Source of the DNA: Flagellimonas aurea
GTDB lineage: Bacteria > Bacteroidota > Bacteroidia > Flavobacteriales > Flavobacteriaceae
DNA length: 64,000 bases
Direction of reading: 5' to 3'
Assembly (NCBI RefSeq): GCF_017313785.1
Contig: NZ_JAFLNL010000004.1
Coordinates: 248,001-312,000, forward strand
Shown: piece by piece, positions 1 to 64,000 of the stretch
How positions within the stretch are numbered: position 1 is the first letter of the stretch
How the letters are laid out: each line of letters opens with the position of its first letter
Position numbers and translations under genes: made by a program
The notes under the pieces: model-generated
The model's input: only the letters and a program-made list of their open reading frames with translations
Told to the model about the DNA's origin: nothing
Databases searched by the model: none

Positions 1-25
1 TTTCGTAAAACATAATGGGTATAAA

Positions 26-51
26 AAAAGCGTCTTTTTAAAGACGCTTTT
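26..51. terminator. Bidirectional rho-independent terminator
   Basis: A 12-bp perfect inverted repeat (AAAAGCGTCTTT and its complement) has a 2-nt loop and A/T runs on both sides. It lies 20 bp beyond the stop of the minus-strand HtrA gene, so it ends that transcript and probably also a plus-strand gene left of the window. Confidence 0.85.
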
Positions 52-71
52 AAGTGTTTTTTCAGCACTTT

Positions 72-1472
72 TTACTGAAGTATCATGTGTTCCTTTTCTC
101 CATCTTCATTGATCATGGTGAAACTGGTTCGTCCGTATCTGGATATTTGGCCAAAACGTTCTTTGGCATCATCAATATTCTCTATGGGTTCACCATCCAA
201 TTCAATAATAACCTTGTTGGTCAAACCATATCTAGAGTAGCCTTGGGGAACATCAATAATCTTAACACCTTTGGATACGCCAAATTTCTTTTTGTCTTCT
301 TTGGTCAAGTTTTTTACCTTAAAAGAAGTCGCAGGAAGAATAACGCTGTTTTGTTTTTTTAACGTGACGTTTCTCACTAAACTTTCTCCACCTCGATCCA
401 ATGTAACTTTAACCACATCACCGGGTCTTTTGGCGGAAAGGTATCCTGTAAGTTCTGAGAATTTGCCAATACTGACGTTGTCCACTTTTTTAATAATGTC
501 ACCTTGCATTAAACCGGCTTCATCAGCTCCAGAATCCTCTTCCACGCCTTCAACATAAACACCTTCTAGTTCATCAATCCCTTTTTCAATAGCCAATGGA
601 GATCTTGCATTTAACGCCGAAATTCCCAAAAGTCCTTTTTGGACATTGCCGAACTCCATAATATCCTCTACAACCTTTTTGGCAATATTACTCGGAACCG
701 CAAAGGCATACCCAATATAGGAACCTGTCTGGGAAGTGATTGCCGTGTTGATACCAATAAGGTCGCCATTGGTGTTCACTAAAGCCCCACCACTGTTTCC
801 GGGGTTAACGGCAGCATCAGTCTGTATAAAAGATTGAGCACCATTTGGGGAAAGCGATCTAGCCTTGGCACTTACGATACCTGCCGTTACGGTAGAGGTT
901 AGGTTGAATGGGTTACCGACAGCAAGTACCCACTCCCCAATTTTAGCATTGTCGGAATCTCCGAAAGCCAAGTAGGGCAATGCATCTTCGGCATCTATTT
1001 TTAAAAGGGCAATGTCAGAGTCTGCATCGGTTCCGATTACTTCCGCTTCATAGGATTTATTGTTGTTCAGGACAACTTCCAATTGGCTCGAGTTGGCTAT
1101 TACGTGATTATTGGTCACAATGTAGCCATCAGGAGAAATGATTACTCCAGAACCGGTACCCAACTGTGGGGTTGATTTACGTTCATAACCATAAAAGAAT
1201 TCGGCAATGCTTGAAGGTCCACTTTTACTTAGGGTCATATTTTTAACGTGTACCACGGAATTTACCGTTTTTTCGGCAGCAGAGGTAAAATCAACCTCGT
1301 TGATTCCAGCTCCTTTCGCCGATGTATCCAGATTGCTCGTGGTCACAAAAGGTGTTTCCTCCTGTGCAGTGACCCATTTATAGCTTTCTTTCTCGAAAAA
1401 TAATTTGTAAGCTCCCAGTGTAATTGCTCCCGCAAATACGGAAACAAGGAATAAACTAGCTATTTTCTTCAT
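72..1472 (-). CDS. degQ: HtrA/Deg-family periplasmic serine protease
   Basis: Trypsin-like serine protease of envelope protein quality control. Residues 1-26 form a signal or anchor helix. The triad is visible: His123 in TNNHVIA, Asp153 in DSDIALL, Ser227 in GNSGGAL. A PDZ domain follows at about 280-372, and residues 382-466 look like a second, weaker PDZ domain, giving the protease-PDZ-PDZ order of DegP/DegQ. The length of 466 aa is normal. A TAATTTTG box (-7 type) on the minus strand at 1504-1511 would give a leader of roughly 25 nt. Whether it is closer to DegP or DegQ cannot be decided by eye. Confidence 0.95.
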   Translation of the reverse strand: MKKIASLFLVSVFAGAITLGAYKLFFEKESYKWVTAQEETPFVTTSNLDTSAKGAGINEVDFTSAAEKTVNSVVHVKNMTLSKSGPSSIAEFFYGYERKSTPQLGTGSGVIISPDGYIVTNNHVIANSSQLEVVLNNNKSYEAEVIGTDADSDIALLKIDAEDALPYLAFGDSDNAKIGEWVLAVGNPFNLTSTVTAGIVSAKARSLSPNGAQSFIQTDAAVNPGNSGGALVNTNGDLIGINTAITSQTGSYIGYAFAVPSNIAKKVVEDIMEFGNVQKGLLGISALNARSPLAIEKGIDELEGVYVEGVEEDSGADEAGLMQGDIIKKVDNVSIGKFSELTGYLSAKRPGDVVKVTLDRGGESLVRNVTLKKQNSVILPATSFKVKNLTKEDKKKFGVSKGVKIIDVPQGYSRYGLTNKVIIELDGEPIENIDDAKERFGQISRYGRTSFTMINEDGEKEHMILQ

Positions 1473-1581
1473 AATTCATTAACAATTTAACATTAAGCTT
1501 TATCAAAATTAAAAGTTTTCAATTTTTGGTTAGGTCGGTTTAACGCTGTTTTAACTACAAAAAAAACCTTAAAGAATCCCA

Positions 1582-1589
1582 TATATTTG
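1582..1589 (+). promoter_or_regulatory. Candidate -7 promoter element of dapF
   Basis: TATATTTG fits the Bacteroidota TAnnTTTG box. Using the 6-nt offset seen at the SRP RNA, transcription would begin near 1595, leaving a leader of about 12 nt before ATG 1607. I see no clear -33 TTG at the right distance. Confidence 0.4.
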
Positions 1590-1606
1590 TTCCTTTGTAG
1601 ATGCAT

Positions 1607-2389
1607 ATGGAACTACAGTTTTTTAAATATCAAGGAACGGGAAACGATTTTGTAATTATTGACAATCGTCAGGATATATTTCCCAAAAACAATACCAAAC
1701 TTGTAGCGGAGCTTTGTGACCGAAGATTTGGCATTGGAGCGGACGGTTTGATTCTGCTCGAAAATGACAATGTGTCTGATTTTAAAATGGTTTACTATAA
1801 CGCAGATGGAGCCGAAAGCACTATGTGCGGTAATGGAGGCCGCTGCTTGGTAGCGTTTGCCCATTATTTGGGAGTTATAGAAAGAAAGACCACTTTTAAT
1901 GCAGTAGATGGGCTTCATGAAGCTACCGTGGAAGGTGACATCGTCAATTTAAAGATGATTGATGTGGATAGGATACACGAGAAACAAAACCATAGTTTTT
2001 TGGATACCGGCTCCCCGCACCACGTACAATTGGTAAAAGAGCTGGAAAAGTTCGATGTACAAAAAGAAGGGAAGAGACTCCGATATGGAATTTACGGTGA
2101 GTCCGGGAGCAATATCAATTTTGTGGAACAGACCAGCGACAATGCTTTTGATGTACGAACCTACGAGAGAGGAGTGGAAGGGGAGACCTTCTCATGTGGT
2201 ACGGGGGTGACTGCCGTGGCCTTGGCCATGCACGAATCAGGTAAAACTGCAGCCAACGAAGTCCATATCCATACCATTGGAGGCGATTTGACCATTTCTT
2301 TTGAAAAGAAGGATGGAAAGTACAGCAATATCTTTTTAAAAGGACCTGCCATACAGGTATTTAAAGGAACCGTCGAATGCTCAATCTAA
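1607..2389 (+). CDS. dapF: Diaminopimelate epimerase
   Basis: Converts LL- to meso-diaminopimelate for lysine and peptidoglycan synthesis. The two catalytic cysteines are present in STMCGNGGRC (Cys74 from this start) and FSCGTGVTA (Cys197). The N-terminal FFKYQGTGNDF is characteristic of the family. An in-frame ATG lies two codons upstream at 1601, but family members start at MELQFFKY. The gene opens a run with a GNAT gene (13-nt overlap) and mltG. dapA of the same pathway lies separately at 17951. Confidence 0.96.
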   Translation: MELQFFKYQGTGNDFVIIDNRQDIFPKNNTKLVAELCDRRFGIGADGLILLENDNVSDFKMVYYNADGAESTMCGNGGRCLVAFAHYLGVIERKTTFNAVDGLHEATVEGDIVNLKMIDVDRIHEKQNHSFLDTGSPHHVQLVKELEKFDVQKEGKRLRYGIYGESGSNINFVEQTSDNAFDVRTYERGVEGETFSCGTGVTAVALAMHESGKTAANEVHIHTIGGDLTISFEKKDGKYSNIFLKGPAIQVFKGTVECSI

Positions 2390-2910
2390 AAGGAAAACAA
2401 GTCTATTTACGGGCCTTGGAGCCCACTGACCTCGATTTTCTGTACAAATTGGAAAACGACACATCGGTCTGGGAGGTGAGCGGTACCTTGAAGCCGTATT
2501 CAAAAAAAGTACTGCAACTGTATTTGGACAATGCCCACCGGGATATTTATGATGTGAAGCAGTTACGTTTATGTATCAGTAACAATCAAGACGAATGTAT
2601 AGGGCTTATCGATTTGTTCGATTTTGACCCTAAACACCGTAGGGCGGGAATCGGAATTATAATCGTTGAACCTGGTGATAGAAACAGGGGGGCTGGTGCA
2701 GAAGCTTTGTCACTTTTGTGCGATTATGCATTTTCTGCTTTGGACATGCATCAACTCTACGCCAATATTTTGGAGGATAATGAGGCGAGTATCCATTTGT
2801 TTCAAAAAATGGGATTCGAAGAAATCGGCGTTAAAAAGGAATGGATAAGAACCAACCAAGGGTTCAAGAACGAAATAATGTATCAAAAGATCAATACAAA
2901 TGAATCTTAA
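2377..2910 (+). CDS. GNAT acetyltransferase, RimJ/RimL-SpeG type
   Basis: 177-residue N-acetyltransferase. It opens with KGKQVYLRALEPTDLDFL, typical of RimL-like proteins. The acetyl-CoA loop is at about 96-112 (VEPGDRNRGAGAEAL), followed by the family's C-terminal IHLFQKMGFEEIG. The substrate (ribosomal protein, polyamine or small molecule) is not evident. It overlaps dapF by 13 nt and mltG by 11 nt, so translation is probably coupled across all three. Confidence 0.85.
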   Translation: MLNLKGKQVYLRALEPTDLDFLYKLENDTSVWEVSGTLKPYSKKVLQLYLDNAHRDIYDVKQLRLCISNNQDECIGLIDLFDFDPKHRRAGIGIIIVEPGDRNRGAGAEALSLLCDYAFSALDMHQLYANILEDNEASIHLFQKMGFEEIGVKKEWIRTNQGFKNEIMYQKINTNES

Positions 2911-3943
2911 GAAAGTACTTTGGGCAACGGCTATCCTCGGATTGTTGATCTGCGGTTTTATTGCTTATCAAATTTACAGTGCCATTTTTAGTCCCAATAC
3001 CCAGTTCAATAACGATGAAGCCTTTGTTTACATTGAAACGGATGCATCGTTCAGTGATGTAAAAACTTCATTGGAACCTTTGTTGCAAGATTTGTCGACT
3101 TTTGAGGCCGTCGCCAAACGTAAAGGGTATATCACCAATATAAAAGCAGGCAAATATGCCCTCAAAAGAGGGATGAACAACAACGAAATTATCAATACCC
3201 TTCGGAGCGCCAACTTACCTGTTCAAGTATCATTTAATAATCAAGAATCGCTGGCGTTGTTGGCGGGAAGGGTAGCGGAACAGATAGAAGCAGATAGTTT
3301 AGAATTGCTTCAAACATTCAATGATCCTGAGTTTTTGAAGGAAACAAAGTTTGATGAGGATACCAAACTGGCGATGTACATTCCAAATACCTACGAATTT
3401 TTCTGGAATACTGACGCAACGAGTTTTAGGGACCGAATGCGGACGGAATACGAACGCTTCTGGAACAGTGACCGTTTGCAAAAGGCAAAAAACCTTGGAT
3501 TGACTCCCAATGAGGTCACTGCTTTAGCAGCCATAGTACAGAAAGAAACCGCCAAGGTAGATGAACGTCCGCGAGTGGCGGGCGTGTACCTGAATCGAAT
3601 CCGAAAAGGAATGTTGCTTCAGGCCGACCCCACGGTGATCTACGCCATCAAAAAGGAAACGGGCAATTACGACACCATTATTAAAAGGGTCCTTTTTCGT
3701 GATTTGGAAATGGATTCACCTTACAATACCTATAAATATGCAGGTGTTCCTCCTGGACCGATAACCATGCCGGATATTACTTCAATCGATGCGGTTTTGA
3801 ACCCTGAAAAACACGATTATCTTTATTTTGTGGCCGACGTTTCCAACTTCGGATACCACATGTTTGCCAAATCTTTGGCGCAACACAACCGAAATAAGGT
3901 ACAATACACCCGATGGTTGAATCAACAAAAAGTTTTGAGATAA
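2900..3943 (+). CDS. mltG: Endolytic murein transglycosylase MltG
   Basis: Inner-membrane lytic transglycosylase that cuts nascent glycan strands and so limits their length. A transmembrane helix lies at about 6-28. The YceG-like domain ends with the catalytic segment AIVQKETA (Glu216, equivalent to the catalytic Glu of E. coli MltG) and with LLQADPTVIYA and PPGPI, all strongly conserved. 347 aa is the normal size. Coupled to the GNAT gene upstream. Its position after dapF groups two cell-wall functions. Confidence 0.95.
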   Translation: MNLKKVLWATAILGLLICGFIAYQIYSAIFSPNTQFNNDEAFVYIETDASFSDVKTSLEPLLQDLSTFEAVAKRKGYITNIKAGKYALKRGMNNNEIINTLRSANLPVQVSFNNQESLALLAGRVAEQIEADSLELLQTFNDPEFLKETKFDEDTKLAMYIPNTYEFFWNTDATSFRDRMRTEYERFWNSDRLQKAKNLGLTPNEVTALAAIVQKETAKVDERPRVAGVYLNRIRKGMLLQADPTVIYAIKKETGNYDTIIKRVLFRDLEMDSPYNTYKYAGVPPGPITMPDITSIDAVLNPEKHDYLYFVADVSNFGYHMFAKSLAQHNRNKVQYTRWLNQQKVLR

Positions 3944-4039
3944 GGTTCTTTATCGTTGATTTTCATCCATTTAACGTATTTTAAGGCTGATTTAAGAAAT
4001 CTTTATGAGCTTTAGGATGCCCTTTAACTTATCTCCATC

Positions 4040-4047
4040 TATATTTG
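4040..4047 (+). promoter_or_regulatory. Candidate -7 element upstream of the lysozyme-like gene
   Basis: TATATTTG matches TAnnTTTG and lies 47 bp before the ATG at 4095. The 151-bp gap after mltG supports separate transcription. No matching -33 TTG was found. Confidence 0.35.
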
Positions 4048-4094
4048 CCGGCCAAATTGATTTTTGATACGTATATAGTATCGAGATCACAAAT

Positions 4095-4748
4095 ATGAAC
4101 ATTATGAAAAGATGGATAGGTTTTATACTACATCTTGCCATGATCGTAGTTTTGACAAGTTTTGGTTCCTACACCGTAATGAAAAAGGAAGTTGTTGAAA
4201 TTCCCGATTCATTGAAGGTAACAACCAATTTGGAAATCTTTGCACCGCAAGATTCCATTGAACTTCTTGACGAGGACGAGGTAACCCCTCCTTTTCTGGG
4301 AAAAGCCTACAATGGCTTTAAGGAAGCACTTGCTTTCAAGGAATCCCAGGGCAAATATCAAAGAGTAAATACATTGGGTTATTTGGGCAAATACCAGTTT
4401 GGTAGCAGCACATTAAATTTGATGGGAGTTTACAATATGGATGAATTTTTGGAAAATCCAGAACTTCAGGAAAAAGCCTTTATGGCCAATATTGCCCGTA
4501 ATAAGTGGATTTTAAGAAGGGATATCAAGCGCTTCAACGGAAAAACTATCGGAGGAATCAAGGTAACTGAATCCGGTATTTTGGCTGCGGCCCATTTGGC
4601 TGGAGCGGGCAACGTCAAAAAGTATCTACGATCTTATGGACAAAACGATGTAACTGATGCTTACGGAAGTAATATCTCGTACTATATGAAAAAATTTGCG
4701 GGCTACGATATTTCCAATATCAAGCAACAGAAAAATGCCAAAGTATAA
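4095..4748 (+). CDS. Exported lysozyme-like (transglycosylase-like) protein
   Basis: 217 aa with an N-terminal hydrophobic signal at about 5-26. The 72-200 region reads like a lysozyme-superfamily domain: a Glu in ALAFKESQGKY (Glu83) followed by GYLGKYQFG, then AAAHLAGAGN near residue 170. Similar flavobacterial proteins are often annotated as peptidoglycan-binding, but I see no LysM repeat. A role in wall turnover is inferred from the fold cues and from mltG upstream. The catalytic Glu assignment is tentative. An alternative start is Met4. Confidence 0.6.
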   Translation: MNIMKRWIGFILHLAMIVVLTSFGSYTVMKKEVVEIPDSLKVTTNLEIFAPQDSIELLDEDEVTPPFLGKAYNGFKEALAFKESQGKYQRVNTLGYLGKYQFGSSTLNLMGVYNMDEFLENPELQEKAFMANIARNKWILRRDIKRFNGKTIGGIKVTESGILAAAHLAGAGNVKKYLRSYGQNDVTDAYGSNISYYMKKFAGYDISNIKQQKNAKV

Positions 4749-4770
4749 CTACGGCATGATGTAAAACAAG

Positions 4771-4797
4771 AAAGCCCCGAAATTCGGGGCTTTTTTT
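4771..4797. terminator. Bidirectional terminator between convergent genes
   Basis: Stem of AAAGCCCCGAA and its complement around a very short loop, followed by seven T. It separates the plus-strand lysozyme-like gene from the minus-strand methylase gene and its end touches the stop of the latter. Confidence 0.85.
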
Positions 4798-5524
4798 ATG
4801 CTTGGATTATATAGATCGTTGGTCTTTTGTCTAGGTCTATCTCAATTTCGCTCCATTCATGGGCACTTTTAGTGGAGATAAACTCTGTGGGCAACGTAAT
4901 ATCGCACGCAATACAGAGTCGGGTAGACTTCTGTAAAGTTTTTACAAGTTCCTTTACCAATTTATTGTTACGGTAAGGTGTTTCCATAAAAATTTGGGAC
5001 TGCCCTTTTTCACGGGATAATCGTTCCAAACTTTTTATCATTTTCTTGCGCTCGGCATTATCAATGGGCAAATAACCGTTGAACGCAAAGTTCTGGCCGT
5101 TCATACCGCTGCTCATCATGGCCATTAAAATAGAGGAGGGGCCCACCAGCGGTACCACCTGTATTCTTTTTTGATGCGCAACACGAACTACATCGGCTCC
5201 TGGGTCGGCAATGCCCGGACACCCAGCTTCGGACAAAATACCAATATCATGTCCATGAATACATGGGTCCAAAAAAGCGGGTATTTCTTCAGGGTTGGTG
5301 TATTTATTCAGGGATTGTAAATGTAAATCAGGTTGCGATTTGCTAGGGCTTACCCGTTTTATAAAACGTCTGGCCGTTTTCTCATTCTCCACGATATAGT
5401 GGTCAATGCGCTCTATGGTCCCTTTTACCGAAATGGGCAGGACTTCCAAAGGAGCATTGTCTCCTAAAGTTGTGGGAATCAAATAGATTTTACCCACTAT
5501 TAAACCAGGTTTTACCTCTTCCAT
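4796..5524 (-). CDS. SAM-dependent methyltransferase, RsmI-like (tetrapyrrole methylase fold)
   Basis: 242 aa. GILSEAGCPGIADPGADVV matches the RsmI/YraL signature, followed by VVPLVGPSSILMAMMSSG and FAFNGYLP as in 16S rRNA 2'-O-methyltransferase RsmI. Bacteroidota usually carry a canonical RsmI and this shorter paralogue, so methylation of C1402 ribose is not certain. Only 4 nt separate it from the phosphatase gene upstream; with dnaA they form one minus-strand run. Confidence 0.8.
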   Translation of the reverse strand: MEEVKPGLIVGKIYLIPTTLGDNAPLEVLPISVKGTIERIDHYIVENEKTARRFIKRVSPSKSQPDLHLQSLNKYTNPEEIPAFLDPCIHGHDIGILSEAGCPGIADPGADVVRVAHQKRIQVVPLVGPSSILMAMMSSGMNGQNFAFNGYLPIDNAERKKMIKSLERLSREKGQSQIFMETPYRNNKLVKELVKTLQKSTRLCIACDITLPTEFISTKSAHEWSEIEIDLDKRPTIYIIQA

Positions 5525-5528
5525 GGGT

Positions 5529-5981
5529 TTAATTTAGCTTTTTCGCAATTTCCTCACAAGCCCTATCAATCATTTGATATACATTTTCAAAGCCATTGTC
5601 GCCACCGTAATAGGGGTCTGGAACTTCTTTAATGCCCAGTTCAACCTCGCTCAGTAACAACTTTACCTTGCTGGCTTGCTCTTGGTTGGCGGCGAGACTG
5701 GCTACATCTGAATAATTACTTCGGTCCATAACGTAGATATGATCGAACTCCGAAAAATCGGCTTTAGAAAATTTTCTACACTTCTGATGGTTAATATTTA
5801 GACCATGTTTTTTGGCCACCGCAACAGAACGTTTATCGGGAGGATTGCCAACGTGATAACCGGCAGTACCTGCAGAATCCACAAATACTTTGTCGGGGTC
5901 CACTTTGGATTGCAAAATGCCTTCGGCCAAAGGTGACCTGCATATGTTTCCCAAGCAGACCATCAAAACTTTGGTTTTCAT
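5529..5981 (-). CDS. Low-molecular-weight protein-tyrosine phosphatase
   Basis: 150 aa. The P-loop CLGNICRS (C-x5-R, Cys9) is at the N terminus and the general-acid Asp is in VPDPYYGG near residue 122, as in the LMW-PTP family. The substrate is unknown; relatives act on tyrosine kinases of capsule export or on arginine phosphate. It sits 17 nt after dnaA. Confidence 0.92.
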   Translation of the reverse strand: MKTKVLMVCLGNICRSPLAEGILQSKVDPDKVFVDSAGTAGYHVGNPPDKRSVAVAKKHGLNINHQKCRKFSKADFSEFDHIYVMDRSNYSDVASLAANQEQASKVKLLLSEVELGIKEVPDPYYGGDNGFENVYQMIDRACEEIAKKLN

Positions 5982-5998
5982 AGATATGTTGTGAAAAA

Positions 5999-7423
5999 TT
6001 AAGAGAACTTTTTGCTCAAATCCTCAATGTACTTTCTGAATTGCTTATCGGTCTCGGCAAGGTTGTCCACCGTTTTGCATGCATGGAGTACGGTTGCGTG
6101 ATCACGTTTTCCGATTTGGGAACCGATGCTGGCCAAAGATGCCTTGGTGAATTTTTTTGCAAAGAACATGGCCAATTGCCTAGCCTGTACAATGTGGCGC
6201 TTTCTTGTTTTGGATTGAAGCGTGGCCACATCCATTTCAAAGTAATCAGAGACCACTTTTTGAATATAATCGATGGATACTTCGCGCTTGGTGTTCTTGA
6301 CGAACTTTTCCACAACCTGCTGGGCCAGTTCCAAGGTAACTTCGCGTTTGTTGAAAGATGATTGTGCAATCAATGAAATGATGGCTCCTTCCAGTTCACG
6401 AATGTTGGTCTTGATGTTCTTGGCCACGTGATCGATAATATCTTCCGGCATTTCCACACCGTCACGGTACAACTTGTTCTTCAAGATAGATACTCGGGTC
6501 TCGTAATCAGGACTTTGCAATTCCGCAGACAGACCCCATTTGAAACGGGAGAGCAAACGCTGTTCAATATCCTGCATGTCCACCGGAGCTTTGTCCGAAG
6601 TCAAGATTACCTGCTTGCCATTTTGGTGCAAGTGGTTGAAAATATGGAAGAAAACGTCCTGTGTACCAGATTTTCCGGATAGAAATTGTACATCGTCAAT
6701 GATAAGCACGTCTATCAACTGGTAAAAGTGGATGAAATCGTTTCGAGTGTTCTTTTTTACTGACTCTATATATTGTTGAGTGAATTTCTCCGCTGATATG
6801 TAGAGTACCGTCTTTTCTGGGTACTTATCTTTTATTTCAACTCCAATGGCATGGGCCAAGTGAGTTTTTCCCAAACCAACCCCACCAAAAACCAATAATG
6901 GGTTAAAGGATGTTCCTCCAGGTTTGTTGGCAACGGCCATTCCGGCCGACCTTGCCAAACGGTTGGAGTCGCCCTCCAGAAAATTGTCAAAATTATAGTT
7001 AGGATTTAATTGGGATTCGATTTTGATGTTTCGAATTCCAGGGATGACAAATGGATTTTTAAGCTCGGGACTTTTGGAGGTAATCGGCACATCCAATTCC
7101 TGTGGTCCCACAGCTGTACGGTTAGAACTTGGAATCTGTTCCGTAAAAGGTTCCTTGTTACCGTACTTGTTTTCCATTTTTATAACGTAAATCAACTTAG
7201 CATTGCTTCCCAATTCACGGGTCATGGCAACTTTAAGGAGCTTTACATAATGTTCTTCGAGCCATTCGTAGAAAAACTTGCTGGGCACTTGAATGCTCAG
7301 CGCCTTATCTGTCAATTTTATAGGCTTAATGGGTTCAAACCATGTTTTGAATGCCTGCGGTTGGATGTTATCTTGGATAAAAGCCAAACAGTTGTTCCAT
7401 ACGGAATTAGCAGTAGCACTCAT
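5999..7423 (-). CDS. dnaA: Chromosomal replication initiator DnaA
   Basis: 474 aa. Domain I at about 1-85, a short linker, then the AAA+ core with Walker A GGVGLGKT (180-187) and Walker B VLIIDDVQF (about 238), and a C-terminal domain IV with GKRDHATVLHA, the DnaA-box-reading helix. The gene is followed closely by the phosphatase and methylase genes. I see no cluster of DnaA boxes or AT-rich unwinding tract beside it, so this window does not obviously hold oriC. Confidence 0.97.
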   Translation of the reverse strand: MSATANSVWNNCLAFIQDNIQPQAFKTWFEPIKPIKLTDKALSIQVPSKFFYEWLEEHYVKLLKVAMTRELGSNAKLIYVIKMENKYGNKEPFTEQIPSSNRTAVGPQELDVPITSKSPELKNPFVIPGIRNIKIESQLNPNYNFDNFLEGDSNRLARSAGMAVANKPGGTSFNPLLVFGGVGLGKTHLAHAIGVEIKDKYPEKTVLYISAEKFTQQYIESVKKNTRNDFIHFYQLIDVLIIDDVQFLSGKSGTQDVFFHIFNHLHQNGKQVILTSDKAPVDMQDIEQRLLSRFKWGLSAELQSPDYETRVSILKNKLYRDGVEMPEDIIDHVAKNIKTNIRELEGAIISLIAQSSFNKREVTLELAQQVVEKFVKNTKREVSIDYIQKVVSDYFEMDVATLQSKTRKRHIVQARQLAMFFAKKFTKASLASIGSQIGKRDHATVLHACKTVDNLAETDKQFRKYIEDLSKKFS

Positions 7424-7512
7424 AGAAGTTTTTCCTTGTTTTAATGGTTAGCTTTAATACTTAAGAGCAAGCATCTAAAGGGTTACAAGATGCTCATTGG
7501 ATGCGACAAATA

Positions 7513-7521
7513 TGTGAACAA
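7513..7521 (-). promoter_or_regulatory. Possible single DnaA box upstream of dnaA
   Basis: On the minus strand this reads TTGTTCACA, one mismatch from TTATnCACA, about 90 bp upstream of the dnaA start. A lone box could serve autoregulation. One 9-mer with a mismatch is weak evidence. Confidence 0.25.
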
Positions 7522-7625
7522 TTCTTTTAAAAAAAAAATCAATTTGTCATTGAAAGTTTTGTTTTTTTTTCGCATGTTACCCTCAAAATAAGCAAGCCTC
7601 TAAATATATAATTTTTCAGTTAAAA

Positions 7626-8024
7626 ATGGGTCTAAATTCATATTCTTTTCGGGTTCGGTATGCAGAAACCGACCAAATGGGGGTTGTTTACCACGGTAAT
7701 TATGCGCAGTATTTTGAAATGGGTCGAGTGGAGTGGTTAAGGGCCATGGGAATCACTTACAAAAGCATGGAGGATAACGGGGTGATATTGCCCGTAATTT
7801 CTTTACACATTGACTACAAAAAGTCTGCGGTTTATGATGATTTGTTGACCGTGCGTACCCAATTGAAATCAAAGCCCATGGTCAAGATTGAGTTCGACTA
7901 TGACCTTTTGAACGAAGCAGGGGAGTTATTGGCCACCGCGAACACCGTTTTGGCCTTTATGGACAAAAAAACGGGACGCCCCATAAAATGTCCTGATTAT
8001 ATCTTGGAAAAATTGGAAGATTGA
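7626..8024 (+). CDS. Acyl-CoA thioesterase, YbgC/4HBT family
   Basis: 132 aa hotdog-fold thioesterase. The YbgC signature is clear: RYAETDQMGVVYHGNYAQYFEMGR with the catalytic Asp in ETDQMG. It hydrolyses acyl-CoA thioesters; in proteobacteria YbgC goes with Tol-Pal, but no tol genes are here. It is divergent from dnaA across 182 bp and is followed directly by tandem repeats. Confidence 0.9.
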   Translation: MGLNSYSFRVRYAETDQMGVVYHGNYAQYFEMGRVEWLRAMGITYKSMEDNGVILPVISLHIDYKKSAVYDDLLTVRTQLKSKPMVKIEFDYDLLNEAGELLATANTVLAFMDKKTGRPIKCPDYILEKLED

Positions 8025-8029
8025 TTTTT

Positions 8030-8107
<78 letters not shown>

Positions 8108-8117
8108 TTTGTTCTTA

Positions 8118-8209
8118 TGTCTAGCAGCGCAGCGTTCTTTTGTCCAATATCGTAGCGGTCCTGAGTCTAACAGCGCAGCGTTCTTTTATCCAACAGCAAA
8201 GCGGTCTTG
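8118..8209 (+). repeat. Four tandem copies of a degenerate 23-bp repeat
   Basis: Units at 8118, 8141, 8164 and 8187 are exactly 23 bp each. Copies 1 and 3 share CAGCGCAGCGTTCTTT; copies 2 and 4 share the TCCAA and AGCGGTC segments, so the array may have grown by duplicating a 46-bp pair. The last unit ends 6 bp before the stop of the minus-strand yigZ gene. Confidence 0.85.
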
Positions 8210-8215
8210 TTTCAA

Positions 8216-8830
8216 TCAATCCATCATAATCACATCGACAGCGTGCATTTCATCGAAAAGTTGAAAAACTTCTTCAGATTCACTTAATCGAACGGAAATC
8301 ACCAGTTCACAATCCAACTCCATTTTTTGGGAAACAATTTCCAAATCTTTCTGTTTGATGGTCCGCATCACAATATCCATAACTGGATACTCAAATTGTA
8401 AACGCATTTGCGCTTTAATGGTTTTTTGCACGATTTTGGCACTTTCCAACGCCATTTGGGCAGCCGTTTTATAGGCCTGTATCAATCCGCCGACCCCAAG
8501 TTTGGTGCCCCCGAAGATTCTGGTGACGGTAATCAATACATTGGTCACATCAAAAGATTGTATTTGTCCGTAAATGGGCATCCCAGCGGAATTGTTCGGT
8601 TCGCCATCATCGTTGGCCCTGTACGTGGGGTTTTCCGTGCCCAATTGCCAGGCATAGCAAACGTGATTGGCCGTATGGTATTTTTTACGGAGTTCTTCCA
8701 CAATCGGTTTTACATCATCTTCAGAAGTAATGGGATGGACCTCAGCATAAAATTTGCTCTTTCGGTCCTTATATAAAATCTCTGGTGAAGGTTTGGTGAC
8801 GGTCCTGTAAACATCTTCTTTTTTCTCCAT
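8216..8830 (-). CDS. yigZ: YigZ/IMPACT family protein
   Basis: 204 aa from the ATG at 8830. Family hallmarks are HTANHVCYAW, RANDDGEPNNSAGMPI and FGGTKLGVGGL, followed by a C-terminal EF-G-V-like domain. The molecular role is unsettled; eukaryotic IMPACT modulates the Gcn2 response. An upstream in-frame ATG at 8884 would add 18 residues inside the transporter gene, but 8830 gives the overlap TGATG with the transporter stop and is preferred. Confidence 0.9.
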   Translation of the reverse strand: MEKKEDVYRTVTKPSPEILYKDRKSKFYAEVHPITSEDDVKPIVEELRKKYHTANHVCYAWQLGTENPTYRANDDGEPNNSAGMPIYGQIQSFDVTNVLITVTRIFGGTKLGVGGLIQAYKTAAQMALESAKIVQKTIKAQMRLQFEYPVMDIVMRTIKQKDLEIVSQKMELDCELVISVRLSESEEVFQLFDEMHAVDVIMMD

Positions 8831-9693
8831 CAGAACAAAGCTACCAATATTATGCTCAAAACGGCCAACAGGACACCGCTCCAATTTTTAAGACTGAGCT
8901 TCTCTTTAAACAATAATATTCCGACGAGCGTGGAGACCATTACAATCGCAACGTTGTTTAAGGTAAAGATGGCGGCGCTGCTCAAAATGCCCTCACGCAG
9001 GGCACGAAGCAAAAAATAAATGGAAAAATAATTAGGCACGCCAAGCGCAATGCCACCCAAAATATTTTTCAAGTTGACTTTCAACGGAGTTTTTACCGCT
9101 TTCACTCCAATAAATATAAATCCAGTTAAGGCTGCAAAGCCAAAGACCATGGAAGAGAACACGGGAATCTCCTCATCGGTCAAATGGATTTCCTCAAAAT
9201 ACTGAATGCTGGTATCGATTACACCCGATCCCAAAAACACCAGTAAAGGAAGCATAAGTGCCTTTCGGGCAATCTTGATGCTTTTCTCTTTTATGGAGGC
9301 CAAATACACGGCGACCAGGGCCAAAACAATCCCGATGATCTGTATAGCACTTAAACGTTCGCCGTACAGCAAAACACCCATGATGACAGGAATGGCCAAC
9401 GACATCTTGGTGGCCACCGAGGCTACGGAAACCCCAGAGACCTGTGCTGTATGGGCCATCAGATTAAATATCACAATGAAAAGTACTCCTAATAATATAG
9501 GTCCTATCAACCAAGGTTTATTGGCGAGATCGCTCACACCAACGGGGCCATCATATAAAAAGAAGCCAACTGCGCACGCAACCACATAATTGGTAATGAT
9601 GGCATAAAGTGTCTGAATTTTAAAGACATCGAACAATTTAAAGGCCACAAAAATCAAAGTAGAGCTCAGAACACTTAGAAGCAGGTATACCAT
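8830..9693 (-). CDS. EamA/DMT-family transporter
   Basis: 287 aa with about ten hydrophobic segments in two homologous halves, the plan of drug/metabolite exporters. GERLSAIQIIGIVLALVAV near the middle and FKEKLSLKNWSGVLLAV at the end are the paired EamA signature helices. The substrate cannot be inferred. It abuts the HAD gene upstream with no gap and overlaps yigZ by 1 nt. Confidence 0.88.
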   Translation of the reverse strand: MVYLLLSVLSSTLIFVAFKLFDVFKIQTLYAIITNYVVACAVGFFLYDGPVGVSDLANKPWLIGPILLGVLFIVIFNLMAHTAQVSGVSVASVATKMSLAIPVIMGVLLYGERLSAIQIIGIVLALVAVYLASIKEKSIKIARKALMLPLLVFLGSGVIDTSIQYFEEIHLTDEEIPVFSSMVFGFAALTGFIFIGVKAVKTPLKVNLKNILGGIALGVPNYFSIYFLLRALREGILSSAAIFTLNNVAIVMVSTLVGILLFKEKLSLKNWSGVLLAVLSIILVALF

Positions 9694-10296
9694 TTACAGT
9701 CTTGATTTTAGTTGGGTTATATCCTCTTTGCCCACCTGTAGATTCCAAGTGTGTATTCCCAAAGAGGCTGCGGAATCTGTATTTTCCTTAACATCGTCCA
9801 CAAAAAAGGTCTCTTCGGGCGTTAGCTGGTTCTCTTCCAAAACAAAGTTGAAAATCTCGGCATCTGGTTTGCGCATTCCCATTTCGTAACTTAGATAAAA
9901 CACATCAAAAGCATTTTTGAACCTGTTGAACCGTTCCGTGCCCATTTGTTCCTTAACACAATCCATGTGCAGTTCGTTGGTGTTGCTCAACAATAGCATC
10001 TTATATTTATTTTCCGCTGCAAGCTGTTCAATAAATTGTAAACGTTCTTCGGGAAAATCCAATAAAATCGAATTCCACGCTTTCGTCAAATAGTCCCTGC
10101 TGGCGTTGGGAAAGTGTTCTGACACTTCATCCAAAAAATCCGAAGAAGCTATAAGTCCTTTCTCATAATTCTGAAACAAACTCTCCAAGTTCGGGGTCAC
10201 TTCGGTAAATCCGTGCTGCACCATTGCCTTTGCCGTGGCAGGTTTGTCCAAGTTGATGAGCACATCGCCAAAATCAAGGATAATATTTTTAATCAT
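9694..10296 (-). CDS. HAD-family hydrolase, YihX-like
   Basis: 200 aa. HAD motifs are visible: nucleophile Asp8 in ILDFGDVL, motif II LLLSNTNE, the motif III Lys in KPDAEIF, and motif IV FFVDDVKEN. The helical cap between about 15 and 85 is as in sugar-phosphate phosphatases. The substrate is unknown. It overlaps the end of ribD by 8 nt, so a phosphatase role linked to riboflavin intermediates is possible but unproven. Confidence 0.85.
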   Translation of the reverse strand: MIKNIILDFGDVLINLDKPATAKAMVQHGFTEVTPNLESLFQNYEKGLIASSDFLDEVSEHFPNASRDYLTKAWNSILLDFPEERLQFIEQLAAENKYKMLLLSNTNELHMDCVKEQMGTERFNRFKNAFDVFYLSYEMGMRKPDAEIFNFVLEENQLTPEETFFVDDVKENTDSAASLGIHTWNLQVGKEDITQLKSRL

Positions 10297-11341
10297 TCCT
10301 ATAAAAAGATAAGGTATCGGTCAGTATTTGGGTTTGATGTTGTAAAGTACCCTGTAATTTGGGTGCTGGCAATCCATTTTTGAAAGAAATAGCACCCTTA
10401 AATATCCGAGCTTCGTCCCATAAGTTTTCATCGATAAAAGTTTGAAGCGTTCTGGCACCACCTTCAACAATCGCGCTGGTAATGTTTTTTTGATGTAGCA
10501 CATCACAGATTTGTTGAGCTGTATGCTGAGAAAAATCGATTACAGCATAATCAATACCTCTTATATATTTTGATGTATCTTCAATTTCCGTCAGAATTAT
10601 GGTCTGTACAGATTTGTCCAAAACGTGGTAGCCTGAATCAACTTTCAAACGTCTGTCCAAAACCACACGGATAGGGTCTTTGCCCACCCAGTTTCGGGTC
10701 GTCAACTTGGGATTGTCCTCCAAAACGGTGTTGGTTCCGACCAAAATGGCCTGTTCTTCGCTTCGCCATTGGTGCACCAATTGTTTGGAATGGGCATTGG
10801 TAATCCAGAAAGGTTCGGGGCTATCACCTCGTAGGGAGGGGTCAGGTGCCAAAAAGCCATCATCCGACTCTGCCCACTTTAAAATAATATAGGGCCGTTT
10901 CTTTTCTTGGAATGTCAAAAAACGTTTGTGGTGTTTGCGGCATTCATCCTCCAGGACCTCCACCGTTACCTTGCAGCCCGCATCCTCCAATTTTTTGATG
11001 CCCTTGCCAGCTACCTTATCGTGTGGATCCTGCAAGCCAATAAAAACTTCTTTAAGCTGATGTTTGGCAATCAAATCCGCGCACGGCGGTGTTTTTCCAA
11101 AATGGGAACAAGGTTCTAAGGTCACATAAAGGGATGCTTCTTTGAGCAAACCCGTATCCTTTACGGAATTAATGGCATTTACCTCGGCATGAGGCCCTCC
11201 GTAGGGACTTGTAAAACCTTCACCAATAATTTTGTTGTTATGAACGATAACACATCCCACCATAGGGTTTGGGGCCGTGGTTCCCAGTCCTTTTTTGGCC
11301 AGTTCAATGCAGCGAAGGATGTATTTTTGATGTATATTCAC
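10289..11341 (-). CDS. ribD: Bifunctional pyrimidine deaminase/reductase RibD
   Basis: Second and third steps of riboflavin synthesis. The N-terminal deaminase domain has the zinc motif HAEVNAI with PCSHFGKTPPC; the C-terminal reductase domain starts near residue 145. I choose the GTG at 11341 (350 aa, VNIHQKYILRCIELA): an ATG start at 11515 would add 58 residues with no family similarity that run through the divergent GNAT gene. Only 31 bp separate it from that gene. It leads a run of four overlapping or touching genes. Confidence 0.93.
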   Translation of the reverse strand: MNIHQKYILRCIELAKKGLGTTAPNPMVGCVIVHNNKIIGEGFTSPYGGPHAEVNAINSVKDTGLLKEASLYVTLEPCSHFGKTPPCADLIAKHQLKEVFIGLQDPHDKVAGKGIKKLEDAGCKVTVEVLEDECRKHHKRFLTFQEKKRPYIILKWAESDDGFLAPDPSLRGDSPEPFWITNAHSKQLVHQWRSEEQAILVGTNTVLEDNPKLTTRNWVGKDPIRVVLDRRLKVDSGYHVLDKSVQTIILTEIEDTSKYIRGIDYAVIDFSQHTAQQICDVLHQKNITSAIVEGGARTLQTFIDENLWDEARIFKGAISFKNGLPAPKLQGTLQHQTQILTDTLSFYRND

Positions 11342-11372
11342 CCCGCAAAAATAGAACAATAAAAACACAAAA

Positions 11373-11858
11373 ATGGGAGATACGGTGATTCGTGAAATAA
11401 CCCCCGAAGACAACGCACAGGTGGCCCAAGTAATACGAAAGGTTTTTGAGGATATGGGCGTTCCCAAGGTGGGCACTGCATATGCCGACAAAGCGTTGGA
11501 CGATATGTATTCCAATTACAACGTGCCCAAAGCAGCCTATTTTGTGGTGGAGCACGAAGGCAAGGTAATAGGATGCGCAGGCGTGGCAAAATTGGACAAC
11601 TACGACGGCAATGTCTGCGAGCTTCAAAAAATGTACTTTTTGGAAGAAGCTAGGGGAAAAGGCCTTGGCGCCAAAATGATCGAGGACTGTTTGGACAAGG
11701 CGAAGGAGTTCGGTTTTGAGGCCTGCTACCTCGAAACCATGCCCTATATGGAGGCGGCCCAAAAACTCTACAAAAAGAACGGTTTTGACTACATCGACGC
11801 CCCCATGGGAAACACGGGACATTATTCCTGTCCTGTTTGGATGCTTAAAAAACTGTAA
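11373..11858 (+). CDS. GNAT acetyltransferase
   Basis: 161 aa. The acetyl-CoA motif is LEEARGKGLGAKMIEDC at about 91-107, and YKKNGF follows near residue 134. N-terminal IREITPEDNAQVAQVIRKVF is typical of a common flavobacterial GNAT next to prmC. Substrate unknown. Its stop and the prmC start share one base (TAATG). Confidence 0.87.
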   Translation: MGDTVIREITPEDNAQVAQVIRKVFEDMGVPKVGTAYADKALDDMYSNYNVPKAAYFVVEHEGKVIGCAGVAKLDNYDGNVCELQKMYFLEEARGKGLGAKMIEDCLDKAKEFGFEACYLETMPYMEAAQKLYKKNGFDYIDAPMGNTGHYSCPVWMLKKL

Positions 11859-12754
11859 TGCTCCTCAAAGAAATCAAAGATATTTTCCATACGGAATTGG
11901 GTGCAATCTATCCCAAAGAAGAAATTGATTCTTTTTTCTACTCCTGTATTGAACATTACTTGAATCTGGAACGGTTTATTCTCGCCATTCAGCCTGGATA
12001 CACGTTGAACAAAGACGAAGAACAGCCTCTTTTTGAAGCACTGTCCGAACTGAAATTGGAAAAACCCCTTCAGTATATTTTGGGAACGGCCCATTTTATG
12101 GATTTGGAGCTTCGCGTAGATGAAAACGTGTTGATTCCGCGCCCCGAGACGGAAGAGTTGGTGCAATGGATTTTGTTGGACGCTGAGCGCCCGCCTGCCA
12201 GACGGGTAGGGAGCAGAATGGTCATTGAGCGGAGTCGAAATGACCATTCTTTACGGATTTTAGACATCGGAACGGGAAGCGGTTGCATTGCCATTGCTTT
12301 GGCAAAACACCTGCCCGATGCGAAAATATATGCATTGGATGTTTCGGAAGGTGCATTGAGCGTAGCCAAGGAAAATGCCGCGTCAAATGGAGTGGATGTC
12401 ACGTTTCTGCATCAGGATATCCTTAATCCCGAGATTAATCTGGAGTTTGATGTAATCGTGTCCAATCCTCCCTACGTCAGGGAGTTGGAGAAAAATGAAA
12501 TCCAAAGAAATGTAAAGGATTTTGAACCTGACACCGCCTTGTTTGTATCTGACGAAGACCCGTTGCTGTTTTACAGGGCGATTCTGGGTTTTGCTGAAAA
12601 TCATCTCTCAGAAAACGGAAAGTTGTATTTTGAAATCAATCAATATTTGGCAGAAGAAACCAAAGCGCTTTTCAATACCCGTAATTTTTCAGAAATTGAA
12701 CTGCGAAAAGATATGTTTGGCAACTATAGAATGTTAAAGGCGATTATGCAATGA
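11858..12754 (+). CDS. prmC: Release factor glutamine methyltransferase PrmC with in-frame repeat insertion
   Basis: Methylates the GGQ glutamine of peptide-chain release factors. The SAM loop DIGTGSGC (about 136-143) and catalytic NPPY (203-206) are intact, as is the N-terminal helical domain with VLIPRPETEELV. About 22 residues at 109-130 (from DAERPPARR to RSRNDHS) do not belong to the family; they are encoded by a palindromic repeat inserted between the two domains (see 12215-12250). The frame is kept, so the enzyme is probably active with a longer linker. Confidence 0.94.
   Translation: MLLKEIKDIFHTELGAIYPKEEIDSFFYSCIEHYLNLERFILAIQPGYTLNKDEEQPLFEALSELKLEKPLQYILGTAHFMDLELRVDENVLIPRPETEELVQWILLDAERPPARRVGSRMVIERSRNDHSLRILDIGTGSGCIAIALAKHLPDAKIYALDVSEGALSVAKENAASNGVDVTFLHQDILNPEINLEFDVIVSNPPYVRELEKNEIQRNVKDFEPDTALFVSDEDPLLFYRAILGFAENHLSENGKLYFEINQYLAEETKALFNTRNFSEIELRKDMFGNYRMLKAIMQ
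12215..12250. repeat. Palindromic dispersed element inside prmC
   Basis: Perfect 12-bp arms AGAATGGTCATT and AATGACCATTCT enclose GAGCGGAGTCGA. The core, GTCATTTCGACTCC on the minus strand, matches the ends of the intergenic elements listed elsewhere in this window. A second small hairpin (CCCG...CGGG, 12190-12207) lies immediately to the left and may be part of the same insertion. Confidence 0.85.
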
Positions 12755-13017
12755 ATAGATACATTATTCCATTATTCATTTTAGCAATTACTATTTCATG
12801 TAATGAGAAAAGAACTGAGATCAAAATAAATAGTGAGGATATCCATTCAATAAAATTTGATAGTAGGGAGCCATCTTTGATGGTGGAAAAGGATTCTAAT
12901 TTTATTAAATATGGTTTCGATACGGTTGTTCGTGTGACTAGAAATCGAATAGATACAACTGTAATGTTAAATTTGAAAGACTCAACTATTATTTTAAAGG
13001 ACTCAGCCCAACAATAA
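12751..13017 (+). CDS. Small lipoprotein of unknown function
   Basis: 88 aa. The N terminus MNRYIIPLFILAITISC is a lipoprotein signal ending in Cys17; the rest is charged with no recognised domain. The start overlaps the prmC stop as ATGA and ligA begins 3 nt after its stop, so it is cotranscribed with both. It is more AT-rich in codon choice than its neighbours, which may mean recent arrival or weak constraint. Confidence 0.65.
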   Translation: MNRYIIPLFILAITISCNEKRTEIKINSEDIHSIKFDSREPSLMVEKDSNFIKYGFDTVVRVTRNRIDTTVMLNLKDSTIILKDSAQQ

Positions 13018-15311
<2,294 letters not shown>

Positions 15312-15337
15312 TCAATTTACAATCAACAATGGACAAA

Positions 15338-15362
15338 TGTCAGTTCGAGCGCAGTCGAGAAC
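15338..15362 (+). repeat. Dispersed element arm, copy 1 (TGTCAGTTCGAGCGCAGTC)
   Basis: 25-bp unit repeated almost identically at 15609-15633 and again, as the left arm of a hairpin, at 48783. It belongs to the GTCAnTTCGA family. Confidence 0.8.
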
Positions 15363-15608
15363 CCTTTTGCCCTTTACCATTTGCCCTTAAGTAATCACCT
15401 AGAAGCTTCACCACCCTTCGGCTACGCTCAGGGTCCGGTTTAGAATGACAATATTCAGTATGCAGTATGCAGTATTCAGTAAGCAGTTAACAATTAGCAA
15501 TTGCCAGTAGTGTAGGAATCAGATATAAGATTCAAGATCCAAGACATAAGACATAAAAGTGAAAGTCAATGGGCAGTGGGCAGTTTACGATTAACATTAG
15601 ACGTCGCT

Positions 15609-15633
15609 TGTCAGTTCGAGCGCAGTCAAGAAC
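15609..15633 (+). repeat. Dispersed element arm, copy 2
   Basis: One mismatch from the copy at 15338, in direct orientation 271 bp downstream. Recombination between the two would delete most of the heptamer tract. Confidence 0.8.
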
Positions 15634-15672
15634 TTTTTAACCATTAACCATTAACCATTAACCAATAACCAA

Positions 15673-16584
15673 CTAAACCGTAATGCTCACTCCGTTGGCC
15701 GATGCCTTTTTAGCGCTATCAAAATAGAAGTCTATCCTACCTAGATTGATCCCGTAGCATCCCACTTGGTTCACAAGAACCGAATTGCCGTTTTGGTTGG
15801 TGCGCACATCGGGCTTGTCCAAAAAAGTATGTGTATGCCCACCAATGATCAAATCGGTGTGGAAAGTTTTTTGTGCCAATTGGGTATCGCAGGGTTTTTC
15901 CGGGTAATCGTAATCATAACCCAAATGCGATAAGCAAACAATCAAATCGCACTGTTCTTCCTCTTTGAGTTGCTTTTCTATGTCCAGGGCAATCTCGTAG
16001 GGGTCCAAATACTGGGTTTCCTTATAGAGTTTTTTGGTCACCAATCCGTCCAGTTCAATGCCAAGGCCATAGACCCCGATTTTAATGCCATCCACCGTAT
16101 ATATTTTATATGGTTTTACATAGCCGTCCATCACCGTGTTGGTAAAATCATAGTTGGCGTTGATCATTTCAAAAGTGGCATTGGGCATTTGAGCGAGAAG
16201 GCCGTCAATACCGTTGTCAAAATCGTGGTTGCCTATGGTTGCCGCATCATATTTGAGCTTGCTCATCAACTTAAATTCCAGTTCGCCACCATAAAAATTA
16301 AAGTAGGGGGTTCCTTGGAAAATATCACCGGCATCAAAAAGTAGGGTGTTCGGGTTTTCATTACGGATTTGCCCTACCAAAGTGGCTCGCCTTGCCACCC
16401 CGCCCAAATTAGGGTGTCTGGAGTGGGTAGGGGGGAAGGTGTCGATATGGCTGTGCACATCGTTGGTGTGCAATATGGTAATCTGTTTTTTGCCCAAATT
16501 GGAACATGAGCTTAAACTGAGCCCGCCCAATCCAATTAAAGTGGATGCAGCGGTGGTATTGGTGATAAAGTCCCTTCGTTTCAT
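15673..16584 (-). CDS. 5'-nucleotidase/UshA-type metallophosphatase domain protein
   Basis: 303 aa. N terminus MKRRDFITNTTAAS has a twin-arginine-like start and a lipobox SLSSC (Cys27). Metallophosphatase motifs in order: HTNDVHSH (Asp42, His44), LFDAGDIFQG, TIGNHDFD, LSHLG, GGHTHTF. It should hydrolyse extracytoplasmic nucleotides or related phosphoesters. It lacks the substrate-binding C-terminal domain, which is a separate gene immediately upstream, overlapping as ATGA. Confidence 0.92.
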   Translation of the reverse strand: MKRRDFITNTTAASTLIGLGGLSLSSCSNLGKKQITILHTNDVHSHIDTFPPTHSRHPNLGGVARRATLVGQIRNENPNTLLFDAGDIFQGTPYFNFYGGELEFKLMSKLKYDAATIGNHDFDNGIDGLLAQMPNATFEMINANYDFTNTVMDGYVKPYKIYTVDGIKIGVYGLGIELDGLVTKKLYKETQYLDPYEIALDIEKQLKEEEQCDLIVCLSHLGYDYDYPEKPCDTQLAQKTFHTDLIIGGHTHTFLDKPDVRTNQNGNSVLVNQVGCYGINLGRIDFYFDSAKKASANGVSITV

Positions 16585-17351
16585 TGATCCATTTGTTTTA
16601 TACGGTCGTCTGCAACCGCCTGTAAAGTGTCCACTTTTTTAAAGTAATCTATAAGAGCATTGCGCAATAGGTAATCCGTTGCCGTTCTGGAAACAATTTG
16701 ATCAAAAAAGCCAACGCTTGGCCCTCCGTTAATCAAATAATCGGAAGATGCAACGTAGTAATTTCGGTTTTCATCAAAAGGTCGACCTTGAATGTTCACA
16801 GATTCCAGAGCGCCGTTTTTGTCCGTAACAATCTCGATTCCGGCAACAGGATGTCTCCGTGAGGACTTAGCCACAAAATTGATGAGTTCCCGGGTAGCGG
16901 AGCCGTTGAGCTCTACCACTTCAATGTAATTTTCAAAAGGCATTACTTCGTAGGCGTTTCTGGCACTTACATTGCCCTCGGAAATAATGGAGCGTACACC
17001 ACCGGCGTTCAATACCACAAAATCCAAGGTGTTGCCGGACCTGGAATTGAAGATGGGGGAGGCCTGCTCAAAAACAATGTCCGCCATTAAGTTTCCCATG
17101 GATGAGGTACGTTCGCCATCGTTCAGCAATAGCGGTTTTGGAGCGTATGCCAAGGTGCTGTCCAATACTTCGTTGATTCTTTTTCGGTACGGTTCCACAA
17201 ACGTTTCAATGGAATCGGTCTGCGTTAAAGTAGAGTCGATTGGGAGTTGTTTGCCCTGAATTTCCGTTAGGTTTACAGTATCATTTTTACAGGACATTAA
17301 AAAACAAAAAGTTGTAAATACAACAAATTGTTTAAATTTTAGATTGTTCAC
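16581..17351 (-). CDS. 5'-nucleotidase C-terminal domain lipoprotein
   Basis: 256 aa from the GTG at 17351. The start gives VNNLKFKQFVVFTTFCFLMSC, a lipoprotein signal; the ATG 54 codons further up would put an unrelated extension before it and run into the divergent gene. The body is the 5_nucleotid_C domain, with DGERTSSMGNLMAD, VVLNAGGVRS and YYVASSDYLINGG, which binds the nucleoside base. It probably works with the metallophosphatase encoded downstream, to which it is coupled by a 4-nt overlap. Confidence 0.9.
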   Translation of the reverse strand: MNNLKFKQFVVFTTFCFLMSCKNDTVNLTEIQGKQLPIDSTLTQTDSIETFVEPYRKRINEVLDSTLAYAPKPLLLNDGERTSSMGNLMADIVFEQASPIFNSRSGNTLDFVVLNAGGVRSIISEGNVSARNAYEVMPFENYIEVVELNGSATRELINFVAKSSRRHPVAGIEIVTDKNGALESVNIQGRPFDENRNYYVASSDYLINGGPSVGFFDQIVSRTATDYLLRNALIDYFKKVDTLQAVADDRIKQMDQ

Positions 17352-17360
17352 GTGCGTATC

Positions 17361-17395
17361 TTTGTTAAGTCGTCTTGGTAGATTATTTACCTTTG
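17361..17395 (+). promoter_or_regulatory. Promoter of the DUF6913-dapA unit
   Basis: TTTG at 17361-17364 and TACCTTTG at 17388-17395, spaced 23 bp, fit the Bacteroidota -33/-7 pattern. Transcription would begin near 17401, 12 nt before ATG 17413. A second TAnnTTTG (TATCTTTG) is at 17357-17364. Confidence 0.5.
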
Positions 17396-17412
17396 TAAAA
17401 ATCATCAAAAAT

Positions 17413-17946
17413 ATGTTTTTGAAAGGACTCCAGGACAAATTTAAGGTTAAATCGGGGCAGAAATATTTAAGGGAGGAATTGGAAAGGTCTCCCAAGACTG
17501 TTGCCAGGGACAAGGGGATTACCAGCGTGGGCTGTATTGTCGATGTTGATAATTTTCAGAAAGCAGAGGCCTTTTACGAACTTATTGAGGAGTTTTCGCT
17601 GAGACCGAATGCCATAAAAATCATTGGATATAAGCGAGAGTTCGATAAAAATTCCCCTTACGCCATCCAAATGTTCTCGGATAAGGACCTTGGATGGAAA
17701 GGACAGATAGAAAACAGTTACGTTCTGGAATTTTTGAGCAGGGAGTACGATATGTTGATCAATTATTATGAAGATGATAATTTAATGATGAAGTTGTTAT
17801 CGGTAAAAACCCTTGCCCGTCTCAAAGTTGGCTTGGCCGCCCAAGACCCCAATATCAACGATTTGATCTTAAATACACCCTTGAGCGACTTTAAGTTGTT
17901 CAAAAGTGAACTGAAAAAATATTTAAAGGTCTTAAAAGAAATTTGA
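17413..17946 (+). CDS. DUF6913 family protein
   Basis: 177 aa. Starts [19 protein letters not shown]; a longer frame exists upstream, but it overlaps the divergent lipoprotein start and precedes the promoter. The protein resembles a family found widely in Bacteroidota next to dapA, with no known function. No signal peptide or membrane helix; sequence such as [19 protein letters not shown] looks like a globular alpha/beta fold. dapA follows 4 nt after its stop. Confidence 0.75.
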
Positions 17947-17950
17947 AGTG

Positions 17951-18841
17951 ATGGAACAATTGATCGGAACAGGAGTGGCTTTGATAACCCCGTTCAGAGA
18001 AGATTTATCGGTGGATGTGGAAGCCTTGGAAAGAGTGGTGGAGCATAACATTCAAGGAGGTGTGGATTATTTGGTGGTCTTGGGAACAACGGCCGAATCC
18101 GCAACCCTTTCGCAAGCGGAAAAACAGTTGGTGGTAGATGTAGTGGTGCGTGCCAATGCAGGGAGACTCCCGTTGGTCCTTGGTGTAGGGGGCAACAATA
18201 CCATGGCGGTGGTACATGAGCTAAAAACGCTGGATTTATCGGATTTTGATGCGATACTTTCCGTATCTCCTTATTATAACAAGCCAACACAAGAAGGAAT
18301 TTACCAGCACTTTAAAATGATAGCCGAATCATCTCCGATTCCGATCATACTTTACAATGTACCCTCCAGAACGGGCAGCAATATGTTGCCGGCGACCACG
18401 CTAAGGTTGGCGCACGACTTCACCAATATTATTGCGATCAAAGAAGCTTGCGGTGATGCCGTTCAAATTGATAAAATTATTAAAGATAAACCGGAAGGTT
18501 TTTTGGTCATCTCCGGTGACGATTCAACGGCTTTGGCCACGGTGTTGTCAGGCGGAGCAGGGGTTATCTCGGTTTTGGGCCAAGGATTGCCATCTCTTTT
18601 TTCCGATATGATAAAATTTGGTTTGGAAGGCAACGTAAAGGAAGCATACGCTATCCACCACAAATTATCCCCCTTAATGTCCCAAATTTTTGAAGAAGGG
18701 AACCCGGCCGGTATAAAAAGTATTTTTGAAAAAAAAGGGATTACACGTGCTACAGTGCGATTGCCATTAGTGGAAGCGACATCGGTTTTGAAGAATAAAA
18801 TCGTAGCCTCTTTGGGTCAGTTGGACAAGGCCCATGTTTAA
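17951..18841 (+). CDS. dapA: 4-hydroxy-tetrahydrodipicolinate synthase
   Basis: First committed step of lysine/diaminopimelate synthesis. [39 protein letters not shown] (Tyr of the triad) and the Schiff-base Lys in IAIKEACGD are all present. Length (296 aa) is normal. A GTG one codon upstream is an alternative start. It forms a unit with the DUF6913 gene; the partner enzyme dapF is at the left end of the window. Confidence 0.96.
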
Positions 18842-18936
18842 AATTCGTTAAATGTTGCCCAAATGATTGGGGATTACCCTTGCTACCTTTTACATTTGAG
18901 TGGTAAAAAATCTTTTTTATATCCGTTCAATATCAC

Positions 18937-18944
18937 TAATTTTG
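18937..18944 (+). promoter_or_regulatory. Candidate -7 element of the bamD-recN run
   Basis: TAATTTTG matches TAnnTTTG. With a 6-nt offset, transcription begins near 18950, which falls just at or after the first possible ATG (18949) and so favours ATG 18961 as the bamD start. Confidence 0.45.
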
Positions 18945-18960
18945 CAAAATGTTTTTGAAA

Positions 18961-19785
18961 ATGAGGTCAATACTCCTTTTTTGTTGTGCAGCAGCACTTC
19001 TCGTATCCTGTAGTGAGTATCAAAAGGTACTTAAGGAAACAGACGTGAAGGCCAAATACGATATGGCCGAAAAGCTGTACGAGGAAGGTGATTATAAAAG
19101 AGCGGTTCGCTTGTTCGAGCAGATTGCGCCCCAGTATGTTGGAAAGCCACAGGGGGAACGCGTGATGTTCTTCTTTGCCGATAGCTACTTCAAAAATGAG
19201 GAATATTACTTGGCCGGTTATCAGTTTGAGCGTTTTATTAAGTCCTACCCACGTAGCGACAAGATTCAAGAAGCCAGTTTTTTGGGAGCTAAAAGTTATT
19301 ATATGCTGTCCCCAAGGTACTCTTTAGATCAAACCGAAACTGACAAGGCGCTTTTGAAATTGCAGACTTTTATCAATAATTATTCCGAGTCTGAGTTTTT
19401 TGAGGAAGCCAACACAATGGCCAGGGAGCTGACCACCAAAAAGGAGAAGAAAGAAATAGAGATAGCAAAGCAATTCAACAAGTTGGGAGAATTCAATTTG
19501 CCCGTTTTGATTTCTGCAATCACTGCTTTTGATAATTTCATTACAGACAATCCAGGTTCAATCTATCGTGAGGAAGCCATGTTTTATAGAATAGAATCGG
19601 CCACGAGATTAGCCCTGAACAGTACATTGGACAAAAAACAAGAACGATTGGAAGACGCACTTGAATCTTACAATACGTTGATGCGTTATTTTCCTGAAAC
19701 GGAATTCAAGAAAAAGGCTGACGACTATGCAGAAACAATCCGTGAGGAGTTGAGTGCATATGACACTGCTTCTTTATCAAAATAA
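18961..19785 (+). CDS. bamD: Outer membrane assembly lipoprotein BamD
   Basis: 274 aa from ATG 18961. The lipoprotein signal is MRSILLFCCAAALLVSC, followed by SEYQKVLKETDVKAKYDMAEKLYEEGDYKRAV, the typical first TPR of BamD/YfiO; about five TPR-like repeats follow. Part of the Bam complex that folds outer membrane barrel proteins. An ATG four codons upstream is possible but precedes the predicted transcript start. First gene of a run with rpoZ, coaBC, a DUF4835 gene and recN. Confidence 0.93.
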   Translation: MRSILLFCCAAALLVSCSEYQKVLKETDVKAKYDMAEKLYEEGDYKRAVRLFEQIAPQYVGKPQGERVMFFFADSYFKNEEYYLAGYQFERFIKSYPRSDKIQEASFLGAKSYYMLSPRYSLDQTETDKALLKLQTFINNYSESEFFEEANTMARELTTKKEKKEIEIAKQFNKLGEFNLPVLISAITAFDNFITDNPGSIYREEAMFYRIESATRLALNSTLDKKQERLEDALESYNTLMRYFPETEFKKKADDYAETIREELSAYDTASLSK

Positions 19786-19810
19786 AAAATTAGCTTTTAA
19801 ACCATTGCAC

Positions 19811-20137
19811 ATGCAAGATTTGAAAAACACCAAGGCCCCGGTTTCCACAAAAACTCTTAATAGAAACGAGTTTGACGAAAAAACCGAAAATATTTACGAA
19901 GCTATCTCCATAGCTTCCAAAAGAGCTATCCAAATCAATTCTGAGATCAAAAAGGAATTGTTGGAAAAGCTAGAAGAATTTGCTACCTATAGCGATAGTT
20001 TGGAGGAAGTTTTTGAAAACAAAGAACAAATCGAGGTTTCCAAATTCTACGAAAAATTGCCAAAACCACATGCTTTGGCGGTGCAAGAGTGGTTGGAAGA
20101 TAAAATCTACTACAGGAATACAGAGAAAGACGCATAA
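19811..20137 (+). CDS. rpoZ: RNA polymerase omega-like subunit
   Basis: 108 aa from ATG 19811. The segment ENIYEAISIASKRAIQINSEI corresponds to the omega fold (NIYEAv.IaskRA.QI), and the bamD-rpoZ-coaBC order is usual for Bacteroidota. Omega promotes assembly of RNA polymerase. A longer reading from 19754 overlaps bamD and lacks similarity. The C-terminal half (KFYEKLPKPHALAVQEWLED) is typical of the flavobacterial form. Confidence 0.82.
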   Translation: MQDLKNTKAPVSTKTLNRNEFDEKTENIYEAISIASKRAIQINSEIKKELLEKLEEFATYSDSLEEVFENKEQIEVSKFYEKLPKPHALAVQEWLEDKIYYRNTEKDA

Positions 20138-20140
20138 GAA

Positions 20141-21346
20141 ATGCTCAGCGGTAAAAATATTCTTTTGGGAGTTTCCGGGGGAATTGCCGCCTACAAGACA
20201 ACATTTCTTGTTCGTTTACTGATTAAAGCTGGCGCCCAGGTCAAAGTTATTATGACCCAGAGCGCCAGCTCTTTTGTTTCTCCACTTACGCTTTCCACAC
20301 TTTCCAAAAATCCAGTGTTGATGGATTTTATCAACGAGGAGGATGGAAGCCTGTCCTGGAACAACCATGTCGAACTTGGACTTTGGGCCGATGTGATGCT
20401 GATTGCACCAGCCACCGCCAACACCCTTTCCAAAATGGCCAATGGAACCTGCGACAATCTGCTTTTGGCCACCTATTTATCGGCCAAATGCCCTGTTTAT
20501 TTTGCTCCGGCCATGGATTTGGATATGTACCAGCACCCATCCACCAAAAATTCTTTGGATAAGTTGGAGTCTTTTGGCAATACCCTAATTCCTGCAGAAT
20601 CGGGAGAGCTGGCAAGTGGATTGCATGGCGAGGGACGTATGGCAGAGCCTGAGAACATCGTAGCCTTCATCCAAGAAGATTTGAAAAAGGGATTGCACCT
20701 TTCTGGAAAAAAAGTACTCATTACAGCCGGGCCTACACAAGAGGCCATTGACCCCGTTCGTTTTTTGGGAAACCGTTCCACGGGCACTATGGGGTTTGAA
20801 CTGGCCAAAAAGGCTGCAAACCTTGGCGCAAATGTAATTTTGGTCTCAGGCCCCACACATTTGAACATCGAACATTATAATATTCAACTCATTCGAGTGA
20901 CGTCCGCACAGGAAATGTACGAAGCCTGCCATGAACATTACCCGGATACCCATATCGCCATATGTGCAGCTGCGGTAGCAGATTATCGTCCTAAAATAAT
21001 AGCTTCTGAAAAAGTGAAGAAGCAGGAAGGTGACATGAAGATTGAGCTGGAACGTACCCCGGATATTTTAATGTCACTTGGTGAGGCCAAACAAAATCAA
21101 TTCTTGGTCGGATTTGCCTTGGAAACCCAAAATGAACTGGAGAATGCCAAAGGCAAGCTCAAAAGAAAACATTTGGACGGCATTGTTCTCAATTCCCTTA
21201 AAGATGATGGGGCTGGGTTCGGGGGCAGCACAAATAAAATTACTTTCATAGATAAGAATTCGGAGATAAAAACGTTTGATTTGAAGACGAAGCCCGAAGT
21301 AGCTTCCGATATTTGGAAAGAAATCATCTCCAGGATTCATGCGTAA
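20141..21346 (+). CDS. coaBC: Bifunctional phosphopantothenoylcysteine decarboxylase/synthetase
   Basis: Two steps of coenzyme A synthesis. The flavodoxin-like CoaC domain has GVSGGIAAYKT and the active-site His76 in NNHVELG; the CoaB domain from about 185 has ITAGPTQEAIDPVRFLGNRSTGTMG and KKQEGDMKIELERTPDIL. Two E. coli catalytic positions differ: PAMN reads PAMD (Asp126), and the Cys158 flap reads ELASGLHGEGRM (Ser159). Length (401 aa) is normal. It overlaps the next gene by 8 nt. A separate CoA gene, coaE, is at 26832. Confidence 0.95.
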   Translation: MLSGKNILLGVSGGIAAYKTTFLVRLLIKAGAQVKVIMTQSASSFVSPLTLSTLSKNPVLMDFINEEDGSLSWNNHVELGLWADVMLIAPATANTLSKMANGTCDNLLLATYLSAKCPVYFAPAMDLDMYQHPSTKNSLDKLESFGNTLIPAESGELASGLHGEGRMAEPENIVAFIQEDLKKGLHLSGKKVLITAGPTQEAIDPVRFLGNRSTGTMGFELAKKAANLGANVILVSGPTHLNIEHYNIQLIRVTSAQEMYEACHEHYPDTHIAICAAAVADYRPKIIASEKVKKQEGDMKIELERTPDILMSLGEAKQNQFLVGFALETQNELENAKGKLKRKHLDGIVLNSLKDDGAGFGGSTNKITFIDKNSEIKTFDLKTKPEVASDIWKEIISRIHA

Positions 21347-22229
21347 CATAGTTTTTTCTGTTTTCTTATTGTTGGTGACCATCGGAACTTCTGCACAAGA
21401 GCTGAGCTGCTCCGTAACCGTTAACTCGGACCAAGTAGGGCAGACCAATCAACAGATTTTTAGGACTTTGGAGCGTTCGCTGAACGATTTCGTGAACAAA
21501 ACAAAATGGACGAACAGGACCTATCGTGAAAATGAACGTGTCAATGCACGGATGTTCATTACGGTAACCCAGTACGAATCGGACCGTTTTGAAGCCAATA
21601 TTCAGATACAATCCACGCGACCGGTTTTTAACACCACATACGAAAGTCCAGTATTCAACTACAAGGACAATTCGTTTAACTTTCAATATCAGGAGTTTCA
21701 GCCTTTGGTCTACAACCCAAACAATTTTGATTCCAATTTGGTAGGGGTGATTTCCTACTACGTCTACATTATGTTGGGATTGGATGCCGATACATTTTCT
21801 TTGGAAGGAGGCAACGATTTTTACCGTCAGGCCCAGAATATTGTCACCCAGGCCCAAAGTTCCGGTTACGCCGGCTGGAGCCAAGAAACGGGAGACCGAA
21901 GCCGTTTCGAATTGGTCGATAACTTATTGAGCAACTCGTTCAGGGAATACAGGATTGCCATGTACAACTACCATAGAAAAGGGCTCGATATATTGGCAGA
22001 CAACAATAGCACGGGCAAGCAAATTATTGCGGGAAGCCTTCGTTTGTTCGAAACACTCATTAGTCGCAGACCCAATGCTTTCCTGATTCAGACCTTTTTC
22101 GATGCCAAGTCCGAAGAAATCCAGAATATCTTCTCTGACGGCCCCAAGGTGGACATTGTAAAACTCAAGGAAACCTTAAACAAAGTGGCTCCATTTTATT
22201 CCAGCACATGGAATGAAATAAATTACTAG
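21339..22229 (+). CDS. DUF4835 family exported protein
   Basis: 296 aa. Cleavable signal MRNIVFSVFLLLVTIGTSAQ, then a domain with RTYRENERVNARMFITV and YYVYIMLGLDADTF that I recognise as DUF4835, found in Bacteroidota between coaBC and recN. Function unknown. Overlap with coaBC (8 nt) indicates cotranscription. No lipobox, so it is likely periplasmic. Confidence 0.85.
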   Translation: MRNIVFSVFLLLVTIGTSAQELSCSVTVNSDQVGQTNQQIFRTLERSLNDFVNKTKWTNRTYRENERVNARMFITVTQYESDRFEANIQIQSTRPVFNTTYESPVFNYKDNSFNFQYQEFQPLVYNPNNFDSNLVGVISYYVYIMLGLDADTFSLEGGNDFYRQAQNIVTQAQSSGYAGWSQETGDRSRFELVDNLLSNSFREYRIAMYNYHRKGLDILADNNSTGKQIIAGSLRLFETLISRRPNAFLIQTFFDAKSEEIQNIFSDGPKVDIVKLKETLNKVAPFYSSTWNEINY

Positions 22230-22275
22230 TGCAGTTCTATAAAGAAATTTATCTTTACGGGTAAATTCTTCAATA

Positions 22276-23928
22276 TTGCTAGCAAATCTATCCATCCAAA
22301 ATTATGCACTCATTGATGACGTAAGTGTGTCTTTTTCCAACGGATTCACTACCATAACAGGTGAAACCGGCGCTGGAAAATCCATACTTTTAGGGGGACT
22401 TTCCATGGTTCTGGGAAAGCGAGCCGATTTATCGTCGTTAAAAAACACAGCACAAAAATGTGTGATAGAGGCCGAGTTCGATGTTTCCAAATATCAGCTC
22501 AGGCCGTTTTTTGAAGAAAACGAACTGGATTACGAGGACACTACTATTCTGCGGAGGGAAATTTTGCCGAGCGGTAAATCGAGGGCATTTGTAAACGATT
22601 CCCCTGTTACTTTGGATGTAATGCGTGCCTTGGGCGACCAATTGGTGGATGTGCATTCGCAGCACCAGACCATGCAGCTCACCGACAACGATTTTCAGAT
22701 GAAAGTGTTGGATGCATTGGCCGATAACTCGGAAAATCTTACGGGATATACGGAGGAGCTTGAAAAGCTGCGGACAGCGTCCAAAGAGCTTCAAAAGTTG
22801 GAAGATTTCCAGGCTGATGCCGATAAGGAACACGATTACAATAGTTTTTTGTTGAAGGAACTGGAAGATGCCAAGCTCAAGGAAGGCATGCAGGAAGAAC
22901 TCGAAGAAGAGTATGAGCAATTGAGCAACGTGGAGCAGATTATGGAACAGTTGTCCGCCGGACATCAGTTGTTGAATGACGAGCAATTGGGTATTGTAGG
23001 CCGACTTACCGATTTAAAACGCGCATTCCAGGGCTTGACTGATTTCGGGGCTGACTATAAATCTTTGTACGATAGGATTCAATCAGTTTTGATTGAAACC
23101 GATGATATTGCATCCGAACTGGAACAAATGCAGGAAGGTGTGGAGGCTGATCCTGAACGTTTGGAAGTAGTCAATGGAAAATTACAGCAGCTATACGACC
23201 TTCAGAAAAAACATCATACGGATTCCGTTACGGATTTAATAGTCATTAGAGAGGAACTGGCACAAAAAGTAGACGCGGTTGCCAATATTGAATCCAAAAT
23301 CAAGGAAAAACAACAAGAGGTTGACACTATCACCAAAAAGGTAGAAGCTTGGGCCAAAAAAATAAGTGAGGGCAGAAAGGCTGTCATTCCCAAATTGAAT
23401 AAAAGGCTTCAAGCCAACCTATCATCTTTGGGAATGTCGGCAGCGACATTTAAGATAGAGGTAAATCCATCTAAATCATTTAAGACCAACGGTAAAGATG
23501 ATTTGGTGTTCTTGTTTTCTGCAAACAAGGGCTCCAATTACGGAGAACTTAAAAAAGTGGCATCTGGAGGTGAACTTTCCCGGATTATGCTCACTATAAA
23601 ATCCATTTTGGCGGAGTATGAAAACCTGCCGACCATGATGTTCGATGAGATCGATACCGGGGTGTCAGGTGAAATATCCAACCGTATGGGCGAGATCATG
23701 CAGCAAATGAGCGGTACCATGCAGGTGTTCTCCATTACACATTTGCCGCAAGTGGCCTCAAAAGGAAAGTATCAGTTCAAAGTTTATAAGGAAGAGGGAG
23801 CGGAAGGAACCAGTACGCACATTAAACAATTGACTATGGACGAACGTATTCGGGAGTTGGCGGAAATGTTGGGGGGCAAGTCATTGTCCGAATCCGCTTT
23901 GGCGCATGCCAGGGAGCTGTTACAATAA
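22276..23928 (+). CDS. recN: DNA repair protein RecN
   Basis: 550 aa SMC-like ATPase of double-strand break repair. Walker A GETGAGKS (29-36), long coiled coils from about 150 to 370, then the signature SGGELSRIMLTIKSIL and Walker B MMFDEIDTGVSGEI. The start is TTG at 22276: MLANLSIQNYALIDDVSVSF matches the usual RecN N terminus and no ATG is nearby. Last gene of the bamD run. Confidence 0.95.
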   Translation: MLANLSIQNYALIDDVSVSFSNGFTTITGETGAGKSILLGGLSMVLGKRADLSSLKNTAQKCVIEAEFDVSKYQLRPFFEENELDYEDTTILRREILPSGKSRAFVNDSPVTLDVMRALGDQLVDVHSQHQTMQLTDNDFQMKVLDALADNSENLTGYTEELEKLRTASKELQKLEDFQADADKEHDYNSFLLKELEDAKLKEGMQEELEEEYEQLSNVEQIMEQLSAGHQLLNDEQLGIVGRLTDLKRAFQGLTDFGADYKSLYDRIQSVLIETDDIASELEQMQEGVEADPERLEVVNGKLQQLYDLQKKHHTDSVTDLIVIREELAQKVDAVANIESKIKEKQQEVDTITKKVEAWAKKISEGRKAVIPKLNKRLQANLSSLGMSAATFKIEVNPSKSFKTNGKDDLVFLFSANKGSNYGELKKVASGGELSRIMLTIKSILAEYENLPTMMFDEIDTGVSGEISNRMGEIMQQMSGTMQVFSITHLPQVASKGKYQFKVYKEEGAEGTSTHIKQLTMDERIRELAEMLGGKSLSESALAHARELLQ

Positions 23929-23966
23929 AACCACAAAGCTGCTTCCCAAACTTCAAATAGTTTAAA

Positions 23967-23974
23967 TATCTTTG
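23967..23974 (+). promoter_or_regulatory. Candidate -7 element of fabI
   Basis: TATCTTTG, a full match to TAnnTTTG, ends 27 bp before the fabI start. No convincing -33 TTG is seen. Confidence 0.45.
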
Positions 23975-24001
23975 TGACACAATCAACAATAGCAATAAAC
24001 T

Positions 24002-24814
24002 ATGGCATACAATCTTTTAAAAGGTAAAAAAGGAATCATTTTTGGCGCATTGGACCCTAACTCCATTGCTTGGAAAACCGCTGAACGCGTTCACGAAGAA
24101 GGTGGCGAGTTTGTTCTGACCAACGCACCTATCGCCATGCGAATGGGGCAAATCAATGAACTGGCGGAAAAAACCAATTCAGAAATTATTCCTGCAGATG
24201 CCACTAACGAGGAGGACTTGAAAAACTTGGTGGAGAAATCCATGGAGATTTTGGGAGGAAAACTGGATTTTGTGCTCCATTCCATCGGAATGTCCGTAAA
24301 CGTTAGAAAAGGAAGACATTACACAGATGAAAACTATAGCTTTACGGAAAAAGGCTGGGACGTATCGGCATTATCTTTCCATAAAGTTATGCAGTCACTT
24401 TATAAAGCTGAAGCGATGAACCAATGGGGAAGTATAGTTGCTCTGACCTACATGGCTGCGCAGAGAACATTCCCAGATTATAATGATATGGCGGACAACA
24501 AGGCTTATTTGGAGTCCGTGGCAAGAAGCTTTGGTTATTTCTTTGGAAAAGAACACAAGGTGAGAGTGAACACAATTTCCCAATCTCCGACCCCGACCAC
24601 AGCCGGACAGGGTGTAAAAGGGTTTGATGGATTCATCAACTACGCGGAAAAAATGTCGCCATTGGGCAACGCGACCGCTGATGATTGTGCCAACTATACG
24701 GTATCACTTTTCTCAGATTTGACCAAAAAAGTGACCATGCAGAACCTGTTCCACGATGGTGGTTTTTCCAATACCGGGGTAAGTCAAGAAGTAATCGATG
24801 AGTTTTCGAAATAA
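24002..24814 (+). CDS. fabI: Enoyl-[acyl-carrier-protein] reductase (NADH) FabI
   Basis: Last reductive step of fatty acid elongation. 270 aa with the FabI-specific nucleotide-binding start GKKGIIFGALDPNSIAW and catalytic Tyr/Lys in PDYNDMADNKAYLE (the Y-x6-K spacing of FabI). VNTISQSPTPTTAG and the C-terminal LFHDGGFSNTG agree. Monocistronic, with a terminator after it. Confidence 0.95.
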   Translation: MAYNLLKGKKGIIFGALDPNSIAWKTAERVHEEGGEFVLTNAPIAMRMGQINELAEKTNSEIIPADATNEEDLKNLVEKSMEILGGKLDFVLHSIGMSVNVRKGRHYTDENYSFTEKGWDVSALSFHKVMQSLYKAEAMNQWGSIVALTYMAAQRTFPDYNDMADNKAYLESVARSFGYFFGKEHKVRVNTISQSPTPTTAGQGVKGFDGFINYAEKMSPLGNATADDCANYTVSLFSDLTKKVTMQNLFHDGGFSNTGVSQEVIDEFSK

Positions 24815-24834
24815 ACTTTAAAAAAATATATGGG

Positions 24835-24860
24835 AAGCCACTCTTTTTAGGGTGGCTTTT
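24835..24860 (+). terminator. Terminator after fabI
   Basis: Stem AAGCCACTC with GGGTGGCTT (one G-T pair), loop TTTTTA, then TT. A possible GTG start for the next gene (24852) lies inside the stem, which supports its ATG at 24870. Confidence 0.75.
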
Positions 24861-24869
24861 CTGTTCGAG

Positions 24870-25877
24870 ATGAACACATTTTTTTCCATAGTGGTACCGG
24901 TGTACAACCGGCCCGAAGAAATTAGGGAACTTCTGGAAAGTCTTCAAGAACAAGACTTCCAGAAAGATTTTGAGGTGGTTATTGTTGAGGACGGGTCTTC
25001 ACAAAGTTCGGAGGAAGTGGTAAAAAGGTTTCAGGGCAAGTTGAACATTTCCTACTACTTCAAGGAAAACTCAGGCCCGGGGGATTCCAGAAATTTTGGA
25101 ATGCAACACGCCAAAGGAAATTACTTCATCATTCTGGATTCGGACTGTATCCTGCCAAAGCAATATTTGTCCGAAGTGGACAAGGAACTAACAAGGGAGT
25201 TTGTGCACTGTTTTGGTGGACCCGATGCCGCAGATGAATCCTTTACCACCATTCAGAAAGCCATCAATTATGTAATGACATCTTTTTTGACCACCGGAGG
25301 TATCCGCGGAGGTAAAAAGGGCGTAGGTAAATTTCAACCCCGTAGTTTTAATATGGGGATATCCAAAGAAGCATTTGAAAAGGCGGGAGGTTTCGGCCGA
25401 ATTCATCCTGGGGAAGATCCGGACCTGACTTTTCGCATATGGAAAGCGGGTTTTGAAACTAGATTGTTCCCCGAGGCATTTGTGTATCATAAAAGGCGTA
25501 TCGATTGGAACAAATTTTATATTCAAGTCAATAAATTTGGGATGGTTCGCCCCATACTCAACAAGTGGCACCCTGGAACAGCGAAGCCGACATACTGGTT
25601 TCCGACATTGTTCATGTTGGGCCTCATAGTAGCCTTGGCCTTGTTTTTTGTAGGGTTAGGACTGCCCTTGATGCTCTATGCGTTCTATTTTTTGGTACTA
25701 TTTTTGGACGCTTTAATAAAGAGTAAAAGCCTCATTGTCGCCTTGTTGTCCATTTTTGCACTTATGATTCAGTTTACGGGATATGGAATAGGTTTCTTCA
25801 AGTCCACAATGTTGCTTAACTTTAGTAATAAGAAGCCAGAGGAGTTGTTTCCAAAACTATTTTTCAAGAAGAAGTAA
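24870..25877 (+). CDS. Family 2 glycosyltransferase, membrane-anchored
   Basis: 335 aa. GT-A fold: FSIVVPVYNRPEEIRELLESL, the DxD-type motif IILDSDCILP, and HPGEDPDLTFRIWKAGF. Two or three hydrophobic segments at about 240-315 anchor it to the membrane. The acceptor is unknown; surface polysaccharide or glycolipid synthesis is likely. The YbbR gene starts 1 nt after its stop. Confidence 0.88.
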   Translation: MNTFFSIVVPVYNRPEEIRELLESLQEQDFQKDFEVVIVEDGSSQSSEEVVKRFQGKLNISYYFKENSGPGDSRNFGMQHAKGNYFIILDSDCILPKQYLSEVDKELTREFVHCFGGPDAADESFTTIQKAINYVMTSFLTTGGIRGGKKGVGKFQPRSFNMGISKEAFEKAGGFGRIHPGEDPDLTFRIWKAGFETRLFPEAFVYHKRRIDWNKFYIQVNKFGMVRPILNKWHPGTAKPTYWFPTLFMLGLIVALALFFVGLGLPLMLYAFYFLVLFLDALIKSKSLIVALLSIFALMIQFTGYGIGFFKSTMLLNFSNKKPEELFPKLFFKKK

Positions 25878-25878
25878 A

Positions 25879-26835
25879 GTGTTTAAAAAGGTATTGCACG
25901 GTCTCAACCAGAAGAAAGCGAAAGTATTTTTGCTATTTCTGATATGCTCTTTTTTTGCATGGTTTATCAGTAATTTGTCTGAAACTTATGAATCCAGGGC
26001 TTATTTTACCTTAAATTACCGTAATCTTCCCGATTCTTTGTTGTTGGGGGAGAACTCAAACAATCAGATTGAAGCAAAACTCAGAACAAGTGGGTTTCAA
26101 TTTTTGTACTATAAGATTTTTAGAAGTCGAGTAGATATTGATGTATCCCAAGTAACGTACCAAGATGGGAAATATGTTCTTGACGAGCAGGTCTTGATTC
26201 GACAAATGGACCAACAACTGTCTCAAAACATATCCTTGTTGGATTTGGACCCGAACGTGCTGGATGTGGATCTATACAAAGTCGACTCCAAGAAGATACC
26301 TATTCAGGCGAACCTGAACCTTCAACTACAACAAAATTATATATTGGACGGAAAGGTTAACATATCTCCTGATTCAGTTGTGGTGAAAGGACCAAAAAGT
26401 GAAATAGATACCATAAAGGTCATTAAAACCTCACCTGTACAACTCAGCAATGTCAGCGAAGATTTTTCTAGTGATGTCTCGTTGCTTTTCCCGAAAGGGC
26501 TGGACAATAGCATATTCTCTGTGGGGCGTGCAACGGTTTTTGGCAAGGTGTCCAAATTCTCGGAAAAAGTTTTTGAAGTTTCGGTTCAGGTGCGCAATAT
26601 TCCTGAAGGTTACCAAGTAAAAACATTTCCCAACTCGGTTACCATTCTTTGCAAGGCCACGATAGAACGATTGAAAGAGATATCTGCGTCGGATTTTGAG
26701 GTTGTGGCGGATTATGGTCAGTTGGATGGCTCCGAAAGCAGCAAATTGTTTTTGGAAATTACAGAGAGCCCTCAAAAAGTATACGACGTAAAGTTGGAAA
26801 AAAGGACCGTAAACTTTGTTTTGGAACAGCAATGA
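25879..26835 (+). CDS. YbbR-like domain protein
   Basis: 318 aa with one N-terminal membrane helix (VFLLFLICSFFAWFISNLS) and an extracytoplasmic region. The repeats around PIQANLNLQLQQNYILDG and SPDSVVVKGPKSEIDTI are YbbR domains. In Gram-positives YbbR regulates the c-di-AMP cyclase CdaA; no cyclase gene is here. Start GTG 25879, right after the glycosyltransferase stop. It ends as ATGA with coaE. Confidence 0.85.
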   Translation: MFKKVLHGLNQKKAKVFLLFLICSFFAWFISNLSETYESRAYFTLNYRNLPDSLLLGENSNNQIEAKLRTSGFQFLYYKIFRSRVDIDVSQVTYQDGKYVLDEQVLIRQMDQQLSQNISLLDLDPNVLDVDLYKVDSKKIPIQANLNLQLQQNYILDGKVNISPDSVVVKGPKSEIDTIKVIKTSPVQLSNVSEDFSSDVSLLFPKGLDNSIFSVGRATVFGKVSKFSEKVFEVSVQVRNIPEGYQVKTFPNSVTILCKATIERLKEISASDFEVVADYGQLDGSESSKLFLEITESPQKVYDVKLEKRTVNFVLEQQ

Positions 26836-27425
26836 TGATAGTAGGGCTTACAGGGGGGATTGGAAGTGGAAAGAGTACCGTAGCAAAAATGTTCTCGGAC
26901 TTAGGGATTCCGGTGTATGATTCTGACAAGGAGGCCAAGGACTTGATGATAACTTCCAAGGAAATTAAAAAAGCAATTATAAAATTGTTGGGGGACGGGG
27001 CTTATAATAGCAAAGGTCTTAACAGGGCATACATAGCGGATAAAGTCTTTAAGGATTCCGATTTGCTCGAAAAACTTAACGGAATTGTACATCCAGCGGT
27101 CAGAGAGCATTTTTTAGAGTGGACCAAAAGCCAAGAATCACCTTACGTTATCCAAGAAACCGCATTGATTTTTGAGAACCAAGTACAAGATAAATATGAT
27201 TGCACCATACTTGTAACTGCGCCAGAGGACATCAGGATAAACAGGGTTGTTCGCAGGGATGGCACGAACGAACAAGCAATAAAAGACCGCATACATAACC
27301 AATTGGAAGACGGGCAAAAAAAGAAATTGGCCCATTACGTTATAGAAAACCTAGACTTGGGCAAAACCAAAGAAAAGGTTAAAGAACTACACCTCAAACT
27401 TTTAGCGATAGCACCTAAATTTTAA
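26832..27425 (+). CDS. coaE: Dephospho-CoA kinase
   Basis: Last step of CoA synthesis. 197 aa; P-loop GLTGGIGSGKST at the N terminus, DSDKEAKDLM for the substrate Asp, and ETALIFENQVQDKYD as usual for Bacteroidota CoaE. The 4-nt overlap with the YbbR gene indicates coupled translation. The start could be either of two adjacent ATG codons (26832, 26835). Confidence 0.95.
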   Translation: MMIVGLTGGIGSGKSTVAKMFSDLGIPVYDSDKEAKDLMITSKEIKKAIIKLLGDGAYNSKGLNRAYIADKVFKDSDLLEKLNGIVHPAVREHFLEWTKSQESPYVIQETALIFENQVQDKYDCTILVTAPEDIRINRVVRRDGTNEQAIKDRIHNQLEDGQKKKLAHYVIENLDLGKTKEKVKELHLKLLAIAPKF

Positions 27426-27489
27426 CATTTATGTTAAGTTTTGGTTAAACGCTAAAATTACTAAATGTTAAATTTTTAATTTTACACCA

Positions 27490-29076
27490 ATGAACAAGAA
27501 GCTATTCGTTCTTCTGGTTGTTCTTATGAGCTTATCTCTTTTGGGGATAATTTTCGTGCAGGTTTACTGGATCAGAACATCCGTAAACGACAAAGAAGAA
27601 CAATTCTCGAGGACAGTTACGGACATTCTGGATAAAGTGGCGAGTAGGGTGGAGAAGCGCGAGATGAAGGAATACTCGGATCGTTTAGCATCTCTTGCAG
27701 ACAGTATTGGCGAGCCCAAGAGCACGCAGTACAAGAATTTTTTGTTCGTGGATCGGGATTTGAATTCCGATGAAATTCTATTTTATTCACACGGAATTCT
27801 TGAAGAAGATTACAATATAACCTCTGCGTTCTTTGATATTAATACAGGTGGTAATGAAGATACGACCACAATTAAAAATTTCACCAGCAAGCGTACTAAG
27901 GCCGTGTTCAAAGAAGAATATGGACTGGATGGAAAGAGTTATAGCTTGACTCCCATACAGCGCGCGGAGAAAATTGGTGGATTGAGCAGTATTGACAAAG
28001 CGGCTTGGGAAGATGTTTTTATGGAGGCGGCCAAAGCAAAGCCGATTCATAAAAGGGTGTCCAAACAAGAACTGGAATTGTTGCTCAGTCAAGAGTTGAG
28101 TAACCGGAATATTGACACCGATTACGAATATGGGGTGTACAGTCAAGGTTACCCTACCAAGGTGCGCTCCAGAAAGTTCAAGTTTTCTGGCACCAAAATG
28201 TACAAGGCACCTATATTTAAGGATAGTGAAGGGAGGTCAAATTTTTCGCTGTTGCTCACGTTTCCAAGCATGAAAAAGTACATTTTCAGCTCAGTGATGG
28301 GAATGGCCCTGTTATCCTTGGTGTTCACTTTAGTAATAATGTTGGCCTATTCCAGTGCAATTTACCAGCTAATAAAGCAAAAACGTATTTCAGAAATCAA
28401 GTCAGATTTCATCAATAATATGACGCACGAGTTCAAAACGCCCATAGCGACCATTAATTTGGCAGTGGAAGCTATCCGAAATCCGAAATCCATAGAGGAC
28501 AAGGAGAAGGTGTTGCGTTATCTAGGCATGATTCGTGATGAAAATAAACGTATGCACGCGCAGGTGGAAAACGTATTGAGGATATCCAAATTGGAGAAAA
28601 ATCAATTGGACATCAGTAAAGACCGTGTAAATATGCACGATATTATTACAGATGCCATTGCACATATAGAGCTTATTGTACAGGATAGGGGCGGCTATGT
28701 AAATTCCCATCTTGACGCAGAACGTTCTGAAGTATTGGCCAATGATATGCACATGACGAATGTTATGGTAAATATTTTGGACAATGCCGTAAAGTATTCC
28801 CCGGAAACACCTAAAATAGATGTATTTACCGAAGTGGTAAAAAATAGCATCATTATTAAAGTACAGGACCATGGTGCTGGAATGAGCAAAGCGGTCCTGA
28901 AAAAAGTATTTGAAAAATTTTACCGGGAACATACCGGCGACATACATAACGTTAAAGGCCATGGATTAGGATTGGCCTACGTAAAACGAATTATAGATGA
29001 TCATCAGGGCGAGGTTTATGCAGAAAGCGAAAAGGGAAAAGGAAGTACCTTTTTTATAAAACTCCCTTTAATTTAA
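27490..29076 (+). CDS. Sensor histidine kinase, RprX-like
   Basis: 528 aa. Membrane helices at about 5-28 and 263-290 enclose a periplasmic sensor of some 230 residues with no recognised fold. Then HisKA with the phospho-His His313 in NNMTHEFKTPIA, and HATPase_c with NILDNAVKYSP, VQDHGAGMS and GHGLGLAYVK. The partner regulator starts 9 nt after its stop. The pair resembles RprX/RprY of Bacteroides; the signal is unknown. Confidence 0.92.
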   Translation: MNKKLFVLLVVLMSLSLLGIIFVQVYWIRTSVNDKEEQFSRTVTDILDKVASRVEKREMKEYSDRLASLADSIGEPKSTQYKNFLFVDRDLNSDEILFYSHGILEEDYNITSAFFDINTGGNEDTTTIKNFTSKRTKAVFKEEYGLDGKSYSLTPIQRAEKIGGLSSIDKAAWEDVFMEAAKAKPIHKRVSKQELELLLSQELSNRNIDTDYEYGVYSQGYPTKVRSRKFKFSGTKMYKAPIFKDSEGRSNFSLLLTFPSMKKYIFSSVMGMALLSLVFTLVIMLAYSSAIYQLIKQKRISEIKSDFINNMTHEFKTPIATINLAVEAIRNPKSIEDKEKVLRYLGMIRDENKRMHAQVENVLRISKLEKNQLDISKDRVNMHDIITDAIAHIELIVQDRGGYVNSHLDAERSEVLANDMHMTNVMVNILDNAVKYSPETPKIDVFTEVVKNSIIIKVQDHGAGMSKAVLKKVFEKFYREHTGDIHNVKGHGLGLAYVKRIIDDHQGEVYAESEKGKGSTFFIKLPLI

Positions 29077-29085
29077 AAACGAACT

Positions 29086-29802
29086 ATGGAAACAGAGAAA
29101 AAAAAGATACTATTGGTAGAGGACGATCCCAATTTTGGAATTGTTCTTAAGGACTATTTAACCATGAACGACTTTGATGTTGTTTTGGCCAAAAACGGAA
29201 TGGAAGGTTTTGAAAAGTTCAAAAAGGACAATTATGATGTTTGTATTTTGGACGTAATGATGCCTTATAAAGATGGATTTACCTTGGCAAAGGAAATCCG
29301 TGAAAAGAATGAGAACGTTCCGATCATCTTTCTGACCGCCAAAACAATGAAAGAAGATGTGCTCAAAGGATATAAGGCCGGTGCAGATGATTATTTGAAC
29401 AAACCTTTTGATTCCGAAGTGCTTTTAATGAAACTAAAAGCGATTCTCCAGAGAAAAGCATCCAGTTCTTTGGCCGATAGTAAGCAGTTTGAGTTTGAGA
29501 TTGGAAATTTCCATTTAAACTCAAAACTACGCTTCTTGAAATATAAGGAAGAAGAACCTATAAAACTGTCTCCAAAAGAAAACGAACTATTACGTTTGTT
29601 GGCGCTTCATGAAAACGATTTGATGCCAAGAGAACTGGCATTGACCAAAATCTGGAGGGATGACAATTATTTCACTTCCAGAAGTATGGATGTTTATATC
29701 GCCAAACTGAGGAAATATCTGAAAAAAGATGACTTAGTTGAAATATTGAATATACACGGGGAAGGATTTAGGCTTGTTGTAAAAGCTGAAAACGAGCAAT
29801 AA
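29086..29802 (+). CDS. OmpR-family response regulator, RprY-like
   Basis: 238 aa. The receiver domain is complete: VEDDPNFG, phospho-acceptor Asp56 in CILDVMMP, Thr in FLTAKT and Lys106 in YLNKPFD. A winged-helix DNA-binding domain follows at about 140-235 (LSPKENELLRLLALHEN, then SRSMDVYIAKLRKYLK). Cotranscribed with the kinase gene upstream; a strong terminator follows. Confidence 0.94.
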   Translation: METEKKKILLVEDDPNFGIVLKDYLTMNDFDVVLAKNGMEGFEKFKKDNYDVCILDVMMPYKDGFTLAKEIREKNENVPIIFLTAKTMKEDVLKGYKAGADDYLNKPFDSEVLLMKLKAILQRKASSSLADSKQFEFEIGNFHLNSKLRFLKYKEEEPIKLSPKENELLRLLALHENDLMPRELALTKIWRDDNYFTSRSMDVYIAKLRKYLKKDDLVEILNIHGEGFRLVVKAENEQ

Positions 29803-29822
29803 ACCAATATCCCATATCATAT

Positions 29823-29852
29823 AAAAAAGCCACCTTTAAAGGTGGCTTTTTT
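29823..29852. terminator. Bidirectional terminator
   Basis: Perfect 15-bp palindrome (AAAAAAGCCACCTTT and complement), serving the plus-strand regulator and the convergent minus-strand gluconokinase gene. Confidence 0.92.
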
Positions 29853-29874
29853 CTGCCGAAAATTCGGGGGATTT

Positions 29875-30372
29875 TTAATCGTTGAGTTTTTTAATTATGC
29901 TTTTCACAACCTTGGCAGGAGTTTCATCTATGGAAACCGTTATCGCCTTGGAAGGTGGTTCCAGCGTGTCAAATTGGGATTTCAACAAGTTCAAGGGCAT
30001 AAAATGTCCTTTCCTTTGTTCCAATCGAGACTTTATCAATTCAAAGGAACCATCTAAATATACAAATTCCATACAATTGCCCATTCCGGCCCTCAAAAGG
30101 CTTCTATAGTTCTTTTTTAAAGCCGAACAAGCAATTATTGCACCTTTGTCCTTATGTTCTACGGCCAATTTATTTAGGGCAACCAACCATCCTTTTCGGT
30201 CTTCATCATTCAACGGAGAGCCTGCGCTCATTTTTTTAACGTTCGCTTCAGGATGAAAATCATCACCATCAAAAAAGGGTCTGGATAGTTTTTCCGATAG
30301 TAGCTTTCCGATTCTTGATTTACCGGAACCACTGACTCCCATAACTATTAGTACAGTTTTACCGTTAGGCAT
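29875..30372 (-). CDS. Gluconokinase (GntK/IdnK type)
   Basis: 165 aa from ATG 30372. P-loop GVSGSGKSRIGKLL, then FFDGDDFHPEANVKKMSAG and PLNDEDRKGWL, which are specific to gluconate kinase; ALKKNYRSLLR and KGHFMPLNLLKSQFDTLE follow. Makes 6-phosphogluconate. A longer frame to 30576 lies within miaA and lacks similarity. Overlaps the miaA end by 8 nt. The GntP-type transporter at 44169 is in a separate operon. Confidence 0.9.
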   Translation of the reverse strand: MPNGKTVLIVMGVSGSGKSRIGKLLSEKLSRPFFDGDDFHPEANVKKMSAGSPLNDEDRKGWLVALNKLAVEHKDKGAIIACSALKKNYRSLLRAGMGNCMEFVYLDGSFELIKSRLEQRKGHFMPLNLLKSQFDTLEPPSKAITVSIDETPAKVVKSIIKKLND

Positions 30373-31288
30373 AAAGGTTGGTTTTAAGTCGGTCTGTGAC
30401 CATTCTAAGTACCTCTTCTGGTTCAGCATTATAGGGTACCCACAAAATGGCATCATTTTTTCGCAGCCAGGTAAGTTGCCGTTTTGCAAATCGCCTAGTA
30501 TTCTTTTTGATTTCGGAAATAGCAAATTCCAAGCTGCAATTCCCCTCAATATATTCAAAAAGTTCTTTGTAACCAACTGTTTGCAATGCGTTCAGGTCCT
30601 TATTTGTATAAAGGTTTTCAGCTTCCTTCAACAGGCCAGCTTCCATCATGAGGTCAACACGTGTGTTTATGCGTTCGTAGATGGTTTCCCTAGGGGCATC
30701 AATGCCTATATAAAAAGACTTGAATGGCCTTGCGGCCCTTGGTTTGTCCAGAAAGGAGGAAAAAGGTTTACCGGATGCTACACAGACTTCCAACGCCCTT
30801 ATGAGCCTGTGTGGGTTTTCTAAATCCACGCTTTTGTAATATTCTGGGTCTTTTTGTTCTAATTCTTTTTGAAGACTTTCTAAGCCTTCATCTTCCAATC
30901 GCCGGTTTAATTTGGAGCGTATCTCGGGATCAACCTCTGGGAATTCATCAAGGCCGGATATAACAGCATCCACGTAAAGACCGCTACCGCCGACCATAAC
31001 CACCACATCTTTTTTTTGGAACAAATCCTCCAGCAGGGAAAGTGCTTCCTTCTCAAAGTCACCCACAGAATAAGGTTCAAAAATACTTTTGTGTTGAATA
31101 AAATGATGGGGTGCTTGCTCCAGTTCCTCTTTTGATGGAACAGCGGTCCCAATTTCCATTTCCTTGAAAAACTGTCTGGAATCTGCGGAAACAATCTCGG
31201 TGTTGAAGTGTTTCGCCAGTTGGATTCCCAAAGCGGTCTTTCCAATGCCCGTGGGGCCAACCACTGCAAGTAATGCTTTTTCGCTCAT
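30365..31288 (-). CDS. miaA: tRNA dimethylallyltransferase MiaA
   Basis: 307 aa from ATG 31288. P-loop VGPTGIGKTALGIQLA, then SADSRQFFKEMEIGTAVPS and PHHFI, and the C-terminal FAKRQLTWLRKND typical of MiaA. Transfers dimethylallyl to A37 of tRNAs reading UNN codons. The start overlaps the stop of the ion channel gene as ATGA; the next ATG upstream (31303) would add five residues. Confidence 0.95.
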   Translation of the reverse strand: MSEKALLAVVGPTGIGKTALGIQLAKHFNTEIVSADSRQFFKEMEIGTAVPSKEELEQAPHHFIQHKSIFEPYSVGDFEKEALSLLEDLFQKKDVVVMVGGSGLYVDAVISGLDEFPEVDPEIRSKLNRRLEDEGLESLQKELEQKDPEYYKSVDLENPHRLIRALEVCVASGKPFSSFLDKPRAARPFKSFYIGIDAPRETIYERINTRVDLMMEAGLLKEAENLYTNKDLNALQTVGYKELFEYIEGNCSLEFAISEIKKNTRRFAKRQLTWLRKNDAILWVPYNAEPEEVLRMVTDRLKTNLYA

Positions 31289-32133
31289 AACGGGTGTCCA
31301 CAATTATAACAATGGGTAGCGTCGTCCCTGTGGCCTTCAACCGAGCAGTTGGGACAGGCTTGCGTATTTACATGCACCAGAAATCCATCATCATCTCTTG
31401 TATTATCTTTCGTGTTTTTGGTGAATTCTGCTGTAACAATGCCTGTGGGCACTGCAATTATTCCATAACCCAAAACCATGATCACCGTTGCTAAAAATTG
31501 TCCCAAATTGGTCTGGGGAGCAATATCGCCATAGCCCACTGTGGTAAGTGTAACAATGGTCCAATAGATACTTTTGGGAATACTTGTAAACCCAGAATCA
31601 TCCCCTTCCACGATGTACATTAATGTGCCCATGATAACAGATAGAATCAACACCACATAAATGAACACGGCTATCTTGGCGCGACTTGCCCTTAACGCCG
31701 ATTGTAGCTGTGAAGCTTCGCCCATAAACTTAACGAGCTTTAATATTCTGAAAATCCGAAGCAATCGGAAAGCCCTTACGGCCAACAAAACTTGGGAGCC
31801 TGCCAGAATATAGGAAAGGTAAAGAGGTATTGTGGACAGGAAGTCGATGATGCCATAGAAGCTAAAAACGTATTTCAATGGTTTTTTAATGCTGATCAGG
31901 CGTGCAATGTACTCTAAGGTGAAAAAGATGGTGACCACCCATTCGAGGGTCAATAGTTCACTGTGATAACGCGCATCAAACTCATCAATGCTCTCCAACA
32001 TCACCAAAATAACACTGATGATAATCAATATGAACAGAAGAATATCAAAAGACTTGCCTGCTGGTGTATCGGCCTCATAAATGACTTCATGAAGCTTGCT
32101 TTTCCATTTGGCTTGTGGTTTGAATTCTTTCAA
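31285..32133 (-). CDS. Voltage-gated potassium channel with C-terminal zinc ribbon
   Basis: 282 aa. Six-helix plan: S1 near 29-46, S2 63-80, S3 93-110, S4 with regularly spaced arginines and lysines (Arg120 to Lys135), pore helix and filter TLTTVGYGD (196-203), S6 to about 236. The cytosolic tail ends in a treble-clef-like zinc ribbon with Cys260, Cys263, Cys275 and Cys278. It sits in one run with the exonuclease gene (3-nt gap) and miaA (ATGA overlap). Confidence 0.9.
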   Translation of the reverse strand: MKEFKPQAKWKSKLHEVIYEADTPAGKSFDILLFILIIISVILVMLESIDEFDARYHSELLTLEWVVTIFFTLEYIARLISIKKPLKYVFSFYGIIDFLSTIPLYLSYILAGSQVLLAVRAFRLLRIFRILKLVKFMGEASQLQSALRASRAKIAVFIYVVLILSVIMGTLMYIVEGDDSGFTSIPKSIYWTIVTLTTVGYGDIAPQTNLGQFLATVIMVLGYGIIAVPTGIVTAEFTKNTKDNTRDDDGFLVHVNTQACPNCSVEGHRDDATHCYNCGHPL

Positions 32134-32136
32134 TGA

Positions 32137-33468
32137 TCAAGAAGTTAGTGGTATGGTTTTGAGTCGGTTGTTTTTTCTTAAAAAAGTTTCTATGATGAAG
32201 GTCGTATTTTCATCGCTCCGCATCGGGGTCATTATGGATTCTAAGATATGAATATTATTGATTTGATGGTTGAGTTCCACAAATCCAAACCCTTGGAGTC
32301 TACCATTTTTTATTAAAATAAAACTTCGCTCCCCAACATGTCTGCCCTGATCGGTCAGGGCCACGTTTTTATCCTGGATGCTGTACTTTTCAAACGCGGA
32401 CAGTACTTTTTCGTTACATTCCAAAGCACCTGGAGCATTAATTGCCTTCGGGCATTTATTGTCCGTTTCCAATGAGGCCGGGCAGAAATCAAACTCTTCG
32501 GAAACCTTTTTTACAAAGCTTCGCGCCGATTCGATTCCATTAAAGGCCAACTTTTTATGTTCGAGCGACCGGTTCTTTTCCGGCGCCAACATGATATGCT
32601 CGGTTCCGTTTTGACTAAAATCTATGGTGTGCGTAAAGAGTTTTCCTTTGGAAACGTGATTGTATCTGGGTCTGTTCTTTTTCTGTTCCAAATACGCCTT
32701 TAAAATGGCAATGAGTTCGCTTCCTGTTTTTTCGTAGGTAACTTTCTTGGTTTCCTTTTGAAGTTTGCGCGCGACCTTCCCCACATTGGTAAAATGTTGG
32801 TTCACCCGCTTTTTAATGTCCTTGGTCTTCCCTATAAAGATGATCTGTCCATCTTTGTCGTGCATGTAGTAGACCCCAGTTTCCGATGGCAGGTCAAAGA
32901 CCATATCCAACTGGGTGGGGGAAAGTTCCCCGTGGGTCTCTTCGCGGATGACCTCGGTAATGATTTTCTTGTCCGAATCCTTGTCCAATAATAATTTGAA
33001 AAGCTTCAAGGTGGCAAGTGCATCACCATTGGCACGGTGCCTATCGCTCATCGGTATGCCGAGCGAACGGGCCAATTTTCCCAAGCTGTGCGACTCCGCG
33101 TCAGGGATAAGCTGCTTGGAAAGGTCTACCGTACAAAGCGTCTTGCGCTGAAAATCGTATCCCAAACGCCGAAACTCGGTTCTCAGGATCCTATAATCGA
33201 ACTGGGCATTGTGCGCCACTAAAACGGCATCTTCGGTAATTTCTACAATTCGTTTGGCCACTTCGTGAAACTTGGGTGCCGAACGTAACATTTTATTGTT
33301 GATGCCCGTGAGTTTGGCCACAAAAGGCTGTATTTCCCGTTCTGGATTGACCAAACAAATGAATTTGTCGACCACCTGGTGCCCATCAAACCTGTGGATG
33401 GCAATTTCGGTGATGCCTTCCTCATTGTATTTTCCTCCCGTGCTTTCAATGTCAAGTATCGCGTACAT
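32137..33468 (-). CDS. DnaQ-like exonuclease fused to GIY-YIG domain
   Basis: 443 aa. N-terminal DEDDh 3'-5' exonuclease: Asp6 and Glu8 in ILDIEST, Asp91 in AHNAQFDYRIL, His144 and Asp149 in HRANGDA. Residues 193-275 form a UvrC/Cho-type GIY-YIG domain (GVYYM, FIGKT, Arg221). The last 170 residues are unassigned. The plan resembles the mycobacterial and proteobacterial DnaQ-UvrC fusions of DNA repair. The role here is inferred as DNA repair or end processing. Confidence 0.88.
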   Translation of the reverse strand: MYAILDIESTGGKYNEEGITEIAIHRFDGHQVVDKFICLVNPEREIQPFVAKLTGINNKMLRSAPKFHEVAKRIVEITEDAVLVAHNAQFDYRILRTEFRRLGYDFQRKTLCTVDLSKQLIPDAESHSLGKLARSLGIPMSDRHRANGDALATLKLFKLLLDKDSDKKIITEVIREETHGELSPTQLDMVFDLPSETGVYYMHDKDGQIIFIGKTKDIKKRVNQHFTNVGKVARKLQKETKKVTYEKTGSELIAILKAYLEQKKNRPRYNHVSKGKLFTHTIDFSQNGTEHIMLAPEKNRSLEHKKLAFNGIESARSFVKKVSEEFDFCPASLETDNKCPKAINAPGALECNEKVLSAFEKYSIQDKNVALTDQGRHVGERSFILIKNGRLQGFGFVELNHQINNIHILESIMTPMRSDENTTFIIETFLRKNNRLKTIPLTS

Positions 33469-33481
33469 GGAAAATTACTGG

Positions 33482-34141
33482 TTATGAATAGTTTCTAGCT
33501 CCAAATATACTGCTTCCAATTCGTACCATGTTGCTGCCTTCCTCAATGGCAATCTGGTAATCTCCGCTCATTCCCATGGAAAGTATGGTGATATCGTCCA
33601 ATTTTGTTTTGAGGTTCCCGAACATGGATTTGAGTTGGGCGAACTCCTTGCGTACCTGGTTTTCGTCATCCGTAAATGTGGCCATGCCCATCAAACCGAC
33701 AATTTTTATGTTTTCCATCGCCTTAAATGCATCAGACTCGATAAGCTCCTCCAGTTCTGCTTTATCCAGACCAAATTTGGTGTCCTCTTCGGCGATATGG
33801 ATTTGTAGCAAACATGGAATCACACGATTGTACTTTTTTGCCTGCTTGTTGATTTCTTTTAATAATCGAGGGCTGTCGACCCCATGAATCAAAGAAACAA
33901 ATTCGGCCATGTATTTGACCTTGTTCCGTTGTACGTGGCCGATCATATGCCAATCGATGTCCTTGGGCAAATCTTCCCATTTCTGGACCATCTCCTGCAC
34001 TTTGTTCTCTCCAAATACGCGTTGCCCCGCTTCGTAAGCCTCTAAAATATCCTCGTTGGGCTTGGTTTTGGAAACGGCGACCAGAGTAACTCTCTCGGGG
34101 AGCTCTGATTTTATTTGATTGAGATTATCTTTTATGGACAT
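33482..34141 (-). CDS. YggS-type PLP-binding protein (PLP homeostasis)
   Basis: 219 aa. Alanine-racemase-like barrel domain without catalytic activity. The PLP lysine is Lys25 in LVAVSKTKP; FGENKVQEM, WHMIGHVQRNK, KFGLDK and the C-terminal SMGMSGDYQIAIEEGSNMVR complete the family pattern. Binds PLP and buffers vitamin B6 and amino-acid pools. First gene of a minus-strand run extending to gluconokinase. Confidence 0.94.
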   Translation of the reverse strand: MSIKDNLNQIKSELPERVTLVAVSKTKPNEDILEAYEAGQRVFGENKVQEMVQKWEDLPKDIDWHMIGHVQRNKVKYMAEFVSLIHGVDSPRLLKEINKQAKKYNRVIPCLLQIHIAEEDTKFGLDKAELEELIESDAFKAMENIKIVGLMGMATFTDDENQVRKEFAQLKSMFGNLKTKLDDITILSMGMSGDYQIAIEEGSNMVRIGSSIFGARNYS

Positions 34142-34153
34142 AGTTTAATTAAT

Positions 34154-34193
34154 GTCATTCCGCTCCCGATAACTATCGGGATGATGCGGAGTC
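34154..34193. repeat. Short palindromic element
   Basis: Begins GTCATTCCGC and ends GCGGAGTC, with a central perfect hairpin CCCGATA-AC-TATCGGG (34165-34180). Its outer end resembles the dispersed GTCATTtCGA family. It lies 13 bp upstream of the yggS start. Confidence 0.6.
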
Positions 34194-34260
34194 TTTTAAA
34201 TTAATGGATTCCTGCTATTTTGCCCATTGATGAACGTATGGCAGAAACGATAAAAAATTC

Positions 34261-34375
34261 GTCATTTCGAGTGATTTTTTGAACCAAAGTTCAAAAAAAT
34301 GTATCGAGAAAAGAATTTTCTCAGTTACAAACCTTGTTCTCGATACTTTTTCTTTCTGAAAAAACTCGAACTGAC
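34261..34375. repeat. Long imperfect hairpin of the GTCATTTCGA family
   Basis: The left half (GTCATTTCGAGTGATTTTTT ... GTATCGAGAA) and the complement of the right half (GTCAGTTCGAGTTTTTTCAG ... GTATCGAGAAC) match over some 45 bp. The 279-bp gap 34142-34420 holds only this and the element at 34154; a 64-codon frame across it is not credible as a gene. Confidence 0.75.
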
Positions 34376-34420
34376 GGTTTTCAGTCATAAATATCATCAA
34401 AATGAACAATTGATTAAAAT

Positions 34421-35656
34421 TTACAATTCATAAATGGCAAGCCCACTACGGAGCTTAGGCTCAATATACGTGCTTTTTGGGGGCATTACCAAACCTGCGT
34501 CGGCAATTGCCTTGATTTCTTCAACTGTTGTAGGAACCAGACTGAAACCTACCGCATAACTTCCCGAATCTACTAAATCCTTCATTTTGATCAGGTTGTT
34601 TTTGCCATAACCATAGCAAATCCGCTTATCGTTCCTGAGGTCTGTGATGCCCAAAATAGGCTCTAAAATGGTTTTGTACAGGATTTGCGTGTCCAATTTG
34701 CTCAACGCATCGGTAAACTCATGATTGGTTTTCCTAAAATGCAGCGTATAGAATTCTCCTTCCAAATACATACTGAATTCATGCTTTTTGGATGGTTTGC
34801 ACAGTCCGTCCTCCCTTTTTTCTATTCTGAAATGCTCGTCCAGCTGGATCAGAAACTCCTTTTTTGAGTAGCCGTTCAAATCTTTGACCATTCGGTTGAA
34901 CTCTGAAATCCGCATTTGGGATTCAGGAATCAGGTAGGCCATAAAATAGTTGTAGGCCTCTTCACCTGTGTGATTCTCATTTTCGGACTTCTTTACATCG
35001 GCCAACAAACTGGAGGATGCACTACGGTGGTGTCCATCCGCAATATAAAGCGCGTTGAGTTCGCCGAAGGCCTTTTCCAGTTTCTCAATCCCTTCGGGAT
35101 ACGAGATTTTCCAAAGTTTATGGTTCACTCTGTCCGTAGTGGTGAAATCGTATTCGGGTGTCCGTTCAATTTTACGCTGAAAGATTTCATCCACCGTTTT
35201 ATTATCCTCATAGGTCATTAAAACAGGCTCCGCATTAAAGCCAACGATATGCAGGTAGTCGGCAAAAAGCTCCTCACGGTCTTGAATGGTGTCCTCGTGT
35301 TTTTTGATGACATTCCTCCTGTAATCATCCACACTACAGGCGCAAAAGAAACCCAAACTCTTAAAATCATCTTTTTCAATTTGATACAGATAAAAGCTGG
35401 GTTCCTCATCTTTTTGAAAGATATTCTCCTCCAAAAACTCCAAATATCGATTGTGAACCAAACCAAACCGTTCTTTTCCTTTGATAGTCTTTTCAAACTT
35501 GAAACCTGGGTTGATGATGTGCAAAAACGAGAACGGGTTATATTGCAATATCGCTTTCAGCTCCTCTTTGGAATATTCTTCGTAGGAGCGCGATGCTACA
35601 AAAAAAGCTTTGTCCTTTGTGGGGCGAATGGCCTTAAAAGGTTTTACAATGGCCAT
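34421..35656 (-). CDS. DUF1015 family protein
   Basis: 411 aa soluble protein. VKPFKAIRPTKDKA at the start, LYIADGHHRSASSSLLAD in the middle (a strongly conserved Asp-Gly-His-His-Arg motif) and GLVMPPKSTYIEPKLRSGL at the end are characteristic of DUF1015. Members often sit near serine biosynthesis genes; none is visible here. The ADGHHR motif resembles that of ParB-like nucleases, so nucleotide binding is possible but not shown. Confidence 0.85.
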   Translation of the reverse strand: MAIVKPFKAIRPTKDKAFFVASRSYEEYSKEELKAILQYNPFSFLHIINPGFKFEKTIKGKERFGLVHNRYLEFLEENIFQKDEEPSFYLYQIEKDDFKSLGFFCACSVDDYRRNVIKKHEDTIQDREELFADYLHIVGFNAEPVLMTYEDNKTVDEIFQRKIERTPEYDFTTTDRVNHKLWKISYPEGIEKLEKAFGELNALYIADGHHRSASSSLLADVKKSENENHTGEEAYNYFMAYLIPESQMRISEFNRMVKDLNGYSKKEFLIQLDEHFRIEKREDGLCKPSKKHEFSMYLEGEFYTLHFRKTNHEFTDALSKLDTQILYKTILEPILGITDLRNDKRICYGYGKNNLIKMKDLVDSGSYAVGFSLVPTTVEEIKAIADAGLVMPPKSTYIEPKLRSGLAIYEL

Positions 35657-35738
35657 GAAATTCGTTATCTGGTTAGAAGGGATGGTTGCCCTTATGATTA
35701 ATTATTGCTACTTAAATTTAGAACACTTAGTGTCTTTT

Positions 35739-35817
35739 GTCATTTCGAACATAGTGAGAAATCTCATTATAGATTTAAAGTTAAAAGATTCCTCGTCGCA
35801 TGCTTTGTCGGAATGAC
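35739..35817. repeat. Dispersed palindromic element, 79 bp
   Basis: Left end GTCATTTCGAACATAGTGAG, right end CGTCGCATGCTTTGTCGGAA followed by TGAC. Same layout and internal words (GTGAGAAATCTC, CTCGTCGC) as the element at 41790. It fills the gap between the DUF1015 and dehydrogenase genes. Confidence 0.8.
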
Positions 35818-35835
35818 GACCACGTCCTTTGAATC

Positions 35836-36723
35836 CTATTTGAATTGTGCAGAAACGTTTTCCGCTTTTCTGGATTCGGAATAATCGTAAAAACCTTCGC
35901 CCGATTTCACGCCCAATTTACCTGCCATAACCATATTGACGAGTAGGGGGCACGGAGCGTATTTAGGATTCTTGAATCCATCGTACATCACATTTAAAAT
36001 GGAAAGGCATACATCCAATCCAATAAAATCGGCCAATTGGAGCGGCCCCATGGGGTGTGCCATGCCCAATTTCATTACGGTGTCGATTTCTTCAACGCCA
36101 GCCACGCCATTGTACAAGGTTTCTATGGATTCGTTGATCATCGGCATCAAAATACGATTGGCCACAAATCCTGGGTAATCGTTTACCTCGGTCGGGGTTT
36201 TCCCCAATTTTTTGGATAGCCCCATGATGGTTTCCGTGACTTCGTCCGAAGTGCTGTACCCACGAATGATTTCCACCAATTTCATAATGGGTACGGGGTT
36301 CATAAAGTGCATTCCGATCACTTTTTCGGGACGATTGGTGGCAGCACCGATTTGTGTGATGGAAATAGAGGAGGTATTGGTGGCCAAAATGGCTTCTGCT
36401 TTGCAGACTTCGTCCAAGTCCTTGAAAATCTTCAGTTTGATATCCAAGTTCTCTGTTGCGGCTTCAACTACTAAATCTGAATCAGAAACACCTTCTTTAA
36501 GGTTGGTATAGGTGGTAATATTGGACAACGTAGCTTCCTTTTTGGCCCCATCAATGACCTCTTTGGAAATCATTCGGTCTAAATTCTTGGTAATGGTCGC
36601 CATTCCTTTGTCCAAAGAGGCCTGAGAAATATCCACCAGATTTACTTTATATCCGTTTTGGGCAAAAACATGGGCAATTCCGTTACCCATGGTTCCAGCA
36701 CCGATTACTGCTATTTGTTCCAT
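35836..36723 (-). CDS. 3-hydroxyacyl-CoA (3-hydroxybutyryl-CoA) dehydrogenase
   Basis: 295 aa. NAD-binding GAGTMGNGIAHVFAQNGY at the N terminus, AIL-ATNTSSISIT, the catalytic His in GMHFMNPVPIMKLVE, and the C-terminal dimerisation domain with HPMGPLQLADFIGLD. Acts in fatty acid oxidation or butanoyl-CoA metabolism. No other beta-oxidation gene is adjacent. Confidence 0.93.
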   Translation of the reverse strand: MEQIAVIGAGTMGNGIAHVFAQNGYKVNLVDISQASLDKGMATITKNLDRMISKEVIDGAKKEATLSNITTYTNLKEGVSDSDLVVEAATENLDIKLKIFKDLDEVCKAEAILATNTSSISITQIGAATNRPEKVIGMHFMNPVPIMKLVEIIRGYSTSDEVTETIMGLSKKLGKTPTEVNDYPGFVANRILMPMINESIETLYNGVAGVEEIDTVMKLGMAHPMGPLQLADFIGLDVCLSILNVMYDGFKNPKYAPCPLLVNMVMAGKLGVKSGEGFYDYSESRKAENVSAQFK

Positions 36724-36776
36724 AGTATAGTATTTAAAACTGTTGTCAGTTCAAAAAAATTAGAGAAGGACAACGA

Positions 36777-37742
36777 TTATTGATCAAAAGATTCTATTAT
36801 CTGAAGGGCCACGCGTAGGGCGTTGGTGCCTTGTTCCAAACTTACGATTGGGGTGGTATCGTTGTTGATGGCATCTGCAAAGGTTTCCAGCTCATCCAAA
36901 ATGGCGTTGTTTACGTCTATTTCAGGGTTTTCAAAATAGATCTGCTTTTTCTCGCCTTCCGCATTTTGAAGGATCATATCAAAATCCCCAGGCTTTTCTG
37001 GAGCGTCCTTCATCTTTACCACTTCCACTTTTTTCTCCAAGAAATCCACCGAGATATAGGCATCACGCTGAAAGAAGCGGGACTTTCGCATATTTTTCAA
37101 AGAGATTCTGCTGGCGGTAAGGTTGGCCACGCAACCATTTTTGAACTGTATGCGCGCGTTGGCGATATCTGGAGACTGACTTATCACGGAGACCCCGCTC
37201 GCATTGATTTTATCCACTTCCGAAGGAACAACGCTCAATATGGCATCGATGTCGTGTATCATCAAATCCAAGACCACGGGTACATCGGTTCCGCGGGGAT
37301 TAAATTCCGCCAGACGATGCGTTTCGATGAACATGGGGTTCTCAATTTTGTTCTTTACCGCCAAAAATGCAGGGTTAAAGCGCTCCACATGTCCAACTTG
37401 GCCTTTTACACCATGTTTTTTGGACAATTCCAATAATTGCTCCGCTTCTTCCAGCGTATTGGTAATGGGTTTTTCTATGAAGATGTGTTTGCCTTTTTCG
37501 ATGGCCTTTTTGGCACAATCAAAATGGGACAAGGTGGGTGTTACAATGTCGACAACGTCCACGGCATCCATCAAATTGTTGATGTTATCGTAGTGGGTGT
37601 ATCCAAATTCTGCCGCTACTTTTTTTGCATTGATCTCATCAGGATCGTAGAATCCAACGAGTTCGTATTTATCCGATTGGTTTAAGAGCCTTAGGTGTAT
37701 TTTTCCTAAATGTCCTGCTCCCAGGACACCAACTTTTAGCAT
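36777..37742 (-). CDS. Gfo/Idh/MocA family oxidoreductase
   Basis: 321 aa from ATG 37742 (MLKVGVLGAGHLGKIHLRLL). NAD(P)-binding Rossmann fold at 1-120 with FIEKPITNTLEEAE, whose Lys is the usual catalytic residue; the C-terminal alpha/beta domain contains DLMIHDIDAIL. Substrate likely a sugar or cyclitol derivative, not deducible. An ATG at 37787 would add 15 residues before the Rossmann start and is rejected. Confidence 0.88.
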   Translation of the reverse strand: MLKVGVLGAGHLGKIHLRLLNQSDKYELVGFYDPDEINAKKVAAEFGYTHYDNINNLMDAVDVVDIVTPTLSHFDCAKKAIEKGKHIFIEKPITNTLEEAEQLLELSKKHGVKGQVGHVERFNPAFLAVKNKIENPMFIETHRLAEFNPRGTDVPVVLDLMIHDIDAILSVVPSEVDKINASGVSVISQSPDIANARIQFKNGCVANLTASRISLKNMRKSRFFQRDAYISVDFLEKKVEVVKMKDAPEKPGDFDMILQNAEGEKKQIYFENPEIDVNNAILDELETFADAINNDTTPIVSLEQGTNALRVALQIIESFDQ

Positions 37743-37812
37743 AATACCTGTTTTCGTCAAAAATACGGATATGAGGGCAGTTTCCATAAAAAATTGTAGT
37801 ATACTGCGGTGA

Positions 37813-37820
37813 TATTTTTG
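37813..37820 (+). promoter_or_regulatory. Candidate -7 element of pcm
   Basis: TATTTTTG fits TAnnTTTG and ends 35 bp before the pcm start codon. Spacing to the nearest TTG (37795) is short at 15 bp. Confidence 0.3.
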
Positions 37821-37855
37821 GGAACTTTTTAAATTCGTGCACCAGACCAGAGACC

Positions 37856-38497
37856 ATGAAGGATACGCTAAAACATAGGGGAATGCGCAACAACTTGGCA
37901 GAAATAGTCGCTGCTAAGGGTGTTACGGACAAAAAGGTGCTCGAAGCCATTAAAACCATACCAAGACATTTGTTTCTGGATAGTGGTTTTGAAGACCATG
38001 CCTATCAGGATAAGGCGTTCCCAATAGGTGCCGACCAGACCATTTCGCAGCCCTATACCGTGGCTTTTCAAACAGAATTGTTGGAGGTGAAGCCCAATGC
38101 CAAAATTTTGGAGATTGGGACGGGCAGTGGCTATCAAACAGCAGTTTTATTGCATTTACGGGCCAAGGTGTACACCATTGAACGGCAATTGGAGCTGTTC
38201 AAAACAACCCGATTGTTCTTCAATAAGATGCATTATCGCCCAAAAAAAATGATTTTTGGTGACGGTTACAAAGGATTGCCCGAAGAGGCTCCTTTTGATG
38301 GTATTATCGTGACCGCTGGCGCACCCGAAGTACCCAGAGCGCTGATGTCCCAATTAAAAGTAGGGGGAAGGTTGGTGATTCCCGTAGGGGTTGATGAACA
38401 AATCATGACTTTGTTCGTACGAAAGTCCGAAAAGGAATTTGAAAAGAAGGAATTCGGTTCGTTCCGTTTTGTACCCTTGTTGGAAGACAAGAACTAG
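37856..38497 (+). CDS. pcm: Protein-L-isoaspartate O-methyltransferase
   Basis: 213 aa. Repairs isoaspartyl residues in damaged proteins. [14 protein letters not shown] and [14 protein letters not shown] precede the SAM motif [29 protein letters not shown] and GGRLVIPVG are typical. Convergent with smpB, the two genes overlapping by 4 nt at their 3' ends. Confidence 0.95.
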
Positions 38498-38955
38498 TTG
38501 TTGAAACTTTTTTTGATTCGGTCCAAGTTCCGTTTGCTATCACGGCTTTTGATGGTTTCCCGTTTGTCGTACAACTTTTTACCCTTGGCCAGGCCAATGT
38601 TCATTTTGGCGAGACCTCTATCATTTATAAAAACCTTGAGGGGGACAATAGTGAGTCCTGTGGTGGCCACTTCTTTATGGAGCTTTTTTAGTTCCCGCTT
38701 GTTCAGTAACAATTTACGTACGGCCTTTGGAGCATGATTGAAGTGACTTGCGTGGCTGTATTCATCAATCTGCATGTTGACGACGAACAGTTCCCCTTTG
38801 TCATTAAACTCACAAAAACTTTGGGAAATGGAAGCCTTGCCCTCTCGGAGTGATTTTATTTCGGTACCACCCAAAACAATACCTGCCATATAGGTGTCCA
38901 AAATTTCATAATCGAATCGGGCCCTTCTATTTTTTATGTTGATATTTTTCTGCAT
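38494..38955 (-). CDS. smpB: SsrA-binding protein SmpB
   Basis: 153 aa from the Met of [18 protein letters not shown]. tmRNA partner in ribosome rescue. [36 protein letters not shown] and the C-terminal [20 protein letters not shown] are diagnostic. Two further Met codons lie just upstream (38958, 38964). No tmRNA gene was seen in the window. Confidence 0.96.
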
Positions 38956-39035
38956 CATGGACAAAAATATAAACTCTTTGCCAAGAATATTGTAATGTTA
39001 CACTAGATTTTACGAATAACTACCAAAACCAACTC

Positions 39036-39773
39036 ATGAAAAGAATTTTAATCCCCCTGATGCTTGTCTTTGTCATCTCATGCAAGCAAGAACCCAAAAA
39101 AGAATTGACAGTGCAGCAAATCGTGGATAATTCCATTACCGATAGCGGAGGAAAACGTTTTGACGATCATAAAGTGACTTTTGATTTTAGGGACAAAGGT
39201 TATGTTTCTGAAAATATGAATGGGCAACGTGTATATAAACGAATCTCAGATTTGGACTCCACTACCATTATTGATGTGAAACGAGGAGACGATTTTGAAC
39301 GTTATATGAACGATTCCTTGGTGATGGTTCACGATACCATGGCGGTGAAATACGCCAACTCCATCAATTCGGTGCATTATTTTGTGCGGTTGCCCTATGG
39401 ATTGAACGATGCAGCCGTCAACAAAGAACTTTTGGGCAAGGAGACTATCAAAAACAAAGAATATTACAAAGTAAAGGTAACGTTTGACCAACAGGGTGGT
39501 GGTGACGATTTTGAGGATACTTATTTATATTGGTTTGATATAGAATCATTTAAACCTGATTATTTAGCGTATGACTTTCATGTGAACGGAGGTGGGCAAC
39601 GTTTCAGAAAAGCGTATAACGAACGCTACGTAAATGGTATCCGATTTGTGGATTATGAAAACTATAAGCCCAAAAAAAATGGCACGGACATCTTAGAGAT
39701 TGGTCAATTGTATGACAAAGGAGAATTGGAGCTCTTGAGCAAAATTGAGCTAAAAAACATTGTAGTGGAATAA
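39036..39773 (+). CDS. DUF6503 family lipoprotein
   Basis: 245 aa. Lipoprotein signal MKRILIPLMLVFVISC (Cys16). The body (TVQQIVDNSITDSGGKRF, LPYGLNDAAVNKELLGKETI, YYKVKVTFDQQGGGDDFEDT) matches a Bacteroidota family now called DUF6503, possibly related in fold to LolA/outer membrane lipoprotein-sorting proteins. Function unknown. Monocistronic; it converges on the next gene with 1 nt between stops. Confidence 0.75.
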   Translation: MKRILIPLMLVFVISCKQEPKKELTVQQIVDNSITDSGGKRFDDHKVTFDFRDKGYVSENMNGQRVYKRISDLDSTTIIDVKRGDDFERYMNDSLVMVHDTMAVKYANSINSVHYFVRLPYGLNDAAVNKELLGKETIKNKEYYKVKVTFDQQGGGDDFEDTYLYWFDIESFKPDYLAYDFHVNGGGQRFRKAYNERYVNGIRFVDYENYKPKKNGTDILEIGQLYDKGELELLSKIELKNIVVE

Positions 39774-39774
39774 T

Positions 39775-40299
39775 TTAGTCCATTTTTAAGCGGATATCTG
39801 TGGGGACTCCATCGATAATCCGTATTATAAATAGGCTGCTATTGTCAGAATCGTCCATTTGATCATACTTTTCCTCGCCTATTACTTTGTTTACGAGCAT
39901 GGGAGTAGTGTTGCTATGGCCGACCACCAAAACATTTTTTCCTTCATTCTCTAGTTTAAAAGCTTCAATATCCAAAGAACTTGGGTCGTAATATTTGATG
40001 TCTATATCTTTTTTTACAGATGTTGGAGCGGCGGTCATAGAGGTGCGCTCATAATTGGTGGAATACACTATGTCCAAAGGGATGGCATCAAATACCTCTG
40101 CCCAACGAATGGCCCTGTCCAACCCATCTTGGTTAAGCTCTGGATCTGGATTTTCGGGGTCCGTCCTGTCCTTTTCGGCATGTCGGATAAAATAGAAGGT
40201 GGAAACAACGGGATATTCCCCAATTTTCGTATCTTTTTTGCAGCCGATACTTCCAACGAGTAAAACTGCAAGGGCAATTAAAGGTTTGATGGTTCGCAT
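39775..40299 (-). CDS. Histidine phosphatase family lipoprotein
   Basis: 174 aa from ATG 40299. Lipobox LVGSIGC, then the phosphoglycerate-mutase-like active site FYFIRHAEK (RHG-type motif as RHA) and the second His in VVGHSNTTPMLV. SixA-like size; located outside the cytoplasm. Substrate unknown. Divergent from the PorP-like gene by about 70 bp. Confidence 0.85.
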   Translation of the reverse strand: MRTIKPLIALAVLLVGSIGCKKDTKIGEYPVVSTFYFIRHAEKDRTDPENPDPELNQDGLDRAIRWAEVFDAIPLDIVYSTNYERTSMTAAPTSVKKDIDIKYYDPSSLDIEAFKLENEGKNVLVVGHSNTTPMLVNKVIGEEKYDQMDDSDNSSLFIIRIIDGVPTDIRLKMD

Positions 40300-40321
40300 A
40301 GTTCTATTCAAAGTTCCCGTG

Positions 40322-40329
40322 TATTTTTG
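40322..40329 (+). promoter_or_regulatory. Candidate -7 element of the PorP-like gene
   Basis: TATTTTTG fits TAnnTTTG, 41 bp before the start codon. No matching -33 found. Confidence 0.3.
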
Positions 40330-40370
40330 TTAATCAGTTTAAAAGTAACGTTTAATTTTCATTTTCTCGT

Positions 40371-41774
40371 ATGCCAAAGTTTTTGGTTTTTTTCTGTGGA
40401 TTAGCAATTTGCACATGGGGCATGGCCCAAGAATCCGTATTGCCGTCCGATTTCAGGCAGCATTCGTTGACACAATATAATGCAAGTTTGTTCAATCCCA
40501 CATACGCTTTGGATTGGAACAACCCTAATTCCCTATCGGTATGGACACGTTGGCAATGGCAAACTATTGATGGGGACCCGACGACCATTTTTGCCAATTA
40601 TACGCATCAATTCAATACTTCATCGGGGGCATCGATAGGATTTTTACAGCACAATACGGGAATATTTTTGTTTACAGGGGGCAATCTGAATTTTTCCCAA
40701 AGCTTTGAACTTGATAAGGGAATCAAGTTGATGGCGGGTTTGAATACATTCGTTTATCAACAAACAGTGGCGGATGAGCAATATGTTCCAGATGATCAGC
40801 TGGACCCCATTGCATTGGAGGATTTGGAGGGACTTAAGGTTCAATTTTCCCCCGGGCTGCGGTTGTTGATAAATAGATTCAGTGCTGGGATAGCTTTTGA
40901 AAATGCCATCGGATTCAATATTTCAGGAAACGATAGCGGCAGTGTGGGCAACTTTCAGAGCATTACGGGTACATTGAGCAATGATTTTCCGGTTGAACTT
41001 TCCCCAGGTCTTGGCGCGAGCTATATTCGCCCGGTACTCTATGTCAAATCGGTGCCCAATGCCGATACCCAATTTGGACTAAACGGATTGTTCTCCACAT
41101 CTCGATTCTGGGTACAGGTCGGTTATAACAGCTTTTACGGTCCCTCCGGGGGATTGGGGATTACCATCACAAAATCCTTTTCTATCGGAGGGCTGATGGA
41201 ATTTGGAACCGATAGTTCCTTGAGCGAGGAAGAACCCTCCATAGAAATATTGGCCTCCTATCATTTTGGAAAAACAAAACCGAAGAAAAAGAAGATTGAA
41301 GAATCGAATACGCTTGAAGAAGAGGTCGAGAGACAAAGATTGGAACAGGAACAAAGGGAGCTTGAAGCCAGAAAACGGATAAAACGAGAGAAAGATTCCT
41401 TGGCAGAGGTACAACGCCTCAAAGAGCAAATGGAACTACAAAGAAAGAAGGATAGTATTGAGCGCCTCCAAAATCAGACAGTAGAGGTGAGGCCCAATGA
41501 AAGATATGAGGAAGTTGAAAATGAAGACGGTCTGGAACCTGGTTTTTATCTGATTGCCAATGTGTACGGTACCAAAAAGTACTTCGACAATTTCATGAGG
41601 ACACTTCGTGAAAAAGGTCTGGAACCGAAATCCTTTTATAGGAGCTTCAACAAGTATAATTATGTGTATCTGGAACGCTACAATACCATGGATGAAGCCA
41701 GAAAAGCCCGTGACAGTAAGTTTTTTGGTAAGTACGCAGATAAAACGTGGATATTTAGGGTGAAGGGCAATTGA
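40371..41774 (+). CDS. PorP/SprF-family outer membrane protein with coiled coil and SPOR-like tail
   Basis: 467 aa. Signal peptide to about residue 19 (CTWGMAQ). Residues 25-300 follow the PorP/SprF pattern: HSLTQYNASLFNPTYAL near the start, then alternating beta-strands ending ILASYHFG. Residues 305-370 are a highly charged coiled coil (Glu, Lys, Arg-rich). Residues 388-467 look like a SPOR domain (GFYLIANVYGTKKYFDNFM, then YVYLERYNTMDEARKARDS). PorP proteins are linked to type IX secretion and gliding; the tail suggests peptidoglycan contact. No other T9SS gene is nearby. Confidence 0.78.
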   Translation: MPKFLVFFCGLAICTWGMAQESVLPSDFRQHSLTQYNASLFNPTYALDWNNPNSLSVWTRWQWQTIDGDPTTIFANYTHQFNTSSGASIGFLQHNTGIFLFTGGNLNFSQSFELDKGIKLMAGLNTFVYQQTVADEQYVPDDQLDPIALEDLEGLKVQFSPGLRLLINRFSAGIAFENAIGFNISGNDSGSVGNFQSITGTLSNDFPVELSPGLGASYIRPVLYVKSVPNADTQFGLNGLFSTSRFWVQVGYNSFYGPSGGLGITITKSFSIGGLMEFGTDSSLSEEEPSIEILASYHFGKTKPKKKKIEESNTLEEEVERQRLEQEQRELEARKRIKREKDSLAEVQRLKEQMELQRKKDSIERLQNQTVEVRPNERYEEVENEDGLEPGFYLIANVYGTKKYFDNFMRTLREKGLEPKSFYRSFNKYNYVYLERYNTMDEARKARDSKFFGKYADKTWIFRVKGN

Positions 41775-41789
41775 TTCTTAGGGTATAAT

Positions 41790-41869
41790 GTCATTTCTAA
41801 TCTGGTGAGAAATCTCTTCTCAAATTCAATAATGGGAGACTCCTCGTCGCTTCACTCAGTCGGAATGAC
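41790..41869. repeat. Dispersed palindromic element, 80 bp
   Basis: Left end GTCATTTCTAATCTGGTGAG, right end CACTCAGTCGGAATGAC. Shares internal words and length with the element at 35739. It lies between the convergent PorP-like and TetR genes. Confidence 0.8.
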
Positions 41870-41904
41870 AAACGGTTTCAATTTTAAAAGCAGGATAGGT
41901 TGCT

Positions 41905-42501
41905 TTATTTTTTCAGCTCCTGCTTCACCAAAAACTCCAGATACGTAATGGTATTGACCAAATACTTTCGGTCTTGGGTCATGGTGCTCATGGCTACCGC
42001 ACCTTGAACCATGGTAAACAGTTGCTTTGCAAATTGTAGCGGGGGGACAGGAAGTTTAATTTCGTTCTGTTTGGCGCCGTTTTCCAAGATAAGGGCAATT
42101 TTTCCTTCAATCTCCTTAATGGTTTCTTTTACGGCCGCGGCCAAAAGCTTGTTGTTGCCTTGGGCATCCACGCCCACGTTCAACAGTGGGCATCCACCCA
42201 TGGGAAGGGTAAAAACGTCGTACTGCTTGTAAAAATTCAAAAGGGAATACAATCTGGCCAACGCTTCAGTTCCAGTGCTAAGTTTATCGTCAATAGCTTT
42301 CAACAACATGTTCCGATTGTGTTCAAAAGCCGATAGCGCCAGAGCTTCTTTATTTTCAAAATTGCCATATATGGCTCCTTTGGTAAGCCCTGTGGCCTCG
42401 GTAAGGTCGCTCATGCTTGTACCTATATAGCCGTGCTTATTGAATATGGGCGCTACGGTTTCAATAATGTAAGCGGTGGTTCGTTCTGCTTTCTTGGACA
42501 T
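41905..42501 (-). CDS. TetR/AcrR family transcriptional regulator
   Basis: 198 aa. The helix-turn-helix is FNKHGYIGTSMSDLTEATGLTKGAIYGNFENKEALALSAF, a close fit to the TetR_N domain; the C-terminal ligand-binding domain has no further hallmark. A candidate operator lies upstream (42543-42560). Its target may be itself or the adjacent dipeptidase operon, from which it is 118 bp downstream in the same orientation. Confidence 0.93.
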   Translation of the reverse strand: MSKKAERTTAYIIETVAPIFNKHGYIGTSMSDLTEATGLTKGAIYGNFENKEALALSAFEHNRNMLLKAIDDKLSTGTEALARLYSLLNFYKQYDVFTLPMGGCPLLNVGVDAQGNNKLLAAAVKETIKEIEGKIALILENGAKQNEIKLPVPPLQFAKQLFTMVQGAVAMSTMTQDRKYLVNTITYLEFLVKQELKK

Positions 42502-42542
42502 GGGATAGGTTGCTGTTGGTCGAAACTAAGATATAAAAAATC

Positions 42543-42560
42543 AAATACTGTTTGGTATTT
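42543..42560. promoter_or_regulatory. Candidate TetR operator
   Basis: AAATAC-TGTTTG-GTATTT, a 6-bp inverted repeat with 6-bp spacer centred about 50 bp upstream of the TetR start, where a minus-strand promoter would lie. The form resembles operators of NemR-like TetR proteins. Confidence 0.45.
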
Positions 42561-42619
42561 AAGCTGCCGAAAGCCTGTATTTTAACATGTTTCTGGCTTT
42601 TTTGTGGTTAGCTTATTGT

Positions 42620-43684
42620 TTAAGACCAAACTTTTTTAAGGAAGTTTATGAAATTCTGGTTCATAATTTTTTCAATACCCGAGCTTGTGTAACCTCTCTT
42701 CGTCAATAGATCTGGAATTTTTTGAAGGTCGGCAATCGTGTCCAGGTCATATGGGCTCTGTTCTTTCCCGAAGGCACCGTCCAGGTCGGTTCCAATACCA
42801 ACATGGTCGGTATTCCCTGCCAACTGGCATATGTGATCTATATTATCTACCGCGATTTCTAAGGTCACGTTCATTTCTTTTGGAGTGGATTTACCACGTA
42901 CCCAATTGGGAACCATCATCCAGGCATCCAATGCAACGCCGATTACAGCGTCCCGGCTAATAAGCTCTTTGATCTGTTCATCGGAAAACTGGCGATTATG
43001 GTCCACCAATTCTCTGCAATTATTGTGGCTGGCCCAAACAGGTCCATTGTAGACATCCATGGTCTCCCAAAAGCTTTTATCGCAAAGGTGGGTGGCATCC
43101 AAGATAATATTGAGTTCCTCCACTTTTTTGAGCAAATCCTTTCCTTTTTGACCTATTCCTCCCACCGAATCGGTGCCATGGGCATAAATCCCAGGACCGT
43201 AATGAGCTGGACCTATTGCCCTGAGGCCAGATTCGTAGGATTTTTCCAAATAGCTCAAATCTACAATGGAGTCCGCCCCTTCCAAACTTAAAATATATCC
43301 AACAGGTTTTTTAGGCATATCGCTCTTCCAAAGTTTAAGGTGGGATTCCAGTCCATCAATGTCCTTGATTTGAACCATTTCACCTGCCGCCTCCATGGTT
43401 TTGTACCATGCCAGTTGCCCTTGTGTCTGTGCCCAAGCTTGATGCTGTGAATGCCAACCAGGTAAGGAACTGCCTTTTTTTACAAAGCGTGCAATTTGGG
43501 TGGCCATGCACAGGCCAATGTTGCCTTCTCGCATAGCGGGCAAGGAAACGGTATTCTTGCCACGATCGGGTTTGTCCGTCATTCCCTGTTCACGTTCACG
43601 TATTTCGGCAACTGGAAGGGTAAGGTCCCTATTCCATTCCATTGCGTTCATGGAAAGGTCGAGATGGGCATCAAATATAAACAT
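42620..43684 (-). CDS. Membrane dipeptidase (peptidase family M19)
   Basis: 354 aa zinc dipeptidase. Metal ligands: His7 and Asp9 in FDAHLDLS, Glu in ILSLEGADS, His in ILDATHLCD, His in VWASHNNCREL, and Asp in VGIGTDLDGAFG. M19 enzymes cleave dipeptides, including those with a C-terminal D-amino acid. No signal peptide is seen, so it should be cytosolic. Last gene of an operon with ridA-like and gntP-like genes (8-nt gap). Confidence 0.93.
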   Translation of the reverse strand: MFIFDAHLDLSMNAMEWNRDLTLPVAEIREREQGMTDKPDRGKNTVSLPAMREGNIGLCMATQIARFVKKGSSLPGWHSQHQAWAQTQGQLAWYKTMEAAGEMVQIKDIDGLESHLKLWKSDMPKKPVGYILSLEGADSIVDLSYLEKSYESGLRAIGPAHYGPGIYAHGTDSVGGIGQKGKDLLKKVEELNIILDATHLCDKSFWETMDVYNGPVWASHNNCRELVDHNRQFSDEQIKELISRDAVIGVALDAWMMVPNWVRGKSTPKEMNVTLEIAVDNIDHICQLAGNTDHVGIGTDLDGAFGKEQSPYDLDTIADLQKIPDLLTKRGYTSSGIEKIMNQNFINFLKKVWS

Positions 43685-43692
43685 GAGAGGTT

Positions 43693-44157
43693 TTATTGGT
43701 GAAGTTCAAAAATTGCTTCAATTTCTACGGCAATATTTCCTGGAAGCATCATACCGACCGCACTTCGCGCTCCGATTCCGTTCTCTTCTCCAAAAATATC
43801 GGCCATCAGTTCACTAAAACCATTGATCACGTAGGGTTGTTTGCCAAAGTCGGGGGTGCAATTCACCATTCCCAATACTTTCACCATTCTTTTGATTTTG
43901 TCCAAGCTTCCAAAATGTGTCGTAATCGTGGATAGCATGGTCAATCCCACCTGACGAGCTGCCAGTTTGGCCTGGTCTTCATCAAGGTCGTCCCCAGCAC
44001 GCCCAGTCATTAGGGAGCCATCCAAATTAACGGGCCCTTGACCCGATACGTACAGAAAATTACCGACCACTAAAACAGGTCGATACACGCCCGCAGGTGG
44101 CGGGGCAGGAGGAAATTGGAGGTTCAATGCCTCCATTCTTTTTGATGGTGATTCCAT
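43693..44157 (-). CDS. RidA/YjgF family protein
   Basis: 154 aa, longer subgroup of the family. VVGNFLYVSGQGPV, the substrate Arg in GARSAVGMMLPGNIAVEIEAIFE, and the central YVINGFSELMADIFGE fit. RidA proteins hydrolyse reactive imines and enamines released by PLP enzymes. It lies between a GntP-type transporter (11 nt) and a dipeptidase (8 nt), which suggests amino-acid catabolism, perhaps D-serine or D-threonine. Confidence 0.88.
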   Translation of the reverse strand: MESPSKRMEALNLQFPPAPPPAGVYRPVLVVGNFLYVSGQGPVNLDGSLMTGRAGDDLDEDQAKLAARQVGLTMLSTITTHFGSLDKIKRMVKVLGMVNCTPDFGKQPYVINGFSELMADIFGEENGIGARSAVGMMLPGNIAVEIEAIFELHQ

Positions 44158-44168
44158 GAGTTTTATTG

Positions 44169-45482
44169 TTAGATTATACTATTGATGGCCAAAACGCCCA
44201 AGAGTCCCATAATGCCCACCAAGGTTTCCATAACGGTCCAAGTGGAAAGGGTTTCTTTCACTGATAGGTTAAAATATTCCTTGAACATCCAGAAGCCTGT
44301 ATCGTTGACGTGGGAAAGCATTAAACTTCCTGAGCCGATGGCCAAAACCATTAACTCTGGACTTGTTCCCGTGCCCGAAGCCAGCGGAAGTACAATACCT
44401 GCGGCAGTAAGTCCTGCAACGGTGGCCGAACCTACACTAACGCGTATGGCGGTGGCAATCAGCCAGGCCAGTACCAAAGGTGAAATGCTTGAACCTTTTA
44501 AACTGTCCGCAATATATTCGCTTACTTGACTGTCTATCAAAACTTCCTTTAATGCCCCAGCTCCCGCAATGATCAAAAGAATCATGGTAATACTGGAAAC
44601 GGAAGTGGACAGGGAATCCATAATGGTGCTCATTTCCTTGCCCTTGGCCAGCCCAAGTGAGTAGATGGCAATAAGTACCGAAATCAGCAAAGCTATCACG
44701 GGATTACCTATAAAGGTGAGTATATTTCTGAGTACGCCTTCTTCCAAAAATTGCTCGGCGGCAATACCGACCCCGATAAAGATGATTGGGGACAGGGCGG
44801 TTAAAATACTTGTTGCGGTCGATGGCAACTGTTCCTGGGGTATGGGCTCGGCATTGTAAAACTCTTTTAATGGTTTTGCCTCAATTTTTTTTATGGTACG
44901 GGCAAACAAGGGTCCCGCTACTATTATTGCTGGTACGGCAACGATAAGGCCGTACATCAATGTTTTGCCAATATCCGCATTGAACATGGCGGCAATGGCC
45001 GTTGGAGCGGGGTGGGGAGGAAGGTAGCCATGCGTTACAGATAAAGAGGTAAGCATGGGCAATCCCACATAAAGCAAGGGCAATCCCGTTGAAAAAGCTA
45101 CGGTAAAGACCAGAGGTATCAAAATAACGAAGCCTACCGAATAGAACATCGGGATACCTACAATAAAACCAGTGACCACCATGGCCCATTGCACGTGTTT
45201 CACGCCAAATTTGTTGACCAATTGCGTGGTAATCTGTTGAGCGGCGCCGCTATCAGCCACCAATTTTCCCAACATGGCCCCGAGCCCTAGAATAAGTACC
45301 AGAAAGCCCAATGTGTTTCCTATTCCCCGTTGAATGGATTGCACCAAATTTGCCAGTTCCATCCCTTGGAAAATACCAACGAACAGGCAAACGATGATAA
45401 AGGACAGAAATGCATTGAGTTTAAATTTTGCGATAAGCAAGAAGAGCAGTAAAATACCTAGGACGGCAATGATCAGTGGCAT
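44169..45482 (-). CDS. GntP-family transporter (gluconate or D-serine type)
   Basis: 437 aa with about 12-14 membrane helices. The GntP signatures are VGIPMFYSVGFVILIPL, THGYLPPHPAPTAIA and the C-terminal LSHVNDTGFWMFKEYFNLS. The family includes gluconate permeases and the D-serine carrier DsdX. With ridA and a dipeptidase downstream, an amino-acid-like substrate is more likely than gluconate. First gene of the operon. Confidence 0.9.
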   Translation of the reverse strand: MPLIIAVLGILLLFLLIAKFKLNAFLSFIIVCLFVGIFQGMELANLVQSIQRGIGNTLGFLVLILGLGAMLGKLVADSGAAQQITTQLVNKFGVKHVQWAMVVTGFIVGIPMFYSVGFVILIPLVFTVAFSTGLPLLYVGLPMLTSLSVTHGYLPPHPAPTAIAAMFNADIGKTLMYGLIVAVPAIIVAGPLFARTIKKIEAKPLKEFYNAEPIPQEQLPSTATSILTALSPIIFIGVGIAAEQFLEEGVLRNILTFIGNPVIALLISVLIAIYSLGLAKGKEMSTIMDSLSTSVSSITMILLIIAGAGALKEVLIDSQVSEYIADSLKGSSISPLVLAWLIATAIRVSVGSATVAGLTAAGIVLPLASGTGTSPELMVLAIGSGSLMLSHVNDTGFWMFKEYFNLSVKETLSTWTVMETLVGIMGLLGVLAINSII

Positions 45483-45582
45483 ATTTAGGATATGGTTTTG
45501 AGCTAAAATAAGGATTTAAATGTAATGGCATTCAAAAGTTGTAGATTTCTAAAATTTTGACAATAAAATATGATATAAATAA

Positions 45583-45616
45583 AAATCCCCTCCCGAGAAG
45601 TTAGGGGAGGGGATTT
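45583..45616 (-). terminator. Terminator of clpB
   Basis: 12-bp stem AAATCCCCTCCC with its complement, 10-nt loop, and a T-rich tract on the minus strand. It lies 25 bp past the clpB stop. Confidence 0.88.
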
Positions 45617-45640
45617 CATGACTGAAATTTATTTGGAGAA

Positions 45641-48241
45641 TTATTCTACCAATTCATCTTGATTTCTGAACACCAATTGATCGTCAAAGGAATCCAAGAG
45701 CACTATGCTATCGGAGGTTATTTTTCCTGACAACAACTCTTTGGAAAGGTTGTTCAAGACCTCTTTCTGAATCAATCGTTTAACAGGTCGAGCACCATAT
45801 TGAGGGTCGAAACCTTTTGCGGCCAAGTAGGCAATGGCTTCTTCGGTCGCATCGAGGGTAATGTTTTGCTTGCCCAACATTTTCTTCAAGTTTTCCAATT
45901 GCAATCCCACAATATCCTTGATGTCCGATTTGCTCAATGGTGCAAACATGATGATGTCATCAATACGGTTGAGGAACTCGGGCCTGATGGTTTTGCGAAG
46001 CAATCCCAGCACTTCTACCCTTGCTGCCTCGGAAGCACTTTCCACATCTACGGCATCTTCAAACTTCTCCTGAATGATGTGGCTTCCCATATTACTCGTC
46101 ATAATAATGATGGAGTTCTTGAAATCCGCTACGCGACCTTTGTTATCGGTCAACCTACCTTCGTCCAACACCTGTAACAGTATGTTGAAGGTATCAGGAT
46201 GTGCTTTTTCAATCTCATCCAACAAGATGACGGAATAGGGTTTCCTTCTCACGGCTTCGGTCAACTGACCTCCCTCATCATAACCCACATATCCTGGAGG
46301 CGCACCTACCAATCGGCTTACGGAGTGGCGCTCTTGGTATTCGCTCATATCTATCCGTGTGATGGCATTTTCATCATCGAACAGATAGGCGGCCAAGGTT
46401 TTGGCCAGCTCGGTCTTACCTACACCAGTTGTACCCAAGAATAGGAACGAACCGATGGGCTTTTTGGCGTCCTGCAATCCCGCCCTGCTTCTTCGGATGG
46501 CATCGGATACCGCGATAATCGCCTCATCTTGACCTACTACGCGTTTGTGCAGTACATCTTCCAGTTTCAGGAGTTTTTCCCGTTCGCTCTGCATCATCTT
46601 GTTCACGGGAATGCCTGTCCACTTGGCAACCACTTCGGCAATGTCCTCATAAGTGACTTCCTCTTTGATCAAAGTGCCCGCAGTTTGCTGCTCTGCCAAC
46701 TCATCTTGAAGTTTTTCCAATCGTTCTTGGGCCTCTTTTATTTTGCCGTAGCGCAATTCGGCCACTTTTCCGTAATCGCCGTTTCGCTCGGCACGTTCTG
46801 CTTCAAGCTTATAGTTTTCAATGTCCTCTTTTGTTTTTTGGATGTTGTCCACCACGGTTTTTTCACTTTCCCATTTGGCAAATATCTCGTTACGTTCTTC
46901 TTTAAGATTGGCGAGATCCAAATTCAACGTTTTCAATTTGGAAGTGTCGTTTTCCCTTTTGATGGCCTCCAACTCAATCTCCAACTGCATTATCCTACGG
47001 TCGAGCACATCCAATTCCTCGGGTTTGGAGTTGATTTCCATGCGAAGTTTGGAAGCGGCCTCATCCATAAGGTCAATGGCCTTGTCTGGCAAGAATCTAT
47101 TGGTAATATAGCGTTGTGATAACTCCACGGCACCAATTACAGCTTCGTCCTTGATGCGGACCTTATGGTGTGCCTCATATTTTTCCTTGATTCCCCTAAG
47201 GATGGAAATGGCACTCTCGGTATCGGGCTCGTCCACCATCACTTTTTGGAATCGACGCTCCAAGGCTTTATCCTTTTCAAAATATTTTTGGTACTCGTCC
47301 AATGTAGTGGCACCAATGGCCCTCAATTCGCCACGGGCCAAAGCAGGCTTCAGGATGTTTGCGGCATCCATCGCCCCTTGTCCGCCACCTGCACCCACCA
47401 AGGTGTGGATCTCATCAATAAAGAGCACAATGTTTCCATCCGATGAGGTTACCTCTTTGATTACGGCTTTCAAGCGTTCCTCGAACTCACCTTTGTATTT
47501 TGCCCCTGCGATAAGCGCACCCATATCCAAAGAATAAATGACTTTATCCTTCAGGTTTTCGGGTACATCCCCTTGAATGATTCGATGTGCCAAGCCTTCG
47601 GCAATAGCGGTTTTACCCACACCAGGTTCACCCACCAACATGGGGTTGTTCTTGGTGCGTCTGGACAAAATCTGCAAAACCCTACGGATTTCCTCGTCCC
47701 GACCAATCACGGGGTCCAATTTGCCGCTATCGGCCATTTGGTTGAGGTTGTTTGCATATTTATCCAATGAGTTATAGGTTTCTTCGGCACTTTGCGAGGT
47801 TACCTTACCGCCTTTGCGTAGTTCTTCAATGGCTGCTTTCAAATCTTTTTCGGTCACTCCCTGATCCTTTAGGATTTGGGCGATTTTGCTTTTGGATTTG
47901 AAAATGGCCAATAATAGGTGTTCAACGGAAACGTATTCATCGCCCATGTTTTTGGCCACGATGCTCGCTTCGTTGACGGTTTTTCCAGCTTCTCTGGAAA
48001 GCATGATTTCCCCTCCCGATACTTTTGAAAAGCTCTGCAGTTCCTTGTCCAATATTTGGTTGATGAGATTGGTATTGACGTTCAATTTTTTCAAAATGAA
48101 AGGCAGCACGTTTTCATCGACCTCGGCGATGGCCTTGAACAAGTGTTCGTTTTCTATTTGTTGATGCCCAAATTCTTGGGCCAATTGCTGGGCCCTTTGA
48201 ATGGCTTCCTGTGATTTTATGGTAAAATTATTAAAGTTCAT
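45641..48241 (-). CDS. clpB: ATP-dependent disaggregase ClpB
   Basis: 866 aa Hsp100. N domain (FNNFTIKSQEAIQRAQQLA), first AAA+ with GEPGVGKTAIAEGL and LFIDEIHTLVGAGG, a middle coiled coil of about 120 residues (around 410-530), second AAA+ with GTTGVGKTELAKTL and LLDEIEKAHPD. The middle domain separates ClpB from ClpC. Works with DnaK to resolve aggregates. A 10-bp inverted repeat lies 57-91 bp upstream. Confidence 0.97.
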   Translation of the reverse strand: MNFNNFTIKSQEAIQRAQQLAQEFGHQQIENEHLFKAIAEVDENVLPFILKKLNVNTNLINQILDKELQSFSKVSGGEIMLSREAGKTVNEASIVAKNMGDEYVSVEHLLLAIFKSKSKIAQILKDQGVTEKDLKAAIEELRKGGKVTSQSAEETYNSLDKYANNLNQMADSGKLDPVIGRDEEIRRVLQILSRRTKNNPMLVGEPGVGKTAIAEGLAHRIIQGDVPENLKDKVIYSLDMGALIAGAKYKGEFEERLKAVIKEVTSSDGNIVLFIDEIHTLVGAGGGQGAMDAANILKPALARGELRAIGATTLDEYQKYFEKDKALERRFQKVMVDEPDTESAISILRGIKEKYEAHHKVRIKDEAVIGAVELSQRYITNRFLPDKAIDLMDEAASKLRMEINSKPEELDVLDRRIMQLEIELEAIKRENDTSKLKTLNLDLANLKEERNEIFAKWESEKTVVDNIQKTKEDIENYKLEAERAERNGDYGKVAELRYGKIKEAQERLEKLQDELAEQQTAGTLIKEEVTYEDIAEVVAKWTGIPVNKMMQSEREKLLKLEDVLHKRVVGQDEAIIAVSDAIRRSRAGLQDAKKPIGSFLFLGTTGVGKTELAKTLAAYLFDDENAITRIDMSEYQERHSVSRLVGAPPGYVGYDEGGQLTEAVRRKPYSVILLDEIEKAHPDTFNILLQVLDEGRLTDNKGRVADFKNSIIIMTSNMGSHIIQEKFEDAVDVESASEAARVEVLGLLRKTIRPEFLNRIDDIIMFAPLSKSDIKDIVGLQLENLKKMLGKQNITLDATEEAIAYLAAKGFDPQYGARPVKRLIQKEVLNNLSKELLSGKITSDSIVLLDSFDDQLVFRNQDELVE

Positions 48242-48297
48242 TGCTGTTGTTTTTCTAAAGGAATGTCAACAATCCTACCAATACAGGTTTACGGTCA

Positions 48298-48332
48298 AAA
48301 TGTCTTGAAAAACCAACAATAGCAAGACATTT
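48298..48332. promoter_or_regulatory. Inverted repeat between clpB and ytxJ
   Basis: AAATGTCTTG and CAAGACATTT, perfect 10-bp arms 15 bp apart, in the 143-bp divergent region between clpB and ytxJ. It is not CIRCE. It could be an operator for a heat- or redox-responsive regulator, or a hairpin in the clpB leader. Confidence 0.5.
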
Positions 48333-48348
48333 CGTCAGTTGTAAGCTT

Positions 48349-48380
48349 TTTGGTCGCTCCCGACTTATCCTGTAAATTTG
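48349..48380 (+). promoter_or_regulatory. Promoter of ytxJ
   Basis: TTTG (48349-48352), 20-bp spacer, TAAATTTG (48373-48380): an exact -33/-7 match. The predicted transcript start falls on the ATG at 48385, so the mRNA may be leaderless. Confidence 0.65.
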
Positions 48381-48384
48381 TATT

Positions 48385-48768
48385 ATGGGAATATTTGACA
48401 GCGTCTTCGGAAAGAAAGAGAAAAAGGAAAAGAAAGCATTGCCTTGGATTACATTGGAATCCGTTGCCCAATTGGAGGAAATCGTGAAAAAATCAAAAAA
48501 CAAATCCCAAGTCATCTACAAGCATTCCAGTACTTGTGGAATCAGTAGGATGGTTTTGGGTATGTTCACCGATTCTTTTGATATGGAAACGGATGTTGAC
48601 CTATATTTTTTAACGATACAGAACCACAGGGATGTGTCCAACACCATAGCGGATAAATTTGAGGTTAGGCACGAGTCACCCCAATTATTGGTAATCAAAA
48701 ACGGGGAGGTGGTTTTTCACACTTCGCACGGGGCCATTTCGGAAATGGACTTTACAAAGTATTTATAA
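48385..48768 (+). CDS. ytxJ: YtxJ-family (bacillithiol-associated) thioredoxin-like protein
   Basis: 127 aa. KHSSTCGISRMVLGMF carries the single redox cysteine in the TC-x-IS context of YtxJ/monothiol bacilliredoxin-like proteins (usually TCPIS; here Gly replaces Pro). The conserved cis-Pro region is RHESPQLLVIKNGEVV. Such proteins de-bacillithiolate other proteins; bacillithiol synthesis genes are not in this window. A Lys-rich stretch (KKEKKEKKA) follows the N terminus. Monocistronic. Confidence 0.85.
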   Translation: MGIFDSVFGKKEKKEKKALPWITLESVAQLEEIVKKSKNKSQVIYKHSSTCGISRMVLGMFTDSFDMETDVDLYFLTIQNHRDVSNTIADKFEVRHESPQLLVIKNGEVVFHTSHGAISEMDFTKYL

Positions 48769-48783
48769 AAAAAAGAAGTTCAT

Positions 48784-48837
48784 GTCAGTTCGAGCGCAGT
48801 CGAGATGTTTTAAGTTCTCGACTAAGCTCGATGTGAC
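48784..48837. repeat. Palindromic element, 54 bp
   Basis: Left arm GTCAgtTCGAGCgcAGTCGAGA, complementary on the right to TCTCGACTaaGCTCGAtgTGAC apart from the lower-case bases. The left arm equals the units at 15338 and 15609. It may serve as terminator for the convergent genes on both sides. Confidence 0.85.
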
Positions 48838-48845
48838 ACAATCTT

Positions 48846-50030
48846 TTAGTTAAATTGATATTTTGAGACGATGCTCTTCAGCCGAAGTTTAAGGTCCTCA
48901 CCTGCATCGTAGACCATTTGTTCGTTGGAAGGGAAAGGTACTTCCCTTGCGTTCAGGTACAACATTAAATCGTCTTCCAAAGCTCTTTTATCACCTTGAT
49001 AATTGGCGAAAACATGTTCGAACAAGAACTCACTGGATAAAGGGTAGGAGTTGATTACCTGCCCGTTCCGTAAATCCGTGAAACTAACCTTAGCGCCGAT
49101 TTGTGCGGTTTTGGTCTGTGTAAACTGAAACAATTTACAGGTTACCGTGCGCATTTTGTCAATTTTTATCTTATTGCCTAAACTGTCCTTTACCACATTG
49201 CCTTCTTGGTCCAAAAGATATTCCCAGCCATCTTTGATCTGTCTTTCTTTGATCACTTGGGTTTCGTTGATCCTTTCCGGCGACACGTTGATTTCCATAA
49301 AATCAAGGTTCATCGCGTAATCATACTTTACATTGGCCAATGGACTGGTATGGTATTGCAACCAAAAATTATCGATGCCAAAGGCATTAAAATCCAAAAG
49401 TTCAGACTCCAAACGTTCTGGAATTATCTGTTGTGTTTGGTTGGAGATATCCACCCTTACGAATTCCAGTCCTTTATTATAGGCTTCATCCATTTTGGAC
49501 ACTGTTTCCCTATACCCCGGATTTATTTCCTGTAAATATTTCAGATCATCGTAGGCAGCTCTGTAATCCGCTTTGTATTTGGCCGATGCCAACAGATTGG
49601 AAGCGTTTTGGTACAGATGTTCGGAAAGATCGTCCTTGGTGTTCAAAATGCTATTGTCGTAGTCCACAAAATTGAATTCGGCCGTTCTGCCTTCATCTTC
49701 AATATACAACGGCAATAGTGGCCTGATGCGCTGTTGAATCTGTTTTAATTGTAAATATTTGTTATAGATGGTCTCCAAATTGGCCGGGTTCCCATCATTT
49801 TGAAGAAAAGCAATTTCCTGCTGTTCCCTAGCGGCATTTTTGGCAAATGCTTCTTCCAAAAGGATAATGTATTCCTGATGCCCTTTCTTGGTCTTGTTCT
49901 CGGCCAAATTCTTAATGGCTTTGTTCATGGCGGTGGAATAATTCCCCGTATTCAAGGCCTCTTGTGTTTTCTTTACGCCACTGCAAGCGCTTAAAACAAT
50001 GATAGTGGTTAAGAGTAAAAGTTTTTTCAT
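48846..50030 (-). CDS. Large lipoprotein of unknown function
   Basis: 394 aa from ATG 50030. Lipoprotein signal MKKLLLLTTIIVLSAC (Cys16). Residues 20-180 are helical and TPR-like (LNTGNYSTAMNKAIKNLAENK, then KYKADYRAAYDDLKYLQEINPGYRE); the C-terminal half contains beta-type sequence with TVTCKLFQFTQTKTAQIGAKVSF. I do not recognise a named family. It is probably cell-envelope located. An ATG three codons upstream is possible. Confidence 0.75.
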   Translation of the reverse strand: MKKLLLLTTIIVLSACSGVKKTQEALNTGNYSTAMNKAIKNLAENKTKKGHQEYIILLEEAFAKNAAREQQEIAFLQNDGNPANLETIYNKYLQLKQIQQRIRPLLPLYIEDEGRTAEFNFVDYDNSILNTKDDLSEHLYQNASNLLASAKYKADYRAAYDDLKYLQEINPGYRETVSKMDEAYNKGLEFVRVDISNQTQQIIPERLESELLDFNAFGIDNFWLQYHTSPLANVKYDYAMNLDFMEINVSPERINETQVIKERQIKDGWEYLLDQEGNVVKDSLGNKIKIDKMRTVTCKLFQFTQTKTAQIGAKVSFTDLRNGQVINSYPLSSEFLFEHVFANYQGDKRALEDDLMLYLNAREVPFPSNEQMVYDAGEDLKLRLKSIVSKYQFN

Positions 50031-50281
50031 ATTGGTCAACTTTATGGTTGTTTAGGGGGAATTCAATAGCTGTGCCAAAAATCCTCATCCTATTAACGAA
50101 AAAGGTGATATTGTAGTATATCTTCAACAAAAACCCTTTTAAATGGAGGGCTGTACAGGATTTGATTTTTTCACAGAATTGTTAATTGCCGTTTAATAAA
50201 ATTACATCTCAACCTTATTTTTATAGATGGAAATCCCCTTTCAATTCGTAATTTTACGCCCTTAATTAAACAATGGGCAAC

Positions 50282-51556
50282 ATGCAACGAGACCAGAAGA
50301 TTTTTGAACTTATAGCACAAGAAAAGGAAAGACAGTTGGAGGGTATTGAACTAATAGCTTCCGAAAACTTTGTAAGTCCGCAAGTAATGGAGGCCGCAGG
50401 CTCCGTGCTTACGAACAAATATGCCGAAGGATATCCTGGAAAGCGCTATTATGGCGGTTGCGAAGTTGTTGACCAAGTCGAACAATTGGCCATTGATCGT
50501 GCCAAGGAGCTTTTTGGAGCTGAATATGCTAACGTGCAACCACATTCGGGTTCTCAGGCCAATGCTTCGGTGTACCATGCTTGCCTTAACGCAGGGGATA
50601 AAATTTTAGGTTTTGATTTGTCCCATGGAGGGCATTTAACCCACGGTTCACCCGTAAATTTCTCCGGAAAATTGTACAATCCTGTTTTTTATGGGGTTGA
50701 TGAGGAGACCGGCATGTTGAACTACGATAAAATCCAAGAGATTGCGGACAAGGAAAAGCCCAAATTGATTATTGCCGGTGCTTCGGCCTATTCAAGGGAT
50801 ATGGACTTTAAACGATTCCGTGAGATTGCAGATAGTGTTGGTGCTATTTTGTTGGCCGATATTTCGCATCCGGCTGGTTTGATAGCCAAAGGTATTTTGA
50901 ACGATCCCATTCCACATTGCCATATTGTTACCACAACTACCCATAAAACCCTACGTGGTCCACGTGGCGGTCTTATTTTGATGGGAGAGAATTTTGATAA
51001 TCCATTCGGTATCAAACTGAAGAATGGAAACTTGAGAAAAATGTCAGCTTTGTTGGATTTGGCGGTGTTCCCAGGGAACCAAGGAGGACCTTTGGAGCAC
51101 ATCATCGCTGCCAAGGCCATTGCATTTGGAGAAGCGCTTACCGATGACTATTTGCACTACATGGTTCAAGTGAAAAAGAACGCTGCTGCCATGGCCAAGG
51201 CTTTTATGGACAGGGATTACAAAGTAATTTCCGGAGGTACGGACAATCATATGATGCTGATAGACCTACGGAACAAAGATATTTCTGGTAAAGAAGCAGA
51301 AGAGGTATTGGTAAAAGCCGACATTACTGCGAACAAGAATATGGTGCCTTTTGATGATAAATCACCGTTCATCACCTCTGGAATCCGTTTTGGTACTTCA
51401 GCCATTACCACTAGAGGTCTTAAGGAAGCGGATATGGAGACCGTTGTGGGCTTTATTGATGAGATCATCACTGATGCCGAGAATGATAAAAAAGTAGCCG
51501 AGATAAAACAAAAGGTCAACGACTTGATGAAATCGCGACCTTTGTTCAGTGCTTAG
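50282..51556 (+). CDS. glyA: Serine hydroxymethyltransferase
   Basis: 424 aa from ATG 50282 ([10 protein letters not shown]); three codons upstream is an alternative ATG (50273). PLP enzyme making glycine and methylene-THF from serine. The PLP lysine is in [15 protein letters not shown] (Lys222 from this start); [30 protein letters not shown] and HSGSQAN are diagnostic. A TAATTTTA box at about 50250 may be its -7 element. Confidence 0.96.
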
Positions 51557-51573
51557 TATTTGCTAGTGGAATA

Positions 51574-52239
51574 TTATTCGAAGAGGAATATGCTTTCCTC
51601 GTAAAATCTCTTTTGTTGGAGGGAATAGATCAAGGCTTCGTGCTCTTGGTTCCCTTTATCAAAATATAGCCCCCAGTAATTATCATAGCTGGTCTCTATA
51701 TTCACCTTGAAAGGGTCGTCTTCTATGGATGTGTCCTCAAAAACCGGAACGAAAATTTCATAAGGCATTTCAGTCAATCCTTTGGTAAAATAGACAAAGT
51801 GTTTGCCAACTAATGTCAATATATTGCTTGCATGTTCGGGAATACTGTGTCTGTACAATCTCGAAATGATTATTGAAGTATCCTTAAAATGCATCGAAAG
51901 CTCCAAAATATCAGTTGGATAGGCACTCTTTTGGTTAAGCACTTGAAGTGCTTTGTTAATAGAGGAAAAAATGTTGGAACGGCTTTCCTCGGCAAAGTTA
52001 TACCCGCCCCAATCGCCATTGTTGAAATGCCTTAAGCATTCGGCAATCCCAAAATTGTGAAACAAATCTATAATAAGGTCCGTTCTATTGTTTAGGGAAT
52101 CGTGTTTGCACTTTACCTTTGCGGTCGCAAAAAAATACTTTTCTAGAACTCTAAGAAAATCGTCCAGTCCATCTGTGGCCTCATAGGTTTTTGGACCAGC
52201 GTACTTATAATTTTTTTTTGATCTGTTTGAAGATGACAT
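51574..52239 (-). CDS. Uncharacterised soluble protein
   Basis: 221 aa without signal peptide or membrane helix. The N terminus is basic (SSSNRSKKNYKYAGPKTYE); the rest is mixed helical with aromatic-rich segments (FNNGDWGGYNFAEESRSN, YDNYWGLYFDKGNQEHEAL). No domain recognised. Transcribed alone: 180 bp separate it from the regulator gene upstream on the same strand, and it converges on glyA. Composition is coding-like. Confidence 0.65.
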   Translation of the reverse strand: MSSSNRSKKNYKYAGPKTYEATDGLDDFLRVLEKYFFATAKVKCKHDSLNNRTDLIIDLFHNFGIAECLRHFNNGDWGGYNFAEESRSNIFSSINKALQVLNQKSAYPTDILELSMHFKDTSIIISRLYRHSIPEHASNILTLVGKHFVYFTKGLTEMPYEIFVPVFEDTSIEDDPFKVNIETSYDNYWGLYFDKGNQEHEALIYSLQQKRFYEESIFLFE

Positions 52240-52419
52240 GTGGTGTTGATTGAATTCTTATATTCTTTCAACATAAAGTTAGGATGAATCTTTTGCATGG
52301 GATTACAGATTATCCTTAAAAATTCTGGGGTTTTTCCCTTGTTTGTAAGATTTTTTTGAAAAAAAGATTGAAAACGAACCACAGAATCGAGTTGAGGCCA
52401 ATTTTATGGACAGTGATCA

Positions 52420-53088
52420 CTAAATAAAACCTCTGTTTTTTGCGGCCAATATAAGGGCCAGATCATTTTCGTTCTCTGTTCCGAATAGGGTCTTTAAATG
52501 GCGTTTTCTGTTTTCAATGGAAGAGGGGGAAAGCCTGATAAACTTCTCAAGATCTTTGTTCTTGGTTCCTTTGGACAAATGATAAAGTATTTGTTTATCC
52601 TTCTCATCGATTTCTATATCATTGGCCATTTTCTTTCTAATGGCACCAAGAGCTTTTGAAGAATAATAAGGTGGGTCCAGCATTATGGTCTTGACCGCAT
52701 CCTCAAGTGTTTTGGGGTCAATATCAGTCTTTACCAAATACCCGTCCGGGTCAACTGATTTTAAGATGCTATTGATTCTGAAATTGTCGCTAAAAGAAGA
52801 CATGAAAACGATTTTGCTACTGGGCACGATCTTACGCGCCAAAATACCCAAATCTTCACCTGTGTAGGGTTGATCTTCGTTCGGGGCGAACAATTGTACA
52901 TCCAAGAACAAAATATCATACTGAAAGGTACTCACTGAATCCTCTATGAGCTTTTTGCCCGCATGATAGGAAGTCGCCGTATCCACAATAATGTTATAGC
53001 CGTCAAAATTAATGCTCTCCAGTATAAATTTATACCCGAGCATAGTCATTTCGTGGTCGTCTATGGCCAGTATTCTCAATGTTTTCAT
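52420..53088 (-). CDS. NarL/LuxR-family response regulator
   Basis: 222 aa from ATG 53088 (MKTLRILAIDDHEMTML). Receiver with phospho-acceptor Asp63 in ILFLDVQLF; an unusually long insertion follows (APNEDQPYTGEDLG). C-terminal LuxR-type helix-turn-helix KQILYHLSKGTKNKDLEKFIRLSPSSIENRKRHLKTLF. Lies 28 nt after the TPR kinase gene, its likely partner. A frame start at 53124 overlaps the kinase and adds non-family sequence. Confidence 0.9.
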   Translation of the reverse strand: MKTLRILAIDDHEMTMLGYKFILESINFDGYNIIVDTATSYHAGKKLIEDSVSTFQYDILFLDVQLFAPNEDQPYTGEDLGILARKIVPSSKIVFMSSFSDNFRINSILKSVDPDGYLVKTDIDPKTLEDAVKTIMLDPPYYSSKALGAIRKKMANDIEIDEKDKQILYHLSKGTKNKDLEKFIRLSPSSIENRKRHLKTLFGTENENDLALILAAKNRGFI

Positions 53089-53116
53089 GGTAGGTTCTAT
53101 TATTGTATCTGGGGAA

Positions 53117-55201
53117 CTAAGCATTTATTAATTTATGTTCTTCAGGTGTTTTTACATCCGTGTATTTTGCGGGGATTAGAATTTTAATCGAAGTTCCCTG
53201 GCCCCGTTTACTGTCAATATCCAGAGTTCCTTTTATTTTTTTGACCCTTGAAACAATATTCCTAAGGCCAATTCCTTTTTTCTTTTTGTTTACATCAAAG
53301 CCAACGCCATCATCTGTAATGATCAACTTTAACTTGTCGTCCATAGCATGGAACGATATGGTAACGTGTTGACTTTTGGCATGTTTCACACAGTTTTTCA
53401 GCGATTCTTGAATAATCCTGTAAGCATTGATCTTAATGTCCCCCAACAAATCATCCCAATGTACTTCAGGGTCATAAGTAAAGGAACACGTAATGCCCGA
53501 AGATTTTTCAATCTCCACGATCATGTTTTCAAGAGACACAATAAAATTATGAAATTTTTTGTATGCTGCATGGTTCAGTTCGTGCGAAATGGTTCTGATT
53601 TCTTCTTCCAGCTCTCGCAATTTTTCAATAAGGGCTGCACGTTGCTGTATGGAAGCAGGATCCTCACGTTCGTTGAGTCCACTTAAAATGAGGCGTATTC
53701 CCAGCATTTCACCCAATATCCCGTCGTGTAGTTCTTCGGAAATCCGTTTTTGTTCCAATTGCTTCCCTTCCTCGAACTTGCCTTGTTGAGAAAGTAGGAG
53801 GTTGTAAATTTCTTGGTTGCTTTCCTGTTGCTTTTGCTTAAACTTCAACTGATTGTTGTTCACGTACAACGAAACCATGAGCATGAACCCAACACCGAAG
53901 ATAATCAGTAATATAGCGGAGTATACCCACACCTGCTTTTCTTTGGTCAGAATTTGGTTTTCCTCTATAATTTCGTCCGTTTCCAGTCGTATCCGTGCAA
54001 ATTTGTCCCTCTTGGTGCGTTCTTCCTCGCTGATAATTTCGTTCAATTGATAATATTCTTCTGCATAGGCAGATGCATTGGCCATATCGAATTTGGTCAA
54101 TAACTTTAAGGCATCCAATGAGCGGTCATTGTTGTAGGTTTCCCGCGCTAAGGTGTAGGATTCATTGGCCTGTGCAATGGCCTGTACGGTATCTCCTTTG
54201 GTGGCCAATACCTCTGCATAAAAGTAATGGAGCCTAGCTTTATCATATAAATCCCCAGTTTGGGAGTTGATGTCAAATGCTTCTCGTAAAAGCTTTTCAG
54301 CTTGTTCAGTATCGCCGTCAACCTTGAGAATGGAGTAGGCTAAGCTTCCTAGAGCTTTTTCATATAGTCCTGGCATTTTTGCTTTCAACTGATTATCTAA
54401 AAGCAACTCTTTATAGTAATTTTTAGCCCCTAAATAATCACCTGAGTTAAGATATATGCTGGCAATATTATTTTTAATTTTCCATAAAAGCTCAGTTTTA
54501 TCGGCCCTTTCAGATTTCATCAAATATTCTCGAGCTTTATTGTAGGACTCTATAGATTTTTCACTGTTACCCATGCCATTGCCAAGAACACCTAACATGT
54601 TATAAGCAAGATGTAATCTGTAGTTGTCTTCTAATTCATTGAAAATCTTTACTGCGGCAGTAGCACTTATTTCTCCACCCAAATAATCTTTATAGGAATC
54701 TTGAATTCGTGACATACCATAAAGCATTCTGCCTTTAAGAGATTGTGATGTGGAATCTTTCGGTAATTCTTCAAAATTATCCAGAGCATTTTTGTAATGA
54801 AAAAAAGCGCTGTCCATGACTCCTTTACTTTCCATAAAGGTGGCAAGGTCCCAATAGGAATACCCCAATATTTTGTTGGCCTCGGCTTTTTTGGACAACC
54901 TTAAGAGTTCAGCATTCGATTTTCTAAAACCCAAAGAGTCCCTCAATTTCATATAGGCCAATGAAACCTGCGAGAGCTGTTCCAGTTTGGTGGTATCCTG
55001 TGGCATAGCCAATACTTTGGCTTCGGCATCCCTTAAATAAGTTTTCCGGTCTTCGAGGGACAGTTCCTTGGAGGTTTTGGCGATATTCAATAATTCTTGG
55101 ATGGTATCTACCTCGGGGTTGGAAGCATTTTCTCCTTTGGTCTTATCCTGAGAGCACCCTAAAAATAAAAATAGCAAAAATATTAAGGTTACGTTTTTCA
55201 A
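53117..55201 (-). CDS. TPR-containing lipoprotein sensor histidine kinase (HisKA_3)
   Basis: 694 aa. Lipobox FLFLGC (Cys16), extracytoplasmic TPR array at about 75-390, coiled stretch, one membrane helix at 424-447, then HisKA_3 with His492 in ISEELHDGILGEML and HATPase_c with ESLKNCVKHAKS, DDGVGFD and GIGLRNIVSRVKKI. This is a common Bacteroidota design for sensing by protein contact. Its regulator is the NarL-type gene downstream. Confidence 0.93.
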   Translation of the reverse strand: MKNVTLIFLLFLFLGCSQDKTKGENASNPEVDTIQELLNIAKTSKELSLEDRKTYLRDAEAKVLAMPQDTTKLEQLSQVSLAYMKLRDSLGFRKSNAELLRLSKKAEANKILGYSYWDLATFMESKGVMDSAFFHYKNALDNFEELPKDSTSQSLKGRMLYGMSRIQDSYKDYLGGEISATAAVKIFNELEDNYRLHLAYNMLGVLGNGMGNSEKSIESYNKAREYLMKSERADKTELLWKIKNNIASIYLNSGDYLGAKNYYKELLLDNQLKAKMPGLYEKALGSLAYSILKVDGDTEQAEKLLREAFDINSQTGDLYDKARLHYFYAEVLATKGDTVQAIAQANESYTLARETYNNDRSLDALKLLTKFDMANASAYAEEYYQLNEIISEEERTKRDKFARIRLETDEIIEENQILTKEKQVWVYSAILLIIFGVGFMLMVSLYVNNNQLKFKQKQQESNQEIYNLLLSQQGKFEEGKQLEQKRISEELHDGILGEMLGIRLILSGLNEREDPASIQQRAALIEKLRELEEEIRTISHELNHAAYKKFHNFIVSLENMIVEIEKSSGITCSFTYDPEVHWDDLLGDIKINAYRIIQESLKNCVKHAKSQHVTISFHAMDDKLKLIITDDGVGFDVNKKKKGIGLRNIVSRVKKIKGTLDIDSKRGQGTSIKILIPAKYTDVKTPEEHKLINA

Positions 55202-55233
55202 AATGATTTGGTTCGTTTATATATCCAAGGTAA

Positions 55234-55267
55234 CAAAAAAAGCCCCAAATTTTTAAGGTTTGGGGCT
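55234..55267 (-). terminator. Terminator of the LytTR/small-peptide unit
   Basis: On the minus strand, AGCCCCAAA and TTTGGGGCT pair, followed by seven T. It lies after the 79-residue gene and 33 bp upstream of the kinase start. Confidence 0.9.
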
Positions 55268-55289
55268 GAGTTGTATGTTCAATATCAAT

Positions 55290-55529
55290 TTAAAGTTCGC
55301 GACTATCGTTGGCAGTTTGCTCTAATCTGATCGTGCTACGTTTTAAAAACCCAGCATGCACCCGATTTTGAAGCAGCTTTTTTTTATAACGCTTTAGCTG
55401 TTCATTTTGATGTGTAGATATAATCTCATCTTGTGCAGTTGGTTCATCTTTGTGATAAGAAAACACTATTAACAAAAAAGAGATTGAAGCTATATTTCGT
55501 ACTAAGTTGGTAAAGGTATTAAAATTCAT
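55290..55529 (-). CDS. Small protein with N-terminal hydrophobic segment
   Basis: 79 aa. Hydrophobic segment NIASISFLLIVFSY near residues 12-25, then a polar, Lys/Arg-rich tail (QLKRYKKKLLQNRVHAGFLKR). No lipobox and no recognised family. It starts 5 bp after the stop of the 57-residue lipopeptide gene and is closed by a strong terminator. The placement makes a real gene more likely than the sequence alone would. Confidence 0.5.
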   Translation of the reverse strand: MNFNTFTNLVRNIASISFLLIVFSYHKDEPTAQDEIISTHQNEQLKRYKKKLLQNRVHAGFLKRSTIRLEQTANDSREL

Positions 55530-55534
55530 TTTGT

Positions 55535-55708
55535 TTATTCATCATCTCCACGTCCGTCAGGGGTAATCTCATCATCATCCGTTGCATTTTGATCTAAGGT
55601 CAATTGTTCGAACATGGCTTCGGTGTCCTGTACATCTGTTTCGGCTTCACAAGAGTAGAATCCAACTGTTAATAATGCCACTGCTAAAATGCTAAATAAT
55701 TTTTTCAT
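55535..55708 (-). CDS. 57-residue lipopeptide downstream of LytTR regulator
   Basis: Short gene from ATG 55708 to TAA 55535. The N terminus MKKLFSILAVALLTVGFYSC is a clear lipoprotein signal (Cys20); the mature 38 residues are very acidic and end NATDDDEITPDGRGDDE. No cysteine beyond the anchor. It lies 137 bp after the LytTR gene and 5 bp before the 79-residue gene. Function unknown. Confidence 0.7.
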   Translation of the reverse strand: MKKLFSILAVALLTVGFYSCEAETDVQDTEAMFEQLTLDQNATDDDEITPDGRGDDE

Positions 55709-55845
55709 AATGATAAGTTTTGGTATGAATATTAAGTTTATACAGCTAAAGTACAGGGCATTTTGAGCCTAGGTGGTATATACCCAAAGGGAGTAGTATT
55801 CCAAGGAAGTCTGTTAGAATTATACGGTAATCTGCAAGAATTTTG

Positions 55846-56580
55846 CTAATTGAGAGCTTTTGTCACTGTTTTGGAGAGCATTTCTTTTAATTGGTCCACC
55901 TTGTCCTTGTATGTTTTGGAAAAGGGGAGTTCCTCCTCTTCCCCATGATTTAGGCTACAAATGGACTTACCATAATTGATACGGGAAACGTAGCGACTAT
56001 TAAGAATGTAACTCTGGTGCACGCGGATGAAATCCTTTGGAAGTTTTCCCTCGAAGGATTTCAAGGTTTTAAAGGCACTGATCACTGTGCCATCCTTCAT
56101 GTAGAAATCCGTGGTGTTGTTGTCGGATTTAAGATAAAGGATGTTTTTGGTATCCAAATACCTATAGTCCTTATAAGATTTTAGACAAATGGTAGATGGG
56201 GTATCCTGTTGTGGGTACAATTTTCTTAATCTGAGTATCGTCTTTCTAATATCGAACTCATTGTGCGGTAGAATCCAATAATCAAAAAAGCCACTCTTAA
56301 TGGCATTGTAAGCGTACTGCTTGGTCTTTGCATACCCTATTATAATAGGAAGCGTTTGCATATACTGGTTCAGCTCCGTTACCATTTGAAAGTAATCCAT
56401 ACCATCTTCACCAAGGTTGATGAGCACCAAGTCAGGATTATACTTTAATATAGAATTGAGTCCAGTGGAAGCAGTGGTCTCCACACCTGCACAAACCAAA
56501 TCTTCATACTCCTCCAAATAGAGTTGCAGCTGAAGCTTAGAGGCCGCATCGGAGTCGATTATGTTGTAGGTGTATTCCAT
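55846..56580 (-). CDS. LytTR-family regulator with degenerate receiver
   Basis: 244 aa from ATG 56580. C-terminal LytTR DNA-binding domain from about 135 (ICLKSYKDYRYLDTKNILYL, then FIRVHQSYILNSRYVSRI). The receiver keeps the acidic pair (Asp9, Asp11) but the phospho-acceptor position is Asn55 (LVLINLGEDGMD, normally Asp) and the conserved Lys is Leu104 (DYWILP). Phosphorylation by the usual route is therefore unlikely. Direct repeats upstream may be its own sites. An ATG two codons upstream is also possible. Confidence 0.9.
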   Translation of the reverse strand: MEYTYNIIDSDAASKLQLQLYLEEYEDLVCAGVETTASTGLNSILKYNPDLVLINLGEDGMDYFQMVTELNQYMQTLPIIIGYAKTKQYAYNAIKSGFFDYWILPHNEFDIRKTILRLRKLYPQQDTPSTICLKSYKDYRYLDTKNILYLKSDNNTTDFYMKDGTVISAFKTLKSFEGKLPKDFIRVHQSYILNSRYVSRINYGKSICSLNHGEEEELPFSKTYKDKVDQLKEMLSKTVTKALN

Positions 56581-56631
56581 GTGCAATTTGCTGATTGCAA
56601 GTTACTAACGCACAAAATAAACTCATTGCAG

Positions 56632-56693
56632 TTTTCCCTTAAAAAAACTATGGGTTTTCCCTTAAATTGGGCTATTTTCCTACACTTTTCCCT
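56632..56693. promoter_or_regulatory. Four helically phased TTTTCC(C)T boxes upstream of the LytTR gene
   Basis: TTTTCCCTT at 56632 and 56655, TTTTCCTA at 56675 and TTTTCCCTA at 56686, all in one orientation, spaced 23, 20 and 11 bp (about 2, 2 and 1 helix turns). The 392-bp gap 56587-56978 holds these and a TATTTTG near 56615 (minus strand) that could be the promoter; the rest shows nothing recognisable. Confidence 0.6.
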
Positions 56694-56978
56694 AAAAAAT
56701 CGTTAAAACAGGTTTAACTGTAATTTTTCACCTCATCTTTTTGGAAGGCTTGAACGTAAAAAAATGGCTGTTTCAACAAGTATTGGAATTTAGGAAAATA
56801 GGGAAGGTAAAATGGTCAAGGTTGCGTGTATTAGGTTCAACAAATAGGTTTAGTTTATGTTTGGTTCACTACTATATTACGATTTGTTGTCCCGGTTACA
56901 AAATTTTTGACAAGTGTATTTTAGGATATAGGGCTATATTTCGATGAAATACAAGGTTTTAGATGGTCCGATTAATGT

Positions 56979-57371
56979 TTAATCTATAAAAAGAGCTTCA
57001 ATTTCACTGGGAACCCGTTTGGGTCGGAAGGTTTTGGCGTCCAATAAACACCATTCCGTGGCAGCTTTTACCAAGAGTTCACCAGTAGTTTTATTTTTGA
57101 TTTCCACCACCCTCGTAGAAATAGGGCCTTTGTTGCTTTTGATATAAGTGTTCAGTAAGATGGTGTTTCCCAGCACTGCGGATTTATGATAGGTAATATT
57201 ATGGTTCCTTACAACCCAAATCATGGATTTTTGGGTTTCTTCGGACGTAACGTGTGTCCAATGTTTTTTGGAAATATCCTGAATCCATTCCACATACCTT
57301 ATATTGTTTACATGGTTCAGGTCATCTAAATCGCTCGGAACTACATCAAAAACTTGGGAATAGGTCTTCAT
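56979..57371 (-). CDS. Acyl-CoA/acyl-ACP thioesterase, 4HBT family
   Basis: 130 aa hotdog protein. VPSDLDDLNHVNNIRYVEWIQDISKKH is the 4HBT active-site region (Asp and Asn-His pattern); MIWVVRNHNITYHKSAVLGN follows. It differs from the YbgC-type gene at 7626. The start and the stop of the glutaminyl cyclase gene share a base (TAATG), so the two are cotranscribed. Confidence 0.87.
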   Translation of the reverse strand: MKTYSQVFDVVPSDLDDLNHVNNIRYVEWIQDISKKHWTHVTSEETQKSMIWVVRNHNITYHKSAVLGNTILLNTYIKSNKGPISTRVVEIKNKTTGELLVKAATEWCLLDAKTFRPKRVPSEIEALFID

Positions 57372-58414
57372 TAATCTTTTTTACGGATTTTGACCTCAAA
57401 AAGCTTGTCCCAGTTTTTGCCGGTCACAAAAAAGGTTTCTCTTTCTGGATGATAGGCCACCCCATTCAACACAGAATTGCCTTCGTCCCATTCCGGTCCC
57501 TTGTTTACCTTGTTCTTGAGCCCTCCGAAGTTGATGACGCCCTCAATGGCCCCTGATGTGGCATCTATGATCATCATACTTTCCTTTTGGTAAACATTGG
57601 CATAGATTTTACCGTTCACATACTCCAGCTCGTTGGCCATATTAAAAATGGATTTGTTGGTAGCTGTTTCAATGTAGCCTTGTTCTTCCAAAGTTTCTGG
57701 ATCCAAGAACCATATTTTCTCGGTTCCGTCACTTTTGAATATTTTGTCTCCGTCGTTGCACAGTCCCCATCCTTCGCGGCTTTTACCATAGACGAAATTT
57801 TTGATTTTCTCCAGATTGGATATGTCGTAAACAAAACCCATCCCACTTTGCCAGGTAAGTTGGTAGAGTTTATCATCCATAATGGTGATGCCTTCACCAA
57901 ATATAGTGGCATCCATATTTATTCGCTGAAGAATCTCACCGGTTTCAAAATCTATTTTTCTAACGCTCGAGTTCCCTCTTTTTCCTGTGCTTTCATACAA
58001 AATACCATTGTGGAACTCCAAGCCTTGTGTGTAAGCACCCGTATCGTGAGGGTAGCTATTTACGATTTCATAAGTGTAAACCTCCGGAGCAGATGCGGCC
58101 AATAACCTCATCTCCTTCTCAACTTCCACTGTTTTTTCCTCGATTTTGAACTTGGCGACCAAGGTTTTGTTGCCTAGAGTTGGCAGGTCCAAGGTCAATT
58201 TTCCATTTTCAACGGGCAGTTCCTTTCCATCTATATAATAATGTAAGTCGGAAAATTCTATGTCCTTTTTATTCTTTAGTGCAACACCTACTTGCTGGTT
58301 TTGCTGTATGGCTTTGTTTTCCAGTTGAATGGAAAAATGTTTGGCGGGATCGGCACTTCCTCCGCACGCCAAAAAGAAGAGCAACGCCCCGGTTATGGAA
58401 AAAAGTTTGCCCAT
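57371..58414 (-). CDS. Glutaminyl-peptide cyclotransferase (plant-type, lipoprotein)
   Basis: 347 aa from ATG 58414. Lipoprotein signal MGKLFSITGALLFFLAC (Cys17), an immunoglobulin-like region to about 110, then the five-bladed propeller of glutamine cyclotransferase: HDTGAYTQGLEFHNGILYESTG, GEGITIMDDKLYQLTW, NELEYVNGKIYANVY, EWDEGNSVLNGVAY. Makes N-terminal pyroglutamate on exported proteins, a common step after signal cleavage in Bacteroidota. An ATG seven codons upstream is possible. Confidence 0.92.
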   Translation of the reverse strand: MGKLFSITGALLFFLACGGSADPAKHFSIQLENKAIQQNQQVGVALKNKKDIEFSDLHYYIDGKELPVENGKLTLDLPTLGNKTLVAKFKIEEKTVEVEKEMRLLAASAPEVYTYEIVNSYPHDTGAYTQGLEFHNGILYESTGKRGNSSVRKIDFETGEILQRINMDATIFGEGITIMDDKLYQLTWQSGMGFVYDISNLEKIKNFVYGKSREGWGLCNDGDKIFKSDGTEKIWFLDPETLEEQGYIETATNKSIFNMANELEYVNGKIYANVYQKESMMIIDATSGAIEGVINFGGLKNKVNKGPEWDEGNSVLNGVAYHPERETFFVTGKNWDKLFEVKIRKKD

Positions 58415-58478
58415 TGTTCTTATTGCTTGTATCATAAATCGTTAATCGTAAAACACCGAAATTAAGAATCAATTGGGA

Positions 58479-58508
58479 TTGCCACAAATATAAAAGGTCG
58501 TATATTTG
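58479..58508 (+). promoter_or_regulatory. Promoter of the SRP RNA
   Basis: TTG (58479-58481), 19-bp spacer, TATATTTG (58501-58508). The RNA begins at 58514, six nt after the box. This is the best-anchored promoter in the window and calibrates the others. Confidence 0.75.
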
Positions 58509-58513
58509 CAACC

Positions 58514-58607
58514 GGCAAGTCCTACACGACCAGCTCCTGCAGAATCCCCCAGGGCGGGAACGCAGCAAGGGTATGTGGTCGTAGCGGTGCGATGTAGGTA
58601 GCTTGCC
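58514..58607 (+). ncRNA. ffs: Small signal recognition particle RNA (4.5S type)
   Basis: A 94-nt hairpin closed by GGCAAG and CTTGCC. The apical domain carries the conserved GGGAACGCAGCAAGGGTA (GGAA-type tetraloop and asymmetric internal loop that bind Ffh), and the 3' side has GCGATGTAGGTAGC, much like other bacterial SRP RNAs. A run of seven T follows and acts as terminator. Partner of Ffh in cotranslational membrane targeting. Confidence 0.93.
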
Positions 58608-58629
58608 TTTTTTTGTACCCAAAAATCAG

Positions 58630-59445
58630 ATGATCATGGATAAAAAAGTTGTACTGATCACCGGCGGTTCTTCAGGTATTGGTAAATCCATCGGAACGTA
58701 TTTGACCCAAAAAGGATTTGTTGTTTACGGTACTACGCGCAATCCAGAAAATTACCCCGATTTTAAGGAATTTGAACTTGTTCAATTGGATGTTAAAGAT
58801 GTTGAAAGCATCCAAAGGGCCGTTTCTTACGTTATTTCTAAGGAAAGCAGATTGGATGTGCTGATCAACAATGCGGGTGTGGGTATTACCGGACCCATTG
58901 AAGAAACTCCACATGAAGAAATCCTTCATGTATTCGACACCAACTTTCATGGCCCGGTACATGTGATGAAGGCTGTTTTGCCACAAATGCGTAAACAGGG
59001 TAGTGGGGCCATCATCAATATAACATCCATTGCAGGATATATGGGATTGCCCTTCAGGGGATTCTATTCCGCAACAAAAGGCGCTTTGGGACTGATTACA
59101 GAAGCACTTCGAATGGAGACCAAGGATTTTGGGGTGACCATCACCAATGTGGCACCAGGTGATTTTGCTACCAATATAGCATCAGGTAGGTACCATTCCC
59201 CTGTAATAAAGGGTTCTGCCTACGAAGAAAAGTATGGTCAGACCCTTAAAGGAATCGACGAGGATGTGGATAGTGGGGGTGACCCAATTCAGGTAGCCGA
59301 GGCCGTTTATAAAATTATCAACCAGAAAAAACCGAAGGTGCACAACCCCGTTGGAGCGTTTTTACAAAAGTTTTCACTTAGATTAAAGAAGATTTTACCG
59401 GACAAAGTCTACGAAAAGTTACTCCTCAACCATTATAAGTTGTAA
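58630..59445 (+). CDS. Short-chain dehydrogenase/reductase
   Basis: 271 aa. Cofactor loop TGGSSGIGKSIG, NNAGVG, catalytic Ser in INITSIAGY and Tyr-Lys in FYSATKGAL. The C-terminal extension (KKPKVHNPVGAFLQKFSLRLKKILPDKVYEKLL) is typical of classical SDRs related to retinol/sterol-type enzymes. Substrate unknown. ATG 58636 is an alternative start. A frame reaching back to 58603 would enter the SRP RNA and is rejected. Confidence 0.9.
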   Translation: MIMDKKVVLITGGSSGIGKSIGTYLTQKGFVVYGTTRNPENYPDFKEFELVQLDVKDVESIQRAVSYVISKESRLDVLINNAGVGITGPIEETPHEEILHVFDTNFHGPVHVMKAVLPQMRKQGSGAIINITSIAGYMGLPFRGFYSATKGALGLITEALRMETKDFGVTITNVAPGDFATNIASGRYHSPVIKGSAYEEKYGQTLKGIDEDVDSGGDPIQVAEAVYKIINQKKPKVHNPVGAFLQKFSLRLKKILPDKVYEKLLLNHYKL

Positions 59446-59484
59446 TTTTACAGGTATTAGCGAACAAATTATAAATACTTAGAA

Positions 59485-60141
59485 ATGAAGTTTTTTATTG
59501 ATACTGCCAACCTTGACCAAATTAAGGAAGCCCAAGAACTGGGTGTGTTGGATGGGGTGACCACCAACCCTTCCCTAATGGCAAAAGAAGGTATTACAGG
59601 AAAGGATAATATTTTAAAGCACTACGTGGACATTTGCAACATTGTTGATGGTGATGTTTCTGCTGAAGTTGTTGCCACCGATTTTGACGGAATGGTCAAA
59701 GAAGGGGAGGAGCTTGCAGAACTGCACGAGCAGATCGTAGTAAAAGTTCCCATGATCAAGGATGGTGTAAAGGCATTGAAATATTTTTCGGATAAGGGCA
59801 TTCGTACCAACTGTACGTTGGTATTTTCACCAGGTCAGGCATTATTGGCCGCCAAAGCGGGAGCTACTTACGTGTCTCCTTTCTTGGGCAGATTGGACGA
59901 TATTTCCACGGATGGTCTAAACCTGATTGCTGAAATCCGTTTGATTTATGACAACTATGGGTTCGAAACTGAAATTTTGGCCGCATCTATCCGTCATACC
60001 ATGCACGTGATCGACTGTGCCAAATTGGGTGCCGATGTTATGACAGGCCCATTATCTTCTATTGAAGGATTATTGAAACACCCATTGACCGATATCGGGT
60101 TGGCCAAATTCTTGGAAGATTACAAAAAAGGAAATTCCTAA
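59485..60141 (+). CDS. Transaldolase, small fructose-6-phosphate aldolase-like type
   Basis: 218 aa. [32 protein letters not shown] is the family N terminus, Schiff-base Lys87 in IVVKVPM, then [29 protein letters not shown]. This class (TalC/MipB) contains true transaldolases and FSA enzymes. Bacteroidota usually use it as the pentose phosphate transaldolase. Monocistronic. Confidence 0.94.
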
Positions 60142-60168
60142 TTAAGGAATCAAAATAAAAGTAAAGAG

Positions 60169-60197
60169 AGCTCTGAACTAAAGTTTGGGGCTTTTTT
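60169..60197 (+). terminator. Terminator after the transaldolase gene
   Basis: AGCTCTGAAC pairs with GTTTGGGGCT as RNA (ten pairs, several G-U), loop of four, then six T. Confidence 0.7.
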
Positions 60198-60199
60198 AT

Positions 60200-61588
60200 T
60201 TATAGGGAAGTGTAAAGATTGGCAAAGCCGTCCACCACAACGGAATCTTTAGTAATGACACATTTGTTAAGACCATCAATGATCATGGCCATTTGTAGCT
60301 CCTTAAAATTTTCTCCGTAGAATTGCTTCTCCTTATCCAAATTGTTCTCGCTCATGAGTTGTTTCCACTGCGAGTGGCTGGTTCTTAGATTGATGCCCAA
60401 AAAGTTATGATTCGGATATTTTCCTTCTAACTCAGCAATGTGCTTGCTTATATTTCTAAAGTGTCCTTTTTGTCCTGCTGTCCAGAAATAGAAAACGGTA
60501 TTTTCTTTTTTGCCGGCTAAATCCTTTAATGATACTTTCTCATCATTGAAATTTAAAACTGCAATATCCGGGATGGTATTGTTGGGTTGAAGATTTTGTA
60601 TTCCCTTGTATAAAAGCTCAATCTCTTGCTCATGCTCCTCATTTGTGGATAGCGTCTTGAACTTATCTATAAAAGCTACGGATTCCTTATCAGGATTATG
60701 TTCCCACTTTAAATAGTCCACGGCAATATTCCGGAAAAGGTTGTTTCTCAATTCCTTTTCAACAACAATGCTATCTACAATGGCAAGCTTGTGTTGGTTA
60801 AAGTGCAAGCGATCGCTTACGGGTTTTTTGTTGCTGGAACAGTCATCTAGGCAGGTCATGTACGAAACGTTGCCTATATACCATTTCATAAAATCAAAAT
60901 AAGGCTTTAAATAGGTTAAATCCTTGTTGTTGAAATCTATCTCTTTCCGATAACTGTAAAATTCGTTGCTGAGATCGTGTATGGTCTCTTCCCCTGTTTT
61001 CTTTTTATGATAGAAGGGATACTTTTCCTTTGTGATAAACGTATTGTAGTACACAGAAGCCTTGCCCATGGCCAAAGCTTTTGGGGGCAATTGGTCGTCG
61101 GAACTCAATTCGTTCAACAAGTCCAATTTATCCTTGTGTAAGGAGTCGATTTTTTGGCTGAAAGCCTCAGGGTCTAGACTATAATAATCTTTTATCAGTT
61201 CCTCGTCACTTTCATTTTGTAAAAAAATTTCAATCAGAAAGTTGTTTATTTCGCTTCCTTTTCCGGAAAACACAAGTGATTCATCAAACTCTACCGTATT
61301 AAGGCGCGCAACAAGACTGTCTCCTTTGCTCAAATACACATATTGAAGCTCAGGTGTGTGGTCAAAATGATATAAGCCATCTTCTAAGGTGTCGAGTTGA
61401 AAAGAAAAGTGGTTTTTTTCATCGAGCTTTACGGAATCCACAAAGTTATCTTTGTGGTAAAGAACCACATAATCACTTGTAGGGTTTACAATTTCACCAC
61501 CAAAAAAAACAGTGGAATTGTTCTCAGGGGAATCCGAGCACGATACAATTGAAGAAATAAAAGTGAGGCTTAGTAAAAATCTTACCAT
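60200..61588 (-). CDS. TlpA-like thioredoxin-fold lipoprotein lacking catalytic cysteines
   Basis: 462 aa from ATG 61588. Lipobox SSIVSC; an N-terminal beta-rich domain (GGEIVNPTSDYVVLYHKDNFVDSV) as in DUF4369-type TlpA proteins; helical middle region; C-terminal thioredoxin-like domain from about 335 (IPDIAVLNFNDEKVSLKDLAGK). Where TlpA has WCxxC it reads FWTAGQKGHF, so both redox cysteines are absent, and the cis-Pro region is changed too (MAMIIDGL). A non-redox, binding role is inferred. Confidence 0.85.
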   Translation of the reverse strand: MVRFLLSLTFISSIVSCSDSPENNSTVFFGGEIVNPTSDYVVLYHKDNFVDSVKLDEKNHFSFQLDTLEDGLYHFDHTPELQYVYLSKGDSLVARLNTVEFDESLVFSGKGSEINNFLIEIFLQNESDEELIKDYYSLDPEAFSQKIDSLHKDKLDLLNELSSDDQLPPKALAMGKASVYYNTFITKEKYPFYHKKKTGEETIHDLSNEFYSYRKEIDFNNKDLTYLKPYFDFMKWYIGNVSYMTCLDDCSSNKKPVSDRLHFNQHKLAIVDSIVVEKELRNNLFRNIAVDYLKWEHNPDKESVAFIDKFKTLSTNEEHEQEIELLYKGIQNLQPNNTIPDIAVLNFNDEKVSLKDLAGKKENTVFYFWTAGQKGHFRNISKHIAELEGKYPNHNFLGINLRTSHSQWKQLMSENNLDKEKQFYGENFKELQMAMIIDGLNKCVITKDSVVVDGFANLYTSL

Positions 61589-61692
61589 ATATAGATACCA
61601 ATCTATTTGACTTTCAAATGTAAGCAACCCAGGAAGCTAAACTTGTTAAGGGCTAGTTAAAAGTTGTTAAACGGTGATTTTCCATCGTTTAA

Positions 61693-63998
<2,306 letters not shown>

Positions 63999-64000
63999 AT

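What the first reader, a model, noticed from the sequence alone, without database searches (positions are those of the whole stretch)
15313..15672. Non-coding tract in which period 7 is kept while the repeat unit changes
Directly visible: CAAnnnn x4, TTTGCCC/TTTACCA/TTTGCCC, TnCAGTA x4-5, CAAGA/CATAAGA-type units, GGGCAGT x2 and TTAACCA x5 follow one another, all with 7-bp spacing. From 15454 to about 15600 the phase stays constant over some 21 heptamers although the sequence drifts, with A dominating position 4. Simple slippage makes copies of one unit; a fixed period with changing sequence suggests selection on spacing or an enzyme that adds or copies seven-base steps. Heptameric short tandem repeats are known in cyanobacteria, but I know of no explanation for mixed units.
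Basis: partly seen in the sequence, partly recalled or inferred. Interest (0 to 1): 0.75.

Follow-up and report, generated by a model that had tools for sequence, protein, structure and literature searches.

The report
Drifting seven-base repeats between bacterial genes
A stretch of DNA between two genes of a bacterium is built of seven-base steps whose letters change along the way, most likely because seven-base stutters in DNA copying are repeated and then mutate; why the step is almost always seven is still unexplained.

Summary
Mostly confirmed. In 15312-15672, a gap between convergent genes of a Flagellimonas/Allomuricauda relative, lag-7 identity is 0.51 against 0.26 in shuffles. Five heptamer blocks and two REP-like repeats fill it. 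One detail fails: the halves of the '21 heptamers in constant phase' fit better one base out of register. Copy number differs in sevens between close species (5 versus 110, 11 versus 14 copies), one old mixed tract is 97% conserved, other indels are not excluded, and simulated bursts of 7-bp duplication with mutation reproduce the fading phase. Selection on spacing is not needed; no reverse transcriptase was found in the genome with the 110-copy array. Heptanucleotide repeats are a known kind in bacteria. New here are the drift in phase, different units at one orthologous site, and a near-exclusive, unexplained step of seven.

The parts
15313..15336 (.). heptamer block 1, CAAnnnn type (3.4 units)
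   Evidence: lag-7 score 9
15338..15399 (.). 62-nt module: REP-like TGTCAGTTCGAGCGCAGTCGAGAAC followed by a TTTGCCC-type heptamer block
   Evidence: direct repeat of 15609-15670, 79%; REP-like part at 20 places within 2 mismatches in the genome, the two here included
15363..15388 (.). heptamer block 2, CCTTTTG CCCTTTA CCATTTG CCCTT
15449..15502 (.). heptamer block 3, drifting CAGTATG to CAATTAG
   Evidence: similar to the tract downstream of the same gene in L055 (by eye)
15518..15584 (.). heptamer block 4, drifting TCAAGAT / ATAAGAC to CAGTGGG
15609..15670 (.). second 62-nt module: REP-like repeat followed by TTAACCA block
15637..15672 (.). heptamer block 5, TTAACCA x4 + ATAACCA, reaching the end of the phosphoesterase gene
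8031..8107 (+). perfect array AGGAGTC x11, six bases (TTTTTT) after the stop codon of the thioesterase-like gene 7626-8024; the orthologous site holds other 7-bp units in relatives
   Evidence: Pfam 4HBT_2 for the gene
15018..15311 (+). upstream gene (97 aa, no Pfam family at E 0.001), follows the ligA-like gene 13021-15021 (name from recall)
15673..16584 (-). convergent gene, calcineurin-like phosphoesterase (5'-nucleotidase type, name from recall)

Best explanation
The tract is neutral spacer DNA that has been through repeated rounds of 7-bp tandem duplication. A short match (about four of seven bases) at a distance of seven lets the copying machinery slip by 7n bases, and one unit or a few units are added as copies, sometimes many at once. 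Point mutations then blur the copies, and later a mutated unit is expanded again. Because additions are multiples of seven, the phase survives within a tract while the unit drifts, and tracts of different age and unit come to lie side by side. Shown here: the period, its near-exclusivity in the sampled stretches, the fading phase, copy-number differences in sevens between relatives, and different units at one orthologous site. Inferred: that strand slippage rather than another copying reaction makes the steps, and that a four-base match is enough. Unknown: why the step is seven.
For: Period: in 158 partly overlapping loci of Flavobacteriaceae (3.13 Mb) perfect intergenic arrays of 3 or more units number 59 at period 7, against 2 at 5, 1 at 6, 1 at 8 and 0 at 9-15; inside called ORFs 11 at period 7 and 4 at period 6. 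The 59 fall into 18 independent sites. Eight stretches of four species pairs (1.81 Mb): 18 perfect intergenic arrays at period 7, 2 at period 5; degenerate tracts 59 at lag 7, 16 at lag 8, at most 3 at lags that are not multiples of 7 or 8. Phase outward from perfect arrays: 0.557, 0.466, 0.446, 0.412, 0.371, 0.336 and on to background by about 8 units; other registers average 0.25-0.28. A burst-duplication-plus-mutation simulation matched this to rms 0.023 at the best of 60 parameter sets (29 simulated arrays). Relatives: CCCTCAA 5 copies here against 110 in A. abyssi (91.7% identical over 271 kb); AGGAGTC 11 against 14. In 93-95% identical pairs three 7n indels lie in tracts: 14 bp and 7 bp that are perfect copies of the neighbour, and 14 bp with 4 mismatches. 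One orthologous site carries AGGAGTC, GAGGCTA, AAGAGAC, AGAAGTC, AGTAGAC or GGAGACA in different species, 2-unit seeds in others, none in others. A gap with an old mixed tract is 97% identical between two species although neighbouring units differ.
Against: Ordinary slippage gives no reason for 7 over 6, 8 or 9. The same units recur at separate sites: AGRAGTC arrays of 4 or more units in 11 of 40 genomes of the genus, the reversed unit in 0 of 40, which points to a sequence preference or to dispersal. A first, continuous slippage simulation did not fit: its in-phase identity stayed mostly at 0.75-0.95. One of the three 7n indels between close species is an imperfect copy. In a looser set of 14 species pairs 15 of 58 indels of 4-60 bp were multiples of 7, 26% against 14% expected, many of them not copies of a neighbour. 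No strain-level data (over 95% identity) were available, so rates were not measured.
Confidence: 0.68

Rival explanations
1. A dedicated enzyme adds or copies seven-base steps, for instance a telomerase-like reverse transcriptase or a polymerase with a seven-base reset.
For: Period 7 is almost exclusive. Arrays can differ by about 100 perfect copies between close species. DRT10 shows that bacteria have reverse transcriptases that make tandem repeats (PMC12632851, abstract and passages seen).
Against: Units differ between sites and species, so no single fixed template can serve. RVT_1 (PF00078) was found in 2 of 8 genomes searched and not in G065, which has the 110-copy array. The DRT10 passages describe 9-nt repeats for one system, with other motif lengths in others, in protein-primed cDNA. 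Period-8 tracts exist too.
Confidence: 0.12
2. Selection keeps a seven-base spacing because a protein or RNA reads the tract.
For: Phase is kept within blocks; the CAGT-type blocks look as if CA were fixed; a constrained core is seen in the Arenibacter octamer tracts.
Against: In 52 heptamer tracts mismatches are spread over the seven positions nearly as in neutral simulation (dispersion 1.28 against 1.13, P 0.051). Substitution rate is like other spacer and 4 of 7 indels break the period. At the same place four relatives have a gap of only 7-23 bp without heptamers (L003, L005, L006, L015). RNA folding is no better than shuffles (z 0.18). Tracts show no strong preference for one kind of gap: 2.6% of convergent, 2.5% of tandem, 1.6% of divergent spacer.
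Confidence: 0.07
3. The tracts are dispersed elements (REP-like repeat plus heptamer block) copied from place to place, each copy then drifting.
For: Two 62-nt modules in the tract. REP-like repeats lie within 100 bp of a lag-7 tract in 10 of 29 cases against 10.2% of random positions (some loci overlap, so not all 29 are independent). Shared units across sites.
Against: The heptamer parts of the two modules differ in unit. 19 of the 29 REP-like repeats have no tract near, and by eye the arrays at the 8031 site have none at their boundary. Dispersal would not by itself fix the period.
Confidence: 0.13

Closest known systems
Heptanucleotide long simple sequence repeats in prokaryotes (Mrazek et al. 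2007, known here only through passages of PMC4679880 and PMC4692102; the paper itself is not held)
   Same: Seven is said to be the commonest unit among 5-11 bp repeats in most genomes; polymerase slippage with a seven-base contact was proposed
   Different: Those are tandem iterations of a unit; here the phase is followed through decayed, changing units and compared between species, and period 7 is near-exclusive
TAACTGA heptamer repeats of Beggiatoaceae, Cyanobacteria and some Bacteroidetes (PMC4679880, passages seen)
   Same: Intergenic heptamers; in Gramella, Aequorivita and Elizabethkingia the regions hold other heptamer repeats and 'larger assemblages', and for some of them the same gene neighbourhood in a relative has a shorter gap without obvious repeats
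   Different: No perfect TAACTGA pair in the window or in the 217 loci. In Beggiatoaceae the repeats are of one unit near start codons; here units are many, and several arrays start just after stop codons or terminator T-runs
Degenerate heptanucleotide repeats in the tRNA-Leu(UAA) intron of Nostoc (PMC3488679, one passage seen)
   Same: Degenerate 7-base repeats whose copy number varies
   Different: They lie in an intron and pair into a hairpin; the focal tract folds no better than shuffles
GGGAATC / GGGGA(C/T)T repeats of Xanthomonas and Nostoc (PMC4692102, passages seen)
   Same: Perfect or heterogeneous heptamers, intergenic, length and sequence variation between close relatives
   Different: G-quadruplex type unit; no such unit among the 29 classes of perfect arrays
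Elements of four or five tandem heptanucleotides in Geobacter metallireducens (PMC2700814, passages seen)
   Same: Tandem heptanucleotides at many places of one genome
   Different: Fixed copy number and consensus, taken there for regulatory elements; here copy number and unit vary

Membership tests
Heptanucleotide simple sequence repeats (bacterial) | tandem 7-bp units beyond chance | tested here: met
   TTAACCA x4, AGGAGTC x11; lag-7 z 10.8
Heptanucleotide simple sequence repeats (bacterial) | identical units along the array | tested here: not met
   blocks 3 and 4 (15449-15584) change unit; only block 5 and the 8031 array are perfect or nearly so
Heptanucleotide simple sequence repeats (bacterial) | copy number varies between close relatives in steps of 7 | tested here: met
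   for other arrays of the genus and near it; for the focal tract itself no aligned close relative was obtained
TAACTGA repeats | tandem TAACTGA | tested here: not met
   the one match in the window has 2 mismatches (15476-15489), 0.5 expected by chance
Telomerase-like / DRT10 repeat synthesis | reverse transcriptase present with the arrays | tested here: not met
   no RVT_1 match in G065, which has the 110-copy array; one weak match in the window's own genome; draft genomes, one family only
Telomerase-like / DRT10 repeat synthesis | one RNA-templated unit per genome | tested here: not met
   29 unit classes among 59 arrays over all genomes; several units within the window's own genome and within G065
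Known structured RNA (Rfam) | match above gathering score | tested here: not met
   0 matches in 14000-17600; folding z 0.18
Cyanobacterial STRR repeats | their specific units (recalled: CCCCAGT and the like) | not tested
   units recalled, no search made

The most novel reading that the evidence does not exclude
In this clade an activity with a built-in step of seven bases, much less often eight, starts at short matches and lengthens intergenic DNA by up to tens of perfect copies, at some sites just behind T-runs or transcription terminators. Repeated cycles of burst and decay turn spacers into layered heptamer mosaics that record past bursts, and one site can be refilled with a new unit in each species.
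Probability: 0.18. Interest if true: 0.8.

Novelty: new variant of a known kind. Interest (0 to 1): 0.5.

Why it matters
Heptamer excess in bacteria has been on record since 2007, as far as the passages read tell, with only a proposal for its cause. A clade in which 7 is nearly the only period, in which an array has 5 copies in one species and 110 in a close one, and in which old units keep their phase while drifting, makes the question 'why seven' testable by mutation accumulation and gene removal. It also warns that mixed repeats with a fixed spacing do not by themselves prove selection.

Tried and rejected
Selection on a core motif: the CA-R-T look of several tracts suggested a fixed core, but over 52 heptamer tracts the positional dispersion is only marginally above neutral simulation.

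Polar growth: arrays seemed freshest at the 5' end of the G-rich strand, but over 59 arrays the two sides do not differ (0.462 against 0.439; of 39 with both flanks 20 against 19), and after collapsing to 18 sites the relation to gene strand is not significant (10 of 18 against 43.8%).

T-runs: 6 of 18 sites have at least 5 T in the 7 bases before the array, against 5.9% of random positions (P 0.0004). Against this, TTTTTT directly before two AGRAGTC units was found only in this genome (2 places) and in none of the other 39 genus genomes, although 11 of 40 have longer AGRAGTC arrays, and two arrays at the thioesterase site (L017, L041) have no long T-run. I count it as a hint; the odds of the novel case were lowered from 0.20 to 0.18 for this on checking. 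The collapsing to 18 sites was mechanical and may over-merge.

Continuous slippage simulation: did not fit; replaced by the burst model, whose parameters were chosen as the best of 60, so the fit shows sufficiency only.

Higher substitution rate in tracts: a first count gave 0.184 against 0.076, but came largely from misaligned, non-homologous stretches (seen). With alignments under 80% identity dropped (39 of 404 intergenic alignments) and locally poor columns removed, it is 0.061 against 0.052.

Phylum sample: 40 stretches from Bacteroidota outside the genus. After dropping a T-run (L178) and a run of N (L201), lag-7 tracts number 0 in 8 loci of the same family, 3 in 7 of the order, 0 in 8 of the class and 6 in 17 others, 9 in all, against 3 at lag 8. 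E. coli, one 50-kb stretch (3.6 kb of spacer): no lag-7 excess. A CCCTCAA repeat had no match in the plasmid collection.

The 'own' sample was partly chosen by similarity to the tract (10 of its 21 pieces), so one search should be preferred. The stretches were chosen by kinship and position, but the spacer of L001, which lies in G065, had already been seen to be rich, and as species pairs they count many tracts twice. The counts include overlapping loci, identical arrays counted once. The 110-copy array is missing from the intergenic counts, I think because an open frame runs through it.

Full report
What is there. The finding lies in a 361-bp gap between two convergent genes, a 97-aa gene without a Pfam match (15018-15311) and a calcineurin-like phosphoesterase gene (15673-16584, minus strand). 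The window is part of a 4.48-Mb genome. Of the 59 loci that encode a relative of the 97-aa protein, the closest is Allomuricauda abyssi at 93%, so this is Bacteroidota and not a cyanobacterium. Lag-7 identity over the gap is 0.511 against 0.261 in 1000 dinucleotide shuffles (z 10.8); lags 14 and 21 are also raised but less, and lags 6 and 8 are 0.307 and 0.266. Five blocks can be cut out. Two REP-like stretches are each followed by a heptamer block, so that 15338-15399 and 15609-15670 form a 79% direct repeat. The REP-like stretch has 20 places in the genome within two mismatches, these two included. The claim of one phase over 21 heptamers is not right in detail: the columns are significantly uneven over 15454-15600 (0 of 2000 shuffles), but the two halves agree better when shifted by one base.

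Is it more than this locus. Yes. In spacer DNA of the loci from 59 relatives, lag 7 is the highest of lags 2-30, followed by 21 and 14, while coding DNA shows the 3-base rhythm and no lag-7 peak. Scored as degenerate tracts, L001-L032 have 48 at lag 7 and at most 2 at lags that are not multiples of 7; L033-L059 have 23 at lag 7, 5 at lag 8, 3 at lag 6 and at most 2 at other such lags. In eight contig stretches of four species pairs (1.81 Mb) 59 tracts have lag 7, 16 have lag 8, and no lag that is not a multiple of 7 or 8 has more than 3. Perfect arrays of three or more units: 59 intergenic ones at period 7, against 2 at period 5, 1 at 6, 1 at 8 and 0 at 9-15. The 59 reduce to 18 independent sites. 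Density varies strongly: 0 to 0.4% of spacer in four genomes, 4.1 to 4.8% in three, 1.3% in this one. In 40 stretches of Bacteroidota outside the genus tracts are rare, 9 at lag 7 against 3 at lag 8 after dropping a T-run and a run of N.

How the phase behaves. Going outward from the 59 perfect arrays, identity to the last unit in phase falls from 0.557 through 0.466, 0.446, 0.412, 0.371 and 0.336 to background after about eight units, while the other registers average 0.25 to 0.28. In the 140 bp beyond the arrays lag 7 stands at 0.484, and 14 and 21 at 0.409 and 0.387; the next highest lag of 2-21 is 0.305. So perfect arrays sit inside haloes of blurred heptamers. The longest continuous case is 302 bp in L041, about 43 units that change from ATGGTTG through TGTCTCC to CCTTAAC.

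What close relatives show. At orthologous places the copy number differs in sevens: CCCTCAA 5 copies here and 110 in A. abyssi, which is 91.7% identical over 271 kb; AGGAGTC 11 here and 14 there. At another site with both flanks aligned, three AGGAGTC-type units here stand against six AGAAGTC there. A. abyssi also has AGTAAGC x15 beside a gene whose counterpart here has no array, but only one flank aligns there. After the thioesterase-like gene ending at window 8024 (Pfam 4HBT_2) arrays begin within a few bases of the stop codon, mostly behind a T-run, and the unit is AGGAGTC, GAGGCTA, AAGAGAC, AGAAGTC, AGTAGAC or GGAGACA according to species; some species have only two, partly imperfect, units and others none. 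Of 59 loci, 49 had the gene. In three species pairs of 93-95% identity, the 7n indels in tracts are a perfect 14-bp copy, a perfect 7-bp copy and a 14-bp one with 4 mismatches; other tract indels there were 1, 2, 9, 19 and 32 bp, some in poorly aligned stretches. An old mixed tract lies in a gap that is 97% identical. At the focal gap, 39 of 59 loci had the phosphoesterase gene within 4 kb. The gap is 7-23 bp and free of heptamers in L003, L005, L006 and L015, and is filled with other heptamer mosaics in L008, L014, L020, L021, L022 and L024; in other loci it holds other genes or longer DNA.

Mechanism. A burst model (a unit with at least four of seven matches to its neighbour is copied a few times, then 8% of bases change, then another burst) gives 0.57, 0.47, 0.46, 0.38, 0.38, 0.33, close to the data; it was the best of 60 settings and shows sufficiency only. 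A continuous model did not fit. In tracts of four close pairs substitutions run at 0.061 per site (30 of 490) against 0.052 in other spacer, and of 7 indels 3 are multiples of seven, against 5 of 179 elsewhere. Thus tracts differ by sevens but are not protected from other indels. Positional unevenness of mismatches in 52 heptamer tracts is 1.28 against 1.13 in simulation (P 0.051). I therefore prefer repeated 7-bp slippage with decay and re-expansion over selection on spacing.

What stays open. Slippage does not explain why the step is seven. The seven-base polymerase contact proposed by Mrazek and colleagues (read through PMC4679880 and PMC4692102) would be expected to act widely, whereas density here varies between close genera and species. 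A reverse transcriptase is not needed: RVT_1 was found in 2 of 8 genomes and not in the one with the 110-copy array. Hints of something more specific: T-runs just before 6 of 18 independent sites (5.9% expected, P 0.0004), weakened by the finding that TTTTTT before AGRAGTC pairs occurs in 1 of 40 genus genomes, this one; and recurrence of AGRAGTC arrays in 11 of 40 genomes against 0 of 40 for the reversed unit. REP-like repeats are near tracts more often than chance (10 of 29 against 10.2%).

Literature. Eight searches of the held library were made (listings seen). Passages of seven papers were seen: PMC4679880, PMC4692102, PMC4060949, PMC12632851, PMC12699852, PMC3488679 and PMC2700814, of PMC12632851 also the abstract. 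Mrazek 2007 is known only as cited in the first two. They report heptanucleotide excess, TAACTGA repeats with 'larger assemblages of heptamer repeats' in Bacteroidetes, GGGAATC repeats, tandem heptanucleotide elements in Geobacter, degenerate heptanucleotides in a Nostoc intron, and enrichment of some 6-9 bp repeats in prokaryotic phyla. In these listings and passages I saw no account of period-locked drift between units or of different units at one orthologous site. No paper was read in full, and supplements were not read.

Noticed in passing
L144:4534-4795, L145:8380-8997, L150, L151 (Arenibacter): Octamer tracts with a nearly fixed AAT(G/T) core every 8 bases and four variable bases, about 33 units in phase in the longest regular one. 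Mismatches by position 0,2,14,23,15,26,25,5; dispersion 8.0 against at most 3.3 in 111 simulated slippage tracts. Unlike the heptamers these look constrained and may deserve their own study.
   Followed up: partly
G065:C60:31083-31852 (L158): CCCTCAA repeated 110 times without an error in A. abyssi, 5 copies at the same place in this genome.
   Followed up: partly
window 15339-15362, 15610-15633 and 18 further places in the genome: REP-like repeat GTTCTCGACTGCGCTCGAACTGAC (up to 2 mismatches), enriched near heptamer tracts; its mobilising enzyme was not sought.
   Followed up: partly
window 8111-8208: 23-bp / 46-bp repeat (GTCTAACAGCGCAGCG type) right after the AGGAGTC array; similar sequence follows the site in relatives.
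   Followed up: no
L090:571-3137 (G000:C28:60571-63137): Two gaps of the same genome rich in drifting heptamers and REP-like repeats, with parts 71-95% similar to the focal tract.
   Followed up: no
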